Assembly (NCBI GenBank): GCA_022795855.1
Contig: JAAWHL010000008.1
Coordinates: forward strand, 1 to 49,761
Length of the DNA: 49,761 bases
Direction: 5' to 3'
Origin: Lawsonibacter sp.
GTDB lineage: Bacteria > Bacillota > Clostridia > Oscillospirales > Oscillospiraceae
Both the position numbers and the translations under genes were made by a program. Each line of letters begins with the position of its first letter. The stretch's first letter is position 1. The notes beneath the pieces were generated by a model. That model had not been told where the DNA came from and made no database searches. It saw nothing but the letters and a program-made list of their open reading frames with translations. This document shows positions 1-49,761 of the stretch, piece by piece.

Positions 1-779
1 ACGGAGTCGTCGGCCCAGCCGTGCTCGTCGTCGCCGATGAGCTTGCGGTTGGGGTCGGCGGACAGGGTGGTCTTGCCGGTGCCGGACAGGCCGAAGAAGA
101 TGGCGGAGTCCCCGTCCTGGCCGATGTTGGCCGAGCAGTGCATGGGGAATACGCCCTCCTTGGGCATCAGGTAGTTCATGACGGAGAAGACGGACTTCTT
201 GATTTCGCCGGCGTACTGGCTGCCGGCAATCAGGACCATCTTCTTCTCATAGTCGATCATGATAGCGGCCTCGGAATTCACGTGGTCCCGCTCGGGGATG
301 CACTTGAAGCCGGGGGCGGCGATGATGGTGAAGTCGGGGGTGTAGCTGTCCAGCTGCTCCTGAGTGGGGCGCAGCAGGAGCTGGTGGATGAACAGGTTCT
401 GGGAGGCCAGCTCGTTGACAATGCGGAAGGCCTTGGTGTATTTGGGGTCGGCGCCGGCAAAGCCGTCGAAGATGAAAATCTCGCGGTTCTGAAGGTAGGC
501 CACCATCTTTTCATACAGCGCGTCGAAGACCTCCTGGGTGGTGGGCACGTTGACCTTGCCCCAGGCGATATCGTCATGGACGCCGGCGGAATCAACGATG
601 AACTTATCGTTGGGGGACCGGCCGGTATACTTGCCGGTGCTGACGCACAGTGCGCCGGTGTTGTTCAGGAAGCCCTCGCCCCGGGCCACGGCCTTCTCGG
701 TGAGAACGGCAGGGGAGAGGTTACGGTAAACGGCGCTGGGATTGATGATGCCCAGCGCTTCCAGGCCATAGGTTTCCAT
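1..779 (-). CDS. pckA: Phosphoenolpyruvate carboxykinase (ATP), N-terminal part, cut by window edge
   Basis: ATP-dependent PEP carboxykinase interconverts oxaloacetate plus ATP with PEP, CO2 and ADP in the cytoplasm, linking C4 acids to gluconeogenesis or, in anaerobes, to CO2 fixation. The reverse strand gives about 259 N-terminal residues starting METYGLEALG. The family signature TGRSPNDKFIV, the P-loop GLSGTGKTTLSADP and the metal-binding LIGDDEHGW are all visible. The ATG is preceded by AAGGAGG at 8 nt. The ORF track misses it because the stop codon is outside the window. It has its own promoter and is transcribed leftwards, divergent from the DUF951-hisC pair. The C-terminal half cannot be assessed. 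Confidence 0.97.
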   Translation of the reverse strand, partial: METYGLEALGIINPSAVYRNLSPAVLTEKAVARGEGFLNNTGALCVSTGKYTGRSPNDKFIVDSAGVHDDIAWGKVNVPTTQEVFDALYEKMVAYLQNREIFIFDGFAGADPKYTKAFRIVNELASQNLFIHQLLLRPTQEQLDSYTPDFTIIAAPGFKCIPERDHVNSEAAIMIDYEKKMVLIAGSQYAGEIKKSVFSVMNYLMPKEGVFPMHCSANIGQDGDSAIFFGLSGTGKTTLSADPNRKLIGDDEHGWADDS

Positions 780-830
780 GATGAATTCCTCCTTAGCACA
801 GCTAAAAATTAAAGGGACTTCTTCCAGGGT

Positions 831-859
831 ATTTTACCGCATCTTTTCTGGAAAGGCAA
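831..859 (-). promoter_or_regulatory. SigA-type promoter of pckA
   Basis: On the reverse strand TTGCCT (859-854) and TAAAAT (836-831) are separated by 17 nt. They lie about 50 nt upstream of the pckA start in an otherwise GC-rich region. Read from sequence only. Confidence 0.65.
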
Positions 860-987
860 GGGAAAGTTTGGGCCCTCCCCAGGGGCGGAGGCGTTTTTGT
901 CGGTTTTGTTATTTTTCCAGGACGGATGCGGATTCCGGCTGTCAAAAAAGGCCGGTGCCCTTTGGCGGGAAAAATGCCGCCGCGCGA

Positions 988-1016
988 TTGACAGAAAAAG
1001 CGCGGACCGGTATAAT
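988..1016 (+). promoter_or_regulatory. Consensus SigA promoter of the DUF951-hisC unit
   Basis: TTGACA (988-993), a 17-nt spacer and TATAAT (1011-1016) form a perfect consensus promoter 35 nt before the DUF951 start codon. This is one of the strongest promoters in the window. Confidence 0.85.
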
Positions 1017-1050
1017 GGAACAAAATCACGGCAAAGGGGAGGGGTTCCCT

Positions 1051-1254
1051 ATGGACATCCGGGTAAACGATGTGCTGAAAATGAAAAAGGCCCACCCCTG
1101 CGGAAGCCAGGAGTGGCTGGTGCTGCGGGTGGGCATGGACTTCAAGATGCGGTGCCGGGGCTGCGGACACGAGGTGATGCTCCCCCGGTCCAAGGCGGAA
1201 AAAAGCGTCCGCCGGGTGTTCCGGGAGGGGCAGCCGGTGGAAAATCCGAAATGA
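1051..1254 (+). CDS. DUF951 family small protein
   Basis: A 67-residue protein matching the DUF951 family (YyzM-like), conserved in Firmicutes and of unknown role. It starts MDIRVNDVLKMKK, has the typical HPCGSQEW segment, and carries a CRGCGHEV motif that could bind metal or nucleic acid. An AAAGGGGAGGGG ribosome site precedes the ATG. It is the first gene after a consensus promoter and its stop lies 14 nt before the hisC start, so the two are co-transcribed. Longer ORFs in this region (from 778 and 897) are frame extensions through the promoter and are not real starts. Confidence 0.85.
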   Translation: MDIRVNDVLKMKKAHPCGSQEWLVLRVGMDFKMRCRGCGHEVMLPRSKAEKSVRRVFREGQPVENPK

Positions 1255-1268
1255 AGGAGGGCGGGGCA

Positions 1269-2336
1269 GTGGACAAGAGATACTGGAGCAGCCGCATCCG
1301 GGCGCTGGAGCCCTACGTCCCGGGGGAACAGCCCAAGGACCGGGTGTTCATCAAGCTGAATACCAACGAAAACCCCTATCCCCCCTCGCCGCGGGTGCTG
1401 GAGGCGGCCCGGCGGGCCGCAGACGGGAGCCTGCGCCTGTACCCCGACCCGGAGGCCTGCGCGCTGCGGGCCGCCCTGGCGGAGCTTTACGGGCTGAGGC
1501 CGGAGCAGGTCTTCTGCGGCAACGGCTCGGACGAGGTGCTGGGCCTGTGCTTTTACGCCTTCTTCTCCCCGGGGAAAAAGGTGGTCTTCCCCGACATCAC
1601 CTACAGCTTCTACCCGGTGTACGCCCGGCTGTTCGGCCTGGACTTTGAGGAGATTCCCCTGAACGGGGACTTCACCCTGCCGGTGGAGAAGTTTTTGGGG
1701 GGGAACGGCGGCGCGGTGGTGTGCAACCCCAACGCCCCCACGGGCAGGGCACAGCCCCTGGAGAACATCCGCCGCATTGCGCAGGCCAACCCGGACGCGG
1801 TGGTGCTGGTGGACGAGGCCTACGTGGATTTCGGGGCGGAGTCGGCGGTCCCGCTGATTGACGAGTACCCCAATCTGGCGGTGGTGGGCACCATGTCCAA
1901 GTCCCGGTCCCTGGCGGGGATGCGCCTGGGCTGGGCGCTGGGGAGCGCGGATCTGATTGCCGGGGTGAACTGCGTGAAGAACTCCTTCAACTCCTACCCC
2001 CTGGACCGGGTCGCCCTGGCCGCCGGGCAGGCCGCCGCGGAGGACCGGGAATATTTTGAGGAGACCCGGCATAAAATTATGGCCACCCGGGAGCGCGCCG
2101 CCGCCCGCCTGCGGGAGCTGGGCTTTGCCGTCCACGACTCCAGCGCCAATTTCCTCTTTGCCGCCCACCCGGACTGCCCCGGGAAGGACCTTCAGCAGGG
2201 CCTGCGGGACAGAGGGGTGCTGGTGCGCCGGTTCGACCGGCCCCGCATCGAAAACTACCTGCGCATTTCCATCGGCACCGATGAGGAGATGGAGGCCCTG
2301 TGCCGGGCCTGTGAGGAAATTCTGAACGGGCGCTGA
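1269..2336 (+). CDS. hisC: Histidinol-phosphate aminotransferase
   Basis: A PLP-dependent class I/II aminotransferase that converts imidazole-acetol phosphate and glutamate to histidinol phosphate in histidine synthesis. At 355 residues it has the family's usual length. Visible motifs are NTNENPYPPSP near the N-terminus, GNGSDEVL, NPNAPTG, VDEAYVDF and the PLP-lysine segment MSKSRSLAGMRLGW. I chose the GTG at 1269 because AGGAGG ends 8 nt before it. The ATG at 1251 lacks a ribosome site. No other his gene is nearby, and related enzymes also accept aromatic amino acids, so the precise substrate is inferred. Confidence 0.9.
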   Translation: MDKRYWSSRIRALEPYVPGEQPKDRVFIKLNTNENPYPPSPRVLEAARRAADGSLRLYPDPEACALRAALAELYGLRPEQVFCGNGSDEVLGLCFYAFFSPGKKVVFPDITYSFYPVYARLFGLDFEEIPLNGDFTLPVEKFLGGNGGAVVCNPNAPTGRAQPLENIRRIAQANPDAVVLVDEAYVDFGAESAVPLIDEYPNLAVVGTMSKSRSLAGMRLGWALGSADLIAGVNCVKNSFNSYPLDRVALAAGQAAAEDREYFEETRHKIMATRERAAARLRELGFAVHDSSANFLFAAHPDCPGKDLQQGLRDRGVLVRRFDRPRIENYLRISIGTDEEMEALCRACEEILNGR

Positions 2337-2366
2337 CCGCCCGAAAACCGGAAAGGAAACCGCGCC

Positions 2367-3245
2367 ATGCGATACGACAGCGACCTTTTATACCGCCCCC
2401 CGGGGGAGTGGAAGAGCTACCTGCTTCAGTGCACCATCGGCTGCTCCCACAACAAATGCACCTTCTGCGCCATGTACAAGAGCAAGCAGTTCCGCATCCG
2501 GCCCACCGCCGAAATCCTGGAAGACATCGACATGGCCCTGGACTATTACGGCCCCGGCCTGGAGCGGGTGTTCCTGATGGACGGCGACGCCATTGTCATG
2601 CGGACGGAGGAGCTGCTGAAGGTGCTGCGCAAGCTGTACGGCACCTTCCCCAACCTGAAGAAGGTGACGGTCTACGCCGGGCCCAAAAGCACCCTGTCCA
2701 AGTCCCCGGAGGAGCTGCGGGAGCTTCACGCCGCCGGCCTGTCCCGGGCCTACCTGGGGGTGGAGAGCGGCAGCGAGGCGGTGCTGAAGTCCATCAACAA
2801 GGGGTGCTCCGCCGCCGAGATGCTGAAGGCGGGGCAGAATCTGGCCCAGGCGGGGATTGACCTGTGGGCCATCGTCATTATGGGCCTGACCGGCCAGGAC
2901 GGGGATTGGGAGGAGCACATCCTGTCCACCGCCCGGATGATGAACGAGATGAAGCCCCGGCACCTGTCGGCCATGACCTTCGCCCCCGCCAAGGGCACCC
3001 CCCTGGGGGACGACGTGCTGGCCGGCCGGTTCCGGGTGTGCACCCCCGACCAGATCCTGGAGGAGTGCCGCCTGCTGCTGGAGCACCTGGATGTGGATCC
3101 GCTCCACTTCACCAGCAATCACGCTTCGAATTATCTGCCCCTGAAGGGGAGCCTGCCGGAGGACCGGGAGGAGTTTTTGACCCTGATTGACCGGGCCCTG
3201 AAGGGCAAGATACGCCTGCGCAAGACCCTGAACCGCGGCATATGA
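2367..3245 (+). CDS. Radical SAM protein, Elp3/COG1032-like
   Basis: A 292-residue radical SAM enzyme. The cluster-binding motif is in an unusual spacing, CTIGCSHNKCTFC near residues 22-34, where the last three cysteines fit Cx5Cx2C. It is followed by radical SAM core features (FLMDGDAIV, YLGVESGSE, MGLTGQ). There is no accessory B12-binding or SPASM domain. Proteins of this type are common in Clostridia and mostly uncharacterised, so no reaction is assigned. It sits 30 nt after hisC and is probably in the same transcript, ending at a strong bidirectional terminator. Confidence 0.85.
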   Translation: MRYDSDLLYRPPGEWKSYLLQCTIGCSHNKCTFCAMYKSKQFRIRPTAEILEDIDMALDYYGPGLERVFLMDGDAIVMRTEELLKVLRKLYGTFPNLKKVTVYAGPKSTLSKSPEELRELHAAGLSRAYLGVESGSEAVLKSINKGCSAAEMLKAGQNLAQAGIDLWAIVIMGLTGQDGDWEEHILSTARMMNEMKPRHLSAMTFAPAKGTPLGDDVLAGRFRVCTPDQILEECRLLLEHLDVDPLHFTSNHASNYLPLKGSLPEDREEFLTLIDRALKGKIRLRKTLNRGI

Positions 3246-3249
3246 AACC

Positions 3250-3283
3250 GGCCCCGGCGCTGCTTCACACAAGCGCCGGGGCC
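3250..3283. terminator. Bidirectional terminator between radical SAM gene and glyA
   Basis: GGCCCCGGCGCT and AGCGCCGGGGCC form a perfect 12-bp stem with a 10-nt loop between two convergent genes. The T content after the stem is modest (TTCCTCT). Confidence 0.75.
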
Positions 3284-3310
3284 TTCCTCTGCCTCTTGCC
3301 GGGGGTGCTG

Positions 3311-4561
3311 CTATTCGCTGTAGATGGGGTGCTGCCGGGTCAGGGCCAGGGCCTGCCGCCGCAGCTCGGGGGCGTCCTGCGCAAAGTCCGCCCGGGCGGC
3401 CCGGCAGATGAGGCTGCCCACCGCGGCCATGTCCCGCTGGGTGAAGCCCCGGGAGGTGACGGCGGGGGTGCCCACCCGGATGCCCGAGGTGACGGCGGGG
3501 GGCTGGGGGTCGCCGGGGATGGCATTTTTGTTGACGGTAACGCACACCTCGTCCAGGCGGCGCTCCATCTCCTTTCCGGTCAGGCCGGCGGGGCGCAGAT
3601 CCACCAGCATCAGGTGGTTGTCCGTGCCGCCGGAGACCAGCTCCAGCCCGCCCTCCAGAATGGCCTGGGCCAGGGCGGAGGCGTTTTGCAGAATCTGCAT
3701 CTGATAGGTTTTGAACTCCGGCGTCAGGGCCTCGCCGAAGGCCACCGCCTTGGCGGCGATGATGTGCTCCAGCGGCCCTCCCTGGGAGCCGGGGAAGATG
3801 GCGGAATTCAGCTTTTTGGCAATCTCCGGGTCGCTGCACAGCAGCAGTCCGCCCCGGGGCCCCCGCAGGGTCTTGTGGGTGGTGGTGGACACCACGTCGG
3901 CATAGGGCACCGGGGAGGGGTGCAGGCCGGCGGCCACCAGCCCGGCGATGTGGGCCATGTCCACAAAGAGATACGCCCCGGCCTCATGGGCGATATCGGC
4001 GAAGGCCTGAAAGTCGATGGTCCGGGGGTAGGCGGAGGCCCCGGCCAGAATCATTCTGGGCCGGTGCCGCAGGGCCAGCTCCCGCACCTGGCCGTAGTCG
4101 ATGAAGCCGCGGCTGTCCACCCCGTAGGACACCATATTGTAGTGCTTTCCCGAATAATTGGCGGGGGAGCCGTGGGTCAGGTGGCCGCCGCTGGCCAGGC
4201 TCATGCCCATCACCGTGTCCCCCGGCCGGCACAGCGCCTGATAGACGGCGTAGTTGGCCTGGGCCCCGGAGTGGGGCTGGACGTTGGCGTACTCCGCGCC
4301 GAACAGCTTTTTGGCCCGCTCAATGGCGATGTTCTCCACCTCGTCTACGCACTGGCACCCGCCGTAGTACCGGCGTCCGGGATACCCTTCGGCGTACTTG
4401 TTGGTGAGCACCGTGCCCGCGGCGGCCAGCACGGCGGGGGAGACGATGTTTTCCGACGCAATCAGCTCGATGTTGCGCTGCTGGCGGTCGAACTCCGCCC
4501 GGACGGCCCGGCCCACCTCGGGGTCGGCGGCGGTGAGAAAATCCATGGCTTGGCTGAGCAT
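3311..4561 (-). CDS. glyA: Serine hydroxymethyltransferase
   Basis: A PLP enzyme that interconverts serine and glycine with tetrahydrofolate and supplies one-carbon units. It has 416 residues, the normal length. It shows [10 protein letters not shown], the HSGAQAN segment, and the PLP lysine in [14 protein letters not shown]. The start ATG has AGGGAG at 6 nt. It is a single-gene unit with its own promoter and a shared terminator at the 3' end. Confidence 0.97.
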
Positions 4562-4617
4562 GAAAAGCTCCCTTCCGGATTAAGAATCCTGAAAAATACG
4601 CCCCCTGGGGGGAGGAG

Positions 4618-4638
4618 ACGCCGCGTCCTGCGCGGCGT
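4618..4638. promoter_or_regulatory. Inverted repeat at the 5' end of the glyA transcript
   Basis: ACGCCGCG and CGCGGCGT are perfect 8-bp arms around a 5-nt centre. They lie just downstream of the predicted glyA transcription start, so they could be an operator or a 5' stem-loop. No known riboswitch consensus was recognised here. Confidence 0.4.
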
Positions 4639-4646
4639 TCTCCGAT

Positions 4647-4674
4647 ATTATAGCAGGTTTTTGAGGAAAAACAA
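4647..4674 (-). promoter_or_regulatory. SigA-type promoter of glyA
   Basis: On the reverse strand TTGTTT (4674-4669), a 16-nt spacer and a perfect TATAAT (4652-4647). The 5' leader to the glyA start is about 80 nt. Confidence 0.65.
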
Positions 4675-4696
4675 GAAAGGACGCAAAAAATTGTGG

Positions 4697-4725
4697 TCGA
4701 ATTTTTCCGCAAGCTGTGATAGAAT
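4697..4725 (+). promoter_or_regulatory. Weak candidate promoter of the nth operon
   Basis: TCGAAT, a 17-nt spacer and TAGAAT lie about 40 nt before nth in an AT-rich stretch. The -35 match is poor, so the -10 position is the more reliable part. Confidence 0.35.
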
Positions 4726-4766
4726 AGCCCTACCGCGCCAAATTATTTTCCCAAGGAGGGACACCG

Positions 4767-5435
4767 ATGAAAACAAAGCAGGAAATCCACGCCATTATTG
4801 AGGAGCTGAAGCGGCTGTATCCGGACGGAATCTGCTCTCTGGAGTACCGGAAGGACTACGAGCTGCTGTTCTCGGTGCGGCTGGCCGCCCAGTGCACCGA
4901 CGAGCGGGTGAACAAGGTGACCCCCGCCCTCTATGCCCGGTTCCCCACCCTGGAGGCCCTGGCCGGGGCCGAGGTGTCCGAGGTGGAGGAGTACATCCAC
5001 TCCACCGGCTTTTTCCGGGCCAAGGCGAAGGACATTGTGCTGGCCTCCCAGATGCTGCTGCGGGATTACGGCGGAAGGGTGCCCGACACCATGGAGGAGC
5101 TGCTGAAGCTGCCCGGCGTGGGGCGCAAGACGGCCAACCTGATTCTGGGGGATGTGTACCGCACCCCCGGCGTGGTGGTGGCGGACACCCACTGCATCCG
5201 CATCACCGGCCTGCTGGGCCTGACCGACGGCACCAAGGACCCGGTCAAGACGGAGAGCCAGCTGCGGGCCGTCCTCCCGCCGGAGGAGTCCAACGACTTC
5301 TGCCACCGGATGGTGCTCCACGGCCGGGCGGTGTGCGTTGCCCGCCGGCCCCAGTGCCAAAGCTGTACCCTGCGGCCCTGGTGCAGCCATTTTGCCAGTA
5401 TACAGGAAGCGGCCGGAGAGGAGAAGCGCACATGA
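4767..5435 (+). CDS. nth: Endonuclease III, base-excision DNA glycosylase/AP lyase
   Basis: Removes oxidised pyrimidines from DNA and cleaves the abasic site. At 222 residues it is of normal length. The helix-hairpin-helix LPGVGRKTANLIL carries the catalytic lysine, and VADTHCIRI carries the catalytic aspartate. The C-terminal iron-sulfur motif C-x6-C-x2-C-x5-C is intact. The start has a good AAGGAGG. It is the first gene of a four-gene rightward operon and overlaps the next gene by ATGA, implying translational coupling. Confidence 0.96.
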   Translation: MKTKQEIHAIIEELKRLYPDGICSLEYRKDYELLFSVRLAAQCTDERVNKVTPALYARFPTLEALAGAEVSEVEEYIHSTGFFRAKAKDIVLASQMLLRDYGGRVPDTMEELLKLPGVGRKTANLILGDVYRTPGVVVADTHCIRITGLLGLTDGTKDPVKTESQLRAVLPPEESNDFCHRMVLHGRAVCVARRPQCQSCTLRPWCSHFASIQEAAGEEKRT

Positions 5436-6094
5436 AGAAAGCGAGCCGTCTGCTGATTTACAGCGCGGGGATGCTCCTCCTGGCGGCGGGTATCACCCTG
5501 AACACCAAAACCGGGCTGGGGGTGTCCCCCATCATCTCGGTGGCCTACAGCGTTTCGGCCGTCTGGGGCCTGAATTTCGGCCTGATGACCACGCTTCTTT
5601 ACCTCCTGTTTGTGGCGGCCCAGCTGTTTCTCCGGAAAAAAGAGGAGCGGGCCGCGACCCTCTACCAGATTGCCGTCAGCGCGATATTCGGAGGCCTTCT
5701 CAACTGGTTCTCCGACTGGATTCCCTACGACAGCGCCTGTCACGGACTGGCGGCCAACCTGGGCCTGCTGGCCCTGGCCATCGTCCTGACGGGAGCCGGC
5801 GTGTCCATGACGGTGAATATGCGGCTGGTCCCCAACCCCGGGGACGGCATCGTCCAGGCCATCGCCGCCAAAGCGGGCTGGGAGCTGGGCCTGACCAAGA
5901 ATATCTTTGACCTGGGCTGTGTGGCTGTCACAGTTCTGCTGGGGCTGGTTTTCGCCGGGCGCGTCGTGGGCATCAGCATCGGCACCCTGCTGGCCATGCT
6001 GGGGGTGGGCCGGGCGGTGGCGCTGACCAACCGCCTGTTCCGGGAGAAAATGTGCGCCGCCGCCGGCCTGGCGGAGGGCGGAGAAGAGGTGTGA
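5432..6094 (+). CDS. YczE/YitT-like integral membrane protein
   Basis: A 220-residue membrane protein with five or six hydrophobic segments. It fits the COG2364 (YczE-like) family: an N-terminal NTKTGLGVSPI motif and a later RLVPNPGDGIVQAIA segment typical of this group. The function is unknown; family members are often annotated as putative transport-related proteins. The ATG lies inside the nth stop codon (ATGA), so the longer ORF starting at 4892 is a wrong-frame extension. Position between nth and rarA suggests only co-transcription, not a shared task. Confidence 0.8.
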   Translation: MKKASRLLIYSAGMLLLAAGITLNTKTGLGVSPIISVAYSVSAVWGLNFGLMTTLLYLLFVAAQLFLRKKEERAATLYQIAVSAIFGGLLNWFSDWIPYDSACHGLAANLGLLALAIVLTGAGVSMTVNMRLVPNPGDGIVQAIAAKAGWELGLTKNIFDLGCVAVTVLLGLVFAGRVVGISIGTLLAMLGVGRAVALTNRLFREKMCAAAGLAEGGEEV

Positions 6095-6098
6095 GCTT

Positions 6099-7361
6099 AT
6101 GGCCTACCGGCCTTTGGCGGACGAAATACGTCCCACCACCCTGGACGAGGTGGTGGGACAGCGGCACATTCTGGGGGAGGACGGACTGCTGCGCCGGGTG
6201 ATTGAGGGGGGCAGCATTCCCAACCTGATTTTTTACGGCCCCTCCGGCACCGGGAAAACCACCGTGGCCAACATCATCGCCCAGCGGACCAACCGGCCCC
6301 TCCACCGGCTGAACGCCACCACCGCCTCCATTGCCGACATCAAGGAGATTATGGAGGAAATCGGCACCCTGCTGGCCCCGGAGGGGGTGCTGCTCTATCT
6401 GGACGAGATTCAGTATTTTAACAAGAAGCAGCAGCAGTCCCTGCTGGAGTTCATGGAGAACGGCAAAATCACCCTGATTGCCTCCACCACGGAAAACCCC
6501 TTTTTCGCCGTGTTCGGGGCGGTGCTGTCCCGGGCCACGGTGTTCGAGTTCAAAACCGTCACCGCTGCGGACGCCCTGCCGGCGGTGGACCGGGGCATCT
6601 CCATCATGGAAAAGCGCCTGGGGGCCCGGGTGGCCTGCCAGGAGGGGGTGCGGGAGCATCTGGCCTGGGCCTGCGGCGGGGATATCCGCAAGGCCATGAA
6701 CGCCATCGAGCTGCTGCTGGGCGCCGCCCGGCGGGAGAGCGGCGTCATCACCGTCACCCTGGACGACGCCAAAACCGCGGCCCAGAAATCCGCCATGCGC
6801 TACGACCGGGAGGGGGACGCCCACTTTGATATCGCCTCCGCCCTGATGAAGTCCATGCGGGGCTCCGACCCGGACGGGGCGCTGCACTACCTGGCCCGCC
6901 TGCTGGAGGCGGGGGATATGATTACCGCCATCCGGCGCATCCTGTGCTCGGCCAGCGAGGACGTGGGGATGGCCTACCCCCAGGCGGCGCTGATTGTCAA
7001 GGCCCTGGTGGACAACGCTTTGCAGCTGGGCCTGCCGGAGGCCCGGCTCCCCCTGGCCCAGGCGGTGATCCTGCTGGCCACCGCCCCCAAGTCCAACTCG
7101 GTATACCAGGGCATCGCCGCCGCCCAGGCCGACGTGCGGGCGGGGCGCACCGGGGACATCCCCCGGCACCTCCAGAACGTCCACGCCGACTCGGCGGGGC
7201 TGGAGCGGGAGCAGGGCTATCTCTACCCCCACGGCTACCCGGGACACTACGTCAGGCAGCAGTACCTGCCCGACGAGCTGAAAGACCGCCGCTACTACCA
7301 GTTCGGCGACAATAAAAACGAACAGGCAGCCCGGCGGTACTGGGACGAGATAAAAAAGTGA
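6099..7361 (+). CDS. rarA: Replication-associated recombination protein A (AAA+ ATPase)
   Basis: A 420-residue RarA/MgsA homologue, related to eukaryotic WRNIP1, that acts at stalled replication forks. Walker A is GPSGTGKTTVAN, Walker B is LLYLDEIQYFN, and STTENPFF is the sensor region characteristic of this family. The C-terminal half carries the tetramerisation domain (LPEARLPLAQAVILLATAPKSNS, LYPHGYPGHYV). It begins 4 nt after the membrane gene. Its place beside nth and a helix-hairpin-helix protein gives a DNA-maintenance flavour to this operon. Confidence 0.95.
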   Translation: MAYRPLADEIRPTTLDEVVGQRHILGEDGLLRRVIEGGSIPNLIFYGPSGTGKTTVANIIAQRTNRPLHRLNATTASIADIKEIMEEIGTLLAPEGVLLYLDEIQYFNKKQQQSLLEFMENGKITLIASTTENPFFAVFGAVLSRATVFEFKTVTAADALPAVDRGISIMEKRLGARVACQEGVREHLAWACGGDIRKAMNAIELLLGAARRESGVITVTLDDAKTAAQKSAMRYDREGDAHFDIASALMKSMRGSDPDGALHYLARLLEAGDMITAIRRILCSASEDVGMAYPQAALIVKALVDNALQLGLPEARLPLAQAVILLATAPKSNSVYQGIAAAQADVRAGRTGDIPRHLQNVHADSAGLEREQGYLYPHGYPGHYVRQQYLPDELKDRRYYQFGDNKNEQAARRYWDEIKK

Positions 7362-7370
7362 GGCTTCGCT

Positions 7371-7622
7371 ATGGGAGAGCTGAGAAAAATCCCCGGAATC
7401 GGGAAGCAGGGGGAAAAGGACCTGACTGCCCTGGGCTATACCACCGTGCAGTCGCTGAAGGGCGCGGACCCGGAGGAGATGTACCGCCGGGAATGCGGGC
7501 AAAAAGGGCGCATAGTGGACCGGTGCGTGCTGTACGTCTACCGGTGCGCGGTGTACTACGCCTCCACCCCCGACCCGGACCCGGAGAAGCTGAAGTGGTG
7601 GTACTGGAAGGACGGGACGTAG
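7371..7622 (+). CDS. Cdd1-family helix-hairpin-helix protein
   Basis: An 83-residue protein with an N-terminal helix-hairpin-helix (IPGIGKQGEKDLTALGY) and a C-terminal tryptophan-rich tail (KLKWWYWKD). This matches the Cdd1 family, named from a reading frame in the C. difficile toxin locus and otherwise uncharacterised. The hairpin suggests DNA binding. It follows rarA by 9 nt and closes the operon. No clear terminator is visible before the convergent rodA. Confidence 0.8.
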   Translation: MGELRKIPGIGKQGEKDLTALGYTTVQSLKGADPEEMYRRECGQKGRIVDRCVLYVYRCAVYYASTPDPDPEKLKWWYWKDGT

Positions 7623-7646
7623 GATGGGGAACGGCGGCAGGGCGGG

Positions 7647-8831
7647 CTAATTATAATCCCCCCGGTCCTTCAGCCAGCTGGGCAGGGCCTGGGCCTGGAC
7701 GCTGGAGACGATGCCCATGGCGGCGAACATGGTGACAATGGACGACCCGCCGTAGCTGATAAAGGGCAGGGTCAGCCCCATGACGGGGGAGATATACAGG
7801 CACATGCCCACGTTAAAGCCAATCTGCGCCAAAAGCATGGCCGCCGCGCCCATGGCCACATAGGCGGCAAAGCGGGTGTCCGACTTGTGGGCAATCCAGA
7901 TGCACCGGAATACAATCAGGAACAGAATGGCCAGCAGCAGCACGCAGCCAATCAGCCCCAGCTCCTCCCCGCAGACGGAGAAAATAAAGTCGGTCTGCCG
8001 GGCGGGGAGGGAGGAGCTGAAGGAGGACTGGGTCTGGGTCCCGTTGAGGTAGCCCTGCCCGGTCAGCTGGCCGGACCCGATGGCCAGAAGGGAGCGGTTC
8101 TGCTGAAAGCCCCGCCCGGAGGGGTCCAGGCTGTGGTCAAACACCACCCGGAAGCGCATCAGCCGGTAGTCCGTCCAGTACTTGGTCTTAGGCAGAATGA
8201 AAATCCACAGAACGGCCGCGGACAGGCCGCCCACAAGGCCGGTCCCCGCAAACCAGCGCAGCTTGACCCCGGCCGACCAGGCCATTACCGCAAAAATACA
8301 CACATAGATGACGCACATGCCCATGTCGCCGCACACGCCGGCCACCAGGGCCACCATGAACAGGGTGTGCCCGGCCAGCTGGAAGACAGAGGGAATGGAG
8401 CTGATGTCGTGCTCCTTTTCCCGGATGCGGCTCATCTGCCAGGCCAGCAGGAGAATCAGGGGCAGCTTGACGATTTCGTCGGGCTGAATCAGGGGCAGGG
8501 AGTCATGGAATTTCAGCCAGTTCCGGTTGCCGTCCACAGAGTGGCCGAAGGGGGTCAGCACTGAGAGCACAAAGGCCACGTCAAAAAAGGCGATCCACTT
8601 CCAGCACTTGTCCACGAACAGGCGCAGGTCCACAAAGGTCAAAATGATGTAAGCCGCCACCCCCAGGCAGATGGCCAGCAGCTGAACCAAAACGGGGCGG
8701 TTGGAGCGGAGATAGCGGGTGGCGCTGTAAATCAGCACCAGACCGTACCCGCTGGCCAGCAGGCACAGAAAGAGAAGCACCTTGTCCCCTTTCCGGAAAA
8801 ACTCCTCAAAGGGGGAAAACAGCGTCCGCAC
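7647..8831 (-). CDS. rodA: RodA, SEDS-family peptidoglycan glycosyltransferase
   Basis: A 394-residue polytopic protein of the FtsW/RodA/SpoVE family. These polymerise lipid II into glycan strands with a partner class B PBP. The N-terminal LLFLCLLASGYGLVLIYSAT, the region LPLIQPDEIVKLPLILLLAW and the C-terminal VMGLTLPFISYGGSS are family hallmarks. RodA is preferred over FtsW or SpoVE by overall sequence, but no mre or pbp gene is adjacent. The start is a GTG behind GAGACGAGGTGAGG. It has its own promoter and is divergent from tsaE. Confidence 0.88.
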   Translation of the reverse strand: MRTLFSPFEEFFRKGDKVLLFLCLLASGYGLVLIYSATRYLRSNRPVLVQLLAICLGVAAYIILTFVDLRLFVDKCWKWIAFFDVAFVLSVLTPFGHSVDGNRNWLKFHDSLPLIQPDEIVKLPLILLLAWQMSRIREKEHDISSIPSVFQLAGHTLFMVALVAGVCGDMGMCVIYVCIFAVMAWSAGVKLRWFAGTGLVGGLSAAVLWIFILPKTKYWTDYRLMRFRVVFDHSLDPSGRGFQQNRSLLAIGSGQLTGQGYLNGTQTQSSFSSSLPARQTDFIFSVCGEELGLIGCVLLLAILFLIVFRCIWIAHKSDTRFAAYVAMGAAAMLLAQIGFNVGMCLYISPVMGLTLPFISYGGSSIVTMFAAMGIVSSVQAQALPSWLKDRGDYN

Positions 8832-8865
8832 GGCCTCACCTCGTCTCCGTTTTTGTCGAGTTTAT

Positions 8866-8894
8866 ATTCTAACACTTTTTTGTGGAAAGGTAAA
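8866..8894 (-). promoter_or_regulatory. SigA-type promoter of rodA
   Basis: On the reverse strand TTTACC (8894-8889), a 17-nt spacer and TAGAAT (8871-8866), about 35 nt before the GTG start. Confidence 0.65.
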
Positions 8895-8903
8895 CCATAA
8901 GTG

Positions 8904-8912
8904 TGCTATAAT
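8904..8912 (+). promoter_or_regulatory. Extended -10 promoter of the tsaE-tsaB-upp operon
   Basis: TGCTATAAT is a perfect extended -10 element, with no good -35 at the right distance. The rodA promoter lies just to its left in the opposite direction. The transcript leader would be about 170 nt and contains the repeat element at 9001-9060. Confidence 0.6.
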
Positions 8913-9000
8913 CTTTTCAAAACCGGAAAACTTTGTGTGAACACGCCGGGCATCCGCTCCGGCCCGGGGGCCGGCTGAAGTCCGCCTGCCGGGCGGAACC

Positions 9001-9060
9001 TGAAGCAAAACGCGGTTTTGCGCAAAAAGTTCTTTTTTCTGCCAAGAAAAAAGGGTGAAC
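9001..9060 (+). repeat. Interspersed double-hairpin repeat (family B, copy 1)
   Basis: Two consecutive stem-loops: GCAAAAC/GTTTTGC, then CTTTTTTCT/AGAAAAAAG, followed by TGAAC. The same order and orientation occurs at 16091-16159, with different loop and stem details. Here the element lies in the leader of tsaE. Confidence 0.7.
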
Positions 9061-9087
9061 CACAACACCCCAAGGAGGCGTTCCCTG

Positions 9088-9513
9088 ATGGAATACACAA
9101 CCAACAGCGAGGCGGAGACCGAGGCGCTGGGCGAACGGCTGGGCCGGGTGCTCCGGCCGGGGACGGTGGTGGCCTACACGGGGGATTTGGGGGCGGGGAA
9201 GACCGCCTTCACCCGGGGGCTGGCCCGGGGGCTGGGCTGCCCGGAGCGGGTGACCAGTCCCACCTACACCGTGGTCAACGAGTACGAGGGGGGCCGTCTG
9301 CCCCTGTTCCACTTTGACATGTACCGCCTGGGCGGGCCGGAGGAGCTGTACGGCATCGGCTGGGAGGACTATCTGGCCCGGGGCGGCGTGTGCGCCGTGG
9401 AGTGGAGCGAAAACGTGTCCGAGGCCCTGGAGGAGGACGCGGTCCGGGTGGACCTGCGCCGGGGCGGGACGGAAAATCAGCGGCACATTGTGATCAGGGG
9501 GGCGGAAGTGTGA
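9088..9513 (+). CDS. tsaE: tRNA t6A synthesis ATPase TsaE
   Basis: A 141-residue ATPase needed with TsaB, TsaD and TsaC for threonylcarbamoyl-adenosine at position 37 of ANN-decoding tRNAs. Walker A is GDLGAGKTAFTRG, followed by the family motifs SPTYTVVNEY and HFDMYRL, and AVEWSE near the C-terminus. I chose the ATG at 9088 because AAGGAGG lies 9 nt before it. The ORF start at 9055 has none. The gene overlaps tsaB by GTGA, implying coupled translation. Confidence 0.95.
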   Translation: MEYTTNSEAETEALGERLGRVLRPGTVVAYTGDLGAGKTAFTRGLARGLGCPERVTSPTYTVVNEYEGGRLPLFHFDMYRLGGPEELYGIGWEDYLARGGVCAVEWSENVSEALEEDAVRVDLRRGGTENQRHIVIRGAEV

Positions 9514-10217
9514 AAATTTTAGCGCTGGAATCCTCGGCTGCCGCCTGCTCGGCGGCCCTGTGCGAGGACGGGACCCTGATTGCCCAGAGCTGGCAGTGCA
9601 GCGGCCTGACCCACAGCCGCACCCTGCTGCCCATGGTGACGGACATGCTGAAAAACTGCGGGGTCCCCCTGTCCCAGGCGGAGGTAATCGCCGTGGCGGC
9701 GGGGCCCGGTTCCTTTACCGGCGTGCGCATCGGCGTATCCGCCGCCAAGGGGCTGGCCTGGGCGGGGGACAGGCCCTGCGCCCCCTGCTCCACCCTGGAG
9801 TCCATGGCCTGGCCTCTGGCCCATCTGGAGGACAGGGTGATTGTCTGCGCCATGGACGCAAGGCGCAGCCAGGTCTACAACGCCCTGTTCCTGGCCCGGG
9901 GCGGCGCACTGGAGCGGCTGTGTCCCGACCGGGCCGTCTCCCTGGAGGAGCTGGGGGAGGAGCTGAAAAAAATCGAAAAAGCCAAAATCGTGGTTGGAGA
10001 CGGGGCCAATCTGTGTTATAATACCCTACAGCAGCAGGGCGTTTCCCTGACCCTGGCGCCGGAGCACCTGCGTATGCAGAGCGCGTGGGGCGTGGCCCGG
10101 GCGGCGGCGGAGCTGGTCCGCAGGGGCGGCCTGGTCCCGGCGCAGGAGCTGACGCCGGTCTACCTCCGCCTGTCCCAGGCGGAGCGGGAGAGGCTGGAGC
10201 GGGAAAACGCAAAATAA
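9510..10217 (+). CDS. tsaB: tRNA t6A synthesis scaffold TsaB
   Basis: A 235-residue ASKHA-fold protein, partner of TsaD in t6A37 formation. The N-terminal MKILALESSAAACSAAL and the conserved AAGPGSFTGVRIG identify it. The start is a GTG inside the tsaE stop codon (GTGTGA). The usual rimI gene does not follow; instead upp begins 21 nt downstream, so the cluster is a tsaE-tsaB-upp unit. TsaD itself is not in the window. Confidence 0.95.
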   Translation: MKILALESSAAACSAALCEDGTLIAQSWQCSGLTHSRTLLPMVTDMLKNCGVPLSQAEVIAVAAGPGSFTGVRIGVSAAKGLAWAGDRPCAPCSTLESMAWPLAHLEDRVIVCAMDARRSQVYNALFLARGGALERLCPDRAVSLEELGEELKKIEKAKIVVGDGANLCYNTLQQQGVSLTLAPEHLRMQSAWGVARAAAELVRRGGLVPAQELTPVYLRLSQAERERLERENAK

Positions 10218-10238
10218 AACGGAAAAGGAGCAGCCGCC

Positions 10239-10874
10239 ATGTTTGACAGCAAAGTACACATTCTGGACCATCCCCTGCTCCAGCACAAGCTGGGCATCCT
10301 CCGGGACAAGAACACCGGAGTGAAGGAGTTCCGTGAAATTGTTTCCGAGGTCGCCGCGCTGGAGTGCTACGAGGCCACCCGGGACCTGCCCCTGGAGGAC
10401 GTGGAGATTGAAACGCCCATCGCCAAGGGCACCTTCAAGTGCCTGGCGGGCAAGAAGCTGGCCATTGTCCCCATCCTGCGGGCCGGCCTGGGTATGGTGG
10501 ACGGCATTCTGAACCTGGTGCCCTCCGCCAAGGTGGGCCACATCGGCCTGTACCGGGATCCGGAGACCCACCAGCCCGTGGAGTACTACTGCAAGATGCC
10601 TGACGACATCGACCAGCGGGACGTGATTGTCCTGGATCCCATGCTGGCCACCGGCGGTTCCGCCGTGGCGGCCATCCAATTCATGAAGAATTACGGCTGC
10701 CAGCACATCAAGCTGATGAATATCCTGGCCGCCCCCCAGGGGATTGAGGCGGTGCGCAAGGCCCATCCGGACGTGGACATCTACGTGGCCGCGGTGGACC
10801 CGGAGCTGAACGGCCACGCCTATATCGTCCCCGGCCTGGGCGACGCGGGCGACCGTATTTTCGGCACAAAATAA
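10239..10874 (+). CDS. upp: Uracil phosphoribosyltransferase
   Basis: Converts uracil and PRPP to UMP in pyrimidine salvage. It has 211 residues. The PRPP-binding loop is [16 protein letters not shown] and the uracil-binding C-terminus is [26 protein letters not shown] precedes the ATG. It is the last gene of the tsaE operon. Its TAA stop directly abuts a family A repeat element, whose AGGACCTG begins with the last A of the stop codon. Uracil uptake is probably provided by uraA further right. Confidence 0.97.
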
Positions 10875-10995
10875 GGACCTGCCTTCACAGCCGAATATGA
10901 CGCCCAGGTGAGGAGCTTTTCCGCCAGGTAAGGCATATTTTCGCAGGAATGCTTTTGCCCCTGTGAAATCTGCCTTGCCCGGCGGCGAAATTCCC
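10875..10995 (+). repeat. Palindromic interspersed element, family A copy 1
   Basis: Begins exactly at the upp stop codon with GGACCTG and contains GACGCCCAGGTGAGGAGC and TTTTCCGCCAGGTAAGGC. The right half (CTGCCTTGCCCGGCGGC then GAAATTCCCC) is an imperfect inverted copy of the left half, so the whole could fold into a long hairpin. It is clearly homologous to the element beside lrgB at 14124-14342. It may also serve as the 3' end of the upp transcript. Confidence 0.75.
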
Positions 10996-11046
10996 CGTCG
11001 TTCGGCATACTTCTAGATACTAAGCAGGCGCTGAGGGAGGACTGAT

Positions 11047-12183
11047 ATGGCATACTACATCAGCCTGTTTTCGCCGGAGACCTATTTCGCCTTTACAGCT
11101 TCCGAGAAAAATACGGCCGGCGTCAGGGAGCATCTGCAAAACGCGGCCTCCAGGGTCAGGCCCGGAGACAAGCTGGTCTGCTACCTGACAAAGCTGTCCC
11201 GCTGGGTGGGGATTCTGGAAGTAAAATCCCCCTGCTTCCTGGACAACACGCCCATTTTCCTGCCGTCTGCGGATCCCTTCAAGGTGCGGTTCCAGGTGTC
11301 CCCGCAGGTATGGCTGGCGCCTGAATATGGGATTCCGGTCCAGGAGAACGTCTGCTGGGAGCGCCTCTCCTTCACAAGGGAGCTGCCCCGAAACAGCACC
11401 GTCTGGACGACGATGTTCCGCAGGAGCTTGCGGGAGCTGCCGGAGGAGGACGGCTGCTGCCTGGAACAGCTGCTGACCGGGCAGGAGGCCGAAAAGGTCC
11501 GGTATGAGTTCTCCGCCGCCGACCGGAAAAATCTTCGGCCCTCCCTGGTGAACGCGGAAACCAGGCAAATCCCGGTTCTCATTCCCGAGGACGAGCCGGA
11601 ATCCAATCCTCACAGCGAGCCGGAATCCGATTCCGGAACCTGCGGCGGGCCGGAGGCCGGGCATACGCGGATACAGGCCCTTCTGGCGGAAATCGGCGCC
11701 GAGATGCGGTTCAAAATCTGGCTGCCGCGCAATGACCGGCAGCGGGTTCTTGCGGTATGGAACCCTCCTTCGGAGGGAGTCCTGCTGGACCGGCTCCCCA
11801 TGAATTTGGACCAGCTCACCATGAGGATGATTGAAAACATCGACGTGCTCTGGATTCGGCGCAGGGCGATTGTCCACGCGTTCGAGGTGGAGCACTCCAC
11901 ATCCATCTACTCCGGCCTGCTGCGCATGGCCGATTTGATGGCGGTCCACCCCAACCTGGCAATCAAGGCGCACATCGTGGCGCCCTTGAGCCGGCGCACC
12001 AAGGTGCTACGGGAGATTTCCCGCCCGGTGTTCTCCCTGATTGAGAGCGGGCCTATGTCCGAAACCTGTTCCTACCTGTCCTATGACGCGGTGGCGGAGC
12101 TGCGCAGTGAGCGAAACCTCCAGCACCTGAATGACAGCGTGCTGGAGGAGTATACGGAGTACGCGGCGGAGACGGAATTTTGA
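11047..12183 (+). CDS. EVE/PUA-like domain protein with putative restriction-endonuclease-like C-terminus
   Basis: A 378-residue protein. Residues 1 to about 150 look like an EVE/PUA-type base-reading domain (MAYYISLFSPETYFAF, then GDKLVCYLTKLSRWVGILEV). A Pro/Glu/Ser-rich linker (PEDEPESNPHSEPESDSG) spans about 180-200. The C-terminal part has IDVLWIRR followed by AFEVEHSTSIYSGLLRM, which could be a D...ExE variant of a PD-(D/E)XK nuclease core. That layout is known in modification-dependent restriction enzymes, so a solitary defence role is inferred. AGGGAGGAC precedes the ATG. It is a single gene bounded by a repeat element and a terminator. Domain calls are by eye and unverified. Confidence 0.55.
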   Translation: MAYYISLFSPETYFAFTASEKNTAGVREHLQNAASRVRPGDKLVCYLTKLSRWVGILEVKSPCFLDNTPIFLPSADPFKVRFQVSPQVWLAPEYGIPVQENVCWERLSFTRELPRNSTVWTTMFRRSLRELPEEDGCCLEQLLTGQEAEKVRYEFSAADRKNLRPSLVNAETRQIPVLIPEDEPESNPHSEPESDSGTCGGPEAGHTRIQALLAEIGAEMRFKIWLPRNDRQRVLAVWNPPSEGVLLDRLPMNLDQLTMRMIENIDVLWIRRRAIVHAFEVEHSTSIYSGLLRMADLMAVHPNLAIKAHIVAPLSRRTKVLREISRPVFSLIESGPMSETCSYLSYDAVAELRSERNLQHLNDSVLEEYTEYAAETEF

Positions 12184-12189
12184 ACTGGA

Positions 12190-12226
12190 AAATCCGGTGA
12201 AGAGGCTTTGCCTCCTCACCGGATTT
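12190..12226. terminator. Bidirectional terminator between the EVE-like gene and cdd
   Basis: AAATCCGGTGAAGAGG and CCTCCTCACCGGATTT form a 16-bp stem with one mismatch and a 5-nt loop, with A and T runs outside, between convergent genes. Confidence 0.85.
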
Positions 12227-12229
12227 GTT

Positions 12230-12628
12230 TCAGCAGTCCAGGGACTTGGGCCCGAAGCCGTGGGGCAGGAGCTGGGACAGGGGCACCCGGGCGAACTGGC
12301 CGTCCTGGCGGGCGGCCAGCACGATAAGCTCGGGGGCGAACTCGTACAGCATCTGCCGGCAGGCGCCGCAGGGCCAGCAGAAGTCCGTCCCCTGCCCGGC
12401 GATGGCGATGGCGGAAAAGCCGCCGGTGCGCCCCTCGCTGACCGCCTTGACCAGGGCGGTGCGCTCGGCGCAGATGGTGGAGCCGTAGGCGGCGTTCTCC
12501 ACGTTGCAGCCGGTAAAAACCGTGCCGTCGCCGCACAGCAGGGCGGCCCCCACGGGGAAGCGGGAATAGGGAACATAGGCGCGTTGTTCCATCTCAACGG
12601 CCAGAGCGACCAGTTCCTGGTCTGTCAT
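12230..12628 (-). CDS. cdd: Cytidine deaminase
   Basis: Deaminates cytidine and deoxycytidine to uridine forms in pyrimidine salvage. It has 132 residues, the normal size for the homotetrameric type. The zinc site is complete: TICAERTAL carries the first cysteine and the catalytic glutamate, and PCGACRQ carries the other two cysteines. I chose the ATG at 12628, which overlaps the upstream stop (TGATG) and has AAGGA at 9 nt. A GTG one codon upstream is an alternative. In many Firmicutes cdd sits beside era; here it is far from era and follows a membrane glycosyltransferase. Confidence 0.95.
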   Translation of the reverse strand: MTDQELVALAVEMEQRAYVPYSRFPVGAALLCGDGTVFTGCNVENAAYGSTICAERTALVKAVSEGRTGGFSAIAIAGQGTDFCWPCGACRQMLYEFAPELIVLAARQDGQFARVPLSQLLPHGFGPKSLDC

Positions 12629-14064
12629 CACAAATCATCCTTTCGCAGATTATAGAATCGTTCCGTCAAAGCGGCCAGGCCGAAGCCGGCCAGAAGGAAG
12701 ACGGCGGGCATCAGGAAATAGCGGTATCGGGACTGCACCTCCACAATCAGGTGGACGCCGTAGTAGCCGCACAGCAGAAAGGCCGGCAGCAGTGCCCCCT
12801 GCCCGCCGGAGCCCCGGCGCAGCAGCGCGGCCGCCCCCGCCAGGGCCAGGAGGAAGACGGCGGAATAGACCCCCTTGTCCCCGCTGCACAGCACCTGAAC
12901 CAGCTGATTTACCGTCGCCGGGCCGAACCGGCGCTGGCCGTCCAGATGGCCGAAGCCCCAGAACATATACTCCTCCGCCCCCCACATGACAGCGCTTTTG
13001 CGCACGGCCAGCCTGGCCAGAGCGGCGGGACCGGCCCCCAGGCGCTCCCGGACGGCCTGGCGCATGGCCTGGTCGGCCTCTTGGGCGGGGAGGGAGAGAA
13101 AACTGTCGTAGTCGGTGCGGTTCCAGCCGCCGCTGCTGTCCGGGTTCAGGCCCAGTACAAATTTCCACATGGGCTGGTTGTTGGTCAGCCCCTGGGGGTT
13201 CAGGCCGGACCAGACAATGGCCTGGGAGCACAGGGAAAAGACCAGAAAATACGTCCCGGCCAGAGCGGCCAGCTTTGCCGCGGCCCTGCCCCAGCGCTCC
13301 CTGTGAGTGAGCAGCTGTTCCACCGCCGCCCAGCACAGAGCGGCCAGGACCAGGATGATGCCGATGGGCCGCATGACGTTGCCCAGGGCGATGACCCCTC
13401 CGGCCAGAGCGGCCCGGGGCAGGGAGAGCTCCTTGCGGCCCAGGAGAATCCAGACGGCCAGATAGTAGAAGAAGGCGGCGATATGCTGGTTGGTCAGCAC
13501 GGCGGCCAGAAAGTAGGGCGCGGGGTACAGGGCGAACAGCAGGGAGGCCCCCAGAGCGGCCCGCCGGGGCAGCAGGCGCAGGGCGATGCGGAAGACCAGC
13601 ACGCCGGTCCCCCCCAGCCACACCGCGTTCATCACCTGCAGGGACAGCTGCCCCGGGCCGAAGAGGCGCAGCAGCAGGCTCTCATAAAAGACAAAGCCCG
13701 TCTGATAGGCCCAGTTGTAGTAGTAAACATTTTCCAAATAGTCCCGCCCGCCCCGGGCCATGTCCTGGGCGGCGGTGTACATGGTGCTGAAGTCCTGCAC
13801 CGGCTGGGCGCCAATGAGCAGAATCACCGCCATTGCCAGCCCGAACCGCACCAGAAACAGGGTGATGCAGGTGTTCCGGTCGCCCATAGGCCAGAACCGG
13901 ACCGCCAGAACCAGCACCGCCGCCGCGCACACCCCGCCTGCGGCGGAAATGAGCGGGTGGGAGCCCAGGGCGGCCAGGATGCTCTGGACCGAGATAACCC
14001 CGCAGAAGACGGCGGCGCACAGCAGACAGAACCGCTCGCACAGCCAGCTGGTTTTTCGCTCCAT
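12628..14064 (-). CDS. GT-C family membrane glycosyltransferase (GT39/ArnT-like)
   Basis: A 478-residue protein with about 10-12 hydrophobic segments. The first outer loop has an acidic motif (PVQDFSTMYTAAQDM) at the position used by GT-C glycosyltransferases for catalysis. A YYYNWAYQTGFVFYESLLL segment follows, and the C-terminus ends with SRYRYFLMPAVFLLAG. Such enzymes move sugars from polyprenyl-phosphate carriers to wall polymers, lipids or proteins. Acceptor and donor are unknown. GGAGG lies 9 nt before the ATG. It is translationally coupled to cdd, with no obvious functional tie. Confidence 0.75.
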   Translation of the reverse strand: MERKTSWLCERFCLLCAAVFCGVISVQSILAALGSHPLISAAGGVCAAAVLVLAVRFWPMGDRNTCITLFLVRFGLAMAVILLIGAQPVQDFSTMYTAAQDMARGGRDYLENVYYYNWAYQTGFVFYESLLLRLFGPGQLSLQVMNAVWLGGTGVLVFRIALRLLPRRAALGASLLFALYPAPYFLAAVLTNQHIAAFFYYLAVWILLGRKELSLPRAALAGGVIALGNVMRPIGIILVLAALCWAAVEQLLTHRERWGRAAAKLAALAGTYFLVFSLCSQAIVWSGLNPQGLTNNQPMWKFVLGLNPDSSGGWNRTDYDSFLSLPAQEADQAMRQAVRERLGAGPAALARLAVRKSAVMWGAEEYMFWGFGHLDGQRRFGPATVNQLVQVLCSGDKGVYSAVFLLALAGAAALLRRGSGGQGALLPAFLLCGYYGVHLIVEVQSRYRYFLMPAVFLLAGFGLAALTERFYNLRKDDL

Positions 14065-14123
14065 ATCAGAAACCTCCAGGGGATGGATTTTTGCCCAAGG
14101 TACAGTGGGAAAAGCGGCACGCT

Positions 14124-14342
14124 AAGAACCTGTATTCATAACCTCAAACGCACGCCTGGGCGGGCCCTTTCCTGCCGTCCTGCGTGAAATTTTTTTGAAA
14201 TATCGCATGGTTCTAAGCGGTTTCACCGCTTAGAACCATGGTATCCCCCTTGCGGGGCACCAAGGATTCCCGCGAAAATTTGCCTTGTCCGGCGGAAAAA
14301 TTCCTCACCCAGGCGTCATTTTCGGTTATGAATACAGGTCCT
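14124..14342. repeat. MITE-like palindromic element, family A copy 2 (full length)
   Basis: A roughly 219-bp element with inverted ends: AAGAACCTGTATTCATAACC at the left and GGTTATGAATACAGGTCCT at the right. In the centre is a perfect 15-bp inverted repeat (ATGGTTCTAAGCGGT, 3 nt, then its complement). The right end merges with the lrgB stop codon (TAG followed by GACCTG on the reverse strand). Related copies are at 10875, 15404, 16067 and 35591. No transposase is encoded, so it would be non-autonomous if mobile. Confidence 0.8.
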
Positions 14343-15021
14343 AAAAAAACAGCGCCAGAACGGATGTGAAAATGCCGCACACACAGATCGCGATGGAGCT
14401 CATGGCCCCCTGAAGGGACCCCAGCTCCATGGCCTTGGAGGTGCCGACGGCGTGGCTGCACGAGCCGATGGCCACCCCCTCGGCCGCCGGGTCGGTGATG
14501 CGGAACACCTTGGCGAACCAGGGGGCCAGGATGGCGCCCTCCACGCCGGTGATGACCACGGCGGCGGCGGTCAGGCCCTGGATGCCTCCGCCGCTCTCCG
14601 AGATGCCCAGGGCGATGGCGGTGGTGACGCTTTTGGGCAGCATGGAGGCGGTAAAAGCATCCCCGGTCCGGAACAGGCGGCACAGCAGCAGCACACAGCC
14701 GATGCTGGCGGCGCTCCCCGCCAGACAGCCCGCAAGCACGGGGAAAAAGTGCCGCTTCAGCACCGCCCGCTGCTGGTAGATGTTCAGGGCCAGCACCGCC
14801 GTGGCGGGGGAGAGCATCAGCTTGATCAGATCTCCGCCGGCGCTGTAGCGCTCCAGGGGGATCTGAAAGACCGTCAGCACGGCGATAATCAGCGCCGAGG
14901 CGGTCAGCACCGGGTTGCAGACCAGCAGCCCGGTCTTTTTTTGCAGCAGCACCGCCAGGCACCAGCAGGCAGCGGTGAGGAACAGCCCGAAAAAGGGGGA
15001 GGAGAGGACCGGATCAAGCAT
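14341..15021 (-). CDS. lrgB: LrgB-family membrane protein
   Basis: A 226-residue LrgB/CidB/YohK family protein with six or seven hydrophobic segments and the conserved blocks SMLPKSVTTAIALGISE and GSCSHAVGTSKAMELG. The family works with LrgA in murein hydrolase control and, in some species, in pyruvate or glycolate export. The ATG overlaps the lrgA stop by 8 nt, and AAGGAAGGGG precedes it. The stop codon is shared with the end of a family A element, which may have replaced the native 3' region. Confidence 0.93.
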   Translation of the reverse strand: MLDPVLSSPFFGLFLTAACWCLAVLLQKKTGLLVCNPVLTASALIIAVLTVFQIPLERYSAGGDLIKLMLSPATAVLALNIYQQRAVLKRHFFPVLAGCLAGSAASIGCVLLLCRLFRTGDAFTASMLPKSVTTAIALGISESGGGIQGLTAAAVVITGVEGAILAPWFAKVFRITDPAAEGVAIGSCSHAVGTSKAMELGSLQGAMSSIAICVCGIFTSVLALFF

Positions 15022-15385
15022 GTTTTTCCCCTTCCTTTCCCCGCAGAAGCCGCATCAGCAGCTGCACCGACCAGCCCGCAGCCAGATAGACCGCCGGCGT
15101 GACCAGCAGGGTGACGGCCAGGAAGGGGAGCAGACAGGCCTTCAGCGTCTCCGCGTGCTCCAGTGCGCCCACCAGGGAGGGGACGAAGAACAGCCCCATA
15201 TTGGCCGTCAGAAACTGCGAAACGTTCTGGATCTGCCGCTGCTTCACCGCGCCGGACAGCAGCAGGACCATCAGCAGCACCATAGCCGCCACGCTGGCCG
15301 GGAAGGGGACGGGCAGCAGGGAGACGGCCAGCTCCCCCGCCAGACAGACCCCGAAAATCAGGGCCAGCTCCTGTATGATATGCAA
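15014..15385 (-). CDS. lrgA: LrgA-family holin-like membrane protein
   Basis: A 123-residue protein with four hydrophobic segments, starting MHIIQELALIFGVCLAGELA and containing VPFPASVAAMVLLMVLLL. This is the LrgA/CidA holin-like family, partner of LrgB. The ORF track extends it to 160 residues, but the extra N-terminus is translation of a family A repeat (for example CRLGEEFF). I chose the TTG at 15385, which has GAGGTG 5 nt before it. A GTG at 15394 is possible. The repeat lies at its 5' edge, so insertion may have changed its start and promoter. Confidence 0.82.
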   Translation of the reverse strand: MHIIQELALIFGVCLAGELAVSLLPVPFPASVAAMVLLMVLLLSGAVKQRQIQNVSQFLTANMGLFFVPSLVGALEHAETLKACLLPFLAVTLLVTPAVYLAAGWSVQLLMRLLRGKEGEKHA

Positions 15386-15403
15386 ATGAAACACCTCAAA
15401 ACT

Positions 15404-15520
15404 GTCGAAAAATTCCTCGCCCAGGCGGCATCCCCGGTTATCAGGGCCTGTTTGAAAATTGCCCATACGTCCAACCGACAGGCCTTTTTCCGCCATTCTG
15501 CGCTGAATTATCCATCCCTT
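15404..15520 (-). repeat. Interspersed element, family A copy 3 (rearranged)
   Basis: The stretch AAAAATTCCTCGCCCAGGCG then CGGTTATCAGGGCCTG matches the right end of copy 2. The next segment (CAGGCCTTTTTCCGCC, TTCTGCGCTGAA) resembles the left interior of copy 2, so the copy looks shortened or rearranged. It lies directly upstream of lrgA. Confidence 0.6.
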
Positions 15521-15629
15521 TTACCTTTCGTGCTGATAAATATCCATCCATCTTCTCATCTGCCGAAATGACTGAGCTGGCAGTTATAACCGCCTGATAA
15601 ATGGGAAGCTGCGCTCATAGTTTTCATTG

Positions 15630-16007
15630 TCACATTGGGTCAATCGTGTGAAAGATACGTTTGACTCTGCCTTCCAAGTATAAAAACCTGAGCTGTAAAC
15701 GCAGGTAGACCAGTTCTCCGCCAGAGGTAAGGTCATACTCTGCATCAAAGCCTCCGGGGCGCTTATAAAACTCCACTTCATGATGGTACTCATATTGCGG
15801 GCGGAAATTGCAGGGAACGCCATACTCATCGAACGTATCAAAATCGTTCATGTCCAATGTCCCCTGAATGCACTCCCGGATTTCCTCTGTATCGTCCCAT
15901 TCCATTTCGTCCACACAGGACGGCAAATCCTCATATCTCTTTTCGTGAAGAACATGGAGAATGTCTTTTACCGTCTGAATGGCTGTTTCTTTTTCCTGCT
16001 CCGTCAT
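15630..16007 (-). CDS. Small acidic protein of unknown function in an AT-rich island
   Basis: A 125-residue acidic protein (MTEQEKETAIQTVKDIL). Its N-terminus is helical, it has an aromatic and acidic middle (YEYHHEVEFYKRPGG), and ends FHTIDPM. I do not recognise the family with confidence. The size and pattern recall immunity or SUKH-like proteins, but that is only an impression. GGGAGG precedes the ATG. Base composition is clearly richer in AT than all neighbours and the gene is bracketed by family A repeats, which suggests acquisition by transfer. Confidence 0.6.
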   Translation of the reverse strand: MTEQEKETAIQTVKDILHVLHEKRYEDLPSCVDEMEWDDTEEIRECIQGTLDMNDFDTFDEYGVPCNFRPQYEYHHEVEFYKRPGGFDAEYDLTSGGELVYLRLQLRFLYLEGRVKRIFHTIDPM

Positions 16008-16066
16008 AAAATGCCTCCCGCATAATTATCTGAAAAAATTCCGATTGATATCACAGCCAATTTTTC

Positions 16067-16088
16067 AAATGAGGCCTGAATACAGGTT
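16067..16088 (+). repeat. Interspersed element fragment, family A copy 5
   Basis: AATGAGGCCTGAATACAGGT matches the outer end of the copy 2 left arm and copy 4. It lies immediately before the family B repeat. Confidence 0.4.
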
Positions 16089-16090
16089 CA

Positions 16091-16159
16091 GAGCAAAACG
16101 AAGTTTTGCGCCAAAAATTTTCTTTTCATTCTTTTCTTTTTTAAAAGAAAAGAATGAAC
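16091..16159 (+). repeat. Interspersed double-hairpin repeat (family B, copy 2)
   Basis: GCAAAACGAAGTTTTGC stem, an A/T-rich joint, then a 14-bp stem CATTCTTTTCTTTT/AAAAGAAAAGAATG, followed by AAC. Same arrangement as 9001-9060. Here it lies at the 3' side of lysA and may act as its transcript end. Confidence 0.7.
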
Positions 16160-16166
16160 AACAGGC

Positions 16167-17426
16167 TCAATCCCACACGGCGGTGGCGAAATAGTCCTCC
16201 GGGGTCTCGGCCCGGCGGATGAGGCGGACGGAGCCGTCCTCCTGGAGCAGCAGCTCGGCGGAGCGCAGGCGGCCGTTGTACTGGTAGCCCATGGCGTGGC
16301 CGTGGGCGCCGGTGTCGTGGATGACCAGCAGGTCGCCGGTCTCGATTTCAGGGAGCGTCCGGTCCACGGCGAATTTGTCGCAGTTCTCGCACAGGGAGCC
16401 GGTGACGTCATACCGGCGGTTACAGGGGGCGTCCTCTTTGCCCATGACAGTGATGTGGTGATAAGCCCCGTAGATGGCCGGACGCATCAGGTTGGCGGCG
16501 CAGGCGTCCACCCCGATATACTCCTTGTAGGTGTGCTTCTGGTGGAGGACCCGGGTGACCAGGTGGCCGTAGGGGGCCAGCATGAAGCGGCCCAGCTCGG
16601 TGCACAGGGCCACGTCCCCCATGCCGGCGGGGACCAGAATCTCCTCAAAGGCCCGGCGCACCCCTGCGCCGATGGCGGCAATGTCGTTGGCGCTCTGCTC
16701 GGGGCGGTAGGGCACCCCCACGCCGCCGGACAGATTGATGAAGGTGATATGGGCCCCCGTCTCCTCCTTCAGCTCTGCGGCGGTGCGGAAGAGGATGGCG
16801 GCCAGGGCGGGGTAGTAGTCGTTGGACAGGGTGTTGGAGGCCAGGAAGGCGTGGATGCCGAACTCCTCGGCCCCCTCCTCCCTCAGCCGCCGGAAGGCCT
16901 CCGTCATCTGGGGGCGGGTCAGGCCGTACTTGGCATCCCCCGGGTTGTCCATCACCTGGAAGCCCTCCTTGCTCTCCCCCAGGGTGAAGGTGCCGCCTGG
17001 GTTATACCGGCAGGATATTTTCTTGGGAATACAACCGATTGTTTTCTTCAAAAAGTCGATGTGGGTCAGGTCGTCCAGGTTGATGACCGCCCCCAGCTGC
17101 TGGGCCAGGGCAAACTCCTCGGCGGGGGTGTCGTTGGAGGAGAACATAATCTCATCCCCCTGAAACCCGCAGCGCCGGCTCATCATCAGCTCGGTCAGAG
17201 AGGAGCAGTCCACGCCGCAGCCCTCCTCCCGCAGCAGCTTGAGAATCTGGGGGTTTGGGGTGGCCTTGACGGCGAAATATTCCTTAAACCCGGGGTTCCA
17301 GGAGAAGGCCCGGTACAGGGCGCGGGCGTTTTCCCGGATGCCCCGCTCGTCGTACAGATGGAAGGGGGTGGGATACTGCCGGGTGATATCCCGGAGCTGC
17401 TCCAGGGTGACAAAGGGCTTTTTCAT
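16167..17426 (-). CDS. lysA: Diaminopimelate decarboxylase family protein
   Basis: A PLP fold-III decarboxylase, 419 residues, expected to convert meso-diaminopimelate to lysine. The PLP lysine is in EYFAVKATPNP. The glycine-rich phosphate loop is INLSGGVGVPYRP, followed by CTELGRFMLAPYG, and SLCENCDKF carries the active-site cysteine (usually CESSD). I chose the ATG at 17426 because GGAG lies 10 nt before it; a TTG at 17435 is too close. It follows a DUF4015 gene by 33 nt in one transcript. No other lysine gene is adjacent, and related enzymes act on other basic amino acids. Confidence 0.88.
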   Translation of the reverse strand: MKKPFVTLEQLRDITRQYPTPFHLYDERGIRENARALYRAFSWNPGFKEYFAVKATPNPQILKLLREEGCGVDCSSLTELMMSRRCGFQGDEIMFSSNDTPAEEFALAQQLGAVINLDDLTHIDFLKKTIGCIPKKISCRYNPGGTFTLGESKEGFQVMDNPGDAKYGLTRPQMTEAFRRLREEGAEEFGIHAFLASNTLSNDYYPALAAILFRTAAELKEETGAHITFINLSGGVGVPYRPEQSANDIAAIGAGVRRAFEEILVPAGMGDVALCTELGRFMLAPYGHLVTRVLHQKHTYKEYIGVDACAANLMRPAIYGAYHHITVMGKEDAPCNRRYDVTGSLCENCDKFAVDRTLPEIETGDLLVIHDTGAHGHAMGYQYNGRLRSAELLLQEDGSVRLIRRAETPEDYFATAVWD

Positions 17427-17459
17427 ATGCGGCAAACTCCTTAATCTTTGAAAATAGGG

Positions 17460-18698
17460 TCAGGACGGCGACGCCCCGGCGGGGAGCAGGCCGTCGGCCG
17501 TGTAGCTGTTCTGGGCGTTCCAGATGATCCAGTCGGTGCAGCCCGCGTCGTAGACCGCCTGAATCTGGGCGCGCAGCTCCTCGCCGCCGTAGCGGATGTG
17601 CCCTGGCACCCAGGAGGCGGTGAAGCCCTGGAGCCAGACCCGTACCCCGGCCCGCTCCTCCTCCGCCACGGCGGACAGGACGGTCTGGGACTGCTGAAGG
17701 GCGGTGAGAACCGTGCGGTAGGGTTCCCGGTCGGGCACGTCCAGGCCGAAGGCCCCGGCGGCGTAGTGGGAGGGGTAGACCATGGGGCAGATGAAATCGG
17801 CCGCCCGGGCCATGCCGGTGTAGCTCTGGCCGATGAGCCCGGCGTCCAACTGGCTGGAGATGACCGTGCCGAACACGTCGGCGGAGACCCACACCCCCTG
17901 GGCGTGGAGGGCGGAGCGGGCGTGGGTCAGAAATCCGGTGACGGCCTCCTCCCGGGTGGAGCCCTGGGCGGCGGGGTCGAAGTCGATTTCGTCCACGTTT
18001 TTCACAGTGGGGAAACGGACATAGTCAAACTGCACCTCGTCAAAGCCGGCCCGGGCGGCGTCCAGGGCGATTTCCGTCAGGTAGTCCCACACCTCCCGCT
18101 CGTAGGGGTTGACCCAGGCGGGGCCGCCCCCCTCGGTCAGAGGGGTCCCGTCAGTGCGGCGCAGGGCCAGCTCCGGGCGGGCCTGGGCCAGCACCGGGTC
18201 CTTGAAGGCGACCACCCGGGCGATGGTGTAGATTCCCTTCTCCTTCAGAGAGGCCACCAGCCCCGGCAGGTCGGAGATATAGCGCACTCCGGCCCCCAGC
18301 TCCGCCGCCGTGCCCGCCTCCGGAAGGTAGGTCAGCTTTCCCTCGTCGTTTTTCACGTCAATGACCACGGCGTTGAGCTCGGTGTCCTCAATCAGCCGGG
18401 TTAGTTCCTCCATATGGGCGCTGCCCGCCATGGGGCCGGAGATGTAGATGCCCCGGATAGGGCCGGGCGCGGGGGGCATGACCTCCTCCGGGCCGGGCTC
18501 GGACGGCGCCTCGGGTTCTGCCGGAGTGGAGACGGCGGCCTGGCGCGCGCTGGGCGGTTCCCGCCCCTCTTCGGTGAGGGCGGGCCGGAGCCAGGACCAC
18601 CCGGCCAGGGCGGCCAGGGCCAGCGCCGCCAGAAGCAGCAGGCCGGAGGGGCCCCGGCTGCCCCGGTAGCGGTTGGCAGAGCTGCTGTATCGGGACAT
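17460..18698 (-). CDS. Membrane-anchored putative glycoside hydrolase (DUF4015)
   Basis: A 412-residue protein with a short basic N-terminus, one signal-anchor helix (LLLLAALALAALAGWSWL) and a Pro/Glu linker. A TIM-barrel-like DUF4015 putative glycosyl hydrolase domain follows (GIYISGPMAG, NAVVIDVKNDEG, GFDEVQFDYVRFPT, SADVFGTVIS, DFICPMVYPSHY). The acidic residues in the YVRFP block and in VFG are plausible catalytic sites. The substrate is unknown, probably an extracellular glycan. The ATG at 18698 has AAGGAGGAG before it; the 10-residue longer ORF start does not. Own promoter, followed by lysA. Confidence 0.85.
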   Translation of the reverse strand: MSRYSSSANRYRGSRGPSGLLLLAALALAALAGWSWLRPALTEEGREPPSARQAAVSTPAEPEAPSEPGPEEVMPPAPGPIRGIYISGPMAGSAHMEELTRLIEDTELNAVVIDVKNDEGKLTYLPEAGTAAELGAGVRYISDLPGLVASLKEKGIYTIARVVAFKDPVLAQARPELALRRTDGTPLTEGGGPAWVNPYEREVWDYLTEIALDAARAGFDEVQFDYVRFPTVKNVDEIDFDPAAQGSTREEAVTGFLTHARSALHAQGVWVSADVFGTVISSQLDAGLIGQSYTGMARAADFICPMVYPSHYAAGAFGLDVPDREPYRTVLTALQQSQTVLSAVAEEERAGVRVWLQGFTASWVPGHIRYGGEELRAQIQAVYDAGCTDWIIWNAQNSYTADGLLPAGASPS

Positions 18699-18747
18699 AG
18701 TGCTCCTCCTTCCGGCAGAACGTGACATTCTTTTTCCGAACAGGTCG

Positions 18748-18776
18748 ATTATACCGGGAAATTCCCGTCAGGGCAA
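18748..18776 (-). promoter_or_regulatory. Promoter of the DUF4015-lysA unit with palindrome in the spacer
   Basis: On the reverse strand TTGCCC, a 17-nt spacer and TATAAT. The spacer holds the palindrome CGGGAAATTCCCG (18755-18767), a candidate repressor site. Confidence 0.65.
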
Positions 18777-18918
18777 GAGGAACGGCAAAAAAATCCGGAG
18801 TTTTGCGGTCGGAACGCGCCGGTTCCGTCCGAAAATCGGAAAAAACCACAAAGGCCGGGGCCGGAGAGCGGCGGCGTTTGGAGCGATAGGAAAAAAGAGA
18901 GAAATCCGGCGTTCCCTC

Positions 18919-18947
18919 TTGCGCTTCCTCCCGCCTTCTGATATAAT
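18919..18947 (+). promoter_or_regulatory. SigA-type promoter of uraA
   Basis: TTGCGC (18919-18924), a 17-nt spacer and TATAAT (18942-18947). The transcript would carry about 145 nt before the uraA ATG at 19100. Confidence 0.75.
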
Positions 18948-18979
18948 AAGCCGAAAATTGAGAAGGGGGTGGAGCGGCG

Positions 18980-19099
18980 ATGGCGAAGGGACTGTTTTTC
19001 CCCTGGGCCGCGGCGCTGTTATTCTTTTCTCTTTCGCCGGATGACAATCACGTTTGTGGTTGTCTTTTTTTGTGGAGAAATCTGAGAGGGGAGAAAGAA
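18980..19099 (+). other. Translatable leader in frame with uraA
   Basis: An ATG at 18980, preceded by AAGGGGGTGGAG, opens 40 codons (MAKGLFFPWAAALLFFSLSP and onward) that run without a stop into the uraA ATG at 19100. The coding strand has a T-rich stretch (TTATTCTTTTCTCTTTC) just before a terminator hairpin. This is the layout of the E. coli pyrBI leader, except that the leader has no stop of its own. It could be a leader peptide that controls attenuation or a true N-terminal extension of the permease. Confidence 0.5.
19043..19071 (+). terminator. Intrinsic terminator (attenuator) inside the uraA leader
   Basis: GACAATCAC, loop GTTT, GTGGTTGTC, then seven T residues. The stem is 9 bp with one G-U pair. 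It lies 29 nt before the uraA ATG and downstream of the uraA promoter, so transcription must read through it to express the permease. Confidence 0.8.
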
Positions 19100-20455
19100 A
19101 TGAATCCAAACGAACCCATCCGCGACGCCCGGCAGCTGGGCGTGCCCAAAATGCTGGTTCTGGGCATTCAGCACATGTTCGCCATGTTCGGCGCCACCAT
19201 CCTGGTCCCTATCATCGTCAGCAGCCAGTACGGCCTGCCCCTGAACATCCAGACCACCCTGTTTTTCGCCGGAATCGGCACCCTGTTTTTCCACCTCTGC
19301 GCCCGGATGCGGGTGCCCGCCTTCCTGGGGTCCTCCTTCGCCTTCCTGGGTGGCTTTGAGACCATGTCCAGGCTGGACCAGGGGATTTACGCCGGCATGG
19401 AGCCTGCGGAAAAGCTCCAGTACGCCTGCGGCGGCATTGTGGCCGCCGGCCTGCTCTATCTGATCCTGGCCCTGCTGGTCAAGGTGGTGGGTGTGCGGAA
19501 GGTGATGCGGTTCCTGCCCCCGGTGGTCACCGGCCCCATCATTGTGTGCATCGGCCTGAACCTGGCCCCCTCGGCGGTGAGCAACGCCGCCACCTGCTGG
19601 CCTCTGGCGCTGATAGCCCTGGCGGTGATTATCATCTTCAACATCTGGGGAAAGGGGATGCTGAAAATCGTCCCCATCCTGCTGGGCGTGGTGGTGTCCT
19701 ATCTGGCGGCTCTGGTGATGAACGCCTGCGGCGTGACCGCCGCCGACGGAACGCCCCTGCTGGACTTCACCGCCGCGGTCCAGGCCGGCTGGGTGGGCCT
19801 GCCCCCCTTCCAGCTGGCAAAGTTTGACCTGTCCGCCGTGCTGGTCATGGCCCCCATCGCCGTCGCCGCCATGATGGAGCACATCGGCGACATGTCCGCC
19901 ATCTCCGCCACCGTGGGGGAGAACTTCCTGGAGGACCCCGGCCTGCACCGCACCCTGGTGGGGGACGGACTGGCCACCACCCTGTCCGCCCTGTTCGGCG
20001 GCCCCGCCAACACCACCTACGGCGAAAACACCGGCGTGCTGGTGCTCTCCCGGGTCTACGACCCCAAGGTAATCCGCCTGGCCGCCCTCTATGCGGCGGT
20101 GCTGGGCTTTATCCCCAAAATGGCCGGGCTGATTGGTTCCATGCCCTCCGCCATCGTGGGCGGCGTGTCCTTCATGCTCTACGGCATGATTTCCGCCATC
20201 GGCGTGCGCAACATTGTGGAGAACCGGGTGGACTTCACCAACTCCCGCAACCTGATTATCGCCGCCGTGATTCTGGTGTGCGGGCTGGGCTTTTCCGGCG
20301 GCCTGACCTTCCAGGTGGGGGGCGCGTCGATGACCCTGACCTCCCTGGCCATCGCGGCCATCGCCGGCATCGCGCTCAACGCCGTCCTGCCCGGCAACGA
20401 CTACGAATTCGGCATCAACCCCGAGGGGGACAAGCACCGGGGCATCCACCCGTAA
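19100..20455 (+). CDS. uraA: Uracil permease, NCS2 family
   Basis: A 451-residue NCS2 nucleobase:cation symporter with about 12-14 membrane segments. Family features are GIQHMFAMFGATILVPI in the first helix, then SAFLGGFET-like and MMEHIGDMSAIS blocks, and GGPANTTYGENTGVL. The MMEHIGD glutamate is a substrate-binding position in UraA. Uracil is the most likely substrate, fitting upp and cdd nearby. The ATG at 19100 has GAGAGGGGAGAAAG upstream. An in-frame upstream ATG would give 491 residues. Expression is probably controlled by the leader attenuator. Confidence 0.93.
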   Translation: MNPNEPIRDARQLGVPKMLVLGIQHMFAMFGATILVPIIVSSQYGLPLNIQTTLFFAGIGTLFFHLCARMRVPAFLGSSFAFLGGFETMSRLDQGIYAGMEPAEKLQYACGGIVAAGLLYLILALLVKVVGVRKVMRFLPPVVTGPIIVCIGLNLAPSAVSNAATCWPLALIALAVIIIFNIWGKGMLKIVPILLGVVVSYLAALVMNACGVTAADGTPLLDFTAAVQAGWVGLPPFQLAKFDLSAVLVMAPIAVAAMMEHIGDMSAISATVGENFLEDPGLHRTLVGDGLATTLSALFGGPANTTYGENTGVLVLSRVYDPKVIRLAALYAAVLGFIPKMAGLIGSMPSAIVGGVSFMLYGMISAIGVRNIVENRVDFTNSRNLIIAAVILVCGLGFSGGLTFQVGGASMTLTSLAIAAIAGIALNAVLPGNDYEFGINPEGDKHRGIHP

Positions 20456-20470
20456 AAACTGCGGCAAGTT

Positions 20471-20512
20471 TCACCTCTCCCGCTCATAAACATGACGGGA
20501 GAGGTGATTTTT
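20471..20512 (+). terminator. uraA terminator whose 3' arm contains the yqfC ribosome site
   Basis: TCACCTCTCCCG and CGGGAGAGGTGA form a perfect 12-bp stem with a 13-nt loop, followed by TTTTT and then directly by the yqfC ATG at 20513. The GAGAGGTGA of the right arm is also the only ribosome site of yqfC, so the folded hairpin would hide it. Confidence 0.75.
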
Positions 20513-20794
20513 ATGGAAAAACGAGGGCGGCGCGAGGGCCTGCTGGAGCGGACGGCCCAGGCCCTGGACCTGCCGGCCGACGCGGTGGCCGGCCTGCCCA
20601 GGGTGGAGCTGGTGGGGGACAAGGAGCTGCGGATGGAGAACCACCGGGGCATCCTGGCCTACGGGGACCGGGAGATCCACATCAGCGGCGGGCCCTTTGT
20701 GGTAAAAGTGACGGGAGAGGGGCTGGAGCTGCGGGCCATGACGGGGCTGGAGCTGCTGATTACCGGCCGCATCGCCGGCGTGCAGCTGTCCTGA
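20513..20794 (+). CDS. yqfC: Sporulation protein YqfC (YabP/YqfC family)
   Basis: A 93-residue YabP/YqfC family protein, conserved in endospore formers, where yqfC and yqfD form a SigE-dependent pair. It shows LPRVELVGDKELRMENHRGI and the C-terminal LELLITGRI. I chose the ATG at 20513, which has GAGAGGTGA; the ATG at 20492 has none and lies in a hairpin loop. No SigE promoter was identified by eye. yqfD starts 12 nt downstream, as in other spore formers. Confidence 0.9.
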   Translation: MEKRGRREGLLERTAQALDLPADAVAGLPRVELVGDKELRMENHRGILAYGDREIHISGGPFVVKVTGEGLELRAMTGLELLITGRIAGVQLS

Positions 20795-20806
20795 GGGGGT
20801 GGGGAG

Positions 20807-22018
20807 ATGAGAAGACTGGTCAACCTCCTCCGGGGGGTGGTGGAGCTGACCGCCCAGGGGCCCTTCCCCGAGCGGCTGCTGAACCTGTGCGCCCAGCGCC
20901 GCCTGGAGTTCTGGGGGCTGGAGTGGGAGGACGGACACACCATGTCCCTGAAAATCCGGCGGCAGGACCTGAAGGAGCTGCGGCAGCTGGGGGAGCGGGT
21001 GGGCTGTGCCGTCACGGTGCGCTCCGGGCGGGGGCTGCCCAGCTTTCTGGGGCGGTTCCGGAAGCGGTACGCCTTTCTGGCGGGACTGGCGCTGTCCCTG
21101 TCGGCGGTGTGCGTGCTGTCCAGCTTTGTGCTGTCCATCCAGGTGACGGGCAACCAGCGGGTGCCCGCCGCCCAGATTCTGGGGGAGCTGCGCCGCCTGG
21201 GGCTGCGCCCGGGGGTGTACGGCCCGGGCCTGGAGCTGAAGCAGCTGTCCCAGGAGGCCCTGCTGAGCCTGGAGGAGCTGTCCTGGATGACCATCAACCT
21301 GTGCGGCACCCGGGCGGAGGTCATTGTGCGGGAGGCGGTGCCGCCCCCCAAGCTGGACGAGGAGGAGGGGTGCTACGACGTTGTGGCCCAGGCGGACGGC
21401 CTGATTACCCACATCGAACCCCTGAACGGCGAGGCCCTGGTGCAGGAGGGGGACACGGTGCTGGCCGGGGAGGTGCTGATTTCAGGCAATGTGAGCATGG
21501 AACCGCCCATGTACAGCAGCCTGCCCGTGCGGTACTACCAGACCCACGCCCGGGGCCGGGTGTGGGCCCAGACCTGGCGGGTCATCACGGCCAGAATTCC
21601 CCTGACGGCGGCGGTGAAGCACTACACCGGGGAGGAGCTCACCCGCCGCAGCCTGAATTTTTTCGGCAGCCGGCTGGATTTTTACAGAAACAGTAGCATT
21701 TCATGGCCGTTCTATGATAAAATAACGGAGGTCTATCCGCTGACCCTGCCCGGCGGGCTGGAAACCCCCATCCGCTGGGGGGTGGAGCGCTGCCGCGCCT
21801 ACTCCGTTCAGACGGAGGAGGTGGACCGGGACGCCGCCCAGACCCTGCTGGAGGAGCGGCTGAGCCTGCGCCTGGAGCAGGCCATAGGGGCGGAGGGCGC
21901 GGTGGAGGAAAAGCAGTTCGCCGCCCGGGTGGACGACGGCTGGCTGGAGGTCACCCTGACCGCCCGGTGCCAGGAGGAGATTGGCCGCGAGGTCCCAGCC
22001 CAATACGGGGAGCCGTAA
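20807..22018 (+). CDS. yqfD: Sporulation protein YqfD
   Basis: A 403-residue YqfD family membrane protein needed for efficient spore formation in relatives. An N-terminal soluble region comes first, then a basic stretch (GRFRKRYAFLAGLALSLSAVCVLSSFVLSI) with a single transmembrane helix near 85-110, and a large outer domain with LRRLGLRPGVYGPGL and IVREAVPPPKL. GGGGGTGGGGAG precedes the ATG. It follows yqfC closely and precedes phoH, the usual order in Firmicutes. Confidence 0.93.
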   Translation: MRRLVNLLRGVVELTAQGPFPERLLNLCAQRRLEFWGLEWEDGHTMSLKIRRQDLKELRQLGERVGCAVTVRSGRGLPSFLGRFRKRYAFLAGLALSLSAVCVLSSFVLSIQVTGNQRVPAAQILGELRRLGLRPGVYGPGLELKQLSQEALLSLEELSWMTINLCGTRAEVIVREAVPPPKLDEEEGCYDVVAQADGLITHIEPLNGEALVQEGDTVLAGEVLISGNVSMEPPMYSSLPVRYYQTHARGRVWAQTWRVITARIPLTAAVKHYTGEELTRRSLNFFGSRLDFYRNSSISWPFYDKITEVYPLTLPGGLETPIRWGVERCRAYSVQTEEVDRDAAQTLLEERLSLRLEQAIGAEGAVEEKQFAARVDDGWLEVTLTARCQEEIGREVPAQYGEP

Positions 22019-22054
22019 TTCCAACAAGGAGATTGTACCAAGGAGACAGTGCCA

Positions 22055-23035
22055 ATGACAGAACAGAGCATCAGCCTGGAGCGCATGGAGGAGACCATCA
22101 GCGTCTTCGGGTCGTTTGACGAAAATATCCGCATCATCGAGCGGGAGCTGGGCGTCTCGGCGGTCAGCCGGGACTCGGCCCTGAAGGTGTCCGGCGAGGA
22201 CCCGGAGGCGGTGCTGCTGGCCGTGAAGGCCATCCAGGGGCTGATGTCCCTGGCCGCCCGGGGGGAGGCCATCCAGGAACAGAACGTGCGCTACATCATC
22301 CAGCTGGTCCGCTCGGGCAGCGAGGAGAAAATCGGGCAGCTGGCGGCGGACGTGCTGTGCGTCACCGCCAAGGGCAAGCCCATCAAGGCCAAAACCCTGG
22401 GCCAGAAAAAGTACGTGGAGGCCATTAAAAACAACGTGGTCACCCTGGGCATCGGCCCGGCGGGCACCGGCAAGACCTATCTGGCCGTAGCCGCCGCCGT
22501 GGCCGCCTTCCGGGCCAAGGAGATTAACCGCATCATCCTGACCCGACCGGCGGTGGAGGCGGGGGAGCGGCTGGGCTTTCTCCCCGGGGACCTCCAGTCC
22601 AAGGTGGACCCCTATCTGCGGCCCCTGTATGACGCCCTGTTTGACATGCTGGGCCCCGAGACCTACCAGAAATATCTGGAGCGGGGCAATATCGAGGTGG
22701 CCCCCCTGGCCTATATGCGCGGCCGCACCCTGGACGACAGCTTTATCATCCTGGACGAGGCGCAGAACACCTCCCGGGAGCAGATGAAGATGTTCCTGAC
22801 CCGCCTGGGCTTCGGCTCCAAAATCGTCATTACCGGCGACATCACCCAGATTGACCTGCCCGCCGACAAGGTCTCCGGACTGCGGGAGGCCATGCGGGTG
22901 CTGAAGGGGGTGGAGGGCATCGCCGTCCTCCGCCTGACCGAGTCGGATGTGGTCCGCCATGCCCTGGTGCAGAAAATCATCAGGGCCTACGAGGCGGACG
23001 AGGACCGGCGGGAGAAAAAGGAGCACAGGCGGTGA
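22055..23035 (+). CDS. phoH: PhoH family ATPase (YbeZ/YqfE-like)
   Basis: A 326-residue PhoH-like P-loop ATPase linked to RNA metabolism and often found with ybeY. The N-terminal region looks KH-like; Walker A is GPAGTGKTYLAVAAAV, Walker B is SFIILDEAQNTS, and TGDITQIDLP is the conserved sensor. The start at 22055 has AGGAG at 9 nt; a GTG at 22049 is too close. In most relatives phoH is followed by a PgpH-type gene and ybeY; here an unknown gene, a MATE exporter and a regulatory module separate them. Confidence 0.95.
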   Translation: MTEQSISLERMEETISVFGSFDENIRIIERELGVSAVSRDSALKVSGEDPEAVLLAVKAIQGLMSLAARGEAIQEQNVRYIIQLVRSGSEEKIGQLAADVLCVTAKGKPIKAKTLGQKKYVEAIKNNVVTLGIGPAGTGKTYLAVAAAVAAFRAKEINRIILTRPAVEAGERLGFLPGDLQSKVDPYLRPLYDALFDMLGPETYQKYLERGNIEVAPLAYMRGRTLDDSFIILDEAQNTSREQMKMFLTRLGFGSKIVITGDITQIDLPADKVSGLREAMRVLKGVEGIAVLRLTESDVVRHALVQKIIRAYEADEDRREKKEHRR

Positions 23036-23463
23036 GCCGGCAGGAGCGGTTCGGCTTTGTGCTGGAAATTGACGGGGCGGCCTCACGGGAGTGGTACGCC
23101 CAGGCGGGGGAGTGGGACTGCGGATGCGGCCACTGCCGGAATTTTTTGAAGCTGGCCCGGGCGCGGGCGCTGCCCGCCCCGGTGCTGGAATTCCTGGACG
23201 GGCTGTCTATTCCGCCGGAAAAGTCCACCTATGTGTGCCAGATGGGCCGGGAGGGGGACAGGCATTTTTACCAGTTCAACTACCGTCTGGCGGGGCGGGA
23301 GCCGGCCGGGCCGGAAGGGGATTCCGGCAAACAGGGCTGGGGGAGCGTGTGGTGCGGGCATGACCCCTACCCCTACGGCGCGCCGGGGTTTCCGGAGCCC
23401 AATTTTGATTTGGCCTTTTTTGTATGGCTGCCCTGGGCGCTGGACGAGCCCCAGGACGGCTGA
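23032..23463 (+). CDS. Unknown protein with a CxCxxC motif
   Basis: A 143-residue protein I cannot assign to a named family. It has WDCGCGHCRNFLKLA near residues 28-42, a possible metal-binding knuckle, and an aromatic C-terminal half (WGSVWCGHDPYPYG, FDLAFFVWLPWAL). There is no signal peptide or membrane helix. The start is a GTG inside the phoH stop codon (GTGA) with GGAG 8 nt upstream, so it is translationally coupled to phoH. The MATE gene starts 24 nt after it. Confidence 0.65.
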   Translation: MSRQERFGFVLEIDGAASREWYAQAGEWDCGCGHCRNFLKLARARALPAPVLEFLDGLSIPPEKSTYVCQMGREGDRHFYQFNYRLAGREPAGPEGDSGKQGWGSVWCGHDPYPYGAPGFPEPNFDLAFFVWLPWALDEPQDG

Positions 23464-23487
23464 ATAGAGAAGAGAGGGAGCAGTTCC

Positions 23488-24864
23488 GTGTTTTCATTTC
23501 TGAAGCAGGGCCCCGGCTTTTACCGGCAGGTGGTCCTTTTGGCCGCGCCCATCGTCTTGCAGAACCTGATTACCAGCACCCTGGGCATGGCGGATACCTT
23601 TATGGTGGGGATGCTGGGGGAGGCCCCCATGGCGGCGGTGACCCTGGCCAACATCCCCCTGTTTGTGGTGCAGCTGTTTATCTTCGGCGTGCAGAGCGGG
23701 TCCTCCGTGCTCATCAGCCAGTACTGGGGCCGGCAGGAGATGGAGTCCATCAACCGGGTGCTGGGAGTGGCCATGTGGGTGGCCCTGCTGGCCTCCTCCC
23801 TGTTTGCCGCCGTGCTGCTGGCGTGCCCGGCGGAGTTTTTAAGCCTGTTCGGCAACGAACCGGAGGTGATTGCCCTGGCCGCCCAGTACGGATCCGTCGC
23901 CGGGCTGTCCTATGTGTGCAGCGCCTTCACCATGATGTATGTGGCGGCCTACCGCAGTATGGAGCGGCCCCAGCTGGGCATGTACATCCTGGTGGCCTCC
24001 ATGGTGCTGAATACCTTCCTCAACTGGGTGTTTATCTTCGGAAAGCTGGGCGCGCCCGCCCTGGGCGTGCGGGGGGCGGCCCTGGCTACCCTGATTGCCC
24101 GGATAATGGAGGTGGTCATTGTAATCCTCCATATGGCCAAAACCCGCTTCTTCCGCGTCCGGCCCCGCCTGCTCCTGCGGCCCGGAATGGACATGGCCCG
24201 CCGCTTCCTCCGGTACGGCGGGCTGGTAGTGTTCAACGAGACCACCTGGGGCCTGGGGACCTCCGTCTTCCCCACCATCATGGGGCATATGGCGGGCAGC
24301 ACCGAAATCCTGGCCGCCTATACCGTGGCGGGCAACGTGGATAAAATCTGCATGGTGGTCTCCTTCGGCCTGGCCGCCACCACCTCCATCATCATCGGCC
24401 GGGAGGTGGGGGCCGGACGGCCCGAGAAGGTCCGGCCCGCCGGAGCGGCCATGTGCGCCCTGGCCCTGATATGCGGCCTGTCCATCGGCCTGATACTGTT
24501 CCTCTTTGCGCGGATCCTGGCCCCGGCCTGGGTCTTCCCCCTGTTCAAAATGTCGGCCCGGTCGGCCTCCGTGGCTGTGATGATGATGACGGTCCAGGCC
24601 CTGGTCCGCCCCCTGAAGGACTTCAACAGCGTGGCCGTGGTGGGCGTCCTCCGGGGCGGCGGCGATGTGCGCATGGCGACCATCATCGACACCGCCCCCC
24701 AGTGGCTCATCGCCATCCCCGCGGCGGTGATTCTGGGCTCGGTGCTGAAGCTGGACATTCTCTGGGTCTATCTGGCCATGAGCCTGGAGAATATCGTAAA
24801 ATTCGTCTTCGGCCTGCGGCGCATCCGCTCCGACGCCTGGATTCGGGATTTGACCCGGGCGTAG
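23488..24864 (+). CDS. MATE family efflux transporter
   Basis: A 458-residue multidrug and toxin extrusion family exporter with about 12 membrane segments in two repeats. It has IVLQNLITSTLGMADTFMVG at the N-terminus, QYWGRQE after the second helix, and a matching NETTWGLGTSVFPTIMGHM in the second half. These proteins expel cationic compounds using Na+ or H+ gradients; the substrate is not predictable here. The start is a GTG with AGGGAG at 7 nt. It interrupts the phoH-ybeY neighbourhood. Confidence 0.92.
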   Translation: MFSFLKQGPGFYRQVVLLAAPIVLQNLITSTLGMADTFMVGMLGEAPMAAVTLANIPLFVVQLFIFGVQSGSSVLISQYWGRQEMESINRVLGVAMWVALLASSLFAAVLLACPAEFLSLFGNEPEVIALAAQYGSVAGLSYVCSAFTMMYVAAYRSMERPQLGMYILVASMVLNTFLNWVFIFGKLGAPALGVRGAALATLIARIMEVVIVILHMAKTRFFRVRPRLLLRPGMDMARRFLRYGGLVVFNETTWGLGTSVFPTIMGHMAGSTEILAAYTVAGNVDKICMVVSFGLAATTSIIIGREVGAGRPEKVRPAGAAMCALALICGLSIGLILFLFARILAPAWVFPLFKMSARSASVAVMMMTVQALVRPLKDFNSVAVVGVLRGGGDVRMATIIDTAPQWLIAIPAAVILGSVLKLDILWVYLAMSLENIVKFVFGLRRIRSDAWIRDLTRA

Positions 24865-24865
24865 G

Positions 24866-25048
24866 TTAGGTTTCGTCCCAGCAGGCGCGGGCCAGCCGGA
24901 GTCCCAGGCACAGCCCCTGATAGAAGGACCAGAGACCGTGGCCCCGAACGGGATCGTTTTGGAGGTATTCGGGCCACTGTTCAGGGTCGGGCGGAGGAAC
25001 CAGGCCGAGATAAAGAGTTTCCACAACAACAGGAATCGAATCTTTCAT
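24866..25048 (-). CDS. Small orphan protein, 60 residues, divergent from the XRE-YbeY gene
   Basis: MKDSIPVVVETLYLGL begins a 60-residue protein that ends LARACWDET. It is proline-rich in the middle (VPPPDPEQWPEYLQ) and has no signal or membrane helix. I recognise no family. The ATG at 25048 has GGAG at 8 nt, and upstream is a near-consensus promoter with a palindromic operator. A longer ORF to 25147 would run through the promoter and is rejected. Divergent pairing with an XRE-domain gene suggests it is the regulated partner. It converges on the MATE gene, ending 1 nt from it. Confidence 0.6.
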   Translation of the reverse strand: MKDSIPVVVETLYLGLVPPPDPEQWPEYLQNDPVRGHGLWSFYQGLCLGLRLARACWDET

Positions 25049-25064
25049 GGCAATGTCTCCAAAC

Positions 25065-25082
25065 ACGTACTTTTTTGTACGT
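25065..25082. promoter_or_regulatory. Palindromic operator between the divergent genes
   Basis: ACGTAC, six T residues, GTACGT: a perfect 6-bp inverted repeat. It overlaps the -35 region of the rightward promoter and the start site of the leftward promoter, the classical place for an XRE repressor. That the adjacent XRE domain binds it is inference. Confidence 0.6.
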
Positions 25083-25102
25083 TTAGTATACACGGCTAAG
25101 AT
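25075..25102 (+). promoter_or_regulatory. Candidate promoter of the XRE-ybeY gene
   Basis: TTGTAC (25075-25080), a 16-nt spacer and TAAGAT (25097-25102), 22 nt before the ATG at 25125. The -10 is imperfect, and the -35 overlaps the operator. Confidence 0.45.
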
Positions 25103-25113
25103 GTACATGTCAA
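25085..25113 (-). promoter_or_regulatory. Strong promoter of the 60-residue gene
   Basis: On the reverse strand a perfect TTGACA (25113-25108), a 17-nt spacer and TATACT (25090-25085). It is stronger than the opposing promoter, as expected for a repressor-controlled target. Confidence 0.7.
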
Positions 25114-25124
25114 GGAGAGAGATA

Positions 25125-25838
25125 ATGATTTTCAACGAACGGCTCAAGGAGCTGAGAAAAGAGAAGGGCCTGACCCAGATGGAGGCCGCCCGGGCGCTGG
25201 GGGTGAACTACCGCCACTACCAGCGGCTGGAGGCCGACGGGAATACCCCCAATTTTTCCAACCTGGTGCAGATTGCCGACCTGTTTGACGTATCCATGGA
25301 CTACCTGGCCGGGCGCACCGGCCGGAGGGAGGTAAACCGGGAAATGCGCCATACCGTTATCTTCTCCGCCGACGCGGCTGTCCCTGCCGGGATGGAGGAG
25401 CGGCTGGAGCAGGTCATTGCCGCCGCCCTGTCCGAGGAGGGGGTGGGCCTGCCCTGTGAAATCGACGTGCTGATGACCGGGGACGAGGGCATCCGCCAAA
25501 TCAACCGGGAGCAGCGGGGGGTGGACCGGCCCACCGATGTGCTGTCCTTTCCCATGTTCGAGCTGACGCCGGGGGAACACCCAGGCCGGGAGGACGCCGA
25601 CCCGGAGACCGGGCTGGCGCCCCTGGGGGACATGGTGATTTCCCTGGAGCGGGCCCGGGCCCAGGCGGCGGAGTACGGCCACAGCCTGGAGCGGGAGGTG
25701 TGCTATCTGGCCGTCCACTCGGTGCTCCACCTGCTGGGCTATGACCACATGGACGAGGGCCCCGGAAAGCAGCAGATGCGAGAACGGGAAGAGGCCATTC
25801 TGGGCCGGCTGGGGATTACCCGGGAGGGCGCGGAATGA
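25125..25838 (+). CDS. ybeY: XRE-type HTH domain fused to endoribonuclease YbeY
   Basis: A 237-residue protein with two parts. Residues 1-70 form an XRE/Cro-like helix-turn-helix (MIFNERLKELRKEKGLTQ, then QIADLFDVSMDYLAGRT). Residues 74-237 are YbeY, the 16S rRNA 3'-end maturation and ribosome-quality endoribonuclease, with ERPTDVLSFP-like DRPTDVLSFPMF, APLGDMVISL and the metal site HSVLHLLGYDH (Hx3Hx5H). No linker separates them: the HTH part reaches its usual length where YbeY's usual MRHTVIFS start begins. AAGGAG lies 7 nt before the ATG at 25125. An internal ATG at 25344 has GGAGGGAGGT about 10 nt upstream and could give separate YbeY. Confidence 0.88.
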   Translation: MIFNERLKELRKEKGLTQMEAARALGVNYRHYQRLEADGNTPNFSNLVQIADLFDVSMDYLAGRTGRREVNREMRHTVIFSADAAVPAGMEERLEQVIAAALSEEGVGLPCEIDVLMTGDEGIRQINREQRGVDRPTDVLSFPMFELTPGEHPGREDADPETGLAPLGDMVISLERARAQAAEYGHSLEREVCYLAVHSVLHLLGYDHMDEGPGKQQMREREEAILGRLGITREGAE

Positions 25839-26602
25839 ACCTGCTGATGCTGCTGGCCGCAGCGCTGCTGAGCCTGACGCCGGCCGGGCCGGTTCAGACC
25901 CCGCCCGACCTGACGGACGCCCTGCGGGTGGATACCGGGGGGAGGCTGGGGACCCTGGCGGTGACAGCCCGGTGGGCCCGGGAGGGGGAGACCGCTCTGT
26001 TTGAGGTCTGGGACCCCGCGGAGACGGACAAGCCCCTTCAGACCATCGTCCGGCCCGCGGAATTCCTGGGCAGCGGCAGGGTGGAGGAGATCAATTTTGA
26101 CGGTTATCCGGATTTTTCCTATACGACGGGTTATTTTCAGTATTTATATTGCATATGGGACGAAGAACAGGGCAGGTTTGTCCCAACCGGCCAGCTGGAC
26201 GGCCTGCGGGCCCCGGCGCCCGACCCGGAGCGGCGGCTGATTGTGGACGAGTACTGGGGAGCGGAGTCCACGGCCTGCCTCTATCAATGGGAGGAGGGAG
26301 AGCTGGTGCTGGTACGCCGGCTGACCCTCCACGACCCTTACCTCCCGGAGACGGAGATCCTGCGGCGGACCGAGAGGTATCTGCCCGATTACGACCCCAA
26401 CGGCCTGCCCCGCTTCCGCCTGCTGACGGTGGAGGACCGGGACGGCAGCGGGGAGATGACGGAAATTTTTGCCGGGATACAGGACGAGAGCCGGCGCGGC
26501 CCGGAGGAGCCGGTATTTGACCCGCGGTGGTACGACCTGGAGTTCCGGGGCGCGGCCCAATCGGGGGAGCAGAGAGACGGAGGACTGGAATATGGAAATT
26601 AA
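25835..26602 (+). CDS. Secreted protein of unknown function between ybeY and era
   Basis: A 255-residue protein with a short signal peptide (MNLLMLLAAALLSLTPAGP) and a mature part rich in acidic and aromatic residues. Two short segments, EEINFDGYPDFSY and VEDRDGSGEMTEI, resemble the calcium-binding repeats found in FG-GAP or XAC2610-like secreted proteins. No enzyme motif is visible. It overlaps the ybeY stop (ATGA) and its own stop overlaps the era start by 11 nt, so it is tightly embedded in the operon, unusual for a secreted protein. Confidence 0.65.
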   Translation: MNLLMLLAAALLSLTPAGPVQTPPDLTDALRVDTGGRLGTLAVTARWAREGETALFEVWDPAETDKPLQTIVRPAEFLGSGRVEEINFDGYPDFSYTTGYFQYLYCIWDEEQGRFVPTGQLDGLRAPAPDPERRLIVDEYWGAESTACLYQWEEGELVLVRRLTLHDPYLPETEILRRTERYLPDYDPNGLPRFRLLTVEDRDGSGEMTEIFAGIQDESRRGPEEPVFDPRWYDLEFRGAAQSGEQRDGGLEYGN

Positions 26603-27488
26603 AAAATCGGGCATTATCACCATCTGCGGACGGCCCAATGTGGGCAAGTCCACCCTGACCAACGCCTTTGTGGGCGAAAAGGTGGCCATTGTCACCAACA
26701 AGCCCCAGACCACCCGCAACCGCATCTGCGCCATCCTGAACCGGGGGGGGAGCCAGTTCGTCTTCCTGGACACCCCGGGCCTGCACAAGGCCCGCACCCG
26801 CCTGGGGGACTACATGGTGGACGTGGTGAAGGAGAGCGTGGCCGACGTGGACGGGGTGCTGCTGCTGGCGGAGCCCATTGCCCACATCGGCGCCCCCGAG
26901 CAGGAGCTGATAGACCGCATCAAGGCCCTGAACTGCCCCTCCGCCCTGGTCATCAACAAGGTGGATACCCTGGAACGCAAGGAGACTCTGCTGGAGGTCA
27001 TGGCCGTGTACGGACAGGCCCACGCCTTCGACGCGGTGATGCCCCTCTCCGCCAAAACCGGGGAGGGAGTGGAGGAGCTGCTGGCGCTTCTGGAGGACTG
27101 GCTGCCCGCCGGTCCCCGGCTCTTCCCGGAGGACATGGTCACGGACCAGCCGGAGCGGCAGATGATGGCGGAAATTTTAAGGGAAAAGCTGCTGCTGTGC
27201 CTGGAGCAGGAAATCCCCCACGGCGCGGCTGTGGAAATCACCAGATTCTCCGAGCGGGACGACCAGGTCATCGAGGTGGACGCCACCATCTACTGCGAGA
27301 AGAACAGCCACAAGGGAATCATCATCGGCAAGGGCGGGGGAATGCTGAAGAAGGTGTCCACTCAGGCCCGGCAGGATATGGAGCGCTTCATGGGAACTAA
27401 AATTTTCCTCCAGACCTGGGTCAAGGTCAAGGAAAACTGGCGGGATAACCCGGCGGCTATCCAGAATTTCGGCTACAGAAAGGAGTGA
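26592..27488 (+). CDS. era: GTPase Era
   Basis: Essential GTPase that binds the 3' end of 16S rRNA during 30S subunit maturation. It has 298 residues. G1 is GRPNVGKST, G3 DTPGLHKAR, G4 NKVD, and the KH RNA-binding domain carries HKGIIIGKGGGMLKKVS. GGAGG lies 8 nt before the ATG. The co-occurrence with YbeY matches a known functional and physical link in 16S processing. Lengthened ORF 26469 starts inside the preceding gene and is rejected. Confidence 0.97.
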   Translation: MEIKKSGIITICGRPNVGKSTLTNAFVGEKVAIVTNKPQTTRNRICAILNRGGSQFVFLDTPGLHKARTRLGDYMVDVVKESVADVDGVLLLAEPIAHIGAPEQELIDRIKALNCPSALVINKVDTLERKETLLEVMAVYGQAHAFDAVMPLSAKTGEGVEELLALLEDWLPAGPRLFPEDMVTDQPERQMMAEILREKLLLCLEQEIPHGAAVEITRFSERDDQVIEVDATIYCEKNSHKGIIIGKGGGMLKKVSTQARQDMERFMGTKIFLQTWVKVKENWRDNPAAIQNFGYRKE

Positions 27489-27496
27489 GCGGACGT

Positions 27497-27718
27497 ATGG
27501 AGGGGGCGGAATTTTCAAAGGAAGACCTGACGGAGGCCAAGCGGCAGATTGCTTCCACCCTGCACAAGCTGAGAGAGGCCGTGAAAACCCTGCGGGCAAA
27601 GGCGGAGCCGGCGCGTTACCGCTCCCAAATCACCCTGGCGGAAAACCGGATCAGGGCCTTTGAAATTGCGGAATGCCTTCTGGAAAAGGAACTGCATTCT
27701 AAAAATTCCCACTTATAG
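27497..27718 (+). CDS. Small coiled-coil protein after era
   Basis: A 73-residue, highly charged, probably all-helical protein (MEGAEFSKEDLTEAKRQIASTL then KAEPARYRSQITLAENRIRAFEI). No known domain is recognised. I chose the ATG at 27497 with AAAGGAG 11-12 nt upstream; the GTG at 27485 overlaps the era stop and lies directly on the ribosome site. It is followed by a GC-rich repeat before the yqzL-like gene. Confidence 0.65.
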   Translation: MEGAEFSKEDLTEAKRQIASTLHKLREAVKTLRAKAEPARYRSQITLAENRIRAFEIAECLLEKELHSKNSHL

Positions 27719-27780
27719 TTTTCTCCTGCCCTGCCAGCCTAAGCACCAGGGAAAAAATCAGACCTGAAAGTTTCGCCCGC

Positions 27781-27875
27781 CTTTTCAAAGGCGGCGGGGT
27801 CCGGGGCAGAGCCCCGGCGGGTCTGGGCGGAGCCCAGCGGGGCCCGGGGCAGAGCCCCGGCGCTCCGGCGCTCCG
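27781..27875. repeat. GC-rich intergenic repeat (family C, copy 1)
   Basis: Three short hairpin units such as CCGGGGCAGAGCCCCGG and GTCTGGGCGGAGCCCAG in tandem. A 23-nt segment (27838-27860) is identical to 40483-40505. This type of GGGGCAGAGCCCC repeat is common in GC-rich genomes. It fills most of the 180-nt gap before yqzL. Confidence 0.65.
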
Positions 27876-27900
27876 GAGGTGCTCACGAGGAGGAGCGGAG

Positions 27901-28050
27901 ATGGACGAAACGGGACTTTGGCGTTTATTCTGGGCCACGGGGCTGCCCGAGGCCTATCTGGCCCTGTCGGAGCGGCGGGAGCAGGAGCGGAGGTACGAGC
28001 CGGCCAAGACGGCGTTTGCCGCCCGCCCGCCCAAGGAGATTGAAAGTTGA
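27901..28050 (+). CDS. YqzL-like small protein
   Basis: A 49-residue protein, MDETGLWRLFWATGLPEAYL, that fits the YqzL family: a W-x2-F-x3-TG start followed by a Tyr-Leu pair. In B. subtilis yqzL also lies between era and recO, so synteny supports the call. The function is unknown. AGGAGGAGCGGAG precedes the ATG, and recO starts 10 nt after its stop. It is absent from the ORF track because of its length. Confidence 0.75.
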   Translation: MDETGLWRLFWATGLPEAYLALSERREQERRYEPAKTAFAARPPKEIES

Positions 28051-28060
28051 GGGACGAGAG

Positions 28061-28834
28061 ATGCACTGCCACACCAAGGCGCTGGTGCTGCGGTCGGTGG
28101 ACTACAAGGAATCGGACCGCATTCTGACCCTGCTGACCCGGGAGCAGGGCAAGCTGACCGCCTCCGCCCGGGGCAGCAGGCGGCGGGGGAGCGCCATCGC
28201 GGCGGGCACCCAGCTGCTGAGCTGGTCGGACATGGTGCTCTATGAATACCGGGGCCGCTGGGCGGTGAAGGAGGCGGCGGTGGAGCGGCAGTTCCGGGGG
28301 GTGGAGCAGGACGTGGAGCGGCTGAGCCTGGGGTGCTACTTTGCCGAGGCGGCGGAGGCGCTGGCGCTGGAGGACGTGCCGTCGCCGGAGCTGCTGAGCC
28401 TGACGCTGAACAGCCTGCACGTGCTGGACTGCCTCCCGCGCAAGCCCCTGGAGCTGGTGAAGGCGGCCTTTGAGCTGAAGGCCATGTGCCTGTCCGGCTA
28501 TGAGCCCTCCCTGGACGGCTGCGCCGTATGCGGCCGGGAGCACCCGGAGCGGGCCGGCTTTCATCTGCGGGAGGGGGCGGTCCACTGCGCCGCCTGCCGC
28601 GACCGGATGGGAGAGGGCATCTCCCTGCCCCTGAGCGCCGCCGCCCTGGCCGCCATGCGCCACGTCGTTCTGGGCGACCCGGGGCGGCTGTTCTCCTTCC
28701 GGCTGGAGGGGGAGCCCCTGGGACAGCTGGGCGGCGCGGCGGAGGCCTATCTGATGACCCAGCTGGAGCGGGGGTTCGGCACCCTGGACTTTTTCAAACG
28801 GCTGCGGATACCGGTACATAAACAGGAGGGATGA
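28061..28834 (+). CDS. recO: DNA repair protein RecO
   Basis: A 257-residue RecO that loads RecA on SSB-coated single strands together with RecR. It has an N-terminal OB fold (KALVLRSVDYKESDRILTLLT, GKLTASARGSRR), a helical domain, and a zinc finger with the CAVC and CAAC pairs. I chose the ATG at 28061 beginning MHCHTKALV, with GGGACGAGAG just before it. The 15-residue longer ORF has no ribosome site. It is followed by rsuA after 3 nt. Confidence 0.94.
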   Translation: MHCHTKALVLRSVDYKESDRILTLLTREQGKLTASARGSRRRGSAIAAGTQLLSWSDMVLYEYRGRWAVKEAAVERQFRGVEQDVERLSLGCYFAEAAEALALEDVPSPELLSLTLNSLHVLDCLPRKPLELVKAAFELKAMCLSGYEPSLDGCAVCGREHPERAGFHLREGAVHCAACRDRMGEGISLPLSAAALAAMRHVVLGDPGRLFSFRLEGEPLGQLGGAAEAYLMTQLERGFGTLDFFKRLRIPVHKQEG

Positions 28835-28837
28835 CCC

Positions 28838-29560
28838 ATGGCACAGCAGCGCCTGGACAAGCTGCTTGCCGGGACCGGACGCTGGTCCCGGCGGGAGGTG
28901 AAGGACCTGATTCGCCAGGGCAGGGTGGCTGTGGACGGCCTCCGGGCCGGGCGGCCGGAGGACAAGTGCGACCCCGCCCTGTCCGTCCTGACAGTGGACG
29001 GGGAGGAGGCGGACTGCGCCCCCTTTGTCTATCTGATGCTCCATAAGCCGGCGGGCCTGCTGTCCGCCACCGAGGACCGCAGCCAGAAAACCGTGCTGGA
29101 CCTGCTGCCCGAGCCCCTGCGCCGCCGGGGGCTGTTTCCGGTGGGGCGGCTGGACAAGGACACCGAGGGGCTGCTTCTGCTCACCGACGACGGCCCCCTG
29201 GCCCACGGCCTGCTCTCCCCCAGAAAGCACGTGGACAAGGTGTATTTTGCCCGGGTGGACGGCCTTCTGACCCGGGAGGACGTCCGGGCCCTGGGGGAGG
29301 GGATGACGCTGGGGGACGGCCTGCGGTGCCTCCCGGCGGACCTGGAGGCGCTGGGGGACGGCTCGGAGTGCCGGCTGACCCTGCGGGAGGGCAAATACCA
29401 CCAGGCCAAGCGGATGCTGGCCGCCCGGGGAAAGCCGGTGCTCTATTTAAAGCGGCTGTCCATGGGCCCGCTGATGCTGGACGAGGCGCTGGAGCGGGGC
29501 GCCTGGCGGCCGCTGAAGCCGGAGGAGCTGCGGGCGCTCCGGCAGGAAACGGGGGCCTGA
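28838..29560 (+). CDS. rsuA: Pseudouridine synthase, RsuA family
   Basis: A 240-residue RsuA/RluB-type enzyme, likely forming pseudouridine 516 in 16S rRNA. It has an N-terminal S4 RNA-binding domain (QRLDKLLAGTGRWSRREV) and a catalytic domain with FPVGRLDKDTEGLLLLT, where the aspartate of GRLDKDT is the nucleophile. EGKYHQAKRMLAA is the conserved C-terminal motif. AGGAGGGATGACCC precedes the ATG. It ends this long rightward run and fits the ribosome-maturation theme of ybeY and era. Confidence 0.93.
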   Translation: MAQQRLDKLLAGTGRWSRREVKDLIRQGRVAVDGLRAGRPEDKCDPALSVLTVDGEEADCAPFVYLMLHKPAGLLSATEDRSQKTVLDLLPEPLRRRGLFPVGRLDKDTEGLLLLTDDGPLAHGLLSPRKHVDKVYFARVDGLLTREDVRALGEGMTLGDGLRCLPADLEALGDGSECRLTLREGKYHQAKRMLAARGKPVLYLKRLSMGPLMLDEALERGAWRPLKPEELRALRQETGA

Positions 29561-29604
29561 GCGGGAACTTTCGGCATTTTCCACAAAAAAATCTCCAAAA
29601 CCTC

Positions 29605-29634
29605 TTGCCAAACCGGGGGGCGAGACGTTATAAT
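29605..29634 (+). promoter_or_regulatory. SigA-type promoter of the CdaR/PucR regulator
   Basis: TTGCCA (29605-29610), an 18-nt spacer and TATAAT (29629-29634), giving a leader of about 100 nt. Confidence 0.7.
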
Positions 29635-29742
29635 AGGGACAAACGAAAAAACAGCCCCCACAGAGGGGAAAACGGCTGAATGGTTGAAGTGATGGCTGGA
29701 ATATAAAGAAAGAACGAACCTTAGGTTTGGGAGGGATCAATT

Positions 29743-30834
29743 GTGTCTAGCAGGATGTTCCAGGGAGTGGTACTCCAGATGAAGGACAGCATCGACCGCA
29801 TGGTAGGCGTGATCGATGCGGAGGGAATTGTGGTTGCCTGCAGCGAGCTGACCTGCATCGGAGAGCATTGGTCCGGCGCGGTGGCCGCGGTGAACGCCGC
29901 GGACAGCGGAGCGGCTTACTATGAGGGGCGCACCTTCAGGCCCCTGGCCGGCTGGGGAGCCCAGTTTGACTACGCGGCCTTCGTCCGGGGAGAGGACGAG
30001 ACGGCCGGCGCTCTGTGCGCCATGGCCGTGGTGGCCTTCAACGGAGCCAAGACCTATTATGAGGAGAAGCACGACAAGGCCACCTTTGTCAAGAATATCA
30101 TCTCGGACAACATCCTGCTGGGGGACATCTATACCCAGGCCAAGGAGCTGCACTTTGTATCCGAGGCGCCCCGGGCCGCCTTTTTGGTGCGCCAGCTGGG
30201 ACAGGCAGACGTGACTACCATCGACGTTATCCAGAACCTGTTCCCCGACAAGCAGACCGACTTTGTTATCTCCATCAACGAGACCGACGTGGCCCTGATT
30301 AAGCAGCTGCCCGAGGGGGCGGATGCCAGAGAGCTTCAGAAGATTGCCAAGCAGATTTCCACCGCCGTCACCCAGGAGCTGGGCATCAAGGTGGTCATCG
30401 GCATCGGCACCGTGGTCAGCCACATCCGGGACCTGGCCCGCGCCTATAAGGAGGCGGGGGTGGCCATCGACGTGGGCAAGGTGTTTGACACGGAAAAGAC
30501 GGTCATCAACTATGAAAATCTGGGCATCGGCCGCCTGATTTATCAGCTGCCCACCATCCTGTGCCAGATGTTCCTTCAGGAGGTTTTCAAGAAGAACCCC
30601 ATTGACGCTTTGGACCAGGAGACGCTGCTGACCATCAATAAGTTCTTCGAGAACAACCTGAACGTGTCCGAGACGGCCCGAAAGCTGTTTGTCCACCGGA
30701 ATACCCTGGTCTACCGGCTGGAGAAAATCAAAAAGCTCACCGGCCTGGACCTGCGGGAGTTTGACGACGCCATCACCTTTAAGGTGGCGCTGATGGTAAA
30801 GAAATATCTGATTTCCCGGGGGATTGAGTCCTGA
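29743..30834 (+). CDS. CdaR/PucR-family helix-turn-helix transcriptional regulator
   Basis: A 363-residue regulator of the CdaR (sugar diacid)/PucR type. The N-terminal half holds a putative sensing domain (MKDSIDRMVGVIDAEGIVVACS), followed by a GGDEF-like middle, and the C-terminal PucR HTH is clear (LNVSETARKLFVHRNTLVYRLEKIKKLTG, then FKVALMVKKYL). The start is a GTG behind GGGAGGGATC. It is a single gene bounded by a promoter and a terminator, next to ftsEX. The ligand and targets are unknown. Confidence 0.85.
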   Translation: MSSRMFQGVVLQMKDSIDRMVGVIDAEGIVVACSELTCIGEHWSGAVAAVNAADSGAAYYEGRTFRPLAGWGAQFDYAAFVRGEDETAGALCAMAVVAFNGAKTYYEEKHDKATFVKNIISDNILLGDIYTQAKELHFVSEAPRAAFLVRQLGQADVTTIDVIQNLFPDKQTDFVISINETDVALIKQLPEGADARELQKIAKQISTAVTQELGIKVVIGIGTVVSHIRDLARAYKEAGVAIDVGKVFDTEKTVINYENLGIGRLIYQLPTILCQMFLQEVFKKNPIDALDQETLLTINKFFENNLNVSETARKLFVHRNTLVYRLEKIKKLTGLDLREFDDAITFKVALMVKKYLISRGIES

Positions 30835-30869
30835 TTTCCCGGGGGCCTTGTGTAACCGAAGAACAGAGG

Positions 30870-30907
30870 AGGCCTCCGCGTGCCGGAGAGGCACGCGGGG
30901 GCCTTTT
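30870..30907 (+). terminator. Terminator of the CdaR/PucR gene
   Basis: AGGCCTCCGCGTGCC, loop GGAGA, GGCACGCGGGGGCCT, then TTTTT. The 15-bp stem has one T-G pair. Confidence 0.9.
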
Positions 30908-30939
30908 TTCACGCGGCAGAATTTTCCGCAATTTTCCCG

Positions 30940-30968
30940 TTGACAAGCGGAGGTTACGGGTGTAACCT
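30940..30968 (+). promoter_or_regulatory. Promoter of the ftsEX operon with an inverted repeat
   Basis: TTGACA (30940-30945) and TAACCT (30963-30968) are 17 nt apart. A perfect inverted repeat AGGTTAC-GGGT-GTAACCT (30951-30968) covers the spacer and the -10, so a bound regulator would compete with polymerase. A TATACA just downstream is an alternative -10. Confidence 0.55.
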
Positions 30969-31036
30969 ATACAAGACGGCGGCTGCGGCCCCCGAAAGGA
31001 GACGGTCCCGCGGCCACAGATAGAGAGTGGAACAAC

Positions 31037-31726
31037 ATGATACGTCTGATTGAGATTTATAAGGAATATGACAACGGGACCAAGGCCCTGAAGGGGGTCT
31101 CCATGCGCATTGAGGACGGGGAATTTGTGTTTCTGGTGGGCCCCTCCGGCTCGGGCAAATCCACGCTGATTAAGCTGATTACCGGGGAAATCGCCGCCAC
31201 CCAGGGCCGGCTGATGGTCAACGGCTACAATATGAACAACATCCGCCCCCGGCAGATTCCCTACATGCGCCGGACCCTGGGCATCATCTTTCAGGACTTC
31301 CGCCTGATTGAGAAAAAGACGGTGTACGAAAACCTGTCCTTTGCCATGCGGGCCATCGGCGCCTCCAACCGGGAGCTGAAACGCCGCATCCCCTATGTGC
31401 TGGAGCTGGTGGGCCTGGAGGAGAAGGCAGACCGATACCCCGGCGAAATCTCCGGCGGCGAGCAGCAGCGGGTGGCCATCGCCCGGGCCCTGGTCAACAA
31501 CCCCAGCATGATTATCGCCGACGAGCCTACGGGCAATCTGGACCCCCAGCGCTCCCTGGAAATCATGATGCTGCTGGAGCGCATCAACGAGCTGGGCACC
31601 ACCGTGCTGGTGGTCACCCACGAACGCGCCCTGGTCAACCGCTTTGCCAAGCGGGTGGTGGCCATTGAAAACGGAAGGATTATCAGCGACGAGACAGGTG
31701 GGTATTACAATGGCCAGACGATTTGA
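31037..31726 (+). CDS. ftsE: Cell-division ABC ATPase FtsE
   Basis: A 229-residue ATPase that with FtsX transmits a division signal to an outside peptidoglycan hydrolase. Walker A is GPSGSGKSTLIK, the signature SGGEQQRVAIARAL, and Walker B MIIADEPTGNLDP. The start has only a weak ribosome site (AGAGAGTGG). It overlaps ftsX by 17 nt. The nearby M23 peptidase is the probable effector. Confidence 0.96.
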   Translation: MIRLIEIYKEYDNGTKALKGVSMRIEDGEFVFLVGPSGSGKSTLIKLITGEIAATQGRLMVNGYNMNNIRPRQIPYMRRTLGIIFQDFRLIEKKTVYENLSFAMRAIGASNRELKRRIPYVLELVGLEEKADRYPGEISGGEQQRVAIARALVNNPSMIIADEPTGNLDPQRSLEIMMLLERINELGTTVLVVTHERALVNRFAKRVVAIENGRIISDETGGYYNGQTI

Positions 31727-32600
31727 TTTTGGATATTTTGTCAGGGAGGGCTTCCGCTCCGTCTTTACCCACGGCTTTATGTCCTTTGCCGCGGTGTGCA
31801 TGACGGTGGCCTGCCTGCTGATTATGGGTTCCTTCTCCCTGCTGGCGGTGAACCTGGACCACATGCTGGGCGACCTGGAGCGGGAGAACGAGATTCTGGC
31901 CTATATCAACGAGGACTACACCGAGGAACAGGCCCGGGCGGTGCAGAAAAGGCTGGAGCAGGTGCCCAACGTGTCCTCGGTGACCTTCGTCACCCGGGCC
32001 CAGGCCAAGGAGGACTTCCTGGAGGGCCGGGAGACCAACCCCCTGCTGGACTCCCTTCCCGCCGAGGCGCTGCGGGACCGCTACCGCATCCATATCTTTG
32101 ATATTGAGCTGCTCTCCCAGACCAAGGCCGCCATTGACGCGGTGGAGGGCGTGGAGAATACCCGGGCGGCGGAGGATGTGGCCCAGGGCTTTGTCATGGT
32201 GCGCAACATCACCACCGGCGTGGCCCTGGTGCTCATCGGGATGCTGCTGTTCATCTCCTTGTTTATCATTGCCAACACCATCCGCCTGGCCACCTTCTAC
32301 CGCCGGGAGGAGATCGCCATCATGAAAATGTGCGGCGCCACCAACGGTTTTGTGGAGTGGCCCTTCGTGGTGGAGGGGATGATTCTGGGGCTGACCGGGG
32401 CGCTGGTGGCCTTTTTCCTGGAGTGGGGCCTGTACGAGCTGGTGGGGCAGATGGTGGTGCGCTCCAGCGGGCTGTCGCTGGTGAACCTGATTCGCTACCA
32501 GTCCATGGCCCGGGTGATTCTGCCCGTGTTCTGCGGCACCGGGCTGCTCATCGGCGTGGGCGGGTCCCTGGTGGCCATCCGCCGGTTCCTGCAGGTTTGA
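31710..32600 (+). CDS. ftsX: Cell-division membrane protein FtsX
   Basis: A 296-residue FtsX with a cytoplasmic N-terminus (MARRFDFGYFVREGFRSVFT), one membrane helix, an outer domain of about 110 residues (LENEILAYINEDYTEEQ-like), and three further helices. The family motif RREEIAIMKMCGATNGFVEWPF is clear. The outer domain would touch the hydrolase encoded downstream. The ATG at 31710 sits inside ftsE; the ORF start at 31644 is only an extension. Confidence 0.95.
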   Translation: MARRFDFGYFVREGFRSVFTHGFMSFAAVCMTVACLLIMGSFSLLAVNLDHMLGDLERENEILAYINEDYTEEQARAVQKRLEQVPNVSSVTFVTRAQAKEDFLEGRETNPLLDSLPAEALRDRYRIHIFDIELLSQTKAAIDAVEGVENTRAAEDVAQGFVMVRNITTGVALVLIGMLLFISLFIIANTIRLATFYRREEIAIMKMCGATNGFVEWPFVVEGMILGLTGALVAFFLEWGLYELVGQMVVRSSGLSLVNLIRYQSMARVILPVFCGTGLLIGVGGSLVAIRRFLQV

Positions 32601-32620
32601 TTTGATAGGAGGATAGCGTG

Positions 32621-32719
32621 ATGAAGAGAACAACCCGGCAAAAGCTGATGGCTGCACTGGCGCTGGCAATGGCGGTCCTGATGGTCCTGCCTATTCTGGC
32701 CAATGTGTTTGTGCGCTGA
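32621..32719 (+). CDS. 32-residue single-pass membrane peptide between ftsX and the M23 gene
   Basis: MKRTTRQKLMAALALAMAVL is a basic start followed by one hydrophobic helix, ending ANVFVR. AGGAGG lies 7 nt before the ATG, and spacing to both neighbours is short (20 and 17 nt), so translation is likely. Length and pattern resemble Prli42-type mini-proteins of Firmicutes, but identity is not established. It is too short for the ORF track. Its position suggests a small partner of FtsEX or the hydrolase. Confidence 0.65.
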   Translation: MKRTTRQKLMAALALAMAVLMVLPILANVFVR

Positions 32720-32736
32720 GCTTTGGAGGCGTGAGG

Positions 32737-33972
32737 ATGAAACGACAGAAAAAGCTGTGGACCGGCCTGCTGGCGGCGCTGCTGGCGGTCTGCCTGACCG
32801 CCGCTCTGCCGGTGTATCTGGCTCCGGAGGCTTCCGCCGTGACCCAGGAGGAGATTGACGCGCTGAAAAACAGCGCCAAGGACCTGGACGGACAGAAGAG
32901 GGAGCTGCAGCAGCAGCTGGCCGCCGTGGCGGCGGACAAGAACAGGGCCCTGGAGCAGAAGGCCCTGCTGGAGCGGCAGATTGCCGTGCTCAACACCCAG
33001 ATTGCCAACATCGCCGAGCAGATTGCCATGTACGACCAGCTGATTGCCGAGAAGACCGAGGAGCTGGCCCGGGCCGAGGAGGACGAGGCGAGGCAGTACG
33101 ACCTGTTCTGCCAGCGGGTACGGGTGATGGAGGAGGAGGGCGAGGTGTCCTACTGGTCCATCCTCTTCAACTCCAGCGACTTTGCCGACCTGCTGGACCG
33201 GTTTATCATGGTGGAGGAGATTATCGACTATGACAACGCGGTGATGGATCAGCTGATTGCCATCCGGGAACAGATTGCGGTGGACAAGGCCGGGCTGGAG
33301 CTTGCCCGCCAGGGACAGCAGGAGGCCAAGGAGGAGCAGGAGGCCGCCAAGGCCGAGCTGAAGGACCAGGAGGCCAGGGTGGAGCAGCTGATTCGGGAAA
33401 TCAGCGCCAAGGAGGAAGAGCTGGAAAAGGCGGAGGCCCAGCTGAAGGCGGCCGCCGAGGCCATGGACAGGGAGATTAAGGAGAAGGAGAAGGCCCTGGC
33501 CGCCCAGCTGGCTAAAATCGTCAGCGAGGCGGGCTTTATCTGGCCGCTGAAGAGCGACAAGACCCTGACCTCCCTGTTCGGAAACCGGACCCACCCCATT
33601 ACCGGAAAGCCCAACAACCACACCGGGATCGATATTGCCGCCGGCGGCGGAACCCCGATTCTGTCTGCCAAGAGCGGTCTTGTGACCACCTCCGGCTACA
33701 ACAACTCCTACGGCAACTACGTGGTGGTCAGCCACGGCGGGGGACAGAGCACCCTGTACGCCCATATGAGAAGCCGGGCCGTCAGCGAGGGGCAGAGCGT
33801 CACCCAGGGACAGACGCTGGGCTACGTGGGCTCCACCGGCTCGTCCACCGGCAACCACCTCCATTTCGAGGTGCGCCTGAACGGCGGCCGCGTAGACCCG
33901 CTGAACTACTTCAAGGGCTCCACCCTGTATATCCGCTCGAAGGGACAGACCGTGACCTATGTGGTGCCATAA
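32737..33972 (+). CDS. PcsB/EnvC-like M23 peptidase with coiled coil
   Basis: A 411-residue secreted murein hydrolase or hydrolase activator. It has a signal peptide (WTGLLAALLAVCLTAALPVYLAPEASA split by a basic start), then long coiled coils over about 35-260, rich in Glu/Gln/Lys. The C-terminal LytM domain has HTGIDIAA (first zinc His and Asp), YGNYVVVSHG and NHLHFEV. Both HxxxD and HxH are kept, so it should be catalytically active, unlike E. coli EnvC. Coiled coil plus ftsEX linkage matches FtsEX-dependent hydrolases. Start at 32737 has GGAGG at 7 nt. Confidence 0.93.
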   Translation: MKRQKKLWTGLLAALLAVCLTAALPVYLAPEASAVTQEEIDALKNSAKDLDGQKRELQQQLAAVAADKNRALEQKALLERQIAVLNTQIANIAEQIAMYDQLIAEKTEELARAEEDEARQYDLFCQRVRVMEEEGEVSYWSILFNSSDFADLLDRFIMVEEIIDYDNAVMDQLIAIREQIAVDKAGLELARQGQQEAKEEQEAAKAELKDQEARVEQLIREISAKEEELEKAEAQLKAAAEAMDREIKEKEKALAAQLAKIVSEAGFIWPLKSDKTLTSLFGNRTHPITGKPNNHTGIDIAAGGGTPILSAKSGLVTTSGYNNSYGNYVVVSHGGGQSTLYAHMRSRAVSEGQSVTQGQTLGYVGSTGSSTGNHLHFEVRLNGGRVDPLNYFKGSTLYIRSKGQTVTYVVP

Positions 33973-33980
33973 AATTGCCC

Positions 33981-34016
33981 GAAAGCGCCGGGGGCCGTAC
34001 AGCCCCCGGCGCTTTC
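33981..34016. terminator. Bidirectional terminator after the M23 gene
   Basis: GAAAGCGCCGGGGGC and GCCCCCGGCGCTTTC form a perfect 15-bp stem with a 6-nt loop, followed by TTTA, between two convergent genes. Confidence 0.92.
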
Positions 34017-34017
34017 T

Positions 34018-35400
34018 TTAAGCTCCCTCCTGCTCCGTCTCGATAGGCTGGGTGCAGCCCTGGCAGCCCCGGGAGCACTGCCACAGCCGGTCGGCCGCCG
34101 GGGCCCACTGCTCCGCCTTCTCCCGGCACTTCTCGCTGAGCTCATGCACGTCCTCCGGGTGCTGAAGGTCGGTGGATTTGGCCCCCGACTGCTCCACCAT
34201 GGCGCTCAGTGCGCCGGGGTTGTCCAGCAGGGGACAGGGCCGCAGCATATTGCCGTTGAAGGGCTGGCCCCTGCGGTAGGCCTGGAACAGGGGGGAGCGC
34301 AGGGAATCCAGCAGGGACTGCCGGTGGATGTTGGAGTTGGAGTAGTGGATGAAGGCGCAGGGCTCTACATCGCCGTTGGCGTTGATGTGGAGATAGTTGC
34401 GGCCCCCGGCGATACAGCCGCCCACATACTCCCCGTCGTTCCAGAAATCCATGGTGAACAGCGGCTTGGTCTGGCGGAACCGGCGAATCCTGTGATACAT
34501 ATACTCCCGCTGCTCCGCCGTGGCCATCAGGCCGGTGGGGGCCCCGCGGCCCACGGGCATGTAGGTGAAGAACCAGCAGAATTTGGCCCCCTGGTGAACC
34601 ATCCAGTCAAAATACTCCTCGCTGCCGATGACCTCCACGTTCTGGCTGGTGTAGCAGCAGGAGATGCCGAAGGGCAGCTTCTTCTGCCGCAGGATTTCCA
34701 TCCCCCGGGTCAGCCGCTGGAAGGTGCCCTTGCCCCGGCGGAAGTCGGTGTCCTCCTCAAAGCCCTCCACCGAGATGGCGGGGATGAAGTTTTTCACCCG
34801 CAGCATTTCGTCGGCAAACTTCTCGTCAATGAGGGTGCCGTTGGTGAAGGCCAGAAACTCGCAGTCCGAGTGCTTGTTGCACAGGGCGATAATGTCGTCC
34901 TTGCGCATCAGCGGCTCGCCGCCGGAGTAGATGTACATGGTGATGCCCAGCTCCTTGCCCTGCCGGATGATGGAGTCCAGGGTGTCAAAATCCATGTTCA
35001 GCTGATTGCCGTACTCCGCCGCCCAGCAGCCGGTGCAGCGGAGGTTGCAGGCGCTGGTGGGGTCCATGAGGATGGCCCAGGGGATGTTGCAGTCGTAGCG
35101 CTCCATGCACTCCTGCCGCCTGGGCCCCCAGTTGAAATTGGCGTTGAGAATGAAATTCTCAAAGGCCTTTTTCCGCACCTCGCTGTCCACGTCGGCCCAG
35201 AGACTGTATACCAGCCTGCTCCAGTTGCTCTCAGGGTCACTGAGGGCCTTCCGCACCCCCTGGACCTGCTTCCCGTACTCCGCGGGGGCCAGCCGGTCTG
35301 CCAGGTCCAGCAGCTTGGGAATGCTGCTTTTCGGGTCCCGGTCCAAATATTCGTAAGCCTTCCGCAGTCCGATTGATTTTACCTGATCGTATACGGCCAT
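34018..35400 (-). CDS. Radical SAM/SPASM domain protein
   Basis: A 460-residue enzyme. An N-terminal helical region of about 100 residues is followed by the radical SAM core with CNLRCTGCW, then YSGGEPLMRKDDI and a FTNGTLIDEKFA segment. A long cysteine-containing C-terminus resembles SPASM auxiliary-cluster domains (GGCIAGGRNYLHINANGDVEPC, LRPCPLL, WQCSRGCQGCT). SPASM proteins often modify peptides or act in cofactor synthesis, but no precursor peptide gene is seen next to it. I chose the ATG at 35400 with AAGGA at 11 nt; a GTG at 35409 is possible. Confidence 0.85.
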   Translation of the reverse strand: MAVYDQVKSIGLRKAYEYLDRDPKSSIPKLLDLADRLAPAEYGKQVQGVRKALSDPESNWSRLVYSLWADVDSEVRKKAFENFILNANFNWGPRRQECMERYDCNIPWAILMDPTSACNLRCTGCWAAEYGNQLNMDFDTLDSIIRQGKELGITMYIYSGGEPLMRKDDIIALCNKHSDCEFLAFTNGTLIDEKFADEMLRVKNFIPAISVEGFEEDTDFRRGKGTFQRLTRGMEILRQKKLPFGISCCYTSQNVEVIGSEEYFDWMVHQGAKFCWFFTYMPVGRGAPTGLMATAEQREYMYHRIRRFRQTKPLFTMDFWNDGEYVGGCIAGGRNYLHINANGDVEPCAFIHYSNSNIHRQSLLDSLRSPLFQAYRRGQPFNGNMLRPCPLLDNPGALSAMVEQSGAKSTDLQHPEDVHELSEKCREKAEQWAPAADRLWQCSRGCQGCTQPIETEQEGA

Positions 35401-35482
35401 ATTATTCACGTTCCTTTTTCCGAATTCACAGGCGCCGCCGCCCCTGTGTCTGGGTTCATCTTACCGGTTCCCGACGGCTTTC

Positions 35483-35511
35483 TCCATAGACATGCCGGCG
35501 GAAGCTGTCAA
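35483..35511 (-). promoter_or_regulatory. Candidate promoter of the SPASM gene
   Basis: On the reverse strand a perfect TTGACA, a 17-nt spacer and TATGGA, about 85 nt before the ATG. Confidence 0.5.
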
Positions 35512-35590
35512 AAATCCTGACAGGATCCGGCTTTTGTGAGAGATGGGGAAGTGAGGCGGAAAACAGGGAGAGGCGGGGCCCGCCGAAACC

Positions 35591-35625
35591 CGCCCAGGCG
35601 CGCATTTGAGGCCGTGAATACAGGT
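35591..35625 (-). repeat. Interspersed element fragment, family A copy 4
   Basis: CGCCCAGGCG, a GCATTTGAGG joint, and GTGAATACAGGT match the reverse complement of the left end of copy 2 with few changes. As with copies 1 and 2 it lies at the 3' end of a gene, here the cell-wall hydrolase, just past its stem-loop. Confidence 0.65.
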
Positions 35626-35626
35626 G

Positions 35627-35654
35627 AGGGAGCGCGGCGGATGCCGCGCTCCCT
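35627..35654 (-). terminator. Stem-loop at the 3' end of the cell-wall hydrolase gene
   Basis: AGGGAGCGCGGC, loop GGAT, GCCGCGCTCCCT: a perfect 12-bp stem 11 nt after the stop codon. No T run follows, so termination strength is uncertain. Confidence 0.6.
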
Positions 35655-35665
35655 GTATGTCTGGG

Positions 35666-36469
35666 TTACAGATAAAACTTATGGGAGCCGATGGTGGCGT
35701 AGTAGGTGCGGCTGCTGGAAATCCAGCTGCCCGACGACAGGGCGGGGGCGTAGAAATACAGGCTCTCGCCCGCCACGCTGGCCCCCTCCAGGCACAGCTT
35801 GGCCGCCAGGACGCTGGAAGCGGCGGGGGATTGGTAGATGGAGCCGTTGGATACAGGCTCGAACTGCACCGCGCCGTTGAAAACCTCGAAAATGACCTCC
35901 TTGACGGTGCTGGGGCACAGCTCGCTTTTCACCCGGTTGAGCACCACGTTGCCCACGGCAATCTGCCCCGGGAGGGGCTCGCCCCGGCTCTCGGCGGAGA
36001 TGATGCGGGACAGCCAGTACAGGTCCTCCGAGTTGTAGTCCGCCTGCGGACCCCAGGCCCGGGTCAGGTCCAGGCAGGCGGTGGCGGTCCCGGCGTTCCA
36101 GGTGAGCTGCCCGCCCAGAGCGTCCTCCAGCAGGCGCAGGGGCAGGGCCGTGCGGCCCTGGCGGAGGGTGACCCCCTGAGGCAGGTACAGGGCCCGGCCA
36201 TTGACCTCCACATAGCAGCTGTCCGGCTGAGCGGTGAGCTCCGCGCCCCGGCCGGAGAGGACGGCGGCGGATCCGTCCCAGGTCAGGGTGTAGCCGGCGC
36301 TCTGGCTGAGGGCTGCCAGAGTCACATAGCTGACCCCGTCCTCCACCCAGCCGTCCTGCCCGGACAGGGGCGTGCCGTTAATCTCGATCCCGGCTGCGGC
36401 GGCGGGGAGGGTTATGGCAGAGGCTGCCAGCAGCGCGGCAGCGGTTTTGCGAATCCATGCGAAATACAT
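35666..36469 (-). CDS. Secreted SleB-type cell-wall hydrolase with copper-amine-oxidase-like N-domain
   Basis: A 267-residue secreted protein with a signal peptide (TAAALLAASAITLPAAAAG). A substrate- or wall-binding domain of the Cu-amine-oxidase N-terminal type follows (VSYVTLAALSQSAGYTL, TALPLRLLEDALGGQLTW). The C-terminal Hydrolase_2/SleB catalytic domain has LSRIISAESRGEPLPGQIAVGNVVLNRV split across two helices, with E of SAESRGE as the likely catalytic acid. It may act in vegetative wall turnover or spore germination. GGAGG lies about 9 nt before the ATG at 36469. The WalR-type box in its promoter favours a wall-turnover role. Confidence 0.9.
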   Translation of the reverse strand: MYFAWIRKTAAALLAASAITLPAAAAGIEINGTPLSGQDGWVEDGVSYVTLAALSQSAGYTLTWDGSAAVLSGRGAELTAQPDSCYVEVNGRALYLPQGVTLRQGRTALPLRLLEDALGGQLTWNAGTATACLDLTRAWGPQADYNSEDLYWLSRIISAESRGEPLPGQIAVGNVVLNRVKSELCPSTVKEVIFEVFNGAVQFEPVSNGSIYQSPAASSVLAAKLCLEGASVAGESLYFYAPALSSGSWISSSRTYYATIGSHKFYL

Positions 36470-36490
36470 TGAGTCAATCCTCCTGTGTTT

Positions 36491-36507
36491 TGTAACCGAA
36501 TTGTAAC
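36491..36507 (+). promoter_or_regulatory. WalR (YycF)-type direct repeat
   Basis: TGTAAC-CGAAT-TGTAAC matches the published WalR consensus TGTWAH-N5-TGTWAH exactly. It overlaps the -10 of the cell-wall hydrolase promoter, read on the opposite strand from the gene. Confidence 0.6.
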
Positions 36508-36529
36508 CTTTTTTACAGGAAAATTGCAA
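36500..36529 (-). promoter_or_regulatory. Promoter of the cell-wall hydrolase
   Basis: On the reverse strand TTGCAA (36529-36524), an 18-nt spacer and TACAAT (36505-36500), about 30 nt before the ATG. Confidence 0.65.
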
Positions 36530-36542
36530 GCTGTAAATACTG

Positions 36543-36580
36543 GAAAATCGGGGGCCGCCCTGCGGCAGCCCCCGATTTTC
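36543..36580 (-). terminator. Terminator of the bactofilin gene
   Basis: GAAAATCGGGGGC and GCCCCCGATTTTC form a perfect 13-bp stem, and the loop holds a further small GCCGC/GCGGC stem. Located 6 nt after the bactofilin stop. Confidence 0.8.
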
Positions 36581-36585
36581 AGCAA

Positions 36586-37026
36586 TCAGTATAGAAATGT
36601 GGGTTCCTTCCCCTTTTTCGTCATGGTGCACCGGCCGTTCAGGCATCCGCCGTCCTCAATGACGAAGGAGCCGGTTTTCACGTTGCCGTCTACGGTTCCC
36701 GTCATCTCCAGGCGGAGATGCTCCCGGGCCAGCACGTCGCCCTCGATATATCCGGAGACGTGGACCACGTCGGCCTCTACCGGGCCCTTAATCCGGCCGG
36801 TCTCGGTTACCACGGCGGCGCCGTTCAGGACCAGCTCGCCCTCGACCACGCCCTCGATTTTGACCAGGCCGCTGCCGGACACCCGCCCGGTGATGGTCAT
36901 ATCCTTGGCAATTACTGTTTCCGACTGCTTTTCAGGCAGCTCGGGGAGGTTAGTGGCTTCCTCCACCGGTTCCTCTACAACTTCCGGGGCCTCTGCCGGT
37001 TTTGTCTGTGCGCTGAAAAAACCCAT
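36586..37026 (-). CDS. Bactofilin-family cytoskeletal protein
   Basis: A 146-residue polymer-forming cytoskeletal protein. A Pro/Glu-rich flexible N-terminus (MGFFSAQTKPAEAPEVVEE) precedes the right-handed beta-helix core with repeated V/I-x-G-x-V pattern (ITGRVSGSGLVKIEGVVEGEL, GYIEGDVLA, GTVDGNVKTGSFVI). Bactofilins form membrane-associated filaments that place wall enzymes. Here it directly precedes a wall hydrolase gene transcribed the same way. The ATG at 37026 has AAAAGGAG at 10 nt; the 285-residue ORF is an extension into the NSS gene. Confidence 0.92.
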   Translation of the reverse strand: MGFFSAQTKPAEAPEVVEEPVEEATNLPELPEKQSETVIAKDMTITGRVSGSGLVKIEGVVEGELVLNGAAVVTETGRIKGPVEADVVHVSGYIEGDVLAREHLRLEMTGTVDGNVKTGSFVIEDGGCLNGRCTMTKKGKEPTFLY

Positions 37027-37057
37027 GTAAGCCAACTCCTTTTGTAGATGATTTCCT

Positions 37058-37086
37058 ATTTTACCACAAGGTTCGACAGGTTTCAA
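37058..37086 (-). promoter_or_regulatory. Promoter of the bactofilin gene
   Basis: On the reverse strand TTGAAA (37086-37081), a 17-nt spacer and TAAAAT (37063-37058). The -35 overlaps the last codons of the NSS symporter gene. Confidence 0.65.
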
Positions 37087-38474
37087 GAGACGAACTTGCT
37101 CCAATAGCCGGCGGCGAAGATAAACAGCACCAGGAAGGGCAGAATCCAGGTGACATAGAACCGGACCCCGGCGGGAAAGCGGAGGCCCTCGCCGGTGTTG
37201 GCCTCGGCAAGGAAGCGGTCCCAGCCCCAGCCCCGGCGGCTGACGCAGAACAGCAGGTAGATGAGCGAGCCCAGGGGCAGCAGGTTGTCGCTGATGAGGA
37301 AGTCCTCCAGGTCCATGATGGAGGAGCCCGGGCCCAGAGGCTGAATCCCGGCCCACAGGTTCAGGCCCAGGATACAGGGCATGGACAGGGCCAGGATGGC
37401 CGCCAGATTGACCGCCGCAGCCCGTTTTCTGCTCCAGCCCCACTTGTCCATGGCAAAGGAGAGAATATTTTCAAACACGGCAATGACGGTGGACAGGGCG
37501 GCGAAGGACATGAACACGAAGAACAGAAATCCCCACAGCCGGCCTCCGCCGGGCATGGCGTTGAACACGTTGGGCAGGGTGATGAAAATCAGGGAGGGAC
37601 CGGCCCCCGGAGTGACCCCGAAGGCGAAGCAGGCGGGGAAGATAATCAGGCCCGCCATAAAGGCCACCAGCGTGTCCAGCAGGGCCACCCGGACAGCCTC
37701 GCCGGCAAGGGTGCGCTCCCGGCCGATATAGCTTCCGAAAATGGCCAGAGCCCCGATGCCCAGAGAGAGGGTGAAAAAGGCCTGTCCCATGGCGGCGTAG
37801 ACGGTCTCGCCCAGGATAAAGCTGCCCTGGCTGTCATAGACCAGATTGCGGAAATCGGGCTTGAGATAGAATTCCAGACCGGCCCCCGCCCCCGGGAAGG
37901 TGATAGAACGGACCACCAGCACCGCCATGACGAACAGCAGGCAGAGCATCATAATTTTATTGACCTTCTCCACGCCGTTCTGAAGGCCCCGGGAGCAGAT
38001 CAGCATACTGACGGCCACTACCAGAGCCATAAAGGCGGTCATCAGCCACGGACGGCCCATGAGCGCGGAGAACTCCGCCTCCACTCCGGCGGCGTCCAGG
38101 CCCACAAAGTCGCCCTTGGCCATTTTGACGCAGTAAAGCACCAGCCAGCCGGCCACAGAGGTGTAGAACATCATCAGCAGATAATTGCCGGCGATGCCGA
38201 ACCAGCTGTAGAGATGCCACCGGGTGCCCGGCGGCTCCAGGGCCTGAAAGGACAGCGCAATGCTGCGCTGGCTGGCCCGGCCCACGGAAAACTCCATCAC
38301 CATTACGGGCAGACCCAGAATCACCAGAAACAGCAGGTAGACCAGCACAAAAGCCGCGCCGCCGTACTTGCCCGTGATATAGGGGAAGCGCCACACATTG
38401 CCCAGCCCAATGGCGCACCCCGCCGAAATCAGCAAAAACCCCAGTCGTGAGGAAAACCCTTCCCTCTGCCTCAT
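37083..38474 (-). CDS. Sodium:neurotransmitter-symporter (NSS) family transporter
   Basis: A 463-residue NSS/SNF family protein with 11-12 membrane segments, similar to LeuT and bacterial tryptophan or alanine transporters. The N-terminal AGCAIGLGNVWRFPYITGKYGG is the sodium- and substrate-binding signature in helix 1. The first binding glycines are intact. The substrate is probably an amino acid. The ATG at 38474 has AGGAAGGA upstream. The 615-residue ORF joins an unrelated N-terminus read from the wrong frame of the lipoprotein gene and is rejected. Confidence 0.93.
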   Translation of the reverse strand: MRQREGFSSRLGFLLISAGCAIGLGNVWRFPYITGKYGGAAFVLVYLLFLVILGLPVMVMEFSVGRASQRSIALSFQALEPPGTRWHLYSWFGIAGNYLLMMFYTSVAGWLVLYCVKMAKGDFVGLDAAGVEAEFSALMGRPWLMTAFMALVVAVSMLICSRGLQNGVEKVNKIMMLCLLFVMAVLVVRSITFPGAGAGLEFYLKPDFRNLVYDSQGSFILGETVYAAMGQAFFTLSLGIGALAIFGSYIGRERTLAGEAVRVALLDTLVAFMAGLIIFPACFAFGVTPGAGPSLIFITLPNVFNAMPGGGRLWGFLFFVFMSFAALSTVIAVFENILSFAMDKWGWSRKRAAAVNLAAILALSMPCILGLNLWAGIQPLGPGSSIMDLEDFLISDNLLPLGSLIYLLFCVSRRGWGWDRFLAEANTGEGLRFPAGVRFYVTWILPFLVLFIFAAGYWSKFVS

Positions 38475-38512
38475 TCCATTTTTCCTTCCTCTCCAAGCTT
38501 TTTTAGAGTACC

Positions 38513-38541
38513 AGCATACCACAAAACAGCCGGTTCCGCAA
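38513..38541 (-). promoter_or_regulatory. Candidate promoter of the NSS gene
   Basis: On the reverse strand TTGCGG, a 17-nt spacer and TATGCT, about 40 nt before the start. Confidence 0.5.
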
Positions 38542-38598
38542 TCCCCGGGCAAAGCCGTCCGCTTTCCCCGGCCCGGCGGCCGGAACAGACGGCGGCGG

Positions 38599-39636
38599 CT
38601 ACGCCGCCTGAGCCGGGCTGTCCAGCCCCAGGTTCTCCCGCACCTGGGCGCGGAACTCCACCAGCTCCGGGTAGTCGTAGAAGAAATTGACCTTCTGAGA
38701 CCAGACGCTCTCCCCGTCGCCCCGGCCCCACAGAACAAAGAAGGAGAAGCTCTCGGAGATGTCCTCCGACGGGTCGGTGGAGGCGTAGGCGGAGACAAAA
38801 TCGTCCTCGTGACGCAGGAAGAAATTGTAGCTGTCCATATTGGCCAGGCGGTCGTCCAGGTAATCGGTCCAGAACCGATGGTAAAAGTCGTTGAGATAGG
38901 AGTCCGGCAGGGAGAAAAGCCCCTCCTCACAGTAGGTCTCCAGATTGGGGCCGCCGCTGTAGCGGACCTGGGTGTCGTTCAGGGTCAGGTAGTGGCAGTA
39001 CTCGTGAAGCACCGTCTCCAGGAACAGCTCCTCGTCCTCCTGGTCGGCGGGATCCAGGTAGAGCTCCCACTGGCGGCCCCGGTTGTCCCAGGGCTGGACA
39101 TAGGCCATGGTCTCCCCCTCCCCGTCGGTGAACAGACAGAAACGGATGAAGCTGTCAAAGGCCCCGTCGGGCAGAATGGAAACCATCTTCCCCCACAGCG
39201 CCTCCAGGTCCTCCTGGGCCCAGGGACCGTGGCTTAAATCCAGGGAGTTGGCCAGCAGGGCCAGCTGCTCGCCGTTCTTGATGCGGTAGCGGGCAATCTG
39301 CTCCTCCTCCGGATTGGCGTAGCCCCAGCCCAGGCCGTCGCCCCCCAGATACTGGATGGTGTACGCCTCGTACAGACCGTTCAGCTTCTCCAAAAGACTC
39401 TCCTCCCGGCTGCTCTTCTCGTACTCTCCCCGCTCCAGCCGCTTCTCCCGCAGGCCCCTGGCCTGAATCCAGAGATTCATGGCCTCCTTCCGCTGGCTGT
39501 CCGTGATGGCCTCCGCCAGCAGGCCCAGCTGAGCGTCCAGCTCCCGGTCCAGGACGGCCTGGTCCGCCGCCGTCCGGGCACAGCCGGACAGAGCCGCAAT
39601 CAAAATCAAAACCAATACCCGCTTGACCCATTTCAT
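38599..39636 (-). CDS. Lipoprotein with HExxH zinc-protease motif
   Basis: A 345-residue lipoprotein: signal and lipobox in VLVLILIAALSGC, cysteine near residue 19. The middle carries ETVLHEYCHYLTLND, a zinc-metalloprotease HExxH (HEYCH), and a later DISESFSFFVLWG could supply the third ligand, as in gluzincins. I recognise no named family, so a membrane-anchored extracytoplasmic peptidase is inferred from the motif only. It has its own promoter, and a short gap separates it from the NSS gene downstream. Confidence 0.75.
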   Translation of the reverse strand: MKWVKRVLVLILIAALSGCARTAADQAVLDRELDAQLGLLAEAITDSQRKEAMNLWIQARGLREKRLERGEYEKSSREESLLEKLNGLYEAYTIQYLGGDGLGWGYANPEEEQIARYRIKNGEQLALLANSLDLSHGPWAQEDLEALWGKMVSILPDGAFDSFIRFCLFTDGEGETMAYVQPWDNRGRQWELYLDPADQEDEELFLETVLHEYCHYLTLNDTQVRYSGGPNLETYCEEGLFSLPDSYLNDFYHRFWTDYLDDRLANMDSYNFFLRHEDDFVSAYASTDPSEDISESFSFFVLWGRGDGESVWSQKVNFFYDYPELVEFRAQVRENLGLDSPAQAA

Positions 39637-39681
39637 TTCTATCTCTCCCCATGGCCCGGAGGGCGTTCTATCCTATTCAGA

Positions 39682-39710
39682 ATTATACTTGGAAGAGCGG
39701 CGCATGGCAA
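39682..39710 (-). promoter_or_regulatory. Promoter of the lipoprotein gene
   Basis: On the reverse strand TTGCCA (39710-39705), a 17-nt spacer and TATAAT (39687-39682), about 45 nt before the ATG. Confidence 0.75.
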
Positions 39711-39734
39711 GGGTATTTTTGTTTCTGAGCCCCG

Positions 39735-40295
39735 TTACATGGGCTTCAGATTCCGATTGAGCCGGTCTATCATCCAGGCCGTCCGTTTTTCCCGCCCGGC
39801 GTCCGTCTTGGCGTCAAAATAGGCCCGGGTATAGGTCTTCCTTACGGACAGGGGCATGGCGTGAAAATTTGCGCAGGCGGGCTCGTGCCCCTCCAGCAGC
39901 GCGGATACGCAGGCAATCTGCTCCTCTGTGACCGCCTCGGGTTTTGGCGCGTACCATTGGCCGTTTTTTTGGGCCTCCTCGATTTTCTTCCTGCCGAAAT
40001 CGGTCATAAGCCCCCGCTCCTCAAGCTGCCTGACCAGTGCCTTGTTTTTCTCCGACCATTTGCTCTTTCCGCGGCGCATAGAAAAATATTTCCGGTAGGT
40101 TTTGCTGTCAATGCTCTGCATCTGGCCGTCAATCCAGCCAAAGCAGAGGGCCTCCTCAAGGGCCTCTCCCGCCGTTATGGTTTTCGGCCCGCCGGCCTTG
40201 CCGAACAAAAGCCAAACGCCGTCTTCGGACAGGCAGTGGGCGCAGAGCCATTCCCGAAACTCCTCTCTGCCGGAAAATTGCAGCGGCTCGCTCAC
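39735..40295 (-). CDS. YdeI/OmpD-associated family protein
   Basis: A 186-residue cytoplasmic protein of the YdeI/OmdA family. Family features are FREWLCAHCLSEDGVWLLFGK near the start, then EALEEALCFGWIDGQMQSID, and the helical C-terminus with KRTAWMIDRLNRNLKPM. Members have been linked to peptide or bacteriocin resistance in some species, with no known mechanism. I chose the GTG at 40295 because AGGAGGA lies 7 nt before it; the TTG at 40313 overlaps that ribosome site. Confidence 0.85.
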   Translation of the reverse strand: MSEPLQFSGREEFREWLCAHCLSEDGVWLLFGKAGGPKTITAGEALEEALCFGWIDGQMQSIDSKTYRKYFSMRRGKSKWSEKNKALVRQLEERGLMTDFGRKKIEEAQKNGQWYAPKPEAVTEEQIACVSALLEGHEPACANFHAMPLSVRKTYTRAYFDAKTDAGREKRTAWMIDRLNRNLKPM

Positions 40296-40313
40296 GGTGT
40301 ACTCCTCCTTCAA

Positions 40314-40342
40314 ATTCTATATTCGCGGCCCTTTCTCCGCAA
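40314..40342 (-). promoter_or_regulatory. Promoter of the YdeI-family gene
   Basis: On the reverse strand TTGCGG, a 17-nt spacer and TAGAAT, ending about 20 nt before the GTG start. Confidence 0.6.
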
Positions 40343-40360
40343 GGTTCCAATCTCAACGGC

Positions 40361-40410
40361 AAAAAAACGTCCCGCCCCGGGCCTTCTGCGGCGGGGACGG
40401 GGCGTTTTTA
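40361..40410 (-). terminator. Terminator downstream of the TRAP/aldolase operon
   Basis: ACGCCCCGTCCCCG and CGGGGCGGGACGT on the reverse strand form a strong stem with one bulge and one wobble, followed by seven T residues. A T run also flanks it on the other strand. Confidence 0.7.
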
Positions 40411-40423
40411 TGATAGCGCAAAA

Positions 40424-40532
40424 GGAATCAAAATGAAATTTTGATTCCGCCGCAGGGGTGCAGGGGGCGGCACGCCCCCTGCCGGGGCCCGGGGCAGAGC
40501 CCCGGACAGGGGCGGCACGCCCCGCGCCGGGC
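40424..40532. repeat. Intergenic palindromes and GC-rich repeat (family C, copy 2)
   Basis: First a perfect 11-bp inverted repeat GGAATCAAAAT-GAA-ATTTTGATTCC. Then GC-rich hairpins of the type GGGGGCGGCACGCCCCC and CCGGGGCAGAGCCCCGG. Positions 40483-40505 are identical to 27838-27860. It lies between the aldolase stop and the operon terminator. Confidence 0.65.
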
Positions 40533-40535
40533 GGG

Positions 40536-41435
40536 TCAGACTGCCTCCAGGGGGAGGGCCATCAGGTCGGCGACAGCTTTTTGGGCCTGGGAATCCAAGG
40601 GCCGGAAGGGGGCGCGGCAGAAACCGCAGTCCACGCCCCGCAGGGTCCAGCCGTATTTCATGGCGTTGAAGATGCCCACCTTGACGGTGGCCTCCACCCG
40701 CAGGCTGATGGCGTGCTGCCAGCGGTAGGCCAGGGCCATATCCCCGGCCTGGAAGGCCTCGCGCACCTTGTGGAACAGGGGAGCGAACAGGTTGACGGTG
40801 GTGCCGATGGTGGCGCAGGAGCCCATGGCCATAGCGCCCAGGAACTGCTCGTCAAAGCCGTTAATCAGGGCCTTGCCGGGGAAGGCCTGCCCCATGCGCT
40901 CCATGGCGTACAGGTTGGTGGAGGTGTGCTTGATGCCCACGATATTCTCGTTGGCCAGCAGTCGGCCGGCGTTGTCCTTGTTGAACTCCACCCCGGTGAA
41001 CTGAGGGATATTATAGACAATGGCGGGCACGTCGGGGAGGGCGCGGATTACGTCCTCATAGTAGCCCATAATCTCGTCCATGGAGAACTTATAGTAGTAG
41101 GGGGGAATCATGGACACGGCCATGGCCCCGGCGGACATGGCGTGGCGGGCCAGATCCGTCACATCCTTTGTGCGGATGGTGCCCACGTGGGAGATGACCG
41201 GGACGCGGCCGTCCGCCGCCTTCAGGACGTGCTCCAGCACCTGCTTGCGCTCGTCCAGGGAGAGCAGCAGGCCCTCGCCGGAGGAGCCGCAGCAGTAAAA
41301 GCCCTCCACGCCGTCCTGGAGCTGAAGCTCCACCACCCGCTCCAGGGCCTCGTAATTCACGCTCTCGTCGGCGTTGGTGGGGGTAATCAGGGCGGACCAG
41401 ATGCGGGCGAACTGCCCGGGCTTTACGCTTACCAT
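40536..41435 (-). CDS. N-acetylneuraminate lyase-type aldolase (DapA/NanA superfamily)
   Basis: A 299-residue class I aldolase of the DHDPS/NAL superfamily. It is closer to sialic-acid lyase than to DapA: GFYCCGSSGEGLLLS, the tyrosine motif IVYNIPQFTGVEF, the Schiff-base lysine in GIKHTSTNLYAMER, and the NGFDEQFLG segment, where D and E match the residues holding the sialic-acid side chain. It should cleave a 2-keto-3-deoxy sugar acid to pyruvate and an aldose. The ATG overlaps the SDR stop by 7 nt, with GGAGG before it. No nanE, nanK or nagA gene is present, so the exact substrate is open. Confidence 0.85.
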   Translation of the reverse strand: MVSVKPGQFARIWSALITPTNADESVNYEALERVVELQLQDGVEGFYCCGSSGEGLLLSLDERKQVLEHVLKAADGRVPVISHVGTIRTKDVTDLARHAMSAGAMAVSMIPPYYYKFSMDEIMGYYEDVIRALPDVPAIVYNIPQFTGVEFNKDNAGRLLANENIVGIKHTSTNLYAMERMGQAFPGKALINGFDEQFLGAMAMGSCATIGTTVNLFAPLFHKVREAFQAGDMALAYRWQHAISLRVEATVKVGIFNAMKYGWTLRGVDCGFCRAPFRPLDSQAQKAVADLMALPLEAV

Positions 41436-42262
41436 GCCGTCCAGCCTCCGTCAATCACCAGATTGGAGCCGGTCATGAAGGAGGAGGCCTTGGAGGCCAG
41501 GAAAATCAGCGCTCCGTTGTACTCGTTCTCCTGAGACATGCGGCCCATGGGCATACGGGCGCAGAAATTGCCCTGGAAAATCTCGTCCTGGGTATCACGC
41601 CACACGCCGGCCGGGGTCAGGGTGTTGACCCGGATGCCCTGCTTGCCCCAGTAGGTGGCCAGATAGCGGGTCAGATTGTAGATGCCCGACTTGGCGGCGG
41701 AGTAGGCTACCGGCTTGATGAAGGGCACGCCGGTCATTTCCTTCTTATAGGCGTAAATATCCTGAATGGGGGACAGCATCCCGTAGATGGAGCCCACGTT
41801 GATGATGGAGCCGCCCTTGCCGGCCTTCACCATCCGGGCGCCCACCGCCTGACAGGCCAGGAAGGTGCCCACCAGGTTCACGTCCACCACCTCGCGGAAA
41901 ACCTCCTCGGGGAAGTTCTCAAAGGGGCCGGACACTTCGGGCGGCGCGGAGGGCTGGGTGTCAATGCCGGCGTTGTTCACCAGCACGTCGGGGGCCTCGC
42001 CCCAGGCCTGCTCCATGTCGTCCAGGGCGGCGTTCAAAGTGTCCTTTTTGTTGATGTCCACGCTGTAGAAGCGCAGCTTGGGGTCCTTCAGGGCCTCCTG
42101 GCCCAGGGTTTTGGCAATACGCTCGTCATTGACGGTACGGCCCCAGACGGCTACCCGGGCGCCCCGCTTCCACAGCTCCTGGACGAAGTTCTTGCCAATC
42201 TGGCCCAGGCCGCCGGTGACAATGCAGATTTTGTTTTCAACGCTGAAAAGCTCGTCAGTCAT
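41429..42262 (-). CDS. SDR-family oxidoreductase
   Basis: A 277-residue short-chain dehydrogenase. The nucleotide site is TGGLGQIGKNF, then NNAGID, the catalytic INVGSIYG serine and YSAAKSG with Tyr and Lys, ending VIDGGWTAW. It is classical type and probably NAD(P)-dependent. Its place between a TRAP transporter and a NanA-type lyase suggests that it oxidises or reduces the imported sugar acid before or after cleavage. GAGAGGAG precedes the ATG. Confidence 0.88.
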   Translation of the reverse strand: MTDELFSVENKICIVTGGLGQIGKNFVQELWKRGARVAVWGRTVNDERIAKTLGQEALKDPKLRFYSVDINKKDTLNAALDDMEQAWGEAPDVLVNNAGIDTQPSAPPEVSGPFENFPEEVFREVVDVNLVGTFLACQAVGARMVKAGKGGSIINVGSIYGMLSPIQDIYAYKKEMTGVPFIKPVAYSAAKSGIYNLTRYLATYWGKQGIRVNTLTPAGVWRDTQDEIFQGNFCARMPMGRMSQENEYNGALIFLASKASSFMTGSNLVIDGGWTAW

Positions 42263-42306
42263 GAGAAAAACTCCTCTCTTCTAAAAAAACAGATGTACGG
42301 ACGGGG

Positions 42307-43581
42307 TCAGGACGCGGACAGCAGCGCGTTGGGCAGGGCTGTGACCAGTCCCGGTATGTAGGTGACAAGAAGCAGAGTCAAAACCAGGGGGATCATGAAG
42401 GGCAGGATGGATTTGTACAGCTGCTCCAGCTTGACCTTGTTCACATCGGAGATGACGAACAGGCACACGCCGAAGGGCGGAGTGACCTGGCCTATCATCA
42501 GATTCAGGACAATCATCACGCCGAAGTGGACCAGGTTCAGGCTCAGGCCGTTGGCGATAGGCAGCAGCACGGGGAGCATCAGGGTCAGAATGGCGCCCGG
42601 CTCCATGACCATGCCCAGCACCAGCAGCAGCACGTTGATGACCAGCAGCACCACGTTGGGGTTGCTGCTGATGCCCAGAATGAAGTCGGCCATCTGGCGG
42701 GAGATGCCCTCCATGGCCATGACGTAGGTGAACAGGGTGGAGGTGCCGATGATGAACAGGGTGTTGGCCGAGGAGATGGCCGAGTCCTTCAGGCACTTGA
42801 CGAAACTTTTCCAGTCCAGAGTGCGGTAAAGGAACAGGGCAATCAGCAGGGAGTAGATTACGGCGATGGAGGAGGCCTCGGTGGGGGTGAACCAGCCCAC
42901 GGTAAAGCCGCACAGGATAATCAGGGGGGTAACCAGCGCCGGGATGGAGTAGAGGAACTGGCGAACCAGCTTCATGAAGTGGAAGGGATGGCGCTCGTAC
43001 CGGCGCACAATGGCAAAGCCGAAAATCATCACCATCAGCAGCACGCCCATGAGCACGCCGGGGACCACGCCGCCCATAAACAGCTGGTCCACGCTGACGC
43101 TGGCTACGCTGCCGTAGATAATCAGCGGAATGGAGGGCGGGAAGATGGGACCGATGACCGAGGAGGCGGCGGTGACCGCGCCGGAGAATTCCTCGTCGTA
43201 GCCGTTGGTCTTCATGGCCTCCATCTCGATGGCGCCCAGGCCGCCGGCGTCAGCCACGGCGGAGCCCGACATGCCGGCGAAGATGATGCTGGCCACCACG
43301 TTGGCGTGGGCCAGGCCGCCGGGGATCCAGCCCACCAGCTCCTTGGCGGTATCAAACAGCTTTTCGGTGATTTTGCCGGCGTTCATCAGGTTGCCGGCCA
43401 GGATAAACAGAGGAACCGCAATCAGCAGGAAGGAGTCGATGCCGCTGACCATCTTCTGGCCGATGACCACCAGAGGATAGCCCAGGGACAGGCAGCCCAG
43501 CACGGCGGACGCGCCAATGGAGATGCTGATGGGGACGCCGATGACCAGAAGGACCACAAAGCCAACCAAAAATACTACCAT
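42307..43581 (-). CDS. TRAP transporter large permease (DctM/SiaM type)
   Basis: A 424-residue membrane protein with about 12 hydrophobic segments, the transport subunit of a tripartite ATP-independent periplasmic-type transporter. Family markers are VPLFILAGNLMNAGKI, GMSGSAVADAGGLGAIEM and MEPGAILTLMLPVLLPI. It works with the small permease and binding protein encoded upstream and is driven by Na+ or H+ gradients. AGGGAGGAC precedes the ATG. Confidence 0.95.
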   Translation of the reverse strand: MVVFLVGFVVLLVIGVPISISIGASAVLGCLSLGYPLVVIGQKMVSGIDSFLLIAVPLFILAGNLMNAGKITEKLFDTAKELVGWIPGGLAHANVVASIIFAGMSGSAVADAGGLGAIEMEAMKTNGYDEEFSGAVTAASSVIGPIFPPSIPLIIYGSVASVSVDQLFMGGVVPGVLMGVLLMVMIFGFAIVRRYERHPFHFMKLVRQFLYSIPALVTPLIILCGFTVGWFTPTEASSIAVIYSLLIALFLYRTLDWKSFVKCLKDSAISSANTLFIIGTSTLFTYVMAMEGISRQMADFILGISSNPNVVLLVINVLLLVLGMVMEPGAILTLMLPVLLPIANGLSLNLVHFGVMIVLNLMIGQVTPPFGVCLFVISDVNKVKLEQLYKSILPFMIPLVLTLLLVTYIPGLVTALPNALLSAS

Positions 43582-43596
43582 ATCTGCCGTCCTCCC

Positions 43597-44100
43597 TTAT
43601 GCCTTTTTGGACTGCGCCCCGGCCAGGGCCAGGACGCGCTCCAGAATCTGCTGTACGGAAACCAGGGCGATATAGGCCCCGGAGATGGCCATAGGGACAT
43701 ACTGAATCGTGTAGGGAACCTTCAGGCTGAAGGTGGAGTAGGTCCGGCTGGCCACGAAGGGGACCTGGTCCTTGAAGGCGATGACCATAATCACGCCCAG
43801 CATCAGGCTGAAGGCCTTGTTCACAAAGTAAATGAGGTCCGAGGCGGCGCCCCGGGTACGGGAGGACAAAAAGTCCAGACGCATCAGGCCGCTGTCGTGA
43901 TACAGGGGAATCAGGCCGATGAAGGCCATCCACAGAAAGCAGATGCCGCACAGCTCAATGGTGCCCCGGTAGGACTGGTTGAAGAAGTTGCGCCGGATCA
44001 GCTCGGTGACAATCAGCAGCACCAGGGCGGAAATCATCACCATGCAGATGACTTCACAGACCTTGGCGATGACGTCGGTAATTCTCTTAAATATGTTCAT
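43597..44100 (-). CDS. TRAP transporter small permease (DctQ/SiaQ type)
   Basis: A 167-residue protein with four hydrophobic segments, pairing with the large permease. It has VIAKVCEVICMVMISALVLLIV, TELIRRNFFNQSYRGTIELCGICFLWMAF and a long C-terminal helix pair. I chose the ATG at 44100 with GAGGGAG just upstream. The alternative ATG at 44112 has no ribosome site. It is separated from the binding-protein gene by a strong hairpin. Confidence 0.92.
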   Translation of the reverse strand: MNIFKRITDVIAKVCEVICMVMISALVLLIVTELIRRNFFNQSYRGTIELCGICFLWMAFIGLIPLYHDSGLMRLDFLSSRTRGAASDLIYFVNKAFSLMLGVIMVIAFKDQVPFVASRTYSTFSLKVPYTIQYVPMAISGAYIALVSVQQILERVLALAGAQSKKA

Positions 44101-44118
44101 ATTCTCCCTCATAAAAGA

Positions 44119-44151
44119 GACAGCTGCACAGGCAGGGCCTATGCAGCTGTC
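44119..44151 (-). terminator. Intercistronic hairpin between the TRAP binding protein and permease genes
   Basis: GACAGCTGCA and TGCAGCTGTC form a perfect 10-bp stem with a 13-nt loop, followed on the reverse strand by TCTCTTTTAT. It may partly terminate or protect the 3' end of the binding-protein mRNA, giving more binding protein than permease. Confidence 0.6.
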
Positions 44152-44190
44152 GGATTCAACGCAGCGGAACAGGTTTACAGTGCGGGGGAA

Positions 44191-45267
44191 TCAGCGAACG
44201 GCGGCCAGAATGGCATCCAGCAGGGCCTGGTCATACCAGGTCTCGTCCTTGTAGCGGTCATAGTAGCTGTCGCCGCCCAGCATGTCCTTGAAGGACTGCA
44301 CGTCGGGCTCGAAGTCGAACTCCACGCCGGCGTCCTGGAGGGTCCTGGTGGCGGTCTCGTTGTCGGCGGCGATGGTGTCGAAGCTGTACTTGGCGGCGGC
44401 CTTGGCCTGCTCCTTCAGGATAGCCTGAACGGCGGGATCCAGCTTGCCCCAGGTGGTGCTGTTGACGGCCATGGTGCAGCCCATCCACATATAGTTGATG
44501 TTGGAGAAGTACTTGATGTCGTCATAGGTGGCGTTGGCAACCAGGTGATAGGTGGCGTTGTCCTGGCCCTCGGCGGTGCCGTTGGACAGGGCCAGAGCCA
44601 GCTCAGGCAGGGCCAGGGCAATGGGGGTAGCGCCCAGGGCCTCCCACACGTCCAGATACAGCTGGCTGGTGGGGACGCGGATCTTCAGGCCGCTGATGTC
44701 GGCGGCGGTGTGGATGGGCCGGTTGGTGGTGGAGACGTGGCGCATACCGTTGTCGCCCTCGGCCAGATAGACCAGGTTGAAGGCCTCGAACCCGGCGAAG
44801 ATCTGCTCGCCGATTTCGCTGTTGGTCACCTCGTAGGCCTGCTCGGCGCTGTCAAACAGGAAGGGCAGGTCCAGAACCTTGGCGGGCTCGTAGAAGGAGG
44901 TGAAGCCGGAGGTGCCGGCGAAGATGATGTCGATGGTGCCCATACGGGTGGACTCGATGGACTCCGCGTCGTTGCCCAGCTCGTTGGAGTGGTGGACGTC
45001 CAGGGTGATGGCGCCGTCGGAGGCCTCGCTCACCAGGCGGGCGTACTCGATGATGGTCTTGGTGGGCACGGAGTTCTCGTTGCCGGGGGAGTAGATGGTC
45101 AGCGTGACCGGGTCGATGGCGGGCTGAGCGGGGGTGCTGGCGGCGGGAGTGCTGGCCGCAGGGGTGCTGGCGGGCGGCGTGGGATTAGAGGGGGTGCTGC
45201 TGTTGCCGCAGGCGGCCAAGGAGAAAACCATGGCGCCGGCCAGCAGGGCGGAGACAAATTTTTTCAT
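44191..45267 (-). CDS. TRAP transporter substrate-binding lipoprotein (DctP type)
   Basis: A 358-residue binding protein with a lipobox (VFSLAACGN) and a Ser/Pro/Ala-Thr linker with repeated PAAST, then a DctP domain. Family markers are GLKIRVPTSQLYLDVWEALGA and LALSNGTAEGQDN, including the conserved arginine that holds the ligand carboxylate. The ligand is probably a sugar acid given the NanA-type lyase. The ATG at 45267 has AGGAGG at 7 nt. The ORF start at 45327 is an extension. It is the first gene of the leftward operon. Confidence 0.93.
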   Translation of the reverse strand: MKKFVSALLAGAMVFSLAACGNSSTPSNPTPPASTPAASTPAASTPAQPAIDPVTLTIYSPGNENSVPTKTIIEYARLVSEASDGAITLDVHHSNELGNDAESIESTRMGTIDIIFAGTSGFTSFYEPAKVLDLPFLFDSAEQAYEVTNSEIGEQIFAGFEAFNLVYLAEGDNGMRHVSTTNRPIHTAADISGLKIRVPTSQLYLDVWEALGATPIALALPELALALSNGTAEGQDNATYHLVANATYDDIKYFSNINYMWMGCTMAVNSTTWGKLDPAVQAILKEQAKAAAKYSFDTIAADNETATRTLQDAGVEFDFEPDVQSFKDMLGGDSYYDRYKDETWYDQALLDAILAAVR

Positions 45268-45341
45268 TGCAAATCCTCCTAGCTCTTTTCTTTGGGAGGG
45301 CGGGGCCCTCCTCCGGAATGGGTTCACACAATCTTAACAGA

Positions 45342-45371
45342 ATTGTATGACATCTGACACTATTGTATCAA
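45342..45371 (-). promoter_or_regulatory. Promoter of the TRAP operon overlapped by repeated boxes
   Basis: On the reverse strand TTGATA (45371-45366), an 18-nt spacer and TACAAT (45347-45342). On the forward strand ATTGTAT occurs twice, at 45342 and 45362, with TGACATCTGACA between, so a regulator bound here would cover both promoter elements. The GntR/FCD protein encoded upstream is the obvious candidate. Confidence 0.6.
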
Positions 45372-45438
45372 GGTTTGGAAAAAAGTCAATCCCGTAAAAA
45401 CAGCGAAAAACAGCGGTGTTTTTTGTTCTTTTTGCCAG

Positions 45439-45465
45439 GAGAGCCGCCCCTTCGGGGCGGCTCTC
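45439..45465. other. Strong stem-loop upstream of the TRAP promoter
   Basis: GAGAGCCGCCCC and GGGGCGGCTCTC form a perfect 12-bp stem with a 3-nt loop. It lies between the gntR 3' end and the TRAP promoter. No T run follows on either strand, so it is not a canonical terminator. Confidence 0.5.
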
Positions 45466-45483
45466 TCATGAAAATCCGCATAG

Positions 45484-45512
45484 GAAAATCCCCTGTCCGC
45501 AGGACAGGGGAA
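45484..45512 (-). terminator. Terminator of the GntR/FCD gene
   Basis: CCCCTGTCC, loop TGC, GGACAGGGG on the reverse strand, followed by ATTTTCC, 6 nt after the gntR stop codon. Confidence 0.75.
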
Positions 45513-45517
45513 ACCGG

Positions 45518-46219
45518 TCAGGCCGGGTTATTCACGTTTTCGCTCAGGTCCTCCTCCACCTTGTCCAGGTGGACGCGCATTTCCCGCTCGGCCCCCGCGC
45601 CGTCCCGGGCCTGGATGGCCTCCATGATGCGGGTGTGGGGCTCCACCGCGTTGCGGATGTTCTGGGCCACCTGGAAGGTCTTGGCCCGGAAGGTCTTCAT
45701 CCCCAGGTTGACCTGCTGGTTGATGGCAATCAGCAGATAATTGCCGCTGCCGGCCACGATGGCGCTGTGGAAGGCCTCGTCCAGCTGGGCGATTCGGGCG
45801 GAGTCCCCCTCCTCCAGGGCGGCCATGAAGCGGACATGCAGCCTTTTCAGGGCCAGAATATCCGCGTCCTCGCCCCGGGCGGCCATGCGCCGGGCGGCCA
45901 TGGGCTCCAGGGCCCGGCGGACCTCAATGGCGTCACGGAGCTCCTGCTCGTTCTGAATCAGCCACTCCACCGCGCCCACGTCCTCGCCGAAGGGGCGCTG
46001 GGAGACAAAGGCCCCCCGGCCCGGCTTGATTTCCACATACCCCTTGGCCTGGAGCAGACGGAAGGCCTCCCGCACGGTGCCCCGGCCTACGCCCAGCTGC
46101 TGGCACAGCTCCATCTCGGCGGGGAGCTTCTCCCCCGTTTTGAATTTTCCTTGGGCGATTAACTCCCGGATGGAGTGCTCGACCTGCTGCACGATGGGGA
46201 TCCGCTTGATGGGTTCCAT
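45518..46219 (-). CDS. GntR-family transcriptional regulator with FCD ligand domain
   Basis: A 233-residue FadR-subfamily regulator. The N-terminal winged helix is typical (KTGEKLPAEMELCQQLGVGRGTVREAF). The C-terminal all-helical FCD domain has VRRALEPMAARRMAA, DEAFHSAIVAG and a histidine-rich metal-site pattern ending MRVHLDKVEEDL. FCD regulators bind small organic or sugar acids, often with a metal, and repress adjacent uptake operons. The ATG at 46219 has GGAG at 9 nt; the 45-residue longer ORF runs through the promoter. Confidence 0.92.
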   Translation of the reverse strand: MEPIKRIPIVQQVEHSIRELIAQGKFKTGEKLPAEMELCQQLGVGRGTVREAFRLLQAKGYVEIKPGRGAFVSQRPFGEDVGAVEWLIQNEQELRDAIEVRRALEPMAARRMAARGEDADILALKRLHVRFMAALEEGDSARIAQLDEAFHSAIVAGSGNYLLIAINQQVNLGMKTFRAKTFQVAQNIRNAVEPHTRIMEAIQARDGAGAEREMRVHLDKVEEDLSENVNNPA

Positions 46220-46282
46220 ATCTGCCCGCTCCTTCTGTGGTGAACGTAGAAAAGCCCCGGCCGCAGGGGCAAGGCTGGCTTT

Positions 46283-46311
46283 AGTATACCGCCCTTTTTC
46301 TCCCGCGTCAA
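46283..46311 (-). promoter_or_regulatory. Promoter of the GntR/FCD gene
   Basis: On the reverse strand TTGACG (46311-46306), a 17-nt spacer and TATACT (46288-46283). The repeated boxes seen at the TRAP promoter are not present here. Confidence 0.7.
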
Positions 46312-46375
46312 CGCACAAAATGAGAAAATTATGAATTTCCGCCGCTTTCTCCAAAAAAGCGCCGGAAACGGGCGC

Positions 46376-46483
46376 TCAGCTCCGGCACAGCACTATCGCC
46401 ATGTGGGCCGGGGAGCTCCCGTGCCGGAACAGCTCCTCCTTGCTGCCCAGCTCGGGGAAGCCCGGGTACAGCGCCGGACCTGA
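46376..46483 (-). pseudogene. Possible C-terminal remnant of an unidentified protein
   Basis: The reverse strand encodes about 35 residues ending in a stop: ALYPGFPELGSKEELFRHG then AHMAIVLCRS. An in-frame stop (TAA) lies directly upstream, so no intact gene exists. It reads like the tail of a folded protein rather than random sequence. I cannot name the family. Confidence 0.35.
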
Positions 46484-46507
46484 TTATTTCGCAGGGCCCC
46501 TGTGGAA

Positions 46508-46949
46508 AAGGCCCGGGACAGACGCAGGCGGGGGCGGGCCGAAGCCCGCCCCCCTGTGGTTGGGTTTATGCGGTTTTTGCCAGGAACTCCGGCGTTATCA
46601 CGCTCGGATTGGCCGCATGGCCGGCTTGCTTTCCCTCCGACTCGGGCAAAACCCGCGCCGCTTTGCGGCGGCTGGGCTTTCGCCCCCGCTCCGGTCCAAG
46701 CTCCCCTATGCGGCTATCTCCGCGCGACCCACCAAGGCCCGGGACAGACGCAGGGGGGCGGGCTTCGGCCCGCCCCCCTGTGGTTGGGTTTATGCGGTTT
46801 TTGCCAGGAACTCCGGCGTTATCACGCTCGGATTGGCCGCATGGCCGGCTCGCTTTCCCTCCGACTCGAGCAAAACCCGCGCCGCTTTGCGGCGGCTGGG
46901 CTTTCGCCCTCGCTCCGGTCCAAGCTCCCCTATGCGGCTATCCTCGCGC
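46508..46949. repeat. Tandem direct repeat, two copies of about 220 bp
   Basis: Copy 1 (46508-46733) and copy 2 (46734-46949) share AAGGCCCGGGACAGACGCAGG at their start, a long near-identical middle (for example GTTGGGTTTATGCGGTTTTT) and CTATGCGGCTATC at the end. Copy 2 runs directly into a flagellin 3'-end remnant. Each copy contains a GGCGGGC/GCCCGCC hairpin. No protein-coding signal is convincing on either strand. Confidence 0.85.
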
Positions 46950-46999
46950 TTACTGGAGCAGCTGCAGCACGCCCTGGGGCACCTGGTTCGCCTGGGCCG
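46950..46999 (-). pseudogene. Flagellin 3'-end remnant
   Basis: The reverse strand reads AAQANQVPQGVLQLLQ and a stop. The last 14 residues are identical to the end of the intact flagellin (47169 onward), and homology stops upstream of this. It is the leftover of a second flagellin gene or of a recombination event. Confidence 0.75.
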
Positions 47000-47168
47000 C
47001 GCCGTCGCAAAGTCCGCTTGCCTCCGTTTCCGCCTGCGGCGAAAACTACGCCCGCTCCCTTGCTCCGGCTTTCCCCACGCGACCCGCCGCTGCGCGGCTG
47101 GGCTCGCGCGGGGGCCCCGCCATGCTGTCCCAGGCGATGCGGCGGCTGCGCCGCAATTACCGTGCTTC
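47000..47168. other. Intergenic segment between flagellin remnant and flagellin gene
   Basis: About 170 nt of GC-rich sequence with several short hairpins (for example GCCGCTGCGCGGC-like). No gene and no T-rich terminator for the flagellin gene could be seen here. Confidence 0.4.
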
Positions 47169-49760
47169 TTACTGGAGCAGCTGGAGCACGCCCTGGGGCA
47201 CTTGGTTGGCCTGGGCCAGCATGGCCTGGGCAGACTGGATCAGGATGTTGTTCTTGGTGTACTCCATCATCTCGGCGGCCACGTCGGTGTCGCGGATGGT
47301 GGACTCGGCGTCCTGGATGTTCTCCGTCATGACGCTCAGGTTGTTGATGGTGTGGTCCAGACGGTTCTGGGTCGCGCCCAGAGTGCCGCGCACGTCGGAC
47401 ACATAGTTGATGGCGGACTTGATGGCGTCAATGGCGGTGGCAGCGCTCTCCTGGTCAGCGATGGAGATGCTGCCGATGCCCATGTCTGCGGTGTGCATGT
47501 TGTAGATGGACACGGTCATCTGGTTGAAGTCCTCGGCGGTGTCGCCGATCTGGAGGCGCAGGCCACTGGTGCCGCCGTCAAACTTGACCTCGGGGGTGAC
47601 GATCTTGTTGGTCTCGCCGTCTACCAGGCCGCGCACGGTGACCTTGCCGTTCTCGTCCACGGTGACGCTGGCGTTCTTCTGGCCGTTGGCGGCTTTCGCC
47701 AGAGCGCCGCCCAGGCTGGAGGCAGTCTCCTTGGCGAAGTCGGACACCTCAAGGCCGATATACTCCTTCTTGGAGGCGTTGCCGCCCTTGTTGATGAACT
47801 CGTAGGTCTGGCCGTTGATGGTGACGGTGGAGCCCGCCTTCATCTTCTTGGGATCCAGGGTGAACTCCAGCTGGGTGGTCTTGTCGCCGGAAGCGCTGGC
47901 ATCAATAGCCTGGGCAGCGGAGCCCACCTTGGTGGTGGCAATTGTGATCTTGCTGTTGGAGGCAGTCACCTTATGGTCGTTAGCGTTCAAATCGCCCTTG
48001 ATCGCCTCAGCCAAAGCCTTGGCGGCGGAATTGAGATCGCTGATGTCATCCACAATGACAGCTTTGTTGTTGGCGTTGGACACGTCGCCCGCACTTTTCA
48101 CCAGCTCATACTTCTTGCCGTCCACTTCCACGACCGCACCATAGGACAGGCCGTCGCTCAGCGTGATGACGGAATCGGCGGAGGTCTGCTGGTCGCCGTT
48201 CTTCAAATTGGGCGACACGGCGGTGGCCGTGCCCGGAGTGATCTCAGCCTTAGTGATCATGCTGGCGGTGTGGGTACCCTTACGGGTGCTCTCAAACACC
48301 AGGTCAGTAGCAACCGTCGCACCGGCGTCAATTTTGATCTCCGCGTCATCCCCAAAGATGTCAGAGCCCGCGACCTTGGATCCATCACTCAAGGTCACCT
48401 CAAACTTGTCGCTCTCCAGCAAATTCTTCAGGTTGGCCACGGTGTCCTTGTAGGCGGTTCCTGCTTTGAAGTCCTTACCAACCTCGGCCGTAACGGAGAA
48501 GGTGCGGCCATCGGCCAGCTTACCCTCAATAGTCATCTTGTCGCCAATAGACAGGTTGGTGGAATTGGCCGTGCTAGTAGCCAGCTTGACGGTGGTCTTG
48601 GCCGCAACAGCGCCAGCGGGCATGGCAGTAGTCTCATCAGAGGCCGGGCCGGACTTGCCGCTGGTCTTGTTCGTAATGGTCAGCTTGCCAGCGGCGGTAT
48701 TGATCGCACCGTCCTTAGTGGTAAATTCAAGGTCAGTGTCATTGGCCGTGGCCACGGTAAACAGATCACCGAAGGATATCTTGGCATCATCGAAAATGGT
48801 GTCCGGGTTGGCATCCAGCTTGGCCGTGTTCAACGCGTCCTTCAAATTCTCAAGCGTGTCGCTTGTATCAGGGCCAACCTTGAAGTCCTTACCCGCCACC
48901 AAAGTGGTGGTCAGCTCAGTGCCATCATTCAGCTCAAAACCAATTTGGATTTCATCGCCATCGGTGATATCCATGCCAGTGCCATCGCCAGCATCAATCA
49001 GCTTCTCAACCGTGATCTTACCGGCAGCGTCCGCCCCAGCCGCATTAGCCCCCGTGGTGGGCGGGGTCACCTTATCTGTCACAGTAACGTCTGTCACGGT
49101 GCTGGTAATATCGTCACCGGTGCCGCTGATCTTGTTGCCCTCAACTTTGGCGGTCAGCTTAACAGCGGTGCCGTCGGCGGTGACATCGAAGTTTTTCGCG
49201 ACATTTGCGTCCTTTTTCAGTGCCTTGACAATGCTGTTGACCTGATCCTCAATGGTGTCGCCTGTGATATCAGTCCCATAGGTCAGAGTCACCACGCCAG
49301 CGGTGCCAGCTGCATCCGCTGCACCAGCGCCAGTCTTGCCGCCGAAGGTGATCGCCACTGTGTCGCCAGTGCCAAAAGCGGCATCCAGGTTGATGGTGTA
49401 CACGCCGTTGGAACCGCCGCCGCTGGAGCCCTGCACGACCTCCACGCCCTTAGCCATGTCAACCGCACTGGTCTCGACGCCGGTGGCGGTGATGTCCGCA
49501 CCGGACAGGGAGCCGTCAAACAGCTTGATGCCGTTGAAGTTGGCGCTGTCGGCGATGCGGTTGATCTCGGTGCGCAGCTGGTCCATCTCCTTCTGGAGCT
49601 GGAAACGGTCGGTGGTGTTGTCGTAGGTGCCGTTGGCGGACTGGGTAGCCAGCTCCACCATGCGGTTGAGCATGTCGTGGACCTCGGTCAGGGCGCCCTC
49701 GGCGGTCTGCACCAGGGAGATGCCGTCCTTGGCGTTCTTCTGGGCGGTCTCCAGGCCGGT
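47169..49760 (-). CDS. Giant flagellin, 5' end outside the window
   Basis: At least 863 residues of a flagellar filament protein; the first codons lie beyond the right edge. The N-terminal D0/D1 region is clear (KDGISLVQTAEGALTEVHDM, DRFQLQKEMDQLRTEINRIA), as is the C-terminal D1/D0 (DQESAATAIDAIKSAINYV, then ILIQSAQAMLAQANQVPQG). Between them is an inserted region of about 600 residues with repeated modules. One (xxGKDFKxG, then TxxNLKxxL) occurs twice about 137 residues apart. A second type, GxxYExxxxGG, also appears twice near the C-terminus. This is roughly two to three times the usual flagellin length. Confidence 0.93.
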   Translation of the reverse strand, partial: TGLETAQKNAKDGISLVQTAEGALTEVHDMLNRMVELATQSANGTYDNTTDRFQLQKEMDQLRTEINRIADSANFNGIKLFDGSLSGADITATGVETSAVDMAKGVEVVQGSSGGGSNGVYTINLDAAFGTGDTVAITFGGKTGAGAADAAGTAGVVTLTYGTDITGDTIEDQVNSIVKALKKDANVAKNFDVTADGTAVKLTAKVEGNKISGTGDDITSTVTDVTVTDKVTPPTTGANAAGADAAGKITVEKLIDAGDGTGMDITDGDEIQIGFELNDGTELTTTLVAGKDFKVGPDTSDTLENLKDALNTAKLDANPDTIFDDAKISFGDLFTVATANDTDLEFTTKDGAINTAAGKLTITNKTSGKSGPASDETTAMPAGAVAAKTTVKLATSTANSTNLSIGDKMTIEGKLADGRTFSVTAEVGKDFKAGTAYKDTVANLKNLLESDKFEVTLSDGSKVAGSDIFGDDAEIKIDAGATVATDLVFESTRKGTHTASMITKAEITPGTATAVSPNLKNGDQQTSADSVITLSDGLSYGAVVEVDGKKYELVKSAGDVSNANNKAVIVDDISDLNSAAKALAEAIKGDLNANDHKVTASNSKITIATTKVGSAAQAIDASASGDKTTQLEFTLDPKKMKAGSTVTINGQTYEFINKGGNASKKEYIGLEVSDFAKETASSLGGALAKAANGQKNASVTVDENGKVTVRGLVDGETNKIVTPEVKFDGGTSGLRLQIGDTAEDFNQMTVSIYNMHTADMGIGSISIADQESAATAIDAIKSAINYVSDVRGTLGATQNRLDHTINNLSVMTENIQDAESTIRDTDVAAEMMEYTKNNILIQSAQAMLAQANQVPQGVLQLLQ

Positions 49761-49761
49761 G

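Follow-up and report, generated by a model that had tools for sequence, protein, structure and literature searches.

The uraA gene of this Lawsonibacter sp. is preceded by a leader that we read, with a probability of about 0.6, as a pyrBI-like, translation-controlled transcription attenuator in which a 5' hairpin, here called P1, would race with ribosome loading on a short leader reading frame. The elements of the leader, identified in a stretch of 49,761 nucleotides (the window), are collected in Table 1. A preliminary description had proposed the order promoter, SD-ATG, U-rich tract, 9-bp hairpin with seven T residues and uraA ATG, and this layout was confirmed in the window sequence; because it recurs in 70 other non-redundant leaders, it is beyond what chance would produce.

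Table 1. Features of the uraA leader region (positions in the window)
Feature	Positions	Strand	Basis or detail
Promoter: -35 TTGCGC (18919-18924), 17-nt spacer, extended -10 TGA-TATAAT	18919-18947	+	Sequence; -10-to-leader-ATG spacing same in relatives
-10 hexamer of the uraA promoter	18942-18947	+	
Predicted P1 5' strand, holding leader SD and start codon	18960-18990	+	Fold, pair list, own-versus-cross pairing tests
Leader SD, AGAAGGGGG	~18961-18969	+	Sequence
Leader reading frame, ATG 18980, in frame with uraA, stopless here	18980-19099	+	ORF reading; relatives stop at terminator edge
First pyrimidine tract	~18993-19003	+	
Predicted P1 3' strand, with the greater part of the second pyrimidine tract	19001-19031	+	Pair list
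Second pyrimidine (U-rich) tract, TTATTCTTTTCTCTTTC	19019-19035	+	
TGA at the conserved leader-stop position, out of frame here	19042-19044	+	
Intrinsic terminator, 9-bp hairpin and seven T	19043-19071	+	Hairpin 19043-19064, one G-U among the 9 bp; T run 19065-19071
uraA, NCS2 uracil-type permease	19100-20455	+	ATG 19100; own SD AGGGGAG just upstream

The promoter that had been placed before the leader was found, with an extended -10 and a weak -35 that matches TTGACA at 3/6 positions, which explains its absence from the list of a simple scan. From its sequence, transcription is predicted to start near 18954. The terminator is the sole terminator-like site on the + strand between 18700 and 19400, and since the nearest gene upstream of the leader lies on the opposite strand and no -10 was found in the 35-nt gap between the hairpin and uraA in the window, transcription of uraA has to cross the hairpin. 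The product of the gene was assigned to NCS2/Xan_ur (uracil/xanthine-type transporters). Downstream of uraA, at window 20465-20515, a strong hairpin (CACCTCTCCCG...CGGGAGAGGTGATTTTT) that carries a short T run overlaps the start of a yqfC-like gene of the YabP family; yqfD and a PhoH-like gene come next.

For the comparison with relatives, uraA loci were drawn from the named genomes plus the genus and family, and a single set of rules was applied to the sequences upstream of them. Ninety leaders, mostly from metagenome assemblies, passed the rules (terminator, promoter and start); 71, among them the window, remained once redundant ones had been removed. L007, L076 and L148 lie outside the set by start choice, each with a better ATG close by, and L182 and L183 are terminator-bearing leaders without a clear SD. 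The 70 other distinct Oscillospiraceae leaders have promoter, SD-ATG, short ORF, pyrimidine tract and an intrinsic terminator before uraA in common with the window, and the distance from transcription start to ATG is 17-34 nt in 69 of the 71. The alignment of relatives that had been suggested as a check thus bears out the hairpin, the U tract and the leader frame, all kept across the 71 leaders, and no relatives' leaders without start codon or U tract were found in this set. T makes up 48-61% of positions -20 to -5 relative to the hairpin, and the longest pyrimidine tract is 16.0 nt, versus 10.9 in shuffles.

Inclusion in the set called for a leader peptide no shorter than 14 aa, which biases it toward open frames. 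In 67 of the 71 leaders the first in-frame stop is found between -4 and +20 nt relative to the edge of the hairpin, compared with 3 and 10 for the other two frames, and of the 48 cases with a stop triplet right at that edge, whatever its frame, 42 belong to the leader frame (p 1e-14). Stops are TGA in 61 leaders and TAA in 9; their placement holds over 11 leader lengths, from 14 to 26 codons, and is kept across unrelated hairpins (GACAATCAC-like, CCGG-type and others). These data bear on the idea that the leader is simply a small gene ending in a terminator of its own, with a different promoter serving uraA, which we consider very unlikely: Firmicutes terminators often begin near stop codons (discussed in PMC7858274), but a -10-like hexamer between terminator and uraA appears in only 4 of the 71 leaders (none in the other 67, the window among them), the peptide is not conserved, and the stop position is fixed while the length varies.

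The leader peptides are in fact dissimilar between species apart from the F, L and S residues that come from the tract. The FF and LLFFS codons pointed out in the preliminary description do arise from the U-rich tract, as proposed there, and since no peptide is conserved they are a by-product of it. That F, L and S are frequent could suggest an attenuator responding to phenylalanine, leucine or serine codons; we regard this as extremely improbable, as no residue combines universal presence with repetition (three or more F in only 31/70 leaders, several leaders having none or one), the target is a uracil permease, and no alternative antiterminator was seen, the search for a partner of the hairpin 5' arm giving a mean z of 0.14, with 4/71 leaders below -1.64.

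The preliminary description also had the leader frame reading into uraA. This is true in the window, where no stop precedes uraA and the frame yields a 40-aa in-frame extension, so that the permease of this genome may possibly carry a hydrophobic N-terminal extension of 40 residues. It is not a shared design: the window is the single leader of 71 without a stop before uraA, with the TGA in place and the frame wrong, and no leader-permease fusion was found in the other 70. As uraA keeps its own SD despite the open leader frame, the fusion is treated here as a frame change specific to this species or to the assembly.

A pyrBI-like attenuator had already been proposed for this leader, and the relatives lend strong support to a leader-peptide attenuator that works without PyrR; what had been overlooked is P1. 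According to the folding analyses, the leader SD is complementary to, and pairs with, the pyrimidine tract of the same leader, giving a long 5' hairpin (median helix 20 bp in the leader set, between promoter and terminator) predicted to bury SD and AUG. Pairing with the own tract beats cross-species pairing by about 3 kcal/mol in a permutation test, a value reached by 0/5000 permutations with the 71 leaders, 0/20000 with 59 and 10/20000 with 12 divergent ones, while a control region nearby showed little own-pairing effect (325/5000 permutations). Pairing of the tract with the SD of uraA itself gave no excess over shuffles (z -0.03). In a clade of 15 leaders, RNAalifold returned an 18-bp P1 plus the terminator; P1 pairing was 93%, dropping to 44-61% in slid controls, and covariation of P1 alone was modest, its score being reached by 6/500 shuffles. 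A covariance model (R1) built from these clade leaders, with the window excluded, finds uraA leaders in relatives and ranks the window leader first in its genome, at 37.7 bits and E 2.1e-6, the runner-up having E 1.9. No second gene with the R1 element was found in the genus genomes searched. One strong extra match (L261) was rejected as an ordinary terminator.

P1 sequence and loop differ widely between species, and because of these differences a consensus P1 was not recovered in the alignment of divergent leaders, for which the permutation test was used instead; the consensus over those leaders recovers the terminator only. The same observations weigh on the possibility that P1 is itself a sensor, opened or stabilised by a small molecule or an RNA-binding protein and thereby gating leader translation and termination. 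A long conserved helix between promoter and terminator would fit such a role, but we think it unlikely, given the variable sequence and loop, with no conserved core in the divergent alignment, and the lack of any Rfam match on the leader; no riboswitch aptamer core emerged either from Rfam or from the divergent-leader consensus.

Minimum-energy folds of the nascent RNA in the window, a crude proxy, leave the SD mostly open early and seal it once the polymerase is in the region of 19042-19048, some 20 nt short of the T run, and P1 and the terminator can coexist in the window fold. On the preferred reading, a race between P1 and ribosome loading, uraA transcription would start wholly at the promoter in Table 1 and would have to pass the terminator. 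A ribosome loading early on the leader SD would reach the leader stop and cover the 5' arm of the terminator, and uraA would be transcribed; in this genome, the leader ribosome would continue through the hairpin. With no early ribosome, the emerging tract would fold onto SD and AUG, closing the leader, and the terminator would form. A ribosome standing at the leader stop would have a footprint that covers the 5' arm of the terminator, and since P1 and ribosome loading are mutually exclusive, leader translation should switch uraA on, with P1 plus terminator as the default state.

The likely signal would be polymerase speed, set by UTP. The window RNA before the leader ATG (5' strand) is 11% U and the tract 56% U, so that a shortage of UTP would slow the appearance of the tract, leave the SD accessible for more time and increase uraA expression. 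Much of the U content of the tract is accounted for by its pairing to A and G in the SD strand (36% of P1 5'-strand guanines pair with U, close to the 30% on the terminator 5' arm), and because that content is partly forced by P1 in this way, base composition alone is no proof of UTP sensing. UTP-sensitive pausing in the tract is likewise plausible from the sequence, but the tract does not demonstrate it, because much of it is accounted for by complementarity to the SD. Such pausing is the core of a simpler version of pyrBI control, in which it would couple ribosome and polymerase and P1 would have no role of its own. The U-rich tract 0-19 nt 5' of the hairpin in nearly all leaders, the 47% U among unpaired bases of the last 25 nt, and the coupling principle documented for E. 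coli pyrL (PMC10135430) agree with it; still, the species-specific pairing of P1 and its modest covariation in the clade, neither of which a by-product would show, make this version rather unlikely in our view. Coupling cannot be assumed in Firmicutes in any case, because the polymerase of B. subtilis outruns its ribosomes (PMC7858274).

The preliminary description had seen no PyrR-type site by eye, and the covariance-model scan it suggested agrees: no PyrR RNA was found above the Rfam cut-off in the window, in its own genome or in relatives. The PyrR protein is absent as well from 40/40 genomes of this group, own genome (93% complete) included. A PyrR-like match in that genome (28%, E 2.9e-6), far below the PyrR cut-off, is a 263-aa ORF that is probably another phosphoribosyltransferase such as PurR. 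Across the family, PyrR is above cut-off in 22 of 121 genomes and below it in 99. The leader is present in 17 of the 27 PyrR-negative family genomes with uraA, and in all nine PyrR-positive genomes with a close uraA this gene directly follows pyrR and the leader is absent (Fisher p 0.001, kinship ignored). In those nine pyrR-uraA pairs (L157, L160, L161, L163, L164, L166, L188, L189, L191), UraA is more distant (55-61% identical full-length), and no Rfam PyrR element was detected upstream at the gathering cut-off. A PyrR-controlled attenuator overlooked by the models would be the usual Firmicutes solution, and the regulator does occur in the family, as noted; with neither protein nor RNA in this group and the leader missing from PyrR-positive relatives, we give this explanation almost no credence. 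At loci labelled Lachnospiraceae, no leader was found under the same rules, though UraA is about 70-77% identical.

No leader of the uraA type was found before pyrB, carA or upp in these genomes. In the genus (L114-L132; own L120), pyrB has a short 5' UTR without terminator, and its promoter and start region are strongly conserved (CTTGCG...TTTRTGGTAGGATA...GAAGAAAA), which suggests control at initiation rather than attenuation. The carA genes (L199-L217; own L215) lack a terminator, and their 5' UTR of about 70-90 nt is conserved toward its 3' end (GGAACGGAAGGCGTGTGAGAGAATTGATGAAA-like). The window also contains upp (uracil phosphoribosyltransferase, 10251-10874), apparently as part of an operon; it has the orientation of uraA, is located some 8 kb upstream of that gene and has no attenuator.

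PyrR is the usual account of pyrimidine control in Firmicutes, yet most of the sampled genomes of this gut family fall below its cut-off, and the leader offers a testable substitute. It bears on whether ribosome-polymerase timing can serve as a means of gene control in Firmicutes, and if the reading proposed here is true, it would represent a kinetic switch in a phylum whose transcription is believed to run ahead of translation. We tentatively extend this, at a little under even odds, to a widespread kinetic switch in PyrR-less Oscillospiraceae, in which the leader would stay open until the tract seals the SD and the time taken by the polymerase would report nucleotide supply, no RNA or protein having to bind a ligand. 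The dozens of natural variants in helices, stops and leader lengths constitute ready compensatory tests.

Among known systems, the PyrR RNA-binding attenuator (RF00515) controls termination before pyr genes of Firmicutes, including uracil permease, whereas the group with the uraA leader has neither PyrR RNA nor protein. In B. subtilis pyrG, residues of G added by reiterative transcription pair with the terminator's own strand. Both that system and the uraA leader would sense a nucleotide by attenuation without a regulatory protein, through the RNA 5' end and a pyrimidine-rich stretch; in the uraA leader, by contrast, the partner of the 5' strand lies upstream of the terminator, P1 can form alongside the terminator, and a leader ORF is conserved. 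Control of E. coli upp-uraA, codBA and carAB acts at initiation, and these genes differ from the present case in having no leader ORF or terminator. The pyrG attenuation is mentioned in PMC4448216, together with the reiterative or start-site control of these E. coli nucleotide and uracil-transport genes. No description of this uraA leader was found in Rfam or the open-licence literature searched, which is weak evidence of absence. The closest likeness is to pyrBI of E. coli and Salmonella (leader pyrL), which shares a promoter-proximal ORF with SD, a U-rich tract before an intrinsic terminator, a leader frame that reaches the terminator, a pyrimidine-related target and the lack of an antiterminator hairpin vying for the 5' arm. 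The uraA leader may thus work like pyrBI attenuation and be new, as far as this limited search can suggest, in three respects: its target is a uracil permease rather than aspartate transcarbamoylase, in a different phylum; its stop usually lies at the hairpin edge, while pyrL runs past and stops 3 nt before pyrB; and its SD-burying hairpin is conserved, whereas comparable pairing in E. coli pyrL is not above shuffles.
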